DNA from: Thuidium tamariscinum
Lineage: Eukaryota; Streptophyta; Bryopsida; Hypnales; Thuidiaceae
Direction: 5' to 3'
Length of the DNA stretch: 64,000 nt
Assembly: GCA_947034885.2 (NCBI GenBank)
Contig: OX344758.2
Location: 8,062,501 to 8,126,500 of the forward strand
The notes beneath the pieces are model-generated. The model saw only the letters and a list, made by a program, of their open reading frames with translations, was not told the origin of the DNA and searched no databases. The position numbers and the translations under genes are program-made. Of the stretch, positions 1-64,000 are shown in pieces. Numbering within the stretch: the stretch's first letter is position 1; each line of letters starts with the position of its first letter.

Positions 1-421
1 TACCCAAGTATACCATGCCACTCTAAAATTAGAAATCAACCAACCATGGTTGCAAGCCCAAAGTTCATATTGCTATAAAATATTGAAATTTGAGAATTTT
101 CAAAATTTTCAATTGGAATAAAAACTAAACTTGAGAAGCTTCATTTCATTAGTTGCATTCAAATTCAAAAATTGTAATTTCTGTGGCTAAAATTTACATT
201 AAGAAAAAATAACCAACATACACTATAAATGTGATTCATGGATTAAGACTCTTTTTCTTCATTGAGTTTTGAAAACTCAACAATAACATTATAAAGAAAT
301 TTACAATACTATTCACTGAAAATGTATTCAAACAAGTTCCTAAAAACAATTGGATGAAAAAGATGAAAAAGAGTTGTTTTCCATCGAGGTGAAGTTCGTC
401 ATCAAAAGGCCTTTCCGGGTT
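1..421. other. Intergenic AT-rich DNA upstream of RPB11
   Basis: I see no gene here. Positions about 99-155 are a diverged direct copy of 3265-3317, on the other side of RPB11. The two share the words TTCAATTGGA and CTTCATTTCATTAGTTG in the same order. The remainder is unassigned AT-rich sequence. Confidence 0.6.
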
Positions 422-430
422 AAACCCTAA
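422..430 (+). promoter_or_regulatory. Telo-box in the RPB11 promoter
   Basis: AAACCCTAA lies about 300 bases before the RPB11 start and is followed directly by CCCGCC. The telo-box is an established plant promoter element in genes for translation, replication and basal transcription. Its role here is inferred from sequence and position only. No TATA box is obvious between it and the start codon. Confidence 0.5.
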
Positions 431-728
431 CCCGCCAATTCAACGGGTTTTGGACGTCAGTTCTCGTAACACCATGCATGCATGGCCTCACTTGTCAAGT
501 CTTGCGGCTATTCCTCAAGCTCCGTCACTCCTCCCGTTTCTTGCGAGCGTTACATTTCTTGCGCAATAGACAACGCACCCACGGAAATTCGCAAGGCAAA
601 CGATTGCCGCTTGTGTTTACTTCCAGGTTTTTCAATTGAATTCGCAATTAAAACCATTACCTGGCCGATTCAATTCAGGGATTTACAGCTTCTTAGTACA
701 TATTACACCAGGCAGCAATCTTTACGAA

Positions 729-2721
729 ATGAATGCTCCCGATCGGTACGAGCGCTTCGTGGTGCCTGAGGGCGGTAAGAAGTAAGTCCAGCTGACAATG
801 TTTACAAATGTCGTTGAATCCCAAATTCGTAATTCGACGCAATTAATTAATTCGTGCTGGCTTGCACTCGAATTGTCGCCTGAATTGTGCGTCGGCTAAT
901 CTGTATCGAGTTTCGATTGTTTGCAGAGTGGGATACGAGAGGGACATGAAAGTGATGAATGCGGCCACTTTTACGATTCAGCGGGAGGATCACACCATCG
1001 GAAACGTTCTTCGCATGTATGATCGAGTCACTACTCGCCCTGCTGCTTCTTGATTGTTGCATTGATGCAGGTAGTTCTTGAGAATATGTATCAGTTTATG
1101 CGGATGGCTTATTTCAATTCTGCGGACCAAATTTTTATTTGCAGAGGACGGTAGCGGGGGTTTTGGGTGGGTATAATTGAGCGGGAGATTTTGTAAGCAT
1201 TGTGTGAGATTTTAAAGTCGTGTTCTGGGATTATTGACTCGATCTATTCACTGCAGAAATCTGTAGAGAAGCTCGTACGTACGTTCCCTTGCCAATTACG
1301 ATTTGTTTGCTACGGCCGAAGCGAGCTGCTGTTGTTGAACACCCTGGTGTCTTTGATTTCGCATACTCTCAATTTCGCATATGACATCTTCAATTCAATC
1401 ACCAAACCCTAGGGAATGGTTGCCACTACTGTACTGCTTTGTCAGAATGCTACAGAACTCCATACAATCATCCGCATTTTGAACGCGCAAGATTCCGAAT
1501 CTGTATAAAATATAACCTATTTGGTGCACGACAATGTGCATTGAACACAACAAATTAAAGTGCAGGAAGCACAGCGTACAGTACAATGCACATTGCCGCG
1601 TGTTCCCCTCATATTGGGATTCTGCCAATCCTTGAAAGAACCGTAGTACCTCGTGTTTTTTCTCCAGAATTTTGATAAGGGATTTCGTTTGGTCGATTTT
1701 GATTTCTTTTTAACATGAAATGTTGTTTCTTGATTCTGGAATAAAATTTGACCCCAACTGAATAATAATTTTCATCATTCGATCAATCGATGAATTGGTG
1801 TTTTTCAAACTGATTCTGGATCGATTGTCTGCAAGAGCTGCTGCAGGCAACTGCATCGGGACCCAAATGTGTTGTTCGCTGGGTACAAGCTGCCGCATCC
1901 CCTCGAATACAAGATCGTGGCGAAGGTTAGTAAGTTGACGTTTCTCAACTCAATCCCACACTCAAGAGCAGTCCTCCTGTTGAGCTAGGTCTATCAATGG
2001 ATATATCACTAGGGCAATTTCAACCCGAATTTCAAGTTGCAAATCCCCTGTTAAAACGCTGAACAAATTAAAGCATCAAAATGATAATGTTGGCATGATA
2101 TTTGTACCGGGATTCAACCTCACGCCTAGTTGAAACAAAACCTTGGCTACTGTTGGATTATTTAATGCTATTTCAACACGGAATTGCACACGTATGATTG
2201 TGTCGGGGGTTTCAATACCTTCTGCTCTGACTCCACAGATTTGGTATATTCACGGTTTGTGCTTAGTTTAGTTCAATATGAATTCACTTTGGTACATATG
2301 TTGTAGGTTGGGTGTAGTAATTTCTTGAATCTTTCAATATTGCCTCTCTCAATCTCTGGTACGAAGAGTCAAGCTTTCTGGTGAGTCTATACTGATCGTG
2401 GTCTTTTGATAACTACAGATTCAAACGACCAGCCAATCATCCCCAATGCAGGCCTACAACATGGCCATCACTGATTTGACCAAGGAGCTAGACCATCTTA
2501 AAACTGCCTTCGAGGTACTCATTGCAACTTGCAAGCCTTCAGAACCGACACTTCAATTGTTATCATTTGTACAATTCTACCCTTAAATTCTCATCAAGAT
2601 AGGTAAGTTTTTTTCAAATCGAAGTTCAGATATTTTAATGGAGCACTAATTAGCAAGGCACAAACTTCACACTTCGTGTTTGCAGCAAGAGACCAGCCAG
2701 AAACAGGCGGAGTATTACTAA
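729..2721 (+). CDS. RPB11: DNA-directed RNA polymerase II core subunit RPB11 (five exons)
   Basis: RPB11 pairs with RPB3 to form the alpha-like heterodimer that nucleates assembly of nuclear RNA polymerase II; in plants it also serves Pol IV and V. Exons read 729-781, 927-1016, 1847-1925, 2419-2514 and 2686-2721. All introns are GT-AG, and the spliced frame gives 117 aa, close to the roughly 116 aa of Arabidopsis RPB11. It opens with [15 protein letters not shown], followed by the dimerisation core ([12 protein letters not shown] near residues 33-44, [11 protein letters not shown] near 56-66, then [12 protein letters not shown]). The C-terminal helix ends in QKQAEYY. The start is fixed by the conserved N-terminus. 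Intron 2 is long (830 bases); the other introns run from about 145 to about 490 bases. The gene looks intact and shows no sign of transfer. The identification is secure from family knowledge. Confidence 0.97.
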
Positions 2722-4683
2722 TGACTTAGTGAACTGCCTGGAGCATCAAGAAATTGGGGAAGGATGAAAATCTGCATTTAATTGACTTCCTGTCACCTTT
2801 CGATCTCAAACATACATGAGCTGATGAACAGATTTTCCTGCCTGAAATTCTGAGAGGAGGGAAATTCTCAGGAACAGTCTCATGAGCCTTGTGTTTGAGA
2901 GGCGTCCGTCCAAAAGACATTGAAAATGCATCAAACTGAGCCCTGAGGAACGCAAGCTTAAGTAAACAAGATACGGAGTATAAGCTTAATTTGGTGCTCT
3001 CGTGTTCATGGATCGTTCGTATGTTGCTCACAAGTTCAATAGAAATGTTTTTGTTAGTAGCGATCCCAGATCTCAACTCCCTTGGTTCAAGCTCTCTATA
3101 CATTGCAAGCATTTGGTACCTAAATTTTAGTTGAAGGTTCACTGATTCTCAAGAGAGAGGCAAACCCTAATTCTAATTCTGGGTTTATTTCTAAGACTGT
3201 CAAGAGTTATACTCTTACTACTTGAATGTTTCATTCTCTAATTGAGTTAATTCTAATTCATTCTCAAAATTTCAATTGGAGTAGAAACTGCAAGAGAGGA
3301 CCTTCATTTCATTAGTTGGGCTTTAACTCAGAAAATGTCATTTTCAAGGAGAAATTTCAGATTTTGTCAATTTCTCAAAATACATTAAAATGGCAAATTT
3401 TGTCATCTGTTTTCTCTAATTACTTCTCAACTACATAAAAACAAATATTAGTTAAACTAAAAACTCAATTGGAGACTCTTTACAACTCAACATGAAAGGT
3501 CACTAAAATAAAATGAAGAAAAAAAACTACTGTTCATGTCCTCTCGCCAGACGGGCCCCTGTTAAGCCTGCTGAATGCCAAAAATTGGGGCCGGCGGCAC
3601 TTAGGGGCTAATATCCGACATCTTTTTTCTCTCACTGATTTGAAATCTTAGGGTGAGGACATTCGAAACTCACTTTTTACTCGTACCTATGCAATGTCAC
3701 TTTGATATCTCACAAGAAGTTAACATTGTAGGCAAAGGTGATAAAAATTTAATTTAACGAGTGTGAATTTCCTTGGATCTCATGTAATTCTTTAATATCA
3801 CTTTTACATAAGATAAGTCTACCTATGATAGGCCAAATGCCATTTAGCCCATCACAAGCAAAATTGTACTAAGTTAATCGTATACATATCCAAATCTAAA
3901 ATGTGGTTCACTAGAACATTTTGCTTGTGAAAGGCAAATTTTTAATTGGTACTAGGAAGTGAGACCTTAGTTCTCTCCTTTTGTCTATCACAAAGCACCA
4001 AATGTAAGACTCTTTATCTTTATCACTTTAAACTAAAACAAGCTTTCTAGATAAGAAATTTTTTTGATGTAACTATATTGTCCTTACAGTATGTTTAGAT
4101 TTGTATAAGAATGGCTTAGAATTCTATCTAGTCATTGAAAAATTCTATGTCTTTTGGTCTTTTCTAAATGTTGTTAAAATTTAAAAAATATTAATTACCA
4201 AAGTACTTATTAAACTATACTTTTGGCATTTCATTTCATTAGTTAATGTCAAGAATAAGAAAAATCATCTTCAAGTCAAAAATTGAGTCTCAAATAGAGG
4301 GAACTAATAATTTGGGATGAATGAAAAAACCCCAAAGAGACTAGTATGATAGAATAGAGGGAATGTAACTTCAAATTTTCCAAATTTTATCATCTTCATG
4401 TATAAATTATTTTTTGCATACTTCACTAGGGGAAAAAAAGTTGTTAGTTTTTTGATTTGGTGTGACAAATAAAAAAATGTTATTTTTTGTACAATTTTTT
4501 ATTACTCTACTACCTATGTATAATCTAGATTTTACATAAATATCATGCAAACTTCACACTAGTGTTGAAGAAATAGCTGGCCACTCTTCTCTGAAATAAA
4601 TAAAAGATTTTGGGAAGCAAAATGCAATTCCTCTCATACCCGGACCCAGAACACCTACCCCCCACCCCATCCCGGGCATTACA
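2722..4683. other. RPB11-MCM2 intergenic region
   Basis: This stretch holds the RPB11 3' untranslated region and AT-rich spacer. A short GC-richer patch near 3550-3610 is unassigned. A minus-strand open frame of 138 codons (2726-3142) has no recognisable motif and overlies the RPB11 3' end, so I do not call it a gene. Confidence 0.55.
3265..3317. repeat. Diverged direct repeat flanking RPB11 (partner at 99-155)
   Basis: This is the second copy of a roughly 55-base repeat whose first copy lies at 99-155. Both carry TTCAATTGG, then AAACT, then TTCATTTCATTAGTTG. Its class is unknown; it may be the edge of an old dispersed element. Confidence 0.45.
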
Positions 4684-4735
4684 CTCCCGCCATCTTCCGC
4701 CAATCACAGACATCGCAGCAGGCAAGTTTCCCGCC
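4684..4735 (+). promoter_or_regulatory. MCM2 promoter with an E2F site, CCAAT box and second CCCGCC motif
   Basis: TTTCCCGCC at 4727-4735 is the canonical E2F binding site. It lies about 230 bases before the MCM2 start codon. A second match, CTCCCGCC, is at 4684-4691 and a CCAAT at 4700-4704. Plant and animal MCM genes are classic E2F/RB targets induced at G1/S. The expected S-phase regulation is therefore an inference from a strong motif in the right place. Confidence 0.75.
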
Positions 4736-4963
4736 AACTCGCGTTCAGTCATCTTCCCCACTCGGCTGCGCCTCCCCTATCGCACCGAAAGCTTCGTCGC
4801 CGCCATCGCCATGATCACCCTCCCTCATTCCCCATCCCCATCCCACTGACACCATCTCTCTCCTACAGCACAGCCACCCATTCTGCCACTTTTTTGCGAC
4901 CTTCTCCGAGGTCGGTTTGGACAGCATTGGAGTTTTTAGGGAAGAAGTACAGTTGCCGCAACA

Positions 4964-11790
<6,827 letters not shown>

Positions 11791-12403
11791 AAGCTGACGA
11801 TTACGCACTATGTATGCGTGCATTGTACTGTACAATATCTGTACATTTGCGCTTGGTTAAACTCTTTGAAGTATTTCCCAGACATCTTTTAAATAGATTA
11901 CGTTTTATTTCACATTTGATGTGCCAAAAGCATTGGTTTAGCAAGAATGTGAGTGAATTATTTGATACAAATTGATGCATGCCTTACCGGACTATATCCT
12001 TATCTTTTAATTCAAGTATGACGACCAGTGATCCGGGAACTAGTTTATAGAATTTAACTCAGTGCAATATGCTACCTTCAAGATAAACAGGCATCAACTT
12101 TGGCTACCTTGAGAGTCAGCAGCACCCCAAAAAAACATGGAAAAGACAGGATTTTCCAAGTTGTGAAGGATATTATTGAGTCGACTAGAACACAAATTGA
12201 TGCTATGTCATTCTATTTTTTGTTGCAGCTTTGGCTAGTATGTGTCCAATATTGACCCTTTTTTAGTAGTGCAAGAATTTTTTTAACATAAAATCAGCCT
12301 CATGTTTGGAATATTGATATATACTTGCAAGATGTTGCCTTGTAATTGATTTATTTGTATAATCTTGTCTCTTGTTGACAAGACCAACATGAGAGGTCAT
12401 TGT
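11791..12403. other. MCM2 3' flank
   Basis: This is the 3' untranslated region and spacer. I see no further gene or clear repeat before the transposon cluster that starts near 12404. Confidence 0.5.
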
Positions 12404-13020
12404 TTTAAACCTTAATTTTTTTAACTATGTTTTCATGAAAAATGCTTCAAAATTTCCATTTCTAATACAAGTATGAGATTTTAGGGAAAAACGTTTCTTG
12501 AGACATGTAACCATAGTATATTCTAGAACAATGGTTTGAGAGAATGTAGGAATAAATTTCAAAAAAATTCTCTTTGTAGATTGTAGAATATTGATGTTTT
12601 AAATGCCAACAATCTTTTCTTGCCTTGTAGAAAACTAGGTAGTTGCACTTCATGAGATCACAACTACTTGAAAAAATGTCTTAGTTGGTGGTGTTCCTTT
12701 GGATTCATTATTCAAAGAAAGTTTGCTACACACTTGAAAATTATGAGATCATTTGGATTTGTACAATATACAAGAAAAAACTAGTTAATAGAAATTAGAG
12801 GACGATTCAAAATATTACACTATTATGAGTATATTTATAGAATTGAAAAATGCCAATTCTAGTGGTTGTAATATTATAATAAACAATCTACATCCTGTAT
12901 TTTTTTTTTTCAAAAAATATTGAAAATTGAGTTAAATATTGGACTTAAAAGTTTATTTTAGAATATAAGATCTATAACTACCTACAAACTAAAACTTTTC
13001 ATAACTTTCATCTCATTAAT
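12404..13020 (+). mobile_element. TTAA-family non-autonomous transposon, truncated first member of a triplet
   Basis: From the TTTAAACCTTAA start the sequence follows the same order of landmarks as the intact copies (CTATGTTTTCA, ATGTAACCATAG, GAGAATGTAG, GTAGATTG, ATAACTTTC). It breaks off at about two-thirds length, where the next copy begins. It is in the same orientation as its two followers. The terminal bases are diverged, which suggests this is the oldest member. Confidence 0.65.
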
Positions 13021-13945
13021 TTAAGTTTCTTGACTATGTTTTCACCAAAAATGCTCCAAAAGACCAAAACTATAATTTCTAGTACAAATACTAAATTTTT
13101 GAAATAAATAAATAAATTTGGATACATATAAGTGTAATAACTTATAGTATGTTGGTTAGAGAAGATGTGGAAAAAAAATTCAGAAATTTCTACCATGTAG
13201 ATTGCTAGATATTAGTGTTTGAATTGACAAAAATAATTTTTTAGCCCTACAAAAAATAGGGTAGCTAAACTTCACAAGGTTATATGTACATGAAAAATGT
13301 ACATATCAATGGTGCTTCTTTGGATTCATTCTTCAAAGCAAGTTTGCTATATGCTTCAAAATTTTGAGATTATTTGGAATTGAACAACATGTAGGGAAAA
13401 AATAGTAACTAGAAAGGAGTAGTAAATGATTCAAAATACCAAATTGTTAATAATTGAATTGTGAAATTGAAAAATACGAATTCCAATAGTCTTAATGTTC
13501 TAATGAACAATCTATATTCTATAATTTTATTTTTTTCAATAAATATTCAAAATTGAGTTAAAGAGAGACCTTGAAAGATTATTTTAGAATATGGAAATCA
13601 TAACCAACGACAAACTAATCATTTTCATAGCTTTCATTTCATTTATCAAAATAGAATTATCTAAAGCTTTCTATGTTCATAGAAATCTAAATAAACAATT
13701 TCAAATTTTTATTTATAAAAAAGGTGATTTTTTCAAATCTATCCAGACTACCTATTTGGTGAAAAGAACTACAGTAACTTCTTAACCATGTAGTCAAAAG
13801 CTATGAGAACTACTATCCTATAAAGATATCCTCATCTACAAGTTGTCTAAAAAATAAGAAAATAAGAAAAAAAATAAAACCTTCATTTGTAGTTAGTTGT
13901 CCAAAATTTCTATGTTGCCAAGAAATGCAGCTTGTCCATTATAGG
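13021..13945 (+). mobile_element. TTAA-family non-autonomous transposon, second member of a head-to-tail triplet
   Basis: This copy is about 925 bases long and collinear with 13946-14877. It starts TTAAGTTTCTTGACTATG, a degenerate version of the family terminus, and ends in the family's typical GCCAAGAAATGCA stretch. It abuts the next copy directly. No transposase frame is present. Confidence 0.7.
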
Positions 13946-14877
13946 TTAACCCCTAAAGTTCTTTGACTATGCTTTCACCAAAACTACTCCAAAACTGTCA
14001 TTTTTAGGACAACTATCAAATTTTATAAAAGAACATTTTTGGAATAATGTAACCATAGGATCTTTTAGTTTACTAGTTCGAGAATATGTAAAAAAAAATT
14101 CAGAAAGTTTCGCCGTGTAGATTGCAAGATATTAGTGTTTGAAGTTGCAAAAGTCCTTTTTTTACCACTGCGAAAATCCGGGCAGCTGTGATTCAGAGGG
14201 CCACATTTGTATGAATTTTTTTTCAAAATGGTTGTTACTCTTTGGATTCATTCTTCAATTCAAGTTGGCTACATGCTTGAAAATTTTCAAATCATTTGGA
14301 ATTGTACAACATGTACAAAAAAAATAGTAAGTAGAAAGAAGTAGATAATGATTCAAAATACTAAATTGTTAAAAATTTATTTGTGAAATTGAAACTTGCC
14401 AATCCCAATGGTTCAAATGTTGTAATAAACAACCTACATCCAATGTTTTTATTTTTTTCCAAAAATATTGAAAATTGAGTAAAATAAAGGACTTCGAAGT
14501 TTTTTTTAGAGTAGGGAATCTATTACTACCCGCAAACTAAAACTCTTCATAACTTTTGACTCATTAGTCCAAATGAAATGATTCAAAGCTTTCCACATAC
14601 ATATAAATATATAAAACCAATTTCAAATTTTTATTTTCGAAAAAAGTGATTTTTTCTGATCTACCCAAACTGCCCGAGTTGAGAAATAAACAACATATAA
14701 TGCGATAACTTTTTAACCAAGTAGTCAAAAGTCACGAAAATTATTGGGCTTTAAAGATATTCCTCATCCACAACTTCTATTAAAATTTGGTCCCATAATA
14801 TGGAAATCTCTAGTCACACGTACCTACCCGAAATAGTTATGTTGCCAAAAAAGGCATGTTGATCCTTTAGGGGTTAA
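13946..14877 (+). mobile_element. TTAA-family (piggyBac-like) non-autonomous transposon, third member of the triplet
   Basis: TTAA at 13946-13949 is followed by CCCCTAAAG. The other end reads CCTTTAGGGG and then TTAA at 14874-14877, giving a 924-base body. A TTAA target duplication plus termini beginning CCC is the signature of the piggyBac superfamily. No coding capacity is seen, so it would have depended on a transposase from elsewhere. The superfamily assignment rests on ends and target site only. Confidence 0.8.
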
Positions 14878-15575
14878 TAGGTTTTGCAGTACTCTAAACA
14901 TAAGAGATTTAAATTCTTCTTTGTTTTCTTGCAAATCACATTTAAAATAGTTGCTTTTTGATGGTGATCAAGTTTTGTCATTTGAATGTTGTTTGAACTT
15001 AACTTAAATATTTGTTTGTTAGAGTATCTCCATAGTGATATGATCGTAAGAAATTTCTCACATTTTTGGCTGAAAAACATAGCTTTTTGCTATAGGATTG
15101 TAGTATTATGGAATACCACTAATACTATATGTTAGTAGCACCCTAACAAATCTAAACTATCAATTTAGGGTGCCTATAGATCTATATTGTTAGTTTAGTA
15201 CTATGTACTACTATAGATTGTTGTAGAGTACTTTAGAAGATATTAGGAACAAAAAATAGCATAAAAAGCATGTGTAGACTTTTTCATTTTTAGTAATAAA
15301 AAAATTCAAGTATTTTTTCTAAAACTGCCAATTTGCTAATGATGATTACCCTTGCATTTCACCAAAGAAATCTTCCAGGAAATTTTTTTTCCCTCTTTGT
15401 AGCCTTGTACAAAGGAAGGTCACTTTGACCCCATGTGTGCAACCAACATGTTGCTATTTTCATAAATACTCATTGTCAATCCTTGTAATATTTATAGACC
15501 TTCAATATGTCCAATTTGTGGTTTCAAAATTTCATTTTTGGGTCAAAAATAGGACTAAACCCCACTAGAGATGGC
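14878..15575. other. Intergenic AT-rich DNA
   Basis: I recognise nothing here. The sequence is AT-rich without long frames or clear internal repeats. Confidence 0.5.
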
Positions 15576-15625
15576 TAAGATAGACAGGTACACCCAAAAG
15601 TGCCACTTATTCTGTGCCTAGGTCA
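15576..15625 (+). mobile_element. End fragment of the TA-flanked 277-bp element family
   Basis: TA followed by AGATAGACAGGTACACCC, then AAAAGTGCCACTTATTCTGTGCCTAGG in pieces, matches the left 45-50 bases of the intact copy at 39618-39894. The match stops where GC-rich ribosomal-spacer-like sequence begins. The other end is absent. Confidence 0.6.
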
Positions 15626-15840
15626 TCCCCGCTCGCTCGGCCACTCCAAGTAATTCCGAGGAGTCCCGATTTTTTTCTAAGTGTCGGGTCAACCCGGTAG
15701 AGTGTCCCGGCGTGAGCGCACCCTGGAGTCCCGCGTCGCGGTGACTCCGCGCGCGCGCTGCTTGGGGTTCCAGTGATTTTTTCTAAGTTGGTTGCTTCCA
15801 CCGGTGTGATTATTCCCACCCTGGACCTGTCGCGCTGCAA
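15626..15840 (-). other. Ribosomal DNA intergenic-spacer-like fragment
   Basis: This GC-rich island, about 215 bases long, sits in otherwise AT-rich DNA. Read on the minus strand it lies immediately downstream of the large-subunit rRNA 3' end at 15841-15900, where the external spacer belongs. It contains two direct copies of a GATTTTTTCTAAGT motif about 105 bases apart (near 15668 and 15776), perhaps spacer subrepeats. Its identity as spacer is inferred from that adjacency, because spacers are not conserved between species. Confidence 0.5.
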
Positions 15841-15900
15841 GGGGGTAACAAATCGTTGGGACGATGAGGCCGAATCTCAATGGATCGTAGCAGCAAGGCT
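15841..15900 (-). pseudogene. Fragment of the 3' end of the 25S/28S rRNA gene
   Basis: Read on the minus strand, the stretch GCCTTGCTGCTACGATCC followed by ATTGAGATTCGGCC matches, with a few substitutions, the conserved 3' terminus of plant large-subunit rRNA. There GGCCTTGCTGCCACGATCC is followed by ACTGAGATTCAGCCC and a CGATTCG stretch. The similarity stops abruptly near 15905, so only about 60 bases of the roughly 3.4-kb gene remain. It is a relic and not a functional rRNA. The substitutions against an ultra-conserved sequence suggest it is not recent. A ribosomal-derived repeat family is an alternative reading. Confidence 0.7.
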
Positions 15901-17130
15901 CCCAATAAGAAGTAGGTTAAAAATATGCAAGACATTAAATTTGTCACACGAAATAAGACTACTGTAGTAGAATAAAATCTATATTTACAAGGGATAAAAG
16001 TAGAAAGTTACCTAATTTGTGCTATATTTAGGGTATATATCTTAACTTTGTGAAGCTAACTTGAAGCCTTTCATTGCAAATATGAAGTCCATATTTGCAA
16101 ATTTTATAATGAATAAAATAAATAAATAAATAATTTCAGCATTTCATTGGGCCAAAATAAATCTAGCCTACTAATCCTACTTCTGTTTGACAGATTTGAT
16201 GACTTCTTCAAAATAGTAAACTAATTTGAAAAAATTGAAAAAGTTATTAAATTGTCTATAACTATTGTATGTACCTTCATTTGAAGTTTCACATCAAATG
16301 GACAGATGATGCAAAAATTTTGAGCAAAAAAACACTTGTCTGAGGGCAAAGAGACAAAAAATAGGACAACTGTTTCTTGCAATCATCCAATAGTATGGTA
16401 AGAGGTGCCATATTGTAGCTAAGAGCATCATGTAGTAGCATATTAAGAAGCACAAATATGGCCAATAGCAATGCAATAGCTAAGAAATTGCCCCATGGCA
16501 CACACTCCAAGTGAAAAGTGATGACCGGCTACTTCAAAAAGTGGAAAGGGAAGAGGCAAGTAGAGAGTCTTCAACATAGCTCGCTAGGTATTTAAAAATC
16601 CTTTTGCCCCAATGCTTTTCAAAAACTCAAATGAATCTCCTTATAGGCCATGACTCTTCAATTAAGATATTTTCTTAAACAAGGCCCACCAAACCTCTAA
16701 GATTGTTTTTTTGGCACCCCTTTCACAAAGCTTGTTGTGGAGATATTCTTTGTCAAGCAAATAGATCTTTAATTTGAGAAAGAGTCCAACATTGTTAATG
16801 CTACTCATTGAGTATGTTTTGTCAACTCATAATAGTTGATGGAAGCCTTTTCCCATATGTTGTTTTAGGAAGTTTTCATTAAATATTCATAAGTACTTAG
16901 AAATTTGAAACCCCATCTAGGATTAAATTGAGAACCTTGAGTTGGTGCAAGGGTAATGGTAATCTAGGCTTGTGATTGGATCCCTACTACTTCAATAATT
17001 CAATAATTCAAATCTTGCTTATAATGAAGATAATTCATATCTAGTGCTAGTTATCTTTGAGCACATGTTTAAGATAAAGAATATTTTAGAAAATATTGAA
17101 GATGAATGAAGCCATTTCAATTTTCATCAC
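15901..17130. other. Intergenic AT-rich DNA
   Basis: No gene is recognised. A minus-strand open frame near 16289-16510 is short and without motifs. The boundary of the rDNA relic lies at the left edge. Confidence 0.5.
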
Positions 17131-18060
17131 TTCACCCCTAAAGGACCAAAGTGCCTTTTTTGGCAACATAGTGATTTTGGGTAGGTACATGTGACTAGAG
17201 ATTTTGATGTTTTAGAACCAAACTTTAATAGAAGGTGTAAACAAGGAGTATCTTCAAAGCCCAACAAATTTTGTGACTTTTGACTACATGGTTGAAAAGT
17301 TATTGCATGATATGTTGTTTGTTTGTCAACTTGGGCAGTTTAGGCACATCAGAAAAAGTCATTTTCTTTGGAAATAAAATTTTTTAATTGGTTTTATATA
17401 TTTATATATATGTGGAAAACTTTGAATCATTCCATTTGAATTAATGAGTCAAAACTTATGAAGAATTTTAGTTTCTGGGTAGTTATGGATTCTCTACTCT
17501 AAAAGAAACTTTGAAGTTCCTTATTTTACTCAATTTTCAATATTTTTGAATTTTTTTAATAAAATTGGGTGTAGATTGTTTATTACAACATTTGAACCAT
17601 TGGAATTAGCACTTTTCAATTCAACAAATAAATTGTTAACATTTTAGTATTTTGAATCATTCTCTACTTCTTTCTACTTACTATTCTTCTTGTACATGTT
17701 GTACAATTCCAAATGATTTGAAAATTTTCAAGAACGTAGCCAACTTGATTTGAAGTATAAACCCAAAGGATAACAATCATTTTGAAAAAAAATTCATACA
17801 AATGTGGCCTTCTGAATTGCAGTTACCCAAATTTTCGCAGTGGTAAAAAAAGGACTTTTGCAACTTGAAACAATAATATCTTGCAATCTACATGGCGAAA
17901 CTTTCTGAAATTTTTTCTACATTTTCTTGAACTAGTTCTCTAAATGATCCTATGGTTACATTATTCCAAAAAAAAATTCTAAAATTTGGTAGTTGTCCTA
18001 GAAATGATAGTTTTGGAGCAGTTTTGGTGAAAACATAGTAAAAAAACCTTTAGGGGTTAA
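17131..18060 (-). mobile_element. TTAA-family (piggyBac-like) non-autonomous transposon, inverted copy
   Basis: The left end reads TTCA then CCCCTAAAGGACC. The right end reads CCTTTAGGGG then TTAA at 18057-18060, with a body of 922 bases. Internal landmarks are the reverse complement of the 13946-14877 copy, so it lies in the opposite orientation about 2.3 kb away. One flanking TTAA has become TTCA. No coding capacity is seen. Confidence 0.8.
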
Positions 18061-20074
18061 TTGGCAAGTATTATACATCAAATCTTGAAATGGAAAAATT
18101 AACATACGATTGGAGTCAACTTAAAATAAAAATATTCTTTGAAAAATAAAAAATGAAAAATAATAATCATATGTATCTTATCTAATTATAAGTTTTAAAT
18201 CTTTTAGAGATAAAATTCAAAAATCTTCTACAAACCGATAAGATGAATTCTTATTAGACAACTTTACCTAAAATCAACCTAGATAAGTAGTTGAACACAA
18301 TTCTTACCTTAATAAACTATCTAAATTTTTGTTGGAGTTATATTAGAAGTTGAAAATTAATTTAGGAATTTCTTTGCATTTTTTTTAGGTCACCAATATG
18401 TTTAGTCAAATTTTGTATTGTACACTCTCATGTTTAAAGTACTTACATTGTCTAGATGTGACATTTTTACAAATAAGTCACAATTGGGTTTTGTCACTTT
18501 ATTCATACAATGCAATAGCTTGATTCAAAGAACTTAACTTCTAAGAAATATCTAAAAGTTTGATCAATATATAGTCCATATATAAATGCAAAAATTATGA
18601 TAAAAATTAAATATAATATACCTATTCATCAATGAATAGATTGTAGAAGCAAAAAATAAGTAGTAATTTTGGGCTTATTATTGAAAAATTCTATACAAAT
18701 CCACCTAAGAAATTACATATGAAATAAACAAACAAACAAACAAACAAGACCCAATACCCTTCAATGATAACATTCTAAACTAATATAGTACAATTCCCCT
18801 ACCAATTGTTGAAACTCTAAAGAATATAGATTCTAAGAAAGAATCATTTTTAGTAGAAGTCAAGAATGTGTGTCCCCTCATCCTTTTGAATGGGAATCTT
18901 CCCTCATACTTTAATTATTCCCTAATATGTGTTTGTTTTGTAAGGTTAAATGGAAGGCTTTCAACTTGATTAAGAATGTTATGATACCACATTCAATGGT
19001 TTAAATTTAATGGTACCCATTGCCAAATAATTAATTAAATTTAGGAAATATAATTCAACTCATGCTTAAAAATAGGAAGATTTACTTTTATCCATATATA
19101 AAAGTTTATTTTGAAAATAATAACTTAACTTAAAATTCTAGCATCTGTTGATTTTGAATTTTTTTTCTTGCTGACTTTGACCATCAAGAACGATATAGGA
19201 TTAGGTAGTTACCAAAATACAATTATCTTTTGTAGCCTTCTGTACTTGAAATATCCTATATAAAGGTCAAATTTGGCATCAATTAATTCATTTTTGTTGC
19301 AAAAAGTGCAACATGTCATCTCATGAATGGTGTCAAGAAATTGATGTGGAAATTCAATTTCAACACTTACGTACTGCATTAAGGTGGAAGTAACTATTTC
19401 AAACAACCCCCATTTAATGACTTTACAGAGTGACATATTGTGAACATCACTTTAATGCACTATTTATTGAAAAAGATGATCTATTTGTACTTTCTTATCA
19501 AATCATCTCTTTTCCTTTCTTGTTTAGGGAGAAGAATCAAAACTTACCGTAATAGGTGAGTTAAGGTTTTTTTTAAGGCAATTAAATGCCCAATTTCCTC
19601 AAAAAAAAATCAGCAACTTCAAGCCTATAGAAAGAAATGAAAGTAAAAGTGTTAAAAAATGCAAGACTATAATCATAGTCTTCTACATTGTTTCAAAAAT
19701 GCTTCTAAAACCTCATTTCATGTGTAATACAAAGCCAATACATATAAAATTTGCATACAAAAATTACATATTCAAAATTGTATACTCAAAATTGTCCTCC
19801 TTCAATTAGAGCCCCCCAAATTAAAGAGCCAACCAACTTAGGACTTTCCTAAAAGGAAGGCCACATAACTATTTGTCCGAAAACCAAAAAAACAACCCTG
19901 GGTGAGTTTATGAAATTGAAATTGGTTCTAATGAAATATCTACATTCATATTGAATCAAATATTCATTTTTCAAGAATTTTTCTTTCCTTTTTTGCATTG
20001 TTCTTCGTCTTTTTGTTAACATACACTAAGCTCAATTTCACAGTGAATTTCCCACATCTTACATGCTCTAATTC
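18061..20074. other. Intergenic AT-rich DNA with an (AAAC)n microsatellite
   Basis: No gene is recognised. A short (AAAC)n run lies near 18727-18746. The rest is low-complexity AT-rich sequence without paired termini that I could find. Confidence 0.5.
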
Positions 20075-20741
20075 TTCACCCCTAAATGCCCAAGGCACCA
20101 AAATTTGGTGTTTGCAAAACTTTGAAGTTAAATAAAACCTAACCAAGTTGTTATTTTTAGTAGTTTGTATTTTTGGAGAATTCTATTCTAAGTGTACTTA
20201 AAGCATCAAAAACCTAATTGTGAAAATCATTTACTATGATTTTTCTATTCAAGATTTTGTACAAGGGTATCCATTGCAATCTTGACTTTCTTTAGTGTTG
20301 AGGGCTCTTGGAAATGAGCCTCAAATACACTAGATCTTAGAGGAAAAATCACATTAGAAATTCATTTAAAAAAATTGTAGAGTAGATTTTGAGAAGCCAT
20401 AAATTGATTGAGGTTGTGTATGTTAGGCTCTTTCACCTCAAAATTTTATGGTCACTACCTTTTTAGATTTGACTTGTGAAAAGAGGATTGAAAGATTTCA
20501 CATCACTTTTACAATTTTGACACTGTCATGATCAAACATTATAATCTTTCAATCCATAAGTAATATTGTCGTGTTTTCTTTTCCTGTTTTTTTCCCTAAG
20601 TTATCTGTAACATGCCTAGTTTGAATTTGTATAGTTACATTTTAAAAAGAATTGATAAAACTCATCAAAGAGTTGACTTTTGTTTCATTGTAGAGCAAAT
20701 TCCTAGAAGCTTGAAAAAGGCCTTGGGCATTTAGGGGTTAA
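20075..20741 (+). mobile_element. Short TTAA-family element with 19-bp terminal inverted repeats
   Basis: The left end, after TTCA at 20075-20078, reads CCCCTAAATGCCCAAGGC. The right end reads GCCTTGGGCATTTAGGGG and then TTAA at 20738-20741. The repeats match almost perfectly, and the 659-base interior differs from the 920-base subfamily. The first bases (CCCCTAAA) and the TTAA flank are shared with it, so this is probably a sister subfamily. No frame of note lies inside. Confidence 0.75.
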
Positions 20742-21231
20742 AAGCATCCCCACAAGGCCTCAGGGAGCGATGCAAACACTGCAAATGACCATGCCCAGCT
20801 ACAAATCTTGCCCCACAGGAAGCACTGTGAACTGAAAAAAATAACAGGCTATGGCCAAAAATAGCCAAGAGATGGCCAAACGGTGGAAATTGGTAGTGGC
20901 TCGGTATGTCAAATGATAAAATCTTCCACGTATAAAGCATAGCATTGAAGACTTTTTTCTACATGTAGGAGACACTATGAGCTTTCTGTGATGACTTGGC
21001 ACACTTACAGTCTTGATTCTCGTGCTGATTCCCCTTCCCTGAATCTTATGCCCATCTCCCTGTGGGCCAATGGAGTGCCAAATGACTGGCTGCATTACTT
21101 CAGCTCTGCAAACCAGCTCTACCTGTGCTTCTCCATTGTGCAGCCCGTGGGGATGCTCTAAGAAGTCTTGACCCGGGCAACTCCGGCAACTCCCTGACGG
21201 AATTCACCGAGATAAGAAGAAGACGTCGACG
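20742..21231. other. Spacer upstream of the AT74-like promoter
   Basis: This is GC-moderate unique sequence. Short open frames on both strands show no motif, and I see no gene. Confidence 0.5.
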
Positions 21232-21386
21232 AAGAAACCGAATGACGACTGACGAGTCAGATCGGATGAATACACGGCCGAAGGGGTCCCACTGGATGTG
21301 GCGGGGGCCCACTAAATTAGTGGGACTTCCTCAGCGCAATAGCGCGTGTCGGCCCGCCTCCCGTGTCCTTGGACAGCTATAAAATA
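21232..21386 (+). promoter_or_regulatory. Promoter of the AT74-like gene
   Basis: A GC-richer stretch carries, in order: GACGTC at 21232-21237 and TGACGAGTCA at 21250-21259 (bZIP-type ACGT/TGAC cores); GGGCCCAC at 21305-21312 (class I TCP/site II type); the perfect palindrome CCCACTAAATTAGTGGG at 21308-21324; and a TATA box, TATAAAATA, at 21378-21386. The start codon follows about 1.1 kb later. A leader intron is therefore likely, with a good donor (G/GTGAGT) at 21482 and a good acceptor at about 22394. Motif functions come from general plant promoter knowledge. Confidence 0.6.
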
Positions 21387-22402
21387 CTCCAAAACGCATC
21401 GTTCTTGCACAGCAACAGATTAATCCTCAGACCCATCTTTTTTTTCAGGCAGGCAAGATTGTGCGTTGGTGAAGATCATTGGTGAGTCTCTCTGGCATCT
21501 GGCCACACGAGTAATTGCGGGTCGTCTCTTGTCGAAGCTAGGTCGAATTCGAAGTCGTGAAATTCGAATTTGCAAGAACGGTGGTCTTCTTCATGTGGTC
21601 GGTGAAATAGACTTTGGAATGCAGTGGAGTGCAGTGGAGTGGGGTGAAGGAAGCGAATCTCTTAGTTTGTTTAGTGTTGGCTGTGGCAGAGTTTTCGTAG
21701 TTTCGTCCAAGCAGATTTAGGGATCTGGGATGTATTTATCGGTAGGATCAATATCTCTGCCAGGATGATTTTAATTATTTTCTTCTTGTAGCGTGTGGAG
21801 GGCGTTGGAAAGGTATCCGGGAATGGGTTGTGGTAGTCGTGATTTGCAAGTTTGGTAGGTGAAGGAATGCTCTGGTAGCGCGTGATTTGACCTAGAATTT
21901 GTGATGTATTGGTGGTGCAGTTTGGAGCTTTTGACTAGTGAGTGGAGTAAGTGCGTTTGAGCTGCGTTTTAGGCATCACACGAGATAAAGGTATAAATAT
22001 TCATTGAAGCATGGTTTGCAATTGATTTTTATTCAGTTATGAGGTGTCCAGGATTTGTGATTAGGTTTAAGTGAAGGAAGACTTGTTTTAGGAAAATTAG
22101 GTCAAATCAGTAGAGTTTGCCGTTACCTTTGCCAGAGCGCGGGTGCTGACTTTGTGTCAACAAGAAATGAGAGAATCTAAAATTGTTCAACAAATTGATG
22201 ATCCGATTGAATCTTGTGGTGCTGACATGGTGTTTCGGGTTGTTTATTCCTGTTTTTGAATGCGGGTTGACGGCTGTATGAATTCCAGGATAGCCCTTGT
22301 ATGCCGTGAGGTTATTGTTTGGACTTTTCCGGGAATACATTGGAAAACTTAATAATGAAGATGGTGGCAGGCTCGTAATGATTTTTTCTCGCAGCAGCAG
22401 GG

Positions 22403-22483
22403 ATGCGGAGACTGACTTTTGTTGTTGTGTATACTCTGTCGCCAGGAAGTTGGGAAGAGCTCGTGTAGGAGATGAATGGCTGA
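22403..22483 (+). promoter_or_regulatory. Two upstream open reading frames before the AT74-like start
   Basis: An ATG at 22403 opens a 21-codon frame ending TAG at 22466-22468. A second ATG at 22472 opens the minimal frame M-N-G-stop (22472-22483). It overlaps the true start at 22476 in another reading frame (ATGAATGGCTGA). If both lie in the mature leader they should lower or condition translation of the main protein. This depends on the leader splice at about 22394, which I infer from sequence only. Confidence 0.55.
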
Positions 22484-24046
22484 AGACGGGAAGTCGAGAA
22501 GGCCTACCCGCATAATCCTGGTCCGACATGGCGAAAGCGAAGGAAACGTTGATTCGAAGAAGTATTGTCACATTGCCGATCCCAAGATTCGCCTAACTGA
22601 GGCTGGGGCGAACCAGGCTGCGAAATGCGGCCAAAAGATACGAAGCATAATCGAGAAAGACAACAAGGATGGGGACTGGCTGGTTCACTTTTACGTCTCT
22701 CCGTATAAGCGGACCTTGTGTACTTTGAAGCAGATCGGACGTGCTTTCGACAAGAATCACATTGTTGGCGTGCGGGAAGAACCTCGCATCCGGGAACAGG
22801 ACTTCGGAAATTTCCAGAACAATAGCAAAATGAAAGCCGTGAAGGAAGTAAGACAACGATTTGGACGTTTTTTTTACAGATTCCCAGAAGGCGAATCAGC
22901 TGCGGATGTCTTCGACCGTGTGACCAGTACGTACCGTTGTATCTGTTTCGAGTCTGTTTCGTTTCTGTTTCCTCTGATGAAGAGGGCATTATGTGGTTCT
23001 TGTATTGATGTTCTGTACTCCAGTGACAGCAATACTAGAGCATGTTTTTGAGTAACTGGAGTCCTATTAGGGCCACTTTAGACACTGTCGAATCAACTGG
23101 CTTGAGATTTCAAGAAATTTTACACTTTGATTGGTAGAAAACCGATTTTATTTATCTTTTCTTTCAATTTTGTCTTCCACTTTAGCCCAACTTACAAGAG
23201 TGAGCATGAAGAGGTGGTGCATGCGTGGCTCCCATGTGACCTGCTAAAAATAGTTGAGATAACAAGGTTTCAAGCTACTTCTTTGAGGTGGATTGGTCAC
23301 TTGTTACTTCAGATACATTCTGAGGTGTCGTAAGTGCCATGAATCGTCTTAAAGCTTGTTACCCCACCTCTCATTGCACATGAAGTTGACTCATATATGA
23401 GCTTGTTATTGTTGCTTAAACCTGTGCAATCGGACGTGGCCCTTAAATACAGCTCTTCTGCAGTCTGGTTTGCTTTCTCATTTCTTTTGGGGTTGATTTG
23501 AATTGGGGCGTTCTCTAATATGCTTCTTCATGCACTGCAGGCTTTTTAGAAAGTTTATGGCGAGACATTGATATGAACCGACTAACAAAAGACACCAAAC
23601 AACAAGAGGTGAACTTAGTGATCGTTTCGCATGGTGTGACCATGAGGGTGTTTCTGATGCGTTGGTTCAAATGGACAACTGAGCAGTTTGAGAGGCTCAA
23701 TAATCCGACCAACTGTGAAGTTCGAGTGATGCAACTGGGCGAAGGCGGTGAGTATAGTTTGCTGGTTCATCACACGCGGGAGGAGCTTGCGAAGTGGGGG
23801 TTGACCGAAGACATGATTGAAGACCAGGAGTGGCGTCGAACTGCAAAGAGGGGTCAGTGGAGCGATCACTGGCCGTGGAGTGGGACTCAGTTCTTCGACA
23901 ACTACAAGGAAGATATCTGTACTGACCAAGAAATCCAAGGAATGGAAGGGGTCGAACCTGACAGGAACTATTGCTTGGTTAATGGGAATGGAACATGCCA
24001 TGATTTTGAGACAGACAACTCTCAAACGCCTCTAGATGTCGTTTAG
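22476..24046 (+). CDS. Histidine phosphatase, phosphoglycerate-mutase-like protein of the plant AT74 family (two exons)
   Basis: This belongs to the histidine phosphatase (phosphoglycerate mutase-like) superfamily and is closest to plant protein AT74. Its substrate is unknown to me. Exons 22476-22926 and 23541-24046 join in frame to 318 aa, across a 614-base intron. An in-frame TGA at 22473-22475, directly before the ATG, fixes the start. The catalytic motif LVRHGESEGN places the phospho-acceptor at His18. A second conserved Arg lies in SPYKRT (Arg79), the acid in PRIREQDFGNF is Glu107, and the second His lies in VIVSHG (His181). Downstream, FERLNNPTNCEVRVM and the WRRTAKRG region are typical of this plant subfamily. 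The C-terminus, after about residue 270, is less conserved. All catalytic residues are present, so activity is likely. I see no signal peptide, and a cytosolic location is presumed. Confidence 0.94.
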
Positions 24047-24712
24047 CATCGATGCCTGAGTTGTGATGGTATGTACTCATATTCTTTATTGTAGCGTCCA
24101 GAATACACTCTAGATTGTACTTCGTTTGTTGAATAAGCTGACACGGCATGATTGCCTATTTCACTTATCCAACTTGATAATACTCGTAGAATTTATTGAA
24201 TTCAACCCTCTTCTCTTTGGAGTTCAGATTTTGATACACTCTGGCCTCTTTCATCTGACCTCTTGGGTGACAGCTGTCATACAAACTTTGAGAAAATTCG
24301 AAATGACAAGTGCGCCACTTTCAAGGATACTCTTTCAAGTGTGCAGGATATTTCAGTTGATCGTTTTAGAGGTCATGTTAAGGAGATCTGAGTGTAAGCC
24401 TTATTCAGATAGCAGACACAGGGATTATTCTTCTCATGTAGAAAACTATGAGCAGCTTTGTCCTCATTTTTGACCTAAGCTCAAGTGGACGCCGTGTCCT
24501 TATTTATTTTTTCTTAGAGATTTTTCACATCAAATGAACTTGGATGATTACATCAAGAGGCAATGGCTCATGTTGATATGACTGGACTGCCTCTTATTGG
24601 ACTGGAATTCGTTTTTTTTGCATTCCTATCTTAAGAACTTGTGATGCTTTGTAGTTTATATACCTGTCCGTTGTGCCGTGTCATGCTTGTAATCTTCAAG
24701 TTCAAGTTGCTC

Positions 24713-24718
24713 AATAAA
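24713..24718 (+). terminator. Candidate poly(A) signal of the AT74-like gene
   Basis: AATAAA lies about 670 bases after the stop codon, in a T-rich and TG-rich context. It is a plausible 3' end signal, but plant poly(A) signals are loose and transcript data would decide. Confidence 0.35.
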
Positions 24719-25705
24719 TGTGTGATCATTTTGGATGAGTATAATGTCTTTCAGAATGCTGCAAGGGTGAAAGTGTGGAAGGCAAAGGTTGGGGCTATAC
24801 AGGTACATTGGAAGAATCATATCTGCTTAATATAGATTTAGTTGGTGTTGGGAAAGTTACATATTTGTATTTGACAATTATTAGATTATATGTAGCTAGT
24901 TGGGTCGTGGATGCAAGAAGAATGTGCCATGTGACAGAATTGTCAAAGAGACTTTTTAGGTGAAACCGACTTACTACAGGAACATGGGACGTGAAAGGAC
25001 TCTTTTCTGTTGGAAAGTGGGTACTATTTAGGGTATAAACTATACCTCCCTTTAATTATCAAACTAGTTTGGGACTAAGCTTATGGGCTATGTTGTTGGC
25101 ACAATTATGGCAGCCCAACATGTGAAAACCCAATGTGTTCAAATTTCCTTCCGTGTTTTTTTGTTTTTTCTTATTGGATGATATGATAGTTTCAAAGCAA
25201 GTACTTTGAGAGAGATTTTTAGAAGAATATAGATTTGGTGTTTATGTTGTAAATTAAATTATGGCTTCACAATAAAATCTTCATTATTATATTTTTTTCT
25301 CCTCTTCTTAATTAGATATATGAATTAACTTAAAGAAAACCTTCTACAAGAATCATGAAGTATCAAGTGATCAATCTTTTTTACATTTTGAAAAAATAAA
25401 AAATTATGTTTCAAAATAATTTAGACTTCATTTGTTTCTAATTGTTCTTGCAATAAGCTATTAAAGACATTCATTATCTACTCATTGGATGTTGGTTCCC
25501 TTTAGTTCTCTAATGTTTCATAAGATCTATCCTCCAAAAGATATGTCTAAGGTCCATTTGAGGAGTTATTTTGAAGATGAGCTACAACTCTCTAATGTTG
25601 TTCGTAGTTGTAGTACACCGTTTATGCTTTTTTCAATGCAACTTTGAGAGTTTGGACAAAGATCTCCTAAATTCTATATGTGCTAGGGAACATTGATAGC
25701 CTTCA
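24719..25705. other. Intergenic AT-rich DNA
   Basis: I recognise no gene or paired repeat in this stretch. Confidence 0.5.
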
Positions 25706-26059
25706 AAACACCAGAAGAAAACTACGTTGTATTTGACAAAAACTGTGTTGAAACTGTGTTGCATTCAACAGAATGCGTGGAGTGGATTGTGTTGAAGTCT
25801 TGCTTTGTCATGCAAAATTTTTCATTCTAACACAAATTTTGCGTTTTCCTTGTTGAATTCTGCATTTCTCTTGTTCAATTTTGTGTTGACATGTTGAAAT
25901 GCAGAATTTTGCGTTATGAAGGGAGAACTCAACACAATCAACTCCACACGTTATGTTGAACGCAAAGCAATTCCAACACAGTTTTTGTTAAGTAAAATGC
26001 AGGTTTGGCAAGTTTAACACAATTTATGGCATGAATAGTGTAGTTTTCTTCTAGTGAAA
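25706..26059. mobile_element. CACTA-type foldback MITE with AAA target duplication
   Basis: The element body 25709-26056 (348 bases) begins CACCAGAAGAAAACTAC and ends GTAGTTTTCTTCTAGTG. It is bounded on both sides by AAA, the 3-bp duplication expected of CACTA (En/Spm) transposons. The inverted similarity continues inward (for example TGGATTGTGTTGAAG against CTCAACACAATCAACTCC), so a transcript would fold into a long hairpin. The left tip is CACCA rather than CACTA. No transposase is encoded. Confidence 0.8.
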
Positions 26060-27674
26060 ACAAGGAGCCTAATTCTTTCATTAACAAGACCATGTTGAAT
26101 TTGTTCATTATGTACTATAGTAGAATAGAATTTAATGACTGAACCCATTAAGATCTAGTGTGCTAGCTCTTGGGTGAACTATAGTATGCATGTTCATTGG
26201 AGTTAACTTGATTTTCTATCTATAAAATGACAACAAGATAAGTGGATCCTAAAAGGATTGTCTACCTCTACTTTTGGATAGAAAATAAACAAGTTGAAAA
26301 AAGATACTAATTATATAGTGTTTAGCTACTATTTTAGAAGATAAATGGTTCCATTTATCCTAAGGATAAGGGGACACATTTTTGTAATATTTCATTCAAC
26401 TTATTTTCTTACTTTGCTTTTATAGAATGTACATAATATAATTTAACAAGGAAACAAACTTCTATAAATATTTTTGAAAATAGAGGTAAAATACTCTATG
26501 GTTTGAGAGGTTGAAAAATCAACATAAACTAAGGTGAATCAAAAGACATCCAATCAAGTGTTTGCATTGAAGGAGTGTGTGCAAACACTAGATGCAAATT
26601 ATCTTTTTATTTAAATAATTTATTTTAGCCATACTATTAAATAAACAACCAATTTTTGTATGAACCTTGGTACCATTGATTGAATGGTGTTATGAATTTG
26701 CTAAGGCAAAAAAAAAATTTTGAATTAGTTCCCTCATACTATAATAATAATTAAATTCAGAATTAATTCACTCATTGATTTGAAAATGATACTCCCTCTG
26801 TCCCAAAATGATCTTCTTGCTAGCTAAGATTTGTTGTCCCAAAATGATCTTCATAATGTGATGTGGAAGGAAGGGCCCACAAATGACATCTTGGGAATTC
26901 AATAGTTCTATATCATAGTTTGGCCAGAATACTTTACTTTAAATTAAAATATTATTTTAAGCCTTATCTCATCTTCTTTTCAAAGTAGCCCCATCTCACT
27001 TCTAATGGGAACCCACACCTCCCATCTAATTCAAGCATTATAAAAGTGATTATTGTATACCCTTAGTAAGCCATCTAATTACGGCAAACATCATAGGTTA
27101 CTTAGAAAGTACTTCAATTCATAATAACCAAATTATGGCCCATTAACCCAAGAACAAAAAATGGAGCTTAATGTAGCACGTGAATTATACCATGTTGGCC
27201 AAATCAATGGCCAATGGTGCTCCCTCACAAGGGCTTTAAAATCCTATTTTTTAACATTTTATAACAACATTTCAAAAACTAATCTAAAGTTGAAATTTCT
27301 TAAACAAGAAGACAATATCAAATTCTTCTTACAGGAAAAAAAAGATTTTTAAAATTATTCTTTTCAAGCTTAATCATTGAAGACATTTTGTCTAATAGGA
27401 AGATTATTATGGAATAGAAGGTGTACAAGCTTTTATTTTTGATGAATATTTTTGCCAATTATAATTGTAAAGATCTACTTCTTTTAATAGTATTGATATC
27501 TATGCTTTTAGTGGAAATCTTTATCAAAAGTAGAAACTCATAGCATTTTCAAATCAATTATTGTAGTAATACAAAATTTTATTATTACTTTAGTATTTGG
27601 AGCCAATGTTACTTGAAATAATAGTTTTTTTTAAAGCACTATAAGCATTGCATTCAACACTCATTGTTAGCTAA
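26060..27674. other. Intergenic AT-rich DNA with a Stowaway-like terminus at 26790
   Basis: TACTCCCTCTGTCCC at 26790-26804 resembles the TA + CTCCCTCCGT terminus of plant Stowaway (Tc1/mariner) MITEs. It is followed by AAAATGATCTTC, and TGTCCCAAAATGATCTTC recurs near 26835. I could not find the matching opposite end, so this is probably a truncated element. The rest of the stretch is unassigned. Confidence 0.45.
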
Positions 27675-28374
27675 TTAAAGTAGGCAACCCCAAATGTGCT
27701 ACTAATCTGAAACTGCCATCATCACTTAGTGAATATCTCTAAAATCAATAAGTACCTAATTATATGGAAGAAACAATTTTGGAACCTCTATTTAAAAAAA
27801 CACTTTGATCCTTCATAACTTTTGCATATGGTGTCCAAATGTCACATTTTTTGGTATGTTGGAGCCTCCATAAAAAAATAACCTTTGATTCTTCATAATT
27901 TTTGCATATAGTACCCAAATGTCACATTCTTTCATGTGTTGGAACCTCTACAAAAAAAATAACCTTTGATCCTTCATAACTTTTGCATATATCAATGCCC
28001 AGATGTCACATTCTTTGGTGTGTTGGAGCCTCTATAACAAAATAACCTTTGATTCTTCATAACTTTTGGACATAGTGCCCAAATGTCACATTCTTTCATG
28101 TGTTGGAACCTCAATAAAAAAAATAACCTTTGATCCTTCATAACTTTTGGATATACTGCCAAATATTACATTCTTTCATGTGTTGGAACGTCAATAAAAA
28201 AAAACCTTTGATCCTTCATAACTTTTGCATACCATGCCCAAATGTCACATTCTTTGGTGTGTTGGAACCTCTTTTCACTTGGCAACAAGAAAATGAAAGA
28301 AAATTTAACCATCCTAATAATAGTAGCTACCACATACAATAGCACAAAGTAGTAGTTTTGGGGTTTCTACCTTA
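27675..28374 (-). mobile_element. TA-flanked MITE enlarged by an internal 80-bp tandem array
   Basis: The left end reads TTAAAGTAGGCAACCCCAAA and the right end TTTTGGGGTTTCTACCTTA. These are inverted repeats of the same type as the intact 277-base copies at 30430, 33989 and 39618. Between them lie about six 80-base units (landmark TTGGAACC or TTGGAGCC at about 27778, 27859, 27939, 28022, 28102, 28182 and 28262). Each unit repeats the internal segment CATAACTTTTGCATA...CCAAATGTCACATTCTTT...TTGGAACC, which is single-copy in the other elements. After the last unit the sequence resumes the normal element order (TTTCACTTGGCAACAAGA). The array therefore arose inside the transposon. Confidence 0.75.
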
Positions 28375-30429
28375 TTCACTTGACAAATGTACAACTTTTT
28401 TCTCAAAACAAAACAAAATACCAACTTCAAAGACATCATTGAATTTTTGCATGACTAAAAATTGATCCATGTCATAGCAACTATGCCTAGCCCTTCGCAA
28501 ACTTAACGCATAAACAAGGTTTGAGGCTGCTTTTTAGTCATTAAATGAAAAAGCATCTTGTTGTGTAGCATAAAAGTGCAACTTTTTATCCTTAGAATTA
28601 GGGGTAGAAAGGAAAGATCTTCTCCCGGGTATGCAACTCCCATATTATAAGGCCTTGATTATAATCACTTTTAATGCATTTTAATCTATTCTCAAAGTAT
28701 ATAATTTGTTCTAATGTAGGAAATTCTTGTAGCCCTTTTAACAAGGAATTCAAAAATGTAATTATATATGTAAAATGAATATTTTTGAGGGAAATAATAG
28801 CATTAAAAACCTAATTATATGAGTTTTTTTAATACATGTATCATAGGCCGAGCTACCCAACTTCTAGGGCTTTTTAATAAAAATTTAATTTTAATTGGAG
28901 AGAACTTTTTGTATGTATTTTTAAAAACTATGCATAGGTGTTTCAATTCTTCATATATATTGTGAATTCTTTTTCTAAAATGTATGTAATGCAATATTTA
29001 CTACATATAATTTTCTTTTAATTTGGCCTTCATCTAACTTTTTGGTCTTTTTAATTTCATATAATTTTAACAAAAGCCATCCTCTAAGCCATTTTAATGA
29101 TGATGACCCCTGTATATAATACAAGAGTTGCTTACCTGGGGATCTTCTACAATAGTTTGTCTTCCAATGTGTCCTTTTTGATTTTTTTAAACCAATGATT
29201 CCTAAAGTATTAAAATTGATGGTTTCTAAGGTCACCAAGCCATTGTTTAAGAATTAAGTCAAGAATTTGAAAAAAGAACCACATAAACATATAAAAGCAT
29301 AAGTAATTGCAATTGAAGAACAATCAATAACCAATGCTAGAAGGATCCTTTTGATCTTGTGGAATGAGGGAACTCTCGAATGTTAAAATTTCCCTAAAGT
29401 ATTGTTGATTTACATATATGTATCAGAGGCTTAACCACTTATTGAAACTCTCTGAGCATTGTACCCACTCTTTACAAATCCAATCTATAGACACCACCGT
29501 ATTATAACATTCCACCTAGCAAACCAATAGTTCAATTCATATTGTAACTTAACTCATTCAATGGTATCTAAGATCACATTATACCTCCACTATAGGGGAG
29601 AGAACCAAGCCAATTAAGCCTAAAACGACAAGCTAATGATTGTGGAAATCATGAATTTTCACACCTTGAGAATCATTTGTTCCTTTCCACCCCTGATTCC
29701 AAGAATGAATAGTTTCATTTTTGTCCTACATAGAGAGATTATTTTTCATTCATCTACTAAAAAAAGGCCTCCATGTCATTTATGGGTCAACAATTTTATG
29801 TAATTGTAATTGAAGAACAATCAGTAACCGACACCAATGACCTTGATCTCCTGTACCCCTCTAATTATGCCATCCCTTTCAATTGAAATCTATCCAATTT
29901 GGAGGGGATGGCTACTTGTAACCCCAACTGTACCATTCACTAAATATACTTCCAACCAATCACAAGCCACATAACTTGCAAAAGCAATAAGTAAGCTATC
30001 ATTTATTACAATGACTTGCTAATCTCAAGAGAATATATAGTGTGTAGTGGGGTTAGTGATCCCTTCAAATATAGCTTATTGTACATGTAGGTCAATTCCG
30101 GCATAAAGTTGCCAAAATATTTTTAGTTTTAGCAAATCAATAGTTTAGTAGATAGACAAGAATATTTTTATCTTTGGCACTTCAAGAGAATACTCCTAAT
30201 TTTGGATTGGTTCTTTCTATTCATGTGTGAATGTTCCTTTTTCTAATTTTTTTCAAGAACAATTTTTTCAGTTTTTTAGAAACAGTTGTAAATAATTTTC
30301 TAAATTTTGACAGCTTCCAAAATTTCCCGAGTTATTTACAAAACTAACCTACACATACAGTATTTGGGGGGAGAAAGTGAAGGTCGAACCTGAACATATG
30401 CTATAACTGATTGCTTATCATCCAAAAAT
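28375..30429. other. Intergenic DNA with a fragment of dispersed repeat R2
   Basis: No gene is recognised. Positions about 30190-30353 match the right end of the dispersed repeat described at 37706-39262. Shared words in order are CCTAATTTTGGATTG, CAAGAACAATTTTTTCA, AATAATTTTCTAAATTT and CCCGAGTTATTTAC. The remainder is AT-rich and unassigned. Confidence 0.55.
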
Positions 30430-30706
30430 TAAGGTAGGTACACCCAAAATGGCACCTGACCTTAAAGCACCATCTACAATGTGCATACATTTCCGAAATC
30501 AGTCATGTACCCAAATCGTAGATGGCCATTTCAGAAACAGACTTTGACTGTTAATAACTTTTGCATACGGTATCCAAATCCTATGTTCTTTAGTGCATTG
30601 GAACATGTTCTCACTTGCCAACAAGACTATATCAAAATCTGAACAGCATGATGACAGGAACTAGGCACAGTAAGAATAAGTGGCCATTTTAGGTGTACCC
30701 GCCTTA
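30430..30706 (-). mobile_element. TA-flanked 277-bp MITE, intact copy
   Basis: The element opens TTAAGGTAGGTACACCCAAA and closes TTTTAGGTGTACCCGCCTTA, forming imperfect inverted repeats flanked by TA. It is the reverse complement of the copies at 33989 and 39618. It is non-coding. The TA target suggests a Tc1/mariner-type mover, but the family itself is unknown to me. Confidence 0.8.
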
Positions 30707-31399
30707 GAGGAGATACTTGGAGGGCTGCATGAGCTGCTCCAACACTGGGTTGCCCCCTGCAGGTTTTGCCCCTGCCAATTTCATGCTCTTCCTACTGGAC
30801 ACCCCCACCCCACCCCACCCCACCCCACCAATAAATGATCCACCTGGCACCGTCGGATTGGTCTGACACGCTTTTCTTTTGAGGTGGTGGGAGGGAGTGC
30901 AGTGCTACAAGTTATCTGCATGTGTGGACTTCCCGGCCTGTCCCTCCTCACCTCAGCCCCCTCGCGGCCATTCCTGTGGCTCTCACCAAACAAGCTCGGG
31001 GGCTACCCGGCTCCACACATTTGCAGCGCCCAATCTTGCACTTGCATTATCACAAGGGCCTGATGGGGATGCATCTTGTGAGAGTGCCGTGTGAATTGCG
31101 ATGCGGCTGGCATGAAAACATATCAATGGCTTGCGGCCAAGTTTCCAGGTTTCATCTCATTCAAATGCGGCCCTCGGACTTCCTCACATGAATGAATGAA
31201 TGAATCAACAGCTTTATGGAATGGAAGTAAGGTAGTCTGCTCTAAAAGCGACTGTGTTCTAAATGCGACTTCTATCTAGGAACCAATGACATGTTATTTG
31301 AAATATGTACTACCTTAGTGCAGGTTAATATACCAATTGTGTGCGGTATATTATTGACCTTATTACCTTTGCAAAAGTGCTTGGACATCATCTCGATGA
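30707..31399. other. GC-richer unique region with a (CACCC)n microsatellite
   Basis: A run of CACCC units lies at about 30803-30829. The region to about 31180 is GC-richer than its surroundings. Its short open frames on both strands have no recognisable motif. It could be an exon of an unrecognised gene or the edge of an unknown element; I cannot support either. Confidence 0.4.
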
Positions 31400-32040
31400 T
31401 TAATTCTTGTAGTAAGTGTTTTTTGAAAATGTGCTTGGAGGATCGGCATCATCTAAATCACAAGAATGAAACGAGGAGTGGCTCGATTCTCAATTCTCAT
31501 AGCATGCATTTTTTGGAGATGTATGTGGAGGATCAGCATCATCTGAACATGGTTGAACCTTGTTAAGAATGAAATTAGGAGTCTAGATTCTCAATTCTCA
31601 CAGCATGCATTTTTTGGAGATGTGCTTGGAGGATCGGCATCTTCTGAACATGGTTGAACCTTGTCAAGAATCAATTGAGGGTTTTTGATTCTCAATTCTC
31701 GTAGTATGTGTTTTTTGGAAATGTGCTGGGAGGATTAGCATCATTGAAGCATGGTTGAACCTTGTTGAAAATTAAATGAGAATTCTTGATTCAATTCTCA
31801 TAGCGTGCTTGATTTGGAAATGTACTTGGATTAGCATCTTCGAAGCATGGTTGCCAACCTTCTCAAGAACTAATTGAAGATTCTCGATCCTCAATTCTCA
31901 TAGCATGTGTTTTTTTGGAGATCAGTGTTTGGAGGATCAGCATCATCGAAGATAAGCATGGTTCCTATTGTTGAATCCCATTGATGGAAATTGGAAGAGG
32001 GTTTCCAATTCTCAATTCTCTTATTATGTCTTTTTAGGGG
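31400..32040. repeat. Tandem repeat of about 100-bp units, six to seven copies
   Basis: The landmark CAATTCTC recurs at about 31491, 31592, 31693, 31792, 31892 and 32013, with a diverged first copy near 31402. Each unit then reads roughly ATAGCATGTGTTTTTTGGAG, ATGTGCTTGGAGGATCAGCAT and CATGGTTGAACC. The copies are diverged and of unequal length (99-121 bases). No continuous reading frame spans the array, so I treat it as non-coding. Confidence 0.8.
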
Positions 32041-33084
32041 GACATACTAGGGGTAGTCACAGCTTCTTTTAGCACTCAGATTTCACAAAAGAATGAGGAA
32101 AAACAGGATCCAATTGGAAGTTGATTAGCATGAAGGAGCTATGACACCCCTTTCAAGTGCGGTGAGTGTGCAGAATTAGAATCGTACGAATGTGTTTTTG
32201 GCTTTCACTTCATCTGTAAGATAGGCAACTCTAACGGTGCGATCGACAACTTCCGGTAACAACTTCGCTCCCTAAGCGTTCTTCACACCGCTTCTTCACC
32301 TCCGGAGTAGAATAAGCGACGTGACGAAATCTTCGCCGTCAAAGAATATTCTCTTGCCTGCCGTCTCGCAAGAGCCAACCCTAAGCTGCCACGACGCTTA
32401 ATGGTGGAGAAGTTCGGCCCTCTAGAAGAGCTGTGACTACTCTTACTGAGATTCAGTGCATGAAAATGTACAGTACCAATAATTGATGTGTATACTGCGG
32501 AAAGCTACCGGAAGCTCCCCGGGTCAGTCCCATGTTTCCAATTGGGTAGTGAGCATTTTCGGCCAATCTGCAGAGGTTGGTATTCTTTGCCAACACTTTC
32601 GGCCGGTTGCGGAAATAATTACTGTAGCCGTTTCCCTCACTGAAATCAGTGAGTTTCAGCCACAGAGTTCAGTTTCCAGCATCCAATCACGCACTATGGA
32701 GTGCCGCCCTCTGCTGCCTGCCTGCCTGCCTTCACTGGTTTTTGGATGGAGGAAAAAAAAATCAGCATGTCTTTTTTTTTCAATACTTTTTTTCCTGGTT
32801 CTCTATTTTTTCCCGTAAAGTAAGCAGCTTGACAAAGTCAAAGGGGGCCATGTGGGCAAGCTGACCTTCTATGGTGGGCATGGGTGCATCCAGGCACTTT
32901 TCATTCAAGGTCTTCAGGGATGCCCAGCCTCAGTCCGTTGTCCCTACAGGACCTATCTAATCCTATCTAAAGCAGCCCAAAAAAAAGGGTCCAGTCCAAT
33001 AGGCTCCCTTGCTCTCTCCAATTGGAAGGCGGGGCAGGGGTACATAACTTATCTCTTCACTCTTGGTTACTAGTTCCCAAACGT
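32041..33084. other. GC-moderate unique region
   Basis: This region contains open frames up to 111 codons with no recognisable domain, and T-rich and A-rich runs near 32750-32815. I see no supported gene. Confidence 0.4.
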
Positions 33085-33345
33085 ACCGAAAGCAAATGAA
33101 TGAACCATCCATCTTTTAACTTACGTAAGGAATAAATTAAATGAACCCAAATGATCCCCTCATGAAAAGTACAAATTTAATCAATGAATGATCCATTTCA
33201 TGCAAAGTACAATTCAAATGAACAAACAATCCATTGAATGTAAAGTACAAATCAAATGAAAGAACAATCCATTTTACAAAAAGTACCAGTCAAATGAACA
33301 AACCATCCATTTTGTATAAAGTACAAATCGAATGACCGAATGGTG
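33085..33345. repeat. Tandem repeat of about 39-bp units, five to six copies
   Basis: The word AAAGTAC recurs at about 33165, 33204, 33242, 33280 and 33318. It is followed each time by AAATCAAATGAA-like and AACAATCCATTTT-like words. Spacing is about 38-39 bases, and the copies are diverged. Confidence 0.75.
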
Positions 33346-33988
33346 GATTGATCCGCCATCCCCGAGACCTCAGTTTCGACTTTCGATTATCATCGAAGGA
33401 TTGGATTGTACCACCCAGCAGCACAGTACAAAAGTTGGAGAGCTCTAGAGCTAGATCCATGGCTTGTCGCGGCGTCCATGCTGCTGCTGAGCGAAGCTCC
33501 CTCCAATCAATTGGGCCCTCAAATCACGGGGATCAAGAAGGGAGCTTACTTGCCCAATTCCATTCAATTCCCTGAGTGGCTAGTTCTAACAACTTTTGCC
33601 AGGGCTCCAGAGCCATGTGGGACTGTTTTGTGGCTGGCCCAGGTGGGCCTTCACCCTTGCCTGTGGTTGTTGACAATTTCCAGAGATGGATGGATGAAGT
33701 CATATGGATGGATGAATTCACATGGAAAGGGATTCATTGATTTCACCTGGAAAATTCAATAAAATCAGGAGTTGGGTGTAACAAACAAACAAACAACCAC
33801 TTGGCGGACATTCAAGAAGACTCCCGTGAATGATTTTTTTCCCCTAATTTATTTAGAGCCCAGGCAGTTCCAAACATCAAACCTTTACCATATTCCATCT
33901 CCGACCATCATCAATCGAGGACCGGCATCCTGGCTCCGACCATCATTGAATTGATGATCTTCATTCCATCTCTGACCATCATGATCCT
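33346..33988. other. Unique region with short low-complexity repeats
   Basis: GATGGATG words recur near 33685-33720, and three copies of TCCGACCATCAT or TCTGACCATCAT occur at 33898-33984. Open frames of up to 118 codons show no motif. No gene is supported. Confidence 0.4.
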
Positions 33989-34265
33989 AAGGCTTTGGGT
34001 ACATCTCAAAGGGACACCTTTTGGTAGTGTGCCTAGTTACTATTACTAATCTGTTCAAATTTTCATATACTCTTCTTGCCAAGTGAAAGCGCATTCCAAT
34101 GCACCAAAGAACTCAGCATTTGGGTACAGGATGCAAAAGTTATTGAGGTTTGAGGTTTGTTTCTAAAAGTGCTCCAGCCAAATAGGTACATATGGAATCC
34201 AAAAATGTACATCAGCTATAGATGGTGCTTTTGGGTCAGGTGCGCTTTTAGGTGTACCTACCTTA
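33989..34265 (+). mobile_element. TA-flanked 277-bp MITE, intact but diverged copy
   Basis: It opens TAAGGCTTTGGGTACATC and closes TTTTAGGTGTACCTACCTTA. The order of internal words (GTGCCTAG, TTGCCAAGTGAAA, CCAATGCACCAAAGAAC, ATGCAAAAGTTAT, TAGATGGTGCTTTTGGGTCAGG) is that of 39618-39894. It is non-coding. Confidence 0.75.
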
Positions 34266-34740
34266 AAGTAATATAGTAGGTCTTGTATCAATTGTAAATT
34301 AACCTGTGAAGGACAGATTTGTGGTTGTCAAAATCATGCATTTTCTTGTGCATTTTCTTAAACAATTGAACAATTCCTATCCTCCTATGAAGATACGTTG
34401 TTTGTTTGTTTGTTTGTTACGTTGAGATCTCCTGGACCATGAGTCCCCCGGGTGCATGTTTGGTACCATTGGAAAGCCCTCGGCAAGGAGGGGTGCACGG
34501 GCTTTGATTCATGGTGTTCCAACCTACGGCATGAAAGTTATTGAATTTTGAAGTTTCTCTACATTAAAAAAATTAGACCATGGCAACGGCACGGGCCACC
34601 CTAGTTGAAAATGAAAACAATGCACAGAACCAAAGGACATGCAAGTCTTCAACAGAGACTTTACTTTATAAATTTTATGAATTTTAAATTATTTTTTATG
34701 TTGTTCAACAATAGTTGGTTTACAATGTAGGGAATGGGCT
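34266..34740. other. Intergenic DNA with a (GTTT)n run
   Basis: A short GTTT microsatellite lies near 34398-34417. A GC-richer patch at 34430-34520 is unassigned. The sequence leads into a TTAA-family copy whose left boundary is blurred. Confidence 0.45.
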
Positions 34741-35635
34741 TGAAACAACCCTCCAATGTCCCCCCAAAACATCTAATGGTAGGACCTTGTACTACATTGG
34801 TTTGAGAGGATGTAGAAAAATTTCAAAAACTTTCACCTTGCAGATTGAATCATTTTTTTGCTTTGGCCCTACAAAAAAGCATGTAGCTATACTTTATAAA
34901 GTCACATTTGTATGGAAAAATGTCTGAAATGGTAGTGCTTCTCTGGATTCATTCTTCAAGGCAAGTTAGCTAGATGCTTTGAAAAAATTCTAATCAATCA
35001 TGATTGTACAACATATAGGAAAAAAATAGTAAGTTGAAAGAAGTAGCCAATGATTCAAATTACTAATTTGTTAAGAATTTAGCTGTGGAATAGAAAAATG
35101 TCAATTCCAATTGTTGTAATGTTTTAATAAACAATCTACAACATATAATTTTATTTTTTCCAAAGAATGTTGAATATTGAATTAAATTAAGGACTTCAGA
35201 GGTTATTGTAGAATAGAAAATTCATAATTGCTTGCAAACTAAAATTCTTTATAATTTTCATCTCATTAATTAAAATGGAATGATTTAAAGCTTTTCACAT
35301 ATATATATATACAAAAATCTAGAAAATCAATTTCAAATATTCATTTTTGAAAAAAGGCGATATTTGAAAGAAAATCATTTGTTTGGGCTACCTACTAAAC
35401 AATTAAAACTACATACTCCATATTATACAATAACTTTTTAACCATGTATTCAAAAGTTATAGAAATTGGTTAAAAAAAAAAGTCATAGAAATTGTTGTGC
35501 CTCAAAACTATTCCTCAGGCATATGTTTTGTGAAAATTTCAAAGAAACAAAATAACAACTCCATTTGTAGTAATCTGCCAATTGAAATCACTATATTGCC
35601 AAAAAAACCCTGTAAAATGGGCTTTTAGGGGTTCA
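34741..35635 (+). mobile_element. TTAA-family (piggyBac-like) element, left end degraded
   Basis: Its interior follows the family order (GATGTAGAAAAATTTCA, GTAGCTATACTT, TTGGATTCATTCTTCAA, AACAATCTACA, ATAACTTTTTAACCATGTA). It ends CTTTTAGGGG followed by TTCA at 35632-35635. The left terminus is no longer recognisable, so the start is approximate. It is in the same orientation as the triplet at 12.4-14.9 kb. Confidence 0.65.
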
Positions 35636-37705
35636 TAATATATAAATATAATTAGGATAGATAGATATCTAATCCAAAAAGTTAAAAATGATTCCTAAGT
35701 TAAGCAATTGTATAAAAAAATTTACATTTCAAAGTATTCAAATAAGCATCAAAAAATGATTTCTATTAAATTTAAACATCTCAATCTTTACTAGGTCTTG
35801 TTGGGAACTAAAACAAAGATTTCAAATTCTTGTAGCATTTGTATTTTTTTTAAACACTATATTAATATAGTACAAATGTTCAAAGCAATAATTATCTATA
35901 TTGGATTTCAACTTTCAACTTTAGATCTCTATGCTTAGCAAGTGTACATATTAAAGAAGATATTGATAGGGGTTAGTTTCTCAAACATCTTACAATTAGG
36001 TTTATTCTTGATAGGTATGTCACTAAGTGCTATATGGTGAGTGATTATCAATATATAATGACAATCTACACAATTGGCATACAATAATAAAGTTCAAAGA
36101 TCCCATTTTTATCAAAGGCAAAATGTCATAAAGAACAAATTTTTAACTACAGTAGTGAAAGTTTTGAAAGTTGATAAGATCAATGAATTTCATATAGTCT
36201 ACAAAATTTTGAATGAAATTTTTTTGCTTAAAAGGTCTTTTGAAAAAAATATTGCATCAATACTATTCTTTAAAATGTAGCATTAAAGTAGAAATACTTA
36301 ATTGTAACACACAATACAATGGTACCTAAGATGATACCAAGATTTTTTAATCAACATTGTTAATCAATTTATTTTTAAATGATAGTTCCTTTTATTGTCT
36401 TCAAATGTGAGAGAAAGGACATGGTTATCATTCAATGTAGCGAATCAATCCAAAATAAGTCAATGACAATCCATTATTTCTCTAAAAGAGACAAAAATAA
36501 AAAGATCCAATCCAAACTAGGAAGCAAGACTCCAGTATAGCTTACTATTTACTACCAAATTGAAGTGACTCTATTTACCATGTATGGAGAGGGATAACTC
36601 AATTGCCTTTGAGATATAGAAAGATGAAGCAACACTATTGTATAGTATTACAAATGAGGCTTCAAAATGTATGACATTACATTAAACACCAAATCTATGA
36701 AAGTCTACAATAGATGTACTTTGATTTTCCATAATATTGATGGACAAGGGAAAATAAGTTGTCACCGACAAAACTATTATCAATAATGTAGACTATTTTG
36801 TGCTTTTAGAAATTCATCCAATTCATAAATATTTCCACCTATAGTGATTCAAAATAAATAGACTTTGGTCAAATCAATTTAGTAAGTATTAATATGCATT
36901 GAGGTAGGAGCCCCTATTAATTTTGTGCTATGTAACTATTTGAGCTACTTTGTGGCCACCATATATCACCAATATACATCTAAAAGTATCGGCCTTGAAA
37001 AATCTATTCTTATTGTTGATGAAGTAAATAAGCTTAAAGCAACAATTTATAGACGTCATGTCCAATCTTACTTCAATGAAGTCCTAATTCATACCCCAAT
37101 ACCAACTTCTTTTGTTTGAAAATAAATAAGAAAGAACAAATAATCCAGAATGCTATTAGTCATCCAATTTCAACATCTACTAAACCCTCCCATTTGCATC
37201 ACTTATCTACCCATGACCCTAACCTTTAGCAACCCTTTAGCATCATGACATTGCACTTGAAGAGGGAACCTGTTAGTGTGTGGTTTAGCACGGGGTTACC
37301 TAGCTATGCTTCACCAATTTTATTAGTCTCAATAGACTTTGAAAAATCACAGAAATTTTATTTCTAGTAGAATGTCTTGATTCTACTTATAAATGTCTTG
37401 TCTCCAATTTTTAAATCTGTGAGAAATTTGTGAATTAACAAATAGATTATCTAAGGTACCTACATAGAGAATATATTGTTGATCTATCTTCAATTTTAAG
37501 GTGACCTATACCAATTAATCAATGTTTTGCACTCTATAAATATCTACCTTTGTTGTATATCAATTGTTATTGAAGTGTGTGTAGACTGCACATCATCTTT
37601 CAAATATCTAGAATTTTCCATAATAAGTCCCTTTAATTTTTTTGGTCCTCGTAAAACTCCTATTCAATGTATCATATATGTAGGTTAGTTTCTACAGTTA
37701 ATGCC
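35636..37705. other. Intergenic AT-rich DNA
   Basis: I recognise no gene. Short open frames such as 36925-37119 carry no motif I can name. No clear repeat ends were found. Confidence 0.5.
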
Positions 37706-39262
37706 GAAATAAGGGAGAAACACCCATTTCCGTCCCTGTAACTATTCCTATATCCTAGAGTACCACTAAATTTGTCCATAAGCATTCATTAAAGCATCTG
37801 ACAAATGTTTAATTCTAATTTGCTGACGTAGTTTTAACCCCTAAGTTCCCAAGGCATTTTCTAGCTCTGAAACCACTGAAAACTGCCATTTCTGTTGCAA
37901 TCACTCAAGAAACCTAAAAAAACTTTTTTTTCTTAGAATCTAATCATAGGATCTTGTACTTCACTTGTCTCAAATCATGTGGTAAAAATTTCATGAAGTT
38001 TGACCGTACGGATTGGAAGATATTAGCATTTGAAGTTGAAAAGAAAAGTTTTTTTCAACTGCAGCCTGCAATTTCAGGTGACTTTGATGGCCATTTGTGG
38101 ATTTTTTTTGCACTACACACCATAAGGTTAAAATTTTTTATCTTGAACATTTGAGTTGAGAGTTGGGGAAAAAAAATTTAGAATGTCAAAACTTGATTTT
38201 CACATATAAAAAAATTGTTAAACAGAAGTAGGTCCAAAGTTGAACAAAATACTAAATTGTTAATAGCCCTTAGATGGAATTAAGAAATCATAATCCCAAT
38301 GGTGGGATTGTTCTTGAAAACAAACTCAACCTTGTCAAAAAAAAAATTTGAAAAAAATTGAAAATTGCATTCAAAAATGAATTCTATAAGTTGTTTTTTG
38401 AAGAAGATGCTTAAATTGCCCGAAAAACAAGATTGTCCATAACTTTTTCATTATTAGTCCAAATAGGATGAATCAAAGCTTCAAATGTAGAAAAAAACAT
38501 AATCTTTCAGGAAAAAAATTGAACAAAAAAAAATTTCATTTTTTTGTGGTTTTTTTTTTCTGCCCGTTGAACTGCTTTTTTGACTTCAGATGGCAAAACT
38601 TCTACTCCCATGCACCGATTGAAAAAAAATTATATTTTTAGAAAGCTGATGTGATTCCCTATCTTCAAAAAAAGTTTCAAAAAATCAAGTCAAAATTTCA
38701 AGTCACACGAGCCTGCCTGAAATCCCAAGTGTCCCCTGAGGGGACTTTGGGACTTTAGGGGTTAAGACACATGTATAGTTTTCATTCACTGACAGTTGAT
38801 TTCAACAGGTGTTCAGTTAAAGGTACACCTATAGGACGATTCCAGTGGTCTAGGGAACCAACACTTTGAAAATTTATAGAAATTACATATTGATTCCGAA
38901 AAATCCATTTTTTTTTAATATTCATGATTTTCACTCGCTAATATTAGAAAAATATCATTTAGAAAAAAAGATGCCTCCAACTATGTTGAATTCCTTATTT
39001 GGACGGTTTTGGGTGTTTCCACTGCAATTTAATTTTTGTAGTTCCATAGTTCGGTGGATAGGATTTTTAAAATTTCTAGTTTTTTAATAGGAAAATCCTC
39101 CTAATTTTGGATTGATTCTTTCTAACCATGCGTGCGTAAATGTGTTCCTTTTTTCTGATTTTTTTCTCAAGAACAATTTTTTCAAAATTTTAGAAATAGT
39201 TGTCAATAATTTTCTAAATTTCAACATTTCCAACATTTTCCCGAGTTATTTACGAAACTGAC
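37706..39262 (+). repeat. Dispersed repeat R2, split by a TTAA-family insertion
   Basis: The segment begins TAAGGGAGAAACACCCATTT and ends near CCCGAGTTATTTACGAAACTG. Without the insertion at 37834-38765 it is about 625 bases long. Matching pieces occur at 40191-40262 (start only), 40575-40985 (start and middle) and 30190-30353 (end). I found neither inverted ends nor protein motifs, so its class is open. A 73-codon frame inside it (38866-39087) is not conserved as a frame in the other copy. Confidence 0.65.
37834..38765 (+). mobile_element. TTAA-family (piggyBac-like) element nested in repeat R2
   Basis: TTAA at 37834-37837 is followed by CCCCTAAGTTCCC. The far end reads GGGACTTTAGGGG followed by TTAA at 38762-38765. 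The body is 924 bases. Flanking R2 sequence continues across the insertion: TTTGCTGACGTAG before it and GACACATG after it. The related R2 copy at 40575-40985 reads across the same point with a single TTAA at 40715-40718. This makes the insertion and the duplication of TTAA directly visible. Confidence 0.88.
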
Positions 39263-39617
39263 CTCCAGAATTCCTTTCAGCCAATATAACTTACGGTAGG
39301 AAGCTGGGTCCTCGTGGACATGGACTCGTATGGAGCGGTGCACGTGCTCCATGCACGTTGATTGACGGAACGGAAGCCCACGAAGGAGAACCCGGAGAAC
39401 CCTGATTTGCAACGACGTTCAAAAAGGCAAAAGAAAATGACCCCCTGTGGGGCCAGGAACTGACGCCACAGGAAGTCAGCAGCCGAGCAGGCCACGCTGC
39501 AGGCACGGCAGGGTGGGTTTTGGGTTCTCCAGGGTAAAAACTGAGCCTCCTATTTTGTGCCATGTCGAGGGTATGTTCGAAATCTCTCTTGCCTAATTGG
39601 GGGTTTCTGATTGCCAG
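39263..39617. other. GC-rich unique region
   Basis: This GC-rich stretch has overlapping open frames on the minus strand (up to 90 codons) and no recognisable domain. A lost gene fragment or unknown element end is possible but unsupported. Confidence 0.4.
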
Positions 39618-39894
39618 TAAGGTGGGTACACCTCAAATGGCCACTTTTTCTTACTGTGCCTGGTTCCTGTCACCATGCTGTTCAGATTTTTATATAGCCT
39701 TGTTGGCAAGTGAAAACATGTTCCAACGCACCAAAGAACATAGGATTTGGATACCGTATGCAAAAGCTATGAATGGTCAAAGTCTGTTTTTGAAATGGCC
39801 ATCTACAGTCTGGTTACATGACTGATTTCAGAAATGTATGCACGTTGTAGATGGCGCTTTAAGGTCAGGAGCCATTTGGGGTGTACCTACCTTA
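39618..39894 (+). mobile_element. TA-flanked 277-bp MITE, best-preserved copy
   Basis: It opens TAAGGTGGGTACACCTCAAA and closes TTTGGGGTGTACCTACCTTA, with TA at both borders and inverted repeats of about 20 bases. It is exactly the same length as the 30430 and 33989 copies. It is non-coding. Confidence 0.82.
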
Positions 39895-40190
39895 TGAATT
39901 CAGAATTTCAGAACTAAGATATAGGGGAAAAAAGAAATATGAGGTAAATCCACCCTGCTGGGACCACCTTCGTTATTATGGAGTCGGATTTCGCTTAACG
40001 TCCTGCGGCCACACGAACTGGAGGAGGAGCCCAAGCGAAGCCAAGGCAAGGCCATGGGCCAGCGAGCTCCTCCAGGATAGGGGGATAAGTTAGAGGTGGC
40101 GGGGGGGGCAGCTGCACCCACTGGAGCAGCCCAGAGCAGCACGGACCGAACTGAAATCTGATCAAGGTAGCATAACTCATTAGAGGGGGC
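39895..40190. other. GC-rich unique region
   Basis: A GC-rich patch carries open frames on both strands but no recognised motif. It sits between transposon copies. Confidence 0.4.
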
Positions 40191-40262
40191 AAAGACTACT
40201 AAGTTACCCCCTAAGGGCAAAACACCCATTCCTGTCCATGTATCCATTCTTGTCCATATGTA
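40191..40262 (+). repeat. R2 repeat, left-end fragment
   Basis: CTAAGGGCAAAACACCCATT and the following GTCCATGTAT words match the start of R2 at 37706. The match is lost after about 70 bases. Confidence 0.5.
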
Positions 40263-40280
40263 GCAGGGGTGCACATTTTT

Positions 40281-40404
40281 CAACGATCAAAGTCTGTTTT
40301 TGAAATGGCCATCTACAGTCTGATTACATGACTGATTGCAGAAACGTATGCACATTGTAGATGGCGCTTTAAGGTCAGGTGCCATTTTGGGTGGACCTAC
40401 CTTA
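40281..40404 (+). mobile_element. TA-flanked MITE, right half only
   Basis: From GATCAAAGTCTGTTTTTGAA to TTGGGTGGACCTACCTTA it is nearly identical to the right 120 bases of the copy at 39618-39894. The left half is missing. The close match suggests a fairly recent common source. Confidence 0.78.
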
Positions 40405-40574
40405 ACCCCAATGGTAACCTCAATGTCAACTCAATGTTAATCCCAATGCAGACCCAATGCAAACCCCTATGGAATCCCCAAGGTTAATGGCAATGGAATC
40501 CTCCATATAAATTCCATTGTAATCCCAACAATGTAGTCCCCAATGTAACCCCCAAGGTTAAACTGCAATGTAAT
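40405..40574. repeat. Degenerate short tandem repeat (about 12-15 bp, AACCCCAATG type)
   Basis: Words such as CCCCAATGGTAACC, TCAATGTCAACTC, CCCAATGCAGACC and CCCCAATGTAACCCCC follow one another for about 170 bases. Similar words (CTGCAATCCGAATGTAACCC) reappear near 40990-41060, after the R2 copy, which suggests that R2 inserted into the array. Confidence 0.6.
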
Positions 40575-40985
40575 CCCCAACCTAACCCCACTTAAGGGAG
40601 AAACATCCCAGACCGTCCATGTATTTTGCAATGGACCCCGTACTCATCCAAAACCATCCTTAGACTACAGTTAATGTGTTTGCCAAATGCTTTACTCTAA
40701 TTTGCTGATGCATATTAAAGACACATAACATAATGTGATTGGCTCACTATTGATTTTAGTAGTGTTCAAATTTTTGGGCATCTATTGAACAGTTCCAATG
40801 GGCTAGGGAGCCAACACTTTGAAAAATCATAGAAATTGCATACGACATTCAAAAAATCTATTTTTTAAAATTTTAGTATTCATGATTTTCACTCCCTAAT
40901 ACTAAGAAAATATTATTAAAAAAAAAAAGCTGCCTCCAACTATGCTGAATTCCTTATTTGGACGGTTCGGAGTGTTTCCACCATG
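40575..40985 (+). repeat. Dispersed repeat R2, copy with empty TTAA target site
   Basis: This copy is collinear with 37706-37833 and then with 38766-39030. It shares TTAAGGGAGAAACA, CTCTAATTTGCTGA, GGGAGCCAACACTTTGAAAA and CTGAATTCCTTATTTGGACGG. At 40715-40718 it has one TTAA where the other copy carries a 924-base transposon. It ends within an AACCCC-type short repeat. Confidence 0.7.
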
Positions 40986-41337
40986 TAACGCAACTGCAAT
41001 CCGAATGTAACCCAGCCAGCTGCTACCACCAAATGAGTGCACCCCGAATGCAATCCCCGAGTAAGGTAAGGCAAGCCCAGTGGACCTCCGCCCAGGGCAG
41101 TGAGTGCAAGCTTGTGAGCCCCAGTGGGGAGGCCCGGAGCCTCCGCCACGTGGCCATGTCTAAACCGCTGTGCAGTTGCTGGGGCCATCCTCCTCCTCTC
41201 AGTCTTTTTCTCGCTCGCCCTGTCGCCCTCCTTCTCTCTCCTTCTCTCTCTTCGCCTGTGTTGCTCCTATCTTCCCCTCATTGCCCCGGCTCATGGCGTC
41301 ACTGCGCCCCAAATGAAACCCCAAGCAGCCCGCTTCA
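40986..41337 (+). promoter_or_regulatory. Putative promoter and 5' leader of the RanBP2 zinc-finger gene
   Basis: This stretch turns GC-rich and carries a long pyrimidine tract (about 41190-41282, CTCCTTCTCTCTCC type), as found near plant transcription starts. No TATA box is evident. An in-frame TGA at 41314-41316 precedes the proposed start. Transcript data would be needed to place the transcription start. Confidence 0.4.
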
Positions 41338-44300
41338 ATGCCCCAGTTTCCCAATTGGGATGACCCCCGACACGACCACTACCAACACCAACATGCTGTA
41401 ACTTCTTCCCCAGCGCTCGTGCTCTTCCAGCCCGAACGGCCCACCAGCTTCCAACGCTCGGATGGGGCGGCGGCTGCGGCTGCTGCTGCTGCTGCTGCAA
41501 TTGCTGCACAAGTGGTGAAGGAGGAGAAGCAGAGGTGGCACCTGGGAGTTTCCGAGACCCAAACGAACGCAGACATTGGGGAGCATTCCTGGAGGAGGAG
41601 GAGTCCCAGGTGGGTGGATTTTGAAGCTGGTTGAGGACTTGCAGTCCGCTGGGTTGGTTGGTCTTTGCTTGTGTGACGGAAGTGTGTGTGTGTGTGTGTG
41701 TGTCTGTTGGGTTGGAGGATTGGGTTGTGTATGTTGGGTTGCTGTCGATGGAGTTTCTTGGTGGGGAAGGGAGCAAGGGAATGGGTTTGTCGTGGGAGGG
41801 TTGGAGGTCGTGTAATGGTCAATGCGTAGGGTGAGTGCAATGCGGGGGTGCTGGAGTGGAGAATGGAGAAGGGGGGGTTGGCAAGAGGTGCAGAGTATTA
41901 GAGTTCTTTCCGATTGGGACCAATTGGATGTTTCAGTCGGGGAGTGGCTTGGTTGGGGGTATTGGTGTTTGTGAATAATGTTGGGACACTCCGTTTGTAT
42001 TGTCTTTTGGTATGTGGTACTGCGTAAGAATATTCTGCGTTATGGGAGGGAGAACGGGAGCCCCGAGAATTTTTCATTTTCGGAATGGAAATAGGGAAGA
42101 GGGGAATTAGTATTTCAATTCTCCACCACTAGGGGTGGTCGAATACGGAATGCATGGCTACCGATGTGGTCGACATTTTGTGAAATGCTCGGCAATAGGT
42201 AGTGTGGCCAGGAGGCGATCGTGCTACTACTGTTCCTATTACTATTACTACGACTACGACTGCAGGTTAATGAATTTGCATGGTGCTTGTGACTTGGAAA
42301 CCGTGACCTCCAAAATCTCGATTACAATTCTTCCATTCTACAGGGCATGCAGACAGTTGGCATGGGGATGGTCCTCTGAGAATGGTCGAGCGAGGGATCG
42401 ACCGAGCGAGCGTGTCAAGGTGTGAGCCCCATTGAATGATGAGAGCCCTTGCCATGTCATGATGGAATAACTACGAGACGATCTTTTCTTAATTGTAGTA
42501 TTGTCGATCTCTTTGAGAGGGTACGTGTCGTCGGTCGGGCCAAGGAAATTGAAAGGAGGACGTCTCTACATACTCCAGGGATCGTCCTTGGCCGAGGGAC
42601 GAGGGTAGTAGAATAGATGTATGGTGGCGGCGAGGGCTCTGGCGGGCATTATGTGAACCGGCTGCCCAAGCATGCTCGTCTTTCTAGGTACCACTCTTCG
42701 AGGCCCCTAGAGTAACGAATGCAGTCGGTGGGGATGCCATCTGATCTTGACCTAATTTGGGGGAACATTGGGCTTTTCTGATGTTCATGGACCGCTTGCT
42801 TTTGAGGGGTGGGGTGGGGGTTAGAGGTCATTCGAGATTGGTGTGATCAACTTTCTCATGCATTTGGTTTTCGCTGCAGAGTTGTGTGATCTTTTTTGGG
42901 TGATTGTTGTGGGAATGGAATTGGAATGGAATGAATGAAGCTTATGTTTGGTGGACAGAATGCAAGGACTCGCGGAGCAAATGAATGGGGAAGCTGGACT
43001 GCTGCAGCGAGGGAAGCAACCGCGGCCTTTGGAGGATGGGAACTGGGTTTGTGATGACCCGTCTTGCGGAAACGTGAATTATCCGCGGAGGACCGAGGTG
43101 AACCCACCTCGCCTGTGAATTTTTGTATCCTTGAAATTGTGGTTCTCCTCCAGTTTCGAAATCACTTTTTAGATTCAAAAGGGCAGTTATTGACTATTTT
43201 GTAGGTTTAATGCTGATTCAAACGCCATGTTTGCCAAAATGTGAATTAGTTTATCACTACATGGATAAGATTAGAAACACCATGTACCATGGAATGTGAA
43301 TCTCAAGCTTCCATTTCTCTTGTTGACATTTTTCTCAATAGCTTCTCTTTATTGAATCTCTTTCCATAGTGGTCCCAAGAATAAACCAAGTACACTTTTC
43401 TGCCAGAAAATGGTTTATTTAAGTCATCCACTGTATGGCATATGCTATTTTGGTGGCATATTTAGATTATGGATGGCGCTAAATAGATTGAACGGTGTAG
43501 CTGGGTGGCCTTTCACAATTGTTTTGAGAATTTTCGCATGTAACTGGCATTGCATTGGCATTGTGAAATTGTTCTCTCTTCTTCAATGCGTATTTTTGAT
43601 CAGTTGTGGCTGAACTTTGTGACTTTGTACCATGTGTTGGGATCTCAAATGCTGACAATCCATGGACATGGACATGCAGTGCAATAAGTGTGGGAAGCGG
43701 AGGGGGCCACTGGGAGATGCTGTAGTGAAGGCGTACATAGACACAATCAAAATTGCTCGCGATATGGGCCCTGGATCAGGGTTAGCTCCCCATCTGGTGA
43801 GAGTCTCTTTTGCACAAAAATTTCTCAAGCAACTGAAAAAGCGACTGGTAGTGGTTGAATTGGAAAAGTCTGGATCTGGCAATTTGCACCAAATATAGTT
43901 TGAATTCTGATATTTTTACTTAACTTCTCCAAACTGGCAACGAGTTTGCAAACTGTAAGCTTGTGAACGCCAATCAACGCTACAGTTCGTAATGAAGAGT
44001 AACGTCGAAGACAAATTAGAACCTTGTAAAACAGTGCTTTTCTCCAACTATCAAAAAACAGATTTTACTATGGACTATCTGGCGCGTCATTGAAGCCTGT
44101 GTCACCCTGGCATGACTTCAGGAAACCCATTTTTAGCTGGAAACGGTGAACTGATCGTATTGAAGTAGCTTGATGCTGCTCAGTATGTAACGATACGGCC
44201 CACCCTGGATAAGTGTTACGTCCTGGTGTCTGTTAAGACTCACCTAAATACCCTACAAAGCATGAATTGTTTAAACGCTTAACAACCTTCCTCTCACCGA

Positions 44301-47300
44301 CACTCGTACATTATTTAGCACTTTCACATGTATAAAAATGTGGGGGTTCATTCATCTCCTCAAAATCTTGTACTGACATTAATCACTTATACTTTTGACG
44401 TGAAACCAATGAATCTCAATTTAATCTCACCGCTCGATTGCGTGAGTGTTAGTGCGTATGAGCTAAAGTATGCGCACTAGTAATCGTCACTAATTCTAAT
44501 TCCAACTGAGCATAGTTATTATTATTAGCCATAAATTATTTTTATGGAATCTTATTGGTAGAAAGAGGATTTCAGCAATGCATTATTTGGACATAGTATG
44601 AATAAGTTCCAAATTTTCAAAACACTGTCTGTAGGTGTATCAAAAACCAACACTATACTCTCCTAGACTCTCATGTTTTGATGGTGTACATCTTGTGTCA
44701 TCAATATCTGTGACCTTAGTACTTGACAGTTTTAGTTTTGGATGTGCGTACTCCCAAGTGATTGATGTTGTACCCACACATATATATTAATTGCAGATTT
44801 CGGGAGATCAAGGGGGCATCCTTCCGCGAAACATGATGTCCCACATGGGCGGTGCTGAATCGCAACAGTCCGGGATGTCCATCTCCCCAGCATCCAGTCA
44901 CGCAACTGTGGGCGACATGGAGCATTGGATGGGCGGAGGCTTCGACACAACCCCGCTTCTGCCCTCGTTCGCCTCGCATTATGTGACGGGAGATGGAGGC
45001 CTGTCGGGACGTAGATCCACTCTCAGGTATTGATTACTCAAAGCTCTCGACTGCAGAGTCTAGATCATCGTGAGTTGAGTGCGTTAGGGCCATCGTTTTT
45101 CATCTTTTGGCAGTCTTTCTCCGTGTCGTTGGTTATTGGAATTTGAGGATTGGAACTGAGTATTTGCACCGAAGGGCCTGGCAGTAAGAATAGGAAATCG
45201 CTTTTTGTTAATAGTTCGTTATAGTAACTTCCAAATTATGAATTCAAACGTTCAACAAATGTAGGACATGATTTCTTCTTTTTAATAAGTATTAATATTG
45301 AAACATGAAGGAACGGAACAAGATGTTTTTCGGGAAACATGTTGTTACGTTGAAGCTTCCCAAGTGGATATGGCAGGAGACTTTTGGGGCCATTTGGACA
45401 CTGGACCTCTAAGTGCCCACGCTGAAATTAGAGTTCCACGCTGGAAGCCACTGGTTGATTATAGTAATTTCCAAAACTGTTTTTTGACCTTCAGAAGTGT
45501 AGGGTTTGATTTTCTCTTGGTTTGTTTTGTTACTTGAAGCTTCTTAAATGATCTATTATCGTGTCTACTGATATGGACGCAACCACTCTGGTTCATTTGG
45601 ACATTTAGGGCTTAATTAATATCAGTTTTTAGCAATGTGGCAAAATGGAACTGGCAGAACAATCCCTGCTCACGGTTAGCTCTTGAGAAAACAGAGGTAG
45701 ATTTGGAGCAATGGATTATTACTCCCTGCACGCCTATAACTGATAACTGGGTTAACCCTTAAACGAGATTTGAGGTCCCAGGACTTGGATTTCAGAATCT
45801 TTCTTAAATGGCATCATTTAGCTTGCGCAAATTACCAATCAATGATGGGCTTCTGCTCTCCTCAAGCGCATGGGCAACCTCAAGGAAATTCTTATCAAAC
45901 CTTTCAATGCAAAAACTACAACTTGAGAACTCCAAGACCTAGCTTGATAGATGCATCTTGTGAAGACAAAGAGAATGATACGAAGGAAGTACACATGTAT
46001 TACTGAAAACCCAACTCCTCCCTCGCTCAGACTGGGTCTGTCATTTAAGGGTCAATATCCCTGGATGGCCGTAATGGTCAATTAGACAGGGTTGCATTGA
46101 GGATGGCTTGAGACGTTACCAATTGATGGCATGTCATTACTATGATTTCATCCTGATTTTTAACTTTAAAATAATTCATCCTGATTTTAACTTTACAATG
46201 ATTTCATCCTGATTTTTTGGTTGATGGTGCTGTTATTTCTTTTCTCAGCGCCGCCACCGAAGGGAAGCGACTAGCCGAGCAGTTGGTGGCCTCTTTCGCC
46301 GCGTCCACCGACCCCGTGGGCGACGCAGGCGAGTGTTTGGCTTCCGCCGCGCTGTGGCTGCAAACCATGAAGTCTCGACTGCAAACCTCAGGAGACCCAT
46401 CAGGTGGGGCTTTGATCTTTTAGATTTTTGTCATTTTTTCATTTTGGAAAGGATATATATTCCAAAGTGAACTTGTAACACAACCATATGGTGATTTAGC
46501 ATTAGCAAACTCATGTTAAGCTGCTGCTGCTTCTAGTGCCATGGCAGCAGCTAACTTCCTGGCCATGAGGAGGCTCATTACTAACCATCATCCTGGGGCT
46601 GCTGCTATCAACAGCGTTTTCTATTTATTCAAATAATCTAGTTTTCGAACCGACACATGTAATGTTTTTCACTCAGGCTAATTTTTAAATTTTTTTAAAA
46701 ATCCTCCATTTAGATTATACTTTCCACAATGTGATCCATCAAAGTGGTCAATTTAAAATCACGAATTCTCAGTACTTACAGGTTTAACATGCTGTCTTCG
46801 CCCTTTCCTTCAGGTGGAAACAACTCCGGGGGCCCGGGTGGATTGGGGAACCTGGCCATCAACTCCGGAGGGCCTGGCCTGGCGTATGGGAACACGCTGG
46901 GGAACTATTTGGCAAGGGGGAACTTGGCTGGAGCGGTGGGAAGTCCTTCGAGTGTTCGTGGGATCATGGGGAGACCGGGGTTGCGCTTCGAGGATTACAA
47001 GGACCGGCCCAGCGACTTCTTGCGAGTATGAGCCCTATCTGCAAAGTTTTAGATGAAACCAGTTTGTAGGGAAAGGCTCAAAGTTCACTTGTTTAATGTA
47101 TGGAGAATCTAATGTGTTGTTATGGTTAAATGGAGCCTCTTTTTTAGCGCATCTTATGGAGAAAGTGATCTGCAAAATAATTTCGTGTTTTGAACTTGGA
47201 GCTCACGTCGTTTTTGAACGTCCAAGCTTAAGGTCCCAGACGTCTAGTGGCATGGGTTATCACCATTCTTCGCTGATCGTGTACAGAGTTCTGTGGGCTA

Positions 47301-48096
47301 GGAATTTGGGGATCCCGCAGCAGTGAATGCAACAGCCATGGGAGGCGGGCAGAAGCCCGAACCGGGCGTCAACGGCAACTGGGAATGTGAAGATTGTAAA
47401 AACGTCAACTTTCCCAGGCGGTGAGCTATTCCGCAACTCTTCGTTCTTTTTTTTCTGCTCTCACTGTTTTTTAAGTTGCAGAAGATGAAACGTAGATGAA
47501 ACGGGATTTCGAGTCCGGTTAGACTGTTTCAAGAGCTTTTTTACATCATCATATCGATAGCCGTCCCCTATGATTCTTGGTCACGTCTCCTTAATCCTTA
47601 TGGCCTCAGTGATTATCATGCAGAAAACCTCTTCGTAAGAATTTAGACCTCCGTATGACTGCAGTGAGACCTATCCATGAAACATGGCGCAGATCGATTC
47701 TCTGTATGAATTTGTCTAAAAGTTTTCTTGAAGCCGTCTCATTGGACTGAGAGAACCTTGTTGCGTCGATCCAGACTTATCCTCTTCAGTCTTTCGATAC
47801 TTGAGTATCAGGTCTGAAGCAGGAATGGACCAAATGTTGGGCACACCTTTGAATGATAGATTTTTCTTCGTTATGTTTTGATGAATTCCATGCCATTCCA
47901 AACCAACACTTCTTTCAGTGTGATGAAGAAACCATGTTTGGCTTTTTGCATTATCTGGTGGCATTCATTCAAGGGGTGGGGCTTCATTAGGACCAACTGC
48001 TTTCAATGCCACAAACGGCGGGGCCCCAAAGGAGACGAGATCGTTCGCAAATATGTTCGGTCTTTGATCGAAGACCCCGGGAGCCTGCGCACCTGA
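41338..48096 (+). CDS. Protein with two RanBP2-type zinc fingers (eight exons)
   Basis: RanBP2-type fingers bind single-stranded RNA or ubiquitin; the target here is unknown. Exons 41338-41609, 42959-43097, 43680-43796, 44797-45026, 46249-46403, 46814-47025, 47302-47420 and 47991-48096 join in frame to 449 aa. Finger 1 has C122, C127, C138 and C141 (NWVCDDPSCGNVNYPRR). Finger 2 has C404, C407, C418 and C421 (NWECEDCKNVNFPRR). Each finger is followed by KRRGP-x-GD and a basic helix, so the whole module of about 60 residues is duplicated. An intron cuts each finger just before the second cysteine pair (phase 0 and phase 2). Exon 1 encodes a poly-alanine run near residues 44-54. The middle is Ser/Gly/Met-rich, and exon 6 is glycine-rich. 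The N-terminal exon is the least certain: its frame and donor fit, but an upstream or alternative first exon is possible. A nuclear RNA-binding role is an inference. Confidence 0.85.
41681..41703. repeat. (GT)n microsatellite in intron 1 of the zinc-finger gene
   Basis: About eleven GT units lie shortly after the exon 1 donor. Confidence 0.9.
45752..46055. mobile_element. Probable 300-bp TTAA-flanked MITE in intron 4 of the zinc-finger gene
   Basis: TTAA at 45752-45755 is followed by CCCTTAAACGAGA. The other end reads TGTCATTTAAGGG followed by TCAA at 46052-46055. The inverted repeats are short and imperfect, and one flanking TTAA is mutated. The ends resemble the larger TTAA family (CCC start, TTAA flank). 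It lies wholly within the intron and does not touch the exons. Confidence 0.5.
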
Positions 48097-48916
48097 CAAT
48101 GAATGGAGCTCGACTTCACTGGACTTCACTGCCTGGCCGCTGCTGGTTGCTGCTGCAGCTGCTTCACACTCTGTATCAAAGGTTTCTCAAACAATATTAT
48201 GCCACTAGTTTGCTATGATCACACGCATTTGGGTTTACTTTTATCTGATCAGGTAGTACGAAAAAATCAATCTTCTTAGCTATAATTTCATCTCTAATTT
48301 TATCACATGGGCCCTTCCAAGAGTGAGTGAGTGCCTCGGTTGACCATAGTTCCCTTGACCACCTTAGTCATTGGTTTACGGTTTGTAATCTTTAATCTTT
48401 CCTGATTAGCTGAGCTAATCCGCTATGATGTGAATCCCTTGCCCCGCCCCTCCCCCCTCGCTTAGCCTTGCCTTGCCTTTAGTGTTGTTACCTCTTGCTG
48501 GCTAGTTAGCTAGTTAGCGAGATCCCCTGTAGAAAGAAGCCGACAAAGATTGGGTTTTACAGAAGAAGAAAAGTACTCATCAGGTTGTCCAAGCACAGGT
48601 TGGTCAGGTTCAAAATCCGTCGATATTTCATGGTAACTTCCATTCAGGTCGGTCAGAGCTGCTGCTGCTATTGCTACTTGGGTTGGAGGATTGGTCTAGT
48701 GGTGAAGCGTAGCTGAAAGCTCATCTGGCCCTCGTAGAATAAAAGACCTCATGGATGTAAAGAAAGAAGAAAAAAAGTGAATGAATGCAAGGGGTGATTC
48801 AGCTACTTGAACACCCAACATTTTGATTATGTTTATGATTTTGTGCAATGAGTTATCATGTTCATTTTGGGGTTTAGTGCAATACATGATAAGGAGTCTG
48901 CTTGGAAAGCAACCAT
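48097..48916 (+). other. 3' region of the zinc-finger gene
   Basis: This is GC-moderate sequence with an AATAAA at 48738-48743 as a candidate poly(A) signal about 640 bases after the stop. Near 48692 the words GGTCTAGTGGTGAAG resemble a Pol III A box, but no B box follows at the right distance, so no tRNA or SINE is called. Confidence 0.4.
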
Positions 48917-49327
48917 TTAACCCATTAAGGACCGAGTCAATGATTGGTTGATGACTCTAGTTGAAAATGATACGTTTTTATTAGTAGTCTCTGATTGAAA
49001 ATGACAGGTAGTCACTTCAACAACTGATGAAAACATGTCATTTGCAATTAAGGGCTGGTTGCATTTTTCATGGGCTTATGTGAACAAATTTTTTTTTTTT
49101 CATATTTGAGAGAAATGGATGCCACATGTAGCTAAAGTGGTTTGATTATTTTCAAAGCAATGTTGAATTAGTTACATGATTTTTCTAAAATGTTAGTCCT
49201 AGTACCTATTCCTAATTGTAGGTTTGATAAAATGCAAACATATGTGGAATGTAAAGAGAGATGGGGAAGTCTAGAAGAAGCTTATTGATTCATAGTGAAG
49301 AACAAGGGAGGGTCCTTAAAGGGACCA
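48917..49327. mobile_element. Possible TTAA-flanked MITE
   Basis: TTAA at 48917-48920 is followed by CCCATTAAGGACC. About 400 bases later GGTCCTTAAAGGG is followed by ACCA. The ends are inverted repeats with one mismatch, but the second flank is not TTAA. The interior does not match the other copies. The call is tentative. Confidence 0.35.
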
Positions 49328-51888
49328 ATGGTAGTTTAAATACATTAATGTATTGATGTTATAGCTTTTTGAAATGGATCACATTGCATGTTAAATCAAT
49401 CCACACTACAATGCAAATACATTACTGACACTTGAATGTGCCCTCACTTCCTCTCTAGTCCATTTATTGTCAATTATAGTTACAATTTAGAACTTCATTA
49501 TGTTCATTTTATCTTGAATTGTAGGGCTCATTTGAAGACAATGGTCACTTTAAGTGCAAACTACTACATGTCACTAGTTTTTGTGGTACCCTTTTCTTTG
49601 GATTGGTTTGGTGCGCATCAAATACTTGTCATTTGGACATTCAAAATGGGAATTGAAGTGGAGTTGTGAATTTTGATTGTTTGAGCATGTGTTTGCGGTT
49701 GAATTTGTCTCCAATTATGTTCACAATGGTAAGGGTATTTACACTTGAAAATTGGTTTGTGTTATGTTGGTTCACCCAAGTTGACCTTGGAATGCTGGAT
49801 TGGTCACTATAGAGATCATCCTTTGGGGGGTTTCATCGATCATTTGCTTTAAAAAATCAAGGATACTCATTGGAGGTCAAATTGTTGTACAAGGATAATT
49901 CCAAGGATAATTATCTATTTAGAAGGATTCTTTGCCATCCATTGGACACTTCAAGATGATACTTTTAGGATGTTTTTAATATAATAGGACATGTATCGAA
50001 CATTACGATTTCCAATGCCAACGTGATGTTGACTTTTCTTGTTGGGATGTTTGTAAGGATTGGTTGAAATACATCTTGATGCATTAGGATTGCAACTACA
50101 TATTGATAGCTAGGAGATTATTAATTAAAATTTTAGTACATTTGATTAATTGTTGGTATGAACAATTGATTGAAGTCATCAGGTTCAACTTTCCATTCAT
50201 CTAGTTGATGAATGTCCATCAATTGGACAAAATGTCCGTCAATTGGGTAAACATTCTAATGATGGCGGGACATCTTCTAGATGGACTAGACAAATAGATT
50301 TGAAGCCCTAAAATCCTATTGGTTTAGAACTCAATTGATTCATTTCTCATATCACACAAATTCAATCAAAGCAAGTTCTTTAAAGTTTAATCTATTCACT
50401 ACTCATAGTTCAATGCAACAAAAGTGAAGTTTTCAAACATTTGAAATCTTCTTCAAAACAAAAGTCAAAATTGTGGAAAATCCTAATTGAGTATGAAAGA
50501 ATCTTAGGGTCAAGTTGCCTAAGATGAAGCATGAAAAAATCATAGAAGCAGGCGCGTCCTAGCATGCCTTTTGCTTAAAACTTCCTAGCTAAAATACACC
50601 TCATTGCTAGAAAAATAACACAACAAAACAAATACACTCACCCCTCCATCGATCACCCCTATAGGTAGTAGAAATCAATTATTTACGATTGAATGTTTCA
50701 TCTCCATCCTAGAGCTAGTCTCAATGCATCTTTTGGTGTCAAGATATTTTGTGAAACTAAAGCACTTATATGTGTGGAGTAGTTTGTAAGTTGAATTTTA
50801 ATTGGAAAACACTTAATGCAATCTCATTTAGAGTAGTTCTAATTAGTTCCATTTCCTTCCTTAGGCTTATTGCATGTTTGAAGTATGTATTTGTGTGTTG
50901 AAAAGCAAGATGCTTGTCATATCTTTGGCTTGTAGTTTCTTGTCATAAATAGGGGTTGTCTTGTCCTTTTGAGGTTGAATTTAGTCTTTAATCATTTGTA
51001 ATGATTTTGTTTTTCATCCCTATCCTTTTTAAGAATCACTTCCCTTTTAAAAAATAAAATTTGATGCAACAATCCTCTTATTTGCTTTGTATCAAAATCT
51101 ATTGGCACTATTATGTATAAATAAGAGGTGTGTTTCTATGATTGGAAGTTAGTTGATTGCACTAACAATGGTCATTTTAAAAGTCTGATTGCACAAAAGA
51201 GACCTTGACAATTTAGAGACTAAAGAGGAACAATGAGTATCAAAAGGCACACCTATGTGTTTGGAGATTGTAAATAATGTTTGGTTTGAAAGGAGAGTTG
51301 GCCAAATATTTGAAAACTTCTTGCAATTTTTCATTTGAGCATTTAGTTTGTGGCCAAACAAGTCCATGAATTACAAATTCTTTTGCATAATTTAAACCCA
51401 AACAACCGTAAAAATTGTTTTTACTTTAGATTCTTAAAACCAAAGACATTAGTGTACTCCAAATGTATTGTTGCCACAATCAAAACAAAAGTAAAATCAG
51501 TTTTCTAGCTTTTTAAATTTGTATATAAAAACTTCAAAGTTCTATATCTTTTGCTCTATAGGTCCAAACACTACAAAAGCCCTTGCATTCTTCCTTGCAA
51601 AGAGCTTTTTTAATGGTACCAAGAATGCAACCAAGGGACACACAGTCCAAAAGATTTGACTAAAGCAAACAAAACAAACTAATAGCCTCATTTAAGGTAT
51701 CAACGGATAGATGGATGAACTTAGTTTTGGGTGGACAATTTTAGAGGTGCAAAAGTTTCCTCAAAAGATCTTGTCCCCCACAAAAATTATCCTATACCAA
51801 AAATCTGATACAAAGCATCTTTGCACTTGGTACAAATTTTTTCTTTGAGACACCTAAATCTCTTAATTTTTTTTGGTAGAAATTGCCA
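49328..51888. other. Intergenic AT-rich DNA
   Basis: I recognise no gene, RNA or repeat ends in this 2.5-kb stretch. Confidence 0.5.
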
Positions 51889-52195
51889 CATTAGATGAAA
51901 TTTGAGGGCATTAGGAGACTACGAGTTCTCGGACTGCGGGAACGTAGTTTCTGCCTTGTGAACTCGAATCCTACGTGGTCGGGACACTACCACGTAATAA
52001 TTTTTTTTTCAAATATTTTTTGGGACTTATTTTCATATTTCAGAACCCAAATTTTTTATTTTTTATTTTTTTATTTTATTTTTATTTATTTTTTATTTTG
52101 GGTAAAAGTCGGCCTGACAACAGCCAACGGCAGTGGGAGCCGTTTCGGGAACAGACCCGAAACGGCCCTGTAATGCCCTCATATTTCATCTAATG
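51889..52195. mobile_element. MITE with 25-bp terminal inverted repeats and internal hairpin
   Basis: The left end reads CATTAGATGAAATTTGAGGG followed by CATTA. The right end is its inverted copy with one mismatch (TAATGCCCTCATATTTCATC, then TAATG). Just inside the right end lies a perfect 11-bp stem: GCCGTTTCGGG (52139-52149), a 6-base loop, and CCCGAAACGGC (52156-52166). The centre is a long ATTTT-rich run. The target duplication is unclear, so the superfamily is not assigned. It is non-coding. Confidence 0.72.
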
Positions 52196-53129
52196 ATTAT
52201 AAATAATTATCAAGCAAAGGAACAAACATTAATATTGCAAAGCACTATTAGAAATCCGTATTTTTTATATTGTTTTCAAAACAAAGAAGGCCTATCATGT
52301 TTTTCACATGTTAGTATGATAAATAATGAATAGCCATATGTGAGCTACCGATTTGTCACTTGGGACTCACTTTTCTTCTTTTTTTCAATTTTTTTCAAAA
52401 TATAGTATGTAAAATAGTACATAAAATCCAAATAATAGTATAAAACTAAAATAGATATGTTACATGCTAATATAGTATTTGGTCATATTTTGAGTGTTTG
52501 TAACCATTTAGATCAAAACCCTGCTTGTAAATAGGTTAGAAATCTGTAAAACTCAAATAAAATTTATTTTTGGTAGATTTACTTAAAATAGTCCCACCTA
52601 TTGTGCATGAGATGAAGTTGGCTAAAATAGGTTTAAAAGAATTTGGGGAGAACCATAGAGCCTAGTTTCTTGAATAGGTTTCAAATTCTCAATCGATTTC
52701 TATTTTTTTTGTAGAAACCCCACTATTAGGCTATAAGTTTGGAAAACATGGTGACGGACCAATGAAGGAAATCTATGGCCAAAAAATGGTGTTTTGGAGT
52801 TGAATTCATGCTAAAAACTCAATGGCAAAGTCACTTTGTCAAGATTCTTTACTATGTGGAAGATTCCTCGGACCCTGATAATTCAAGGATGGCGTGGGAT
52901 TTTACTATCCTTTGACAATCATGTAGAGCCTATATATATGCTTACACATTTTTTTGGATTCCACAGGAGGTCCCTGTAGTCTAAGTTTTGTCTAAATCCT
53001 ACAACACCTAGGACTATAGTATAGGGGTTCAAATCTAGGGGAATGATCAAATAGTCTAATGTATTGTGGCTAAAGTCACTTGTAATTAGAAATGGAATAG
53101 GAAATACACAATATTAACACTTCAATTTC
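52196..53129. other. Intergenic AT-rich DNA
   Basis: I recognise nothing in this stretch. Confidence 0.5.
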
Positions 53130-55994
53130 GAACAATTAGTATTCACTCTTATTCCCAGGTATACAAATTTGTTGGCTAGTCCTTAATAATGCTATGAATG
53201 CATGAATGTAGTTCCAATCCTTCACTAGTGTGTGGCTCAATTTCTATAAACAATTAGTCGTGTAGACCAACAATTTGTCATGCATGATCTAAACTTAAAT
53301 GCACTTTAAAATATAATATAATATATATAACAATTGAGTAACACATGGTTCATTAATTACTGATAATTGTCTTTACCAAACAAATTGTTACTGTCACTAT
53401 TTAGCTATCCAAATTACTAATTAGGATGCACAAGGAAATAGTCCTTGTACTATCTAAAAACAATTTGTCACTATCTAAATGCAGGGCATGAGTGTGTAAT
53501 GCAAGCTCCTTGTTTTATCTGCACTTCACAACCATTGGTTTACTAATTAGCTGATACCCAATTTCAAACAAGTTGTTGGAATTAAGTCTTGATAAGACCA
53601 AGTACCAAACACCAAGTCCAAAAACAATTTGTTTTAAACACAATCTCATACCAAAACCAAATCTTCCTTTCCAACAACCATATCTAATAAACTATTAGTT
53701 CATACAATTCTAACCAATAAATAATTCTTTACAAATTTCCTTTCCTATCAACAAATGATTTATCAAAGTATTATTTTATAAACCATTAGTATGTAAGGCA
53801 ACTTGAATAATCAACTACAACTACAGCTTCCTACAATTTGTCCAAAGTCCCAAGTTACTCACAAGGTAGTGAGCCAGTCGGTCCTAACTAATTGTTTTAC
53901 AAAAGTAATGTCTGTCAACAACTAGACTAAACAATTAATAAGCAACGATTAATTGAAGAACCAAATTCCAAAACAAATGGTTAACATGAATTCAAATAAT
54001 TGAACCATTCGTTTTACAATTCGTTTATAGCTGTAAATCTACAATCTCTATAATTGATCAATTGATTCACAATGACTTACATGCTATACAACTAGTTTCA
54101 AAACCATTACGACAATCAGTCTATAATTAATTACAATGCTTAATACTTTATTAACTAACAATTTTCACACAAACTGACTAATTGTAATTCACAAAATAAA
54201 ACCAAGAAATTGACCAAACATCATAAGTTAATTGTATTTGAACTAGTTGTTGATGCAGCTTACTCCAACCAAGCACATACACACACAACTAGGAACCCAA
54301 AACAATTAGTCAATTTCATCCAAAACAGTAAACTATCATTAGCATAATATAACACAAGTGGTTTTGGAAATGAATTAGCAACAACCGGGACAATTAGTTT
54401 TAATTAACCACAGTATTACACAATTTGTTCAAAGCCCAGGGTTAACAACTTCCATTAGACCAAATCAATGTATCATAATCATCAAAACAATTAGTAGCAT
54501 AAACATATTATGATACAATTCAATTGAATACATTAATGATCAAGAACTAAAACAAATGGTTTCAAGATATTAATACAATAAAATACACTCCGTTCCGATT
54601 CAAAGATTACCACCATTTGTAACATTCTTTTTCAACTGGACAAGTTCTTTAAATAACTCCACAAGAAATTTCTCCAATGGGAATCTCATACTATTGATAA
54701 TTTGATACCAATTGTTCTAAATTTGATCAACTCACACTAGAAGAAATCCCTGTTAATTTCAACGCAGCACGTCAGGTAGATTGTGTTGAGACTACGTTGC
54801 TGAAAACGCGGAAAAAACACAAAAAACACGCTTTCTGTGTTTTTCTGCGTTTTTTCTACGTTTTTTCTGCATTTTCAGCATTGTCTTGTGTTTTCAGCAA
54901 CGCAGTCTCAACACAATCTACCTGACGTGCTGCGTTGAAATTAACAGGGATTTCTGCGTTTTTCTTCTAGTGTCAATAAAGATATTATCATTTATATAAT
55001 GACTAGTTAATCAAAATTCCAGTATAAATTTATCGGCTATAATGTGTTGCTTTAACTATTTGTAACCAAGAATCTCCAATACAATTTGATTAACCATGTA
55101 TAAATTTAAAGTATTACAAATGGTTCAATCATACCAACAATGTAATTTTATAAATCACTTAATAATTGGAAAACGTACCAAATCATGCACAACTCCTATC
55201 TATAGCGGCCTAACTAATTGTTGGACTGCACCATCTCCATCACTTAGAATCGTGGTGGAATCTCTAGCAGCTTCTCCACATCACACCATTTTGGTCCTCA
55301 CACTTAAACAATTAGTCTTTCACCACAACAAGTACAAGCTACCAAGTAAGCTCACATCCAGACTATTTGTTTCCAACAGATTGACTCCACTCTTTCCATC
55401 AATAAATCCAGCATTCTAAATCAATCAAAATTCACAAACAAAAATAGCCACACAAACAATTTATTGATACATCACCCACATAATCAAACAAGTCGTTGAA
55501 ACTAGATTCACTAATTCATATTCAATAATCTACCACACAATTCGTTCAATTGCAACAACAGACCAAAATCACACCACTAAATCTGAACATACACAAATTA
55601 ATTTCTAACTTGTTCAAACAATCAAACACACCAACACAATTTGTTACTCAAGAATTCACAACCACACAAAAATTCTCCTTCAAAATCCAATCACTGGATA
55701 ACAAACAAAACAATTTGTATATGCCTCCACCTCAAATAACAACAAGTCCAATCATTGGACAACCAAACATACACACAAACACAATTTGTAAAATATACTT
55801 GCATTAAAATTTGAAGGAGTTCATCATTACAACAAAAACAATTTAACTAAAAACCGAAATGTAAACCGAGAAAACCGAGAAAGTGGGGGCGGAAAACTTC
55901 AAATTGTCAGACTATATGCTACAGGAGAGATGAAGGAAGAAAAACCGCTTGAACTACCGGCAGACTAGTTATTTGTCGATCAAAGACAATTAGT
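53130..55994. repeat. G-poor tract with a recurring 9-base near-palindrome (ACAATTTGT/ACAATTAGT)
   Basis: Exact ACAATTTGT occurs at 53270, 53460, 53624, 53833, 54420, 55636, 55710 and 55781. Exact ACAATTAGT occurs at 53132, 53250, 54302, 54390, 54487, 55308 and 55986. One- or two-base variants (ACAAATTGT 53380, ACTAATTGT 53887 and 55213, ACAATTCGT, ACAAATGGT, ACTATTTGT, ACAACTAGT) fill the gaps, giving a site about every 45-70 bases. The DNA between sites shows no alignable repeat unit. The + strand is strikingly poor in G, most visibly at 53560-54500 and 55420-55860. A CACTA element (54735-54972) interrupts the tract. I cannot match it to a known class. Confidence 0.7.
54732..54975. mobile_element. 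CACTA-type foldback MITE with TCA target duplication
   Basis: The body 54735-54972 (238 bases) starts CACTAGAAGAAATCCCTG and ends in the inverse (TTTTTCTTCTAGTG). It is bounded on both sides by TCA. The arms pair over roughly 90 bases; they include CAGCACGTCAGGTAGATTG and its exact inverse, with one 8-base indel. The arms are nearly identical, so this insertion looks young and would form a long hairpin if transcribed. It carries no transposase. Confidence 0.88.
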
Positions 55995-56305
55995 TTTAAA
56001 GTAACTACTAGTTATCATTTACTTAGTAATAGGAAAACTATAACTATTGGTCTATCTTTTCACTTCCAATAATCCAAAACTAAATATTTACTAGTAGTTT
56101 TTCACTATAAAAAACAAATAGTCAAAATTAGAAAAAAAAAACGAAGGTGACTACAGTCCCTCAAAAAGTTTTGAAGTTTTTTGATACCTAGAAGATGCTT
56201 CTCTAAACAGTCAACTGCTCTAACCTCCAATCGAAAATTTTCATAAATTACTTAGGTTGTGGTAAAATCTCATTAAAAATTAGGATAACTTTATATGTTA
56301 AGTTG
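55995..56305. other. Intergenic AT-rich DNA
   Basis: This is a short spacer between the motif-rich tract and a TTAA-family copy. Nothing is recognised. Confidence 0.5.
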
Positions 56306-57214
56306 TTAACCCCTAAAGATTTTTTACTATGTTTTCACCAAAACTACTCCAAAATTGTCATTTCTAGGACAACTATCAAATTTTAGAAATTTATTTTTTG
56401 GGAATAATGTAACCATAGGATCTTCTAGTGCACTAGTTCGAGAAGATGTAGAAAAATTTCAGAAAGTTTTGCCATGTAGATTGCAAGGTATTAGTATTTG
56501 AAGTTGAAAAAGTCCTTTTTTTACCATTGCGAAAATCCAGGCAGCTGCGATTCAAAAGGCTACATTTGTATGAAATTTTTTTCAAAATGATTGTCACTCT
56601 TTGGATTCATTCTTCAATTCAAGTTGGCTACATGCTTGAAAATCTTCAAATCATTTGGAATTGTAGAACATGTACCAAAAAAATAGTAAGTAGAAAGAAA
56701 TAGAGAATGATTCAAAATACTAAAATATTAACAATTTATTTGTTGAATTGAAAAATGCCAATTCCAATGGTTAAAATGTTGTAATAAACAATCTATACCC
56801 AATTTTTTTAAATTTTTTTCAAAAATATTGAAAATTGAGTAAAATAAAGGACTTGAAAATAGAGAATCCATAACTGCCTAGAAACTAAAATTCTTCATAA
56901 CTTTTGATTCATTAATCCAAATGGAATGATTCAAAGATTTCCATATATATATAACCAATTTCAAATTTTTATTTCCAAAAAAATTGGGTTTTTTTTATCT
57001 GTCCAAATTGCCCGAGTTCAGAAACAAATGACATATCATGCGATAACTTTTCAACCATGTAGTCAAAAGTCATGAAAATTGTTGGGCTTTGAAGATACTC
57101 CTCATCCACACCTTCAATTAAAGTTTGGTTCCAAAATATCAAAATCTCAAGTCACACATACTTGCCCAAATTGCTATGTTGCCAAAAAAGGCACTTTGGT
57201 CCTTTAAGGGTTAA
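56306..57214 (+). mobile_element. TTAA-family (piggyBac-like) non-autonomous transposon
   Basis: TTAA at 56306-56309 is followed by CCCCTAAAGATTTTTT. The far end reads GGTCCTTTAAGGG followed by TTAA at 57211-57214. The body is 901 bases and collinear with 13946-14877, with a small internal deletion. Both flanking TTAA are intact. It is non-coding. Confidence 0.85.
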
Positions 57215-59126
57215 TAAAAGTTTTCAACAAGTTTTAAGACAATCCAATAGCCAAAAATATCCAAACTGAAGGGATCCTCACCAAATTGACAAAATTAAAG
57301 ATTACGGTGGAGGTTGACTAGTGTTTTGGATGCCCACAAAATTGGAATGTGGTTCAAGTTAGGTCTTTTTTTATTCCCTTGCACCTACTAAAGACCCTAG
57401 CTAGTTACTTTTTACAAAAAAGTCAAACTCTAAAAGTTGAATTTTTACTTTTTTTGGTTGTTAAATTGGTGCTAGGATTTGTTGAGTTTTTGGTGTATGA
57501 AAAATGGGTGAGGGATTTTTTCAAACTAAAAATGGAGTTCTAAAGCCAATGGTGCAATCCATTTGTGATTTGCAATTGATCTCCAAAAGTTAAAAAATAG
57601 ACCAACATAAAAAGTTAAAATTGGTTAGATTAGGATGAAAATCCTAGGTGATAAGATTACCGTACAAAAATGAGAAGAGGTGGGTGCTTATGAAACAGTC
57701 TATATGGACACTTATTTCTCTCTCAAAACACCTCTTGTAGCCATTTTTTAACTACACGTCCATGTTGATCCATTTAAGTGGATTTTTGACCAAGTTTGAG
57801 TTAAGTTTGAGCCAAGTTGTTACAATGTGTGCATTTTAGAGCATTTCAAGCTCCTAATTTGTGTCTTTATTAAAACTTTGAAGGACATTGAAATTCCTTC
57901 AAAGTCTGCTAACCCTTTGTGGTGTTTTTGGAATTTTTGGTGTATTTTGTTGAAATTTTGGTTGGAGTTCTGTTGAGGATTAACCTTTTGTACTAATCTT
58001 AGAGGATTCTTCCTTTATAATTAGCAATGCTGCTTAGAGAAGGTCTTAAGTGTGTAGTTTGAGTGATTCATGTACTAATCTTTGTACTAACGTATTGTAA
58101 GTATTTTAAAGTATAATAATTTGTGTTGGAGTTGGAGTTGTACTAACCATTTGTGTGTCCCCATTTTCCTTGTTCCATTTAAGACGACAAAGCTTTAACT
58201 CTGGAAAGGGAAAGTGGATTAGAATTTTGTTTGTATTACAATTTCACAACAAAGCTTTGACTTCACATAGTTGGAATTTTGTTAGAATTTCCTCTATACA
58301 CTAACTTACTGCAAAATTTTGGCTTTTTGTGGTTTAATTTATTTAGTATTTTGCCCATATCCAAAAATATGGCAAAGCTTTAACACACACACACACCCTT
58401 GCCTATTTTGTTAGAAAGTCTTGGAGTAAAAAATGTGGAGGTATAACTGTATAAGGTGTTTTAAGGTGTCTTTGAAAATGACTATTTGTCGTGACAAAAA
58501 TCCCAAACAAACATTTGATTTGGTGCTCAATTTTGGGACCAACCCCTAGGCGCATAGATAGGCCAAGTAGGTACGGCTAGCCATCCTCTGACCTGGCTTG
58601 GCCAACTTGTTGCTAGGGACCGGATGACCAAGCCTCAACCCAATTGAGGCCCAGGGGTCCACGGCTAAGGCTTGGGGTCCGTGGTTAAAGGCTCAGGGGG
58701 TCTGCGGCTAAAGACTTGAGGGTTGTCAACGAACTAAATTAGGGTTGTGAATTGAACGTGAAAAGAGGCTAGGTGGAGAATTGACCTCCCTCTTCACTAT
58801 TGTCACTAAATTCAGACAATTCTTCTTAAAAATTATTGTGTTTTGAATAGATTAGAGAAGCATTGGGAAAAAAGGAGAAAAGAAGGGAGAAGGGAGAAGG
58901 TTGGAGGTGCAAATTAATATTTTGTGAATTAGATTTGGAAGAAGAAATTAGGGATTAGGAAGTGGAGATTAGCAATAGAAGTAGTTCCAAGTGCCATTAA
59001 GCTCACCACTCTTTCACTCATTAGCCTACCAACTATAATAAAAGTTCAAAGTAGAGTTCAAAAACTCAAAGAGAATGATAGTGTGAGTGTGAGTTAGGAA
59101 TTGAGTTTGTTATACAATTGATGGGC
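57215..59126. other. Intergenic DNA
   Basis: A short (AC)n run lies near 58384-58397. Around 58640-58725 the phrase GGGTCCGTGGCTAAGGCTT, or close variants, recurs about three times. No gene is recognised. Confidence 0.45.
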
Positions 59127-59470
59127 GTTAAATAATACCATCAAAGCCCTCGGGGAAAAACGCTGAATTTTTTTTTTTTTTTCAAATTTTGAATTCAGAT
59201 TCAAAATCAGAGACCCCAAATTAGTGAGGGGACCCTGAATGTATTAAAAAACCCAACACAAATATAAATCCCAAACCCTTGTCAACCCCTATTGAAATGA
59301 GATTTGCCCCGCTGGACCCCCTTTTGATGGTATTCTTTAACCCCAAATTAGCTAGAAGGACCCTGAATGTACCAAAAAACCCAATACAAATATAAATCCC
59401 AAACCCTTGTCAACCCCTAATAAAATGAGATTTGCCCCGCTGGACCCCCTTTTGATGGTATTCTTTAACG
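59127..59470. mobile_element. MITE with a tandem duplication of its right half
   Basis: The left end reads GTTAAATAATACCATCAAAG. The right end reads its inverse, TTTTGATGGTATTCTTTAAC. The segment 59214-59340 is repeated almost exactly at 59341-59467 (about 127 bases, including CCCAAACCCTTGTCAACCCC and GAGATTTGCCCCGCTGG), so the right terminus is present twice. The duplicates differ at only about a dozen positions, so the duplication is younger than most repeats here. Superfamily and target duplication are unclear. Confidence 0.7.
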
Positions 59471-60020
59471 TCTTGCCAATTGATGAAGGATTCTTGAAGA
59501 TGGAGATAGATTAGGTGGAAATCTTGAAAAAGTGATTTAGATCATTAGAAGTTAGGATAAAGTAATAATTGATTTGGATAGGGAGAAGCAATTAATTATT
59601 ATTTTGAAGTCTGAAACATTATTGTACAATCTCCAAGACAACCCTTGGAATACAATAATGAAGTTTAGATAATGAAAAAAAGAGGAAAACCAAAAGAATT
59701 AGAAATTAGACCTCCAAGTCAAAAAAAGGTTGTAAAAAAAATCCTTTTAAAGCAGTGAGCAAATGTTCTACTGTAGTCTAGCTTTTCAACTTTTTGTAGA
59801 ACTTTTTTGAGTTTCTATGACATTTCCTATATTATTTATATGTATTTTCAGTATTTAGTGTTAAAATAGTCCAAAGTACACTAAAAGTTCCAAAAAGTCA
59901 AAAGATACTTTGGTTTATAGTAGAAATAGTAGTTAAAAATAAAATAAAATAAAAGACAAGCCAGTTAAAGAAAAAGTGGAAAAGTTAAAGAAAAGGAGTG
60001 AGAAAAAGAAAAGGAAAATG
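59471..60020. other. Intergenic AT-rich DNA
   Basis: A-rich sequence with nothing recognised. Confidence 0.5.
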
Positions 60021-61140
60021 AAACCTAGGGTTTCGGAGGCACGCATAAACGTCGCAACGATTGCGAGCGTTGTGACCTCTCCGATCACCCCCGAGAATTT
60101 AATTTAATTCCTCTTTTCTCTCATTCTTTGGCTGCGCTGTTTTTTTTTTCTCTCGTTCTTTTCCTGCGCTTGTCTTTGTGCTATAATTTTTACTATAACT
60201 TGCGCGATTCTGTGCGTATTGCAATAAAATTGGGAGAATTATTGTGCACTGTGTGTTTGTTTGTAGTTTGGAAAGTTGTGCAGAGATTCAGTTGCGGTTT
60301 TGAGGTTGTTGTGTAAATTGCAAATGGTGATGGATTCGTGAGTGCTGGAGAGATTATTATTGCAAATTTGCTTGTGTCTTGGACTGAATTGTTGTGTGCA
60401 AACTTCATGAGAAAGTATTCTGAGAGCAAAAGTGGGTTTGCGGAGTGTTTTTAAGGTGTCAGAAAAGATCCGAACGTGAATTCGGTAGAAGCTTAGACTG
60501 GGAGTGAGTGATTTGGAACCTCTCATGATTCAACCCACCGAGCGTTGCTTTCTAGTTTCGAGTTTCTTCTCTTCGAATTTGGGAAGGAAGTGACCAGTTA
60601 TTAGAATTGGAGAAGCAGACTGAAAAAATTGGCCGGCAGATTGGCATCCGTGAGAAATTTAGAGGCGATTTGGGCTGGAAATACTGGATTGGTGGTGACC
60701 AAAGGAGAGCAGAAGAAGGCGAGCGTTGCTGAAGTAGGAACAAGCTCAAATTTTGCAATTCAGCAAGTAGATTGTGAATTGAAATTTGGAGGGATTTGGA
60801 ATTGAAGGTACTGATTAATCTATTGTAATCAAAATCAAAATTAAAATTTTTCGGTGATCACAAGATGAGCGAGATAGCAGAATCCCGAATTGGTAAGAAA
60901 TCGGAAGAATTATAAATTAAATACAACGACAACAAAAACACTCACCGCGCCGAAGCAGCTGCGGCGTCGAACCAGGCATTGGAGCAGTCCCGACGAGGTT
61001 GCAATTGGAACAAGAACCATCGGCTTTGACAAGTTGAGAACCGACAAGTACACAGCCAGTCTGGAATACGGGTATTGGGGTAATCCGGGCTGGGTATCAA
61101 TCAAAGTATCAACCGGGTATCGTATAGCCATAAGATAGTG
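60021..61140 (+). other. GC-richer unique block, possible 5' end of an unrecognised transcription unit
   Basis: The block opens with CCTAGGGTTTCGGAGGC (telo-box-like), has pyrimidine-rich stretches, and shows splice-like signals (for example GAAG/GTACTG near 60808 and GGTAAG near 60892). Open frames of 62-95 codons on either strand carry no domain I know. The frame 60890-61138 (82 codons) is the most protein-like but is not identified. It could be a leader exon region of a gene whose coding part lies beyond the window, or an element end. Neither is proven. Confidence 0.3.
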
Positions 61141-62107
61141 ATGGATAAAACAAATTAAAATAAAAGGTCAAATTTTTCGAATGGCCCTTTGGGCCGTTGC
61201 CCCTAATTTGGGAATTAGATTTAGAATCTTGTTATTTATTTTGCATCAATGTGATTAGAGTTTGTATTGGAAATTGCATGTATATGTTGTAAATTCAAAT
61301 TTTGGATATTGTAGGTAGTTGCTAATCCTTGATATTGGCCATATTGTCCTAGAACTTTGGGGGTGACTTTTTGTAAGTGTGATCTAAATCCTTGAATTCT
61401 AAAGTTTTTGGAAATATTAAATACATATATTTGTACTATTTTCAAAGTACTATAGTGGGCTGTACTAAAGTCTAAGTCCTGCATTGCATCCATAAACAAG
61501 TCAGTCCACCCTGACATATTGTCCCAGACATATTGTCCTGAGCCCTAGAACACTAGATAAGACAGGGACTTTCATGCTGGGTCTTTTCATCTTATAATGG
61601 ACGGATGAGTGTTCCTTGGGGTTTGTAGTGGGAATAAGAGTGAATTTACATTCTACTTACTAAACTCTAATACATAACAACATTTGAACACTACACTAGC
61701 CTTACATAGATCATTCCCTGGCGTTCGAACTCGGTAGTGTTTGGAATAAGGATTCCAAAAACCTAACTACATCTACAAAACTCTCAAGATGAAAAACAAG
61801 TATAGATGAAAGAATGTATACAACAATACTCAATAAGAGCCACAAAATGAGATAAGAGCTTAAAACTCCAAAAGTTATTCAATTTCAAAGTTGGCCTTTT
61901 TAACATAGGAACATAATTAGAAGTGCAAGTCAAAGATTTGAACTCAAATTGAGAAAGTTAGAGGTAGATGAAGTTAAGATAGTAAACTGGATGAAAAATA
62001 GATAAAACCAAAAATCTTGAGACAAGTTGAGTGAGAGTAAAAGAAGTCAAAATTTAGAGTTCAAAAGTGAAAAAAAAAAACTTAATTTCAAATTGTTAAT
62101 TGTTAAA

Positions 62108-62172
62108 AAATTATGGATGAAGTTTGATGAACTGATTAGTGGTCAAACTTCATCCATTCATAGCTTTTAGTA
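62108..62172. repeat. Direct repeat containing a hairpin (partner at 62566-62630)
   Basis: GATGAAGTTTGA (62116-62127) pairs perfectly with TCAAACTTCATC (62143-62154) across a 15-base loop. The same 60-base phrase recurs at 62566-62630 with a partly degraded stem (62574-62585 with 62601-62612). These are two copies about 458 bases apart, of unknown class. Confidence 0.55.
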
Positions 62173-63340
62173 GGAGAGTGCAATTAGGAAGTTTAATACT
62201 AATTTAGAAAGATAGAATTAATACCTAAAAGAAGAACATCTAAATCTTCTATAAATAGACAATTGACAAAAGTTGAACCAAGACATAGGAAGTAGGTTAG
62301 TACAATTAGCCCCATTAAGATAGATTAGTAACGGATAATTAGGCACATGTGTGCATAGGAGAAGACAAATAGAGTCCAAAAGTGTCCTTCATTTGGAAAA
62401 CAACTTAGAAATAGAAAGGATATAGAGGGATGAAGTCTTGGACTAGAGTTGGATGAAAACTTAGGATAATCATCCAAAATAAACAAAACTTAGATCATTG
62501 GTAGAAGTGATTATCAAAAACTCATACATGAAGTTTCACTTCAATTCAATAGTTAGAATTCTCAAAAATTATAGATGAAGTTTGATGAACTGATTAGCAA
62601 TCAAGATTCATCCCTCCATAACTTTCATTAGGAAAGTTGGATCAGGGTGATTTTTACACTTTTGTAAAGGACAAAGAATGATCTATAAGTTGGAATGAAT
62701 AGTTTAGGTCTGACCTAATTTTCATGAAAAAAACATAATAGCTTTAGTAGTTGCCAAAAGCCTCAATTGAAATTAGTGTAAACCTATGTTTTAAGTTCAT
62801 TCTACCACTTGAGTCATTTAGGTAATACAAAAGATTCATTGCTTAGAAGGCATAGTAGACCAACACCTATGCACCCATTAGTAAAATAGTTTCAAAGCAA
62901 TAAAAAGAACCTAGTTGTGTTAAGTTAGTTACCGTAGATGAATAATTAATCGCTCATACCACAGGGAGTGTGAATTTAATGTGATGTTGTGGAAAACATG
63001 TGTGGCTATTGGAGTCATCATAGATAGAGACATTCCTAATAATGTTTGGAAAGACAAATTTGTGTTTTTGTGACATCCTAAAAAACATAGATGCCATATT
63101 AGCAAAAAGTCAATTTTGATTATAGATAAGTTAATAAAAAGTACTACAATCCATGGTAAAATGTTGACTACATGTAAAAAAAATTAAAAAAAGGACATCC
63201 ATGTGACATGCTTTGCAAAAAAAGGAAAAATAATGGATGTGTTCTATTGATGGAAAGCTATGGTATTTATCCAAGTGGGGTGGTAGGAAAAGAAACAATC
63301 CATGCACGGGATATGTAAAGCAAGAATTGTGTTCAATGTA

Positions 63341-63422
63341 AAATGTTTGAAACAACATGATCCAAATGTTTAAAACAACATCAAGATGTTTGAAACAACA
63401 CCTATACATCTAAAACAACATT
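63341..63422. repeat. Short tandem repeat of about 22 bp, four copies
   Basis: AATGTTTGAAACAACAT and close variants recur at about 63342, 63365, 63385 and 63407. It is non-coding. Confidence 0.7.
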
Positions 63423-64000
63423 GACATGTACCAACAAGCAAGTTGTCATACTCTAGTTATCCCATATCTTTTGTTTCACCATGGACAAAGAATGGATATA
63501 AATACAACCTTTTTGCCTTTTATTCTCACTAATTTTCCATGAACTAATTCCTTCATTTTTCCATCAAAAATTCTCTTAATAGTAGATAAATGAATTCTTG
63601 TTGAATTCAACGATCTTTTAAATTTAAAATTTAAAAAAAAATTCAAATAATATTTTTGTTGGTCTTGCCTTAAGGATAGGATATGTTCCAATTGATGTCT
63701 CAAAAAACATTTAATTTGACATCTCAAAAAATAGCTTCAAAATTTTCAAACAGTATAAAAGTGTGCTAACAAAGCATGCCACATCTCATCGTTGATTTCC
63801 ATACCACTTTTCCTGCTACCATGTTAGGTGTCACATCATAGATGGGCTAGATGGGAAAAAAAACTACGTGGCACTTGTGTAGAATTCACATGTTACATTT
63901 GGGGAAGTTTGGAAGACTTGGATGGGTCACTTCCCGCATTTTAAAAAACATGTGCGGCATAATATAGCATGGATTTTATTGTTTCAAGGTAAAATTTATA

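Follow-up and report, generated by a model that had tools for sequence, protein, structure and literature searches.

A Dispersed Non-Coding Mobile Element of Thuidium tamariscinum with a Dense Array of the Gapped Palindrome ACnAnTnGT

Introduction

To our knowledge, the VANDAL elements are the best-known case in which densely arrayed motifs recruit a protein in a sequence-specific manner. Arrays of a short protein-binding motif are also found in the CACTA (En/Spm) and hAT (Ac/Ds) elements, where they occupy the end few hundred bases; the target duplications of these two groups are 3 and 8 bp, respectively, and their motifs differ in sequence from the one described below. The target duplication of Mu-type elements is approximately 9 bp. 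Binding-site arrays are common in long terminal repeats (LTRs) in general.

For the VANDAL elements, the available part of the report on VANC21 describes its binding to the motif YAGTATTAY, which is densely arrayed in the non-coding parts of VANDALs (PMC5735166). In the same text, a low density of the motif elsewhere was not associated with VANC21, methylation was lost around the VANC21 sites, and related VANDAL families were described as having other motifs (PMC5735166). The part consulted of a further source states that Gypsy LTRs start with TGTNR, that the Ginger transposons do so as well, and that Ginger1 and most Ginger2 elements have inverted repeats of approximately 40–270 bp and 4-bp duplications (PMC2836005).

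Here, we describe a tract from Thuidium tamariscinum in which an initial annotation, made by inspection of the sequence, had pointed out an array of a 9-base near-palindrome, ACAATTWGT. The tract represents a single member of a family of non-coding mobile elements, approximately 3 kb long and dispersed in the genome, and the repeated motif is a perfect gapped palindrome. In the literature search, the exact 9-mers of the array were not found, and no title or opening of an abstract described the element family.

Materials and Methods

The genome (363 Mb in 19 contigs) was searched with pieces of C10:8062501-8126500, the 64-kb stretch of DNA that was analyzed as a whole and is referred to as the window. 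Positions are those of the window unless a locus (L) or contig (C) is named. The best 40 of 229 candidates were scored for the query with the 5' end and the best 40 of 88 for the query with the 3' end. The places considered as possible LTR pairs were the best 40 scored in each search, of 166, 229, 93, 224, and 70 candidates.

Target duplications were counted in 22 copies; L036, L042, and L056, each with an unreadable end, were left out, as was the first copy of a pair on C3. The conservation of sites was determined by a leave-one-out procedure, in which each copy in turn defined the sites and was then excluded from the comparison. The copies are related, and thus the 18 that were aligned do not amount to 18 independent observations. 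Since 48 aligned sites had been picked because no fewer than half of the copies have them intact, their count is no evidence of selection, and the substitution rates derived from them were set aside for that purpose.

Results

The tract constitutes one whole transposable-element copy of 3181 bp, nested insertion included (Table 1). The array recorded in the initial annotation is real and is larger than stated there; its borders, given there as 53130–55994, are not those of the element, which extends from 52975 to 56155. With 53080–54730 as the query, at least 57 matching pieces were obtained from the same genome (best 40 of 166 candidates scored), and the borders of the copies scored correspond to window position 52975 at the start and to the vicinity of 56155 at the end. 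Both ends could be read in 22 copies. The 5' end is TGTAGTC in 20 of these and TGTAGTT or TGTCGTC in the other two; the 3' end is GACTACA in 20 and GAATATA or GCCTACA in the remainder. The perfect terminal inverted match is limited to these 7 bp, TGTAGTC/GACTACA. Of the 22 copies, 17 have an exact 5-bp target duplication, and the remaining 5 have one that agrees at 4 of 5 bases. At lengths other than 5 bp, the flanks matched exactly in one instance at 2 bp and in none at 3, 4, 6, 7, or 8 bp. Loci L060 and L061, with 5' ends for which no 3' end was listed, were considered as special forms and proved to be ordinary copies.

The longest stop-to-stop frame was 73–109 codons in the 18 copies; when one copy was shuffled 100 times, the longest frame averaged 82 codons and reached 126 at most. 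No frame exceeded the shuffled range, and an autonomous copy was thus rejected among these 18. Neither an autonomous element nor a site-binding protein was found among the copies scored, and Rfam gave no match in window 52000–57000.

Table 1. Features of the element copy in the window.
Feature	Position	Strand	Basis
Target-site duplication, left (GTCCC)	52970..52974	.	Duplication measured over 22 copies
Whole non-coding transposable-element copy, TGTAGTC...GACTACA	52975..56155	+	Genome copies, common ends, duplications
Conserved 5' block, 90–94% identical to 17 other aligned copies (150-base windows)	52975..53574	+	Alignment
Arrayed ACnAnTnGT palindromes (41), on average 68 bp apart when the nested insertion is excluded	53132..56122	.	
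Fast-evolving middle, 47–59% identity	54475..55524	+	MAFFT alignment, 17 other copies
Nested CACTA-type hairpin, 238 bp, starts CACTAGAAGAAA, ends TTCTTCTAGTG	54735..54972	.	Read in sequence
Conserved 3' block, 80–88% identity (windows scored 55675–56124)	55675..56155	+	Alignment, 17 other copies
Target-site duplication, right (GTCCC)	56156..56160	.	Same duplication measurement, 22 copies

Between the blocks listed in Table 1, the identity of the window copy to the 17 other copies was 79–84% over 53575–54324, 67% in 54325–54474, and 66% in the 150-base window directly after 55524. Two groups of copies have little or no detectable similarity to each other in the middle, and the array is retained in both. 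The middles of the window copy (W), L038, L043, L052, and L054 each share fewer than 100 aligned bases with 11–13 of the 17 other copies. The hairpin within the middle is a later insertion into the element. It is flanked by the target duplication TCA (54732–54734 and 54973–54975) and contains a 66-nt inverted repeat (54742–54807/54890–54955) that is 98% complementary; the bases at 54775–54924 are present in none of the 17 other copies. The absence of a tandem repeat behind the motif, proposed at the outset, was borne out: the sole TRF report in the element is an 11-base repeat at 54832–54875, inside the nested insertion.

Other features of the window were recorded in passing. Two genes, with frames read by eye, are taken here to be an MCM-helicase-like gene at 9.3–10.9 kb and a phosphoglycerate-mutase-like gene at 22.5–24.0 kb. 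Tandem repeats unrelated to the array are located at 27779–28272 (80/164 bp), 31461–31951 (101/202 bp), 33160–33335 (38/76 bp), and 59213–59469 (128 bp). At 51889–52195 and at L055:2559-2785 there is a short element whose inverted ends are of the CATTAGATGAAAT type; the two loci match at 78–79% over 117–123 bases. A further repeat came to light in the comparison of loci L015, L019, and L057 with the window. It is found at 12577–17890, 34885–35606, and 56477–57217 in pieces that are 66–89% identical, and it lies shortly past the 3' end of the element.

The 9-mer ACAATTWGT occurs 15 times on the plus strand of 53130–55994, the number originally reported, and 4 times on the minus strand, with no occurrence elsewhere in the 64-kb window. 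In 500 dinucleotide-preserving shuffles of the tract the mean was 0.16 per strand and the maximum 2, and the reported excess over chance is thus upheld. The depletion of G on the plus strand was likewise confirmed, the base composition of 52975–56155 being A 0.383, T 0.302, C 0.197, and G 0.118. The near-palindrome itself is real and was drawn too narrowly. The differences between copies at aligned sites follow a pattern, such that ACAATTTGT in one copy corresponds to ACAACTTGT, ACAATTGGT, or ACTATTTGT in another. This pattern pointed to ACnAnTnGT, a word that is perfectly palindromic and leaves three positions free. This word ranks first, with 774 sites in the 18 copies, among all gapped 6-base words with a span of 8–11. 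Among palindromes of this form, the second most frequent has 136 sites, and the runners-up shown overlap ACnAnTnGT. At 464 of the 774 sites the palindrome is also preceded by a purine and followed by a pyrimidine, relative to approximately one-quarter expected from composition.

The 41 sites of the window copy compare with a mean of 1.3 and a maximum of 6 in 1000 shuffles made without the nested insertion. Outside this copy the window contains 11 sites, and each of 108 overlapping segments of the same length elsewhere in the window holds at most 2. Every one of the 18 copies carries 33–49 sites, relative to 1.1–1.6 in shuffles. In the middles of the copies, 222 sites were counted in 17,351 bases, relative to 5.1 in mononucleotide shuffles. 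The density of sites in the middles ranges from 4.3 per kb (L049) to 17.4 per kb and is 8–13 per kb in W, L038, L043, L052, and L054, the five copies with divergent middles named above.

The count across the genome that had been proposed as a check gave 10315 + 10139 occurrences of ACAATTWGT on the two strands, relative to 3101 + 3183 for the pattern read backwards. Only part of this excess appears to be attributable to the TGTAGTC...GACTACA family. The excess over the reversed control, approximately 14,000 sites, is above the supply from the listed copies of the family, and other array-bearing families may therefore exist.

The median distance between sites in the 18 copies was determined to be 60 bases, and distances shorter than 15 bp made up 1.9% of the total rather than the 19% expected. 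The coefficient of variation (CV) of the spacing was 0.51–0.65 in 15 of the 18 copies; when sites were placed at random 500 times, at least 99.8% of the placements had a higher value. The spacing is irregular in L043, L049, and L052 (CV 1.41, 1.12, and 1.57, respectively), which are the three longest copies. Helical phasing of the sites is weak, with a vector length of 0.13–0.16 at 10.5–11 bp.

The leave-one-out identities at the fixed positions 1, 2, 4, 6, 8, and 9 of the palindrome were 0.89, 0.87, 0.95, 0.92, 0.82, and 0.90, respectively. Those at the free positions 3, 5, and 7 were 0.82, 0.76, and 0.75, and those of the flanks 0.70–0.79; the fixed G (0.82) is thus not better conserved than free position 3. 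When bases of the same letter were compared, the fixed A residues (0.89 and 0.95) exceeded flanking A (0.76), the fixed T residues (0.92 and 0.90) exceeded flanking T (0.77), the fixed C (0.87) exceeded flanking C (0.69), and the fixed G (0.82) exceeded flanking G (0.64). The margin of each fixed base over same-letter flanks is 0.13–0.18, from which selection is the likely cause, and the sites have likely been kept by it. Changes at the fixed C are mostly C-to-T (39 of 60) and those at the fixed G mostly G-to-A (64 of 90), and the flanks behave likewise. As a control, 62 other gapped words of the same letters, each with at least 15 hits, were scored in the same manner (mean 0.770, SD 0.076, maximum 0.952), and 5 of them were as conserved as ACnAnTnGT (0.891) or more. 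The commonest control word had 82 hits, and none was nearly as frequent as ACnAnTnGT. The exact ACAATTWGT likewise overlapped its control: its conservation, 0.863, fell inside the spread of values for 21 permuted 9-mers (mean 0.751, SD 0.097, maximum 0.931).

A sister family was recognized from loci L055 and L059, which are 78.5% identical over 960 columns. Along the first 530 bases from the 5' end, L059 is 67–69% identical to those copies of the TGTAGTC family with which its alignment is continuous. The start of the sister family was first assigned as TGTTGTCC; this was rejected since the matching 5' end in L062 reads TGCAGTC (L062:290), and no 5' end was located for L055 itself. A search with the TGCAGTC end listed 39 other places, of which 25 begin within one base of that end (query 13–15), and one of these 25 starts like the first family. 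In L055 and L059 together (3,071 bases), CAAnTTG is the commonest 6-base palindrome, with 28 sites, and ACnAnTnGT has 14, whereas the window copy has 13 and 41, respectively. In the 1,305 bases of L055, 13 CAAnTTG sites were found relative to 0.9 in shuffles, and 10 ACnAnTnGT sites relative to 0.5. At the CAAnTTG sites, few in number, 44 of 48 fixed bases agree between L055 and L059, at an overall identity of 82%. As a lead from the two copies read, the palindrome preference may have shifted in the sister family from ACnAnTnGT to CAAnTTG.

L059 also contains approximately 1.5 kb at L059:1750-3260 (C1:35273649-35275160) that is mostly single-copy in the genome and has decayed frames on the minus strand. 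This segment is perhaps a captured or degenerate gene; its 10 frame pieces matched no Pfam family at the curated cut-off.

Discussion

The closest parallels in design are VANDAL21 and VANDAL6 from Arabidopsis, which, as far as the available texts describe them, resemble the element reported here in that a short motif, 9 bp long in the case of VANC21, is densely arrayed in non-coding DNA (PMC5735166, PMC10398659). In the same partial texts it is density, rather than single sites, that marks an element, related families have different motifs, and the arrays evolve quickly, all of which resembles the present case (PMC5735166, PMC10398659). The two differ in content: VANDALs carry their own VANA, VANB, and VANC genes, whereas no genes were found in the element described here, and no growth of its array by tandem repetition is visible. 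The VANC motifs YAGTATTAY and AGTTGT(C/A)C occur 0–1 times each per element in the 18 copies, which have instead a perfect gapped palindrome, TGTAGTC...GACTACA ends, and a 5-bp duplication. A duplication of the Mu type was not seen, since all 22 copies have 5 bp. From the duplication, the ends, and the motifs, the element is not a VANDAL. The VANC domain DUF1985 (PF09331) had no match in the genome, but it had none in 14 control genomes either.

Ends of the form TGTAG...CTACA, combined with a duplication of 5 bp, are characteristic of insertion by an integrase of the retrovirus type, and the element may be either a solo LTR or an integrase-type DNA transposon. The copies could be solo LTRs, with a length of 3 kb, of an extinct Gypsy-type retrotransposon, the palindromes then serving as its enhancer array or silencer-binding array. 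We regard this as a serious possibility at somewhat less than even chances, and it concerns the class of the element more than the function of the array. The ends agree with the TGTNR start of Gypsy LTRs in the part of the source available (PMC2836005), and the CA end, the 5-bp duplications, and the stand-alone units are what solo LTRs would be expected to exhibit. A tRNA primer-site pattern of the initiator-Met type had no hits. A broader primer-site pattern, GGTGACTACA followed by TGG within 3 bases, was found 35 times, twice as often as the reversed control (18), and none of the 35 matches lies at the 40 listed 3' ends when compared by eye.

A difficulty for solo LTRs is that hallmarks of an LTR are present, yet no paired LTRs were seen among 115 distinct places. 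These places yielded two same-strand pairs within 20 kb, and both appear to be separate insertions. C3:40286500-40305900 was rejected as a full-length LTR element, since its two copies have the duplications CCAAT (first copy, with an altered 3' end) and ATGGG. C5:27447-27460 kb was rejected as an LTR pair, since the outer flanks differ (AAATA and CTACC, with ends partly inferred); its downstream copy has altered ends and seemingly a duplication of its own, CCACC/CTACC (4 of 5). Of 20 units, 18 were readable at both ends, and all 18 have duplications (14 exact and 4 at 4 of 5 bases). Moreover, the outer ends are the most conserved part of the element and the middle the least, and this conservation, together with the extreme density of palindromes and the lack of any paired or full-length form among the places scored, sets it apart from Gypsy solo LTRs. 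Most candidates were left unscored, and thus an intact LTR relative may have been missed.

The Ginger and TDD transposons offer the other comparison, since they have TGTNR ends and, in TDD-4/5, 5-bp duplications in the text available (PMC2836005). They differ from the element described here in that its inverted repeat is 7 bp and no coding copy was found.

The reading we favor, and consider somewhat better than an even bet from the sequence, is that the element is non-autonomous and bears a multivalent array of binding sites, recognized by a dimeric protein that is probably specific to the element. A perfect palindrome with alternating fixed bases, present approximately forty times per element, seemingly under selection and with no gene found, suggests a multivalent landing array for a homodimeric protein. 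The initial proposal of a protein-binding array in which the motif alone is conserved is supported by the pattern of conservation. The element would have been inserted by an integrase of the retrovirus type or a similar enzyme. Each palindrome would bind a homodimer of a sequence-specific protein, most likely supplied by an unseen autonomous relative, and the many sites would be kept by selection because the protein acts through high local occupancy. In the manner of VANC, this protein may open or unsilence the chromatin of the element, or it may gather the element for mobilization. The anti-silencing step on its own is put forward tentatively, as a suggestion somewhat below the solo LTR in probability, and the assembly of a transposase or the binding of a host factor would leave the same trace in the sequence.

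A binding platform for the transposase of the element, or for an accessory protein, is a somewhat unlikely alternative in which the array would function in cutting and joining, as the subterminal repeats of CACTA and hAT elements do, with no relation to silencing. The element resembles those groups in having many copies of a short motif inside mobile DNA. The sites are dense in both end blocks (the final 170 bases of the window copy contain five), and non-autonomous copies keep their sites, as expected if mobilization needs them. The array, however, spans the whole body of the element, the middle included, and extends well beyond the subterminal few hundred bases. CACTA ends with a 3-bp duplication were found only for the nested insertion at 54735–54972 and not for the element itself.

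The same conservation would result if a host transcription factor or architectural protein bound to the palindromes, with the element being driven or repressed by it, and arrays of this kind are familiar from LTRs. We nonetheless consider it unlikely. The sister family, in the two copies read, seems to have shifted its palindrome, and such a shift fits a co-evolving protein of the element better than a conserved host factor. The sole host palindrome tried, CAATNATTG, which we take to be that of HD-Zip proteins, is rare, with 0–2 sites per copy on both strands.

A motif left without selection from an ancient tandem repeat of the CENP-B kind or from biased mutation, both raised initially, is highly improbable despite the strand asymmetry along the whole element and the equal conservation of some other same-letter words, since the fixed bases resist substitution better than same-letter flanks, TRF and a repeat search gave no tandem or head-to-tail unit, the CENP-B core is absent from the 18 copies, and the element is dispersed with its own ends and target duplications.

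Conclusions

The observation of a motif array was confirmed and sharpened, and its first interpretation was right in part, the repeat family and the gapped palindrome having been missed. The array is real, unusually dense, and probably under selection, and it is the defining feature of this family of non-coding mobile elements. A multivalent array for a dimeric protein leads to a broader proposal, which is rather a long shot, of a second and independently evolved system of anti-silencing or mobilization of the VANC kind. Its carriers would be non-coding elements that have retrovirus-type ends and do not belong to the Mu-like group, and it would act through a dimeric element protein and a gapped palindrome that diverge together between sister families (ACnAnTnGT versus CAAnTTG, with the common core CnAnTnG). 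The palindrome is defined sharply enough to serve as direct bait for the protein, and with it the joint divergence of site and protein could be followed through the sister families. If an unrelated element has indeed reached a design like that of the VANDALs, dense arrays would be a general way for mobile DNA to address itself.
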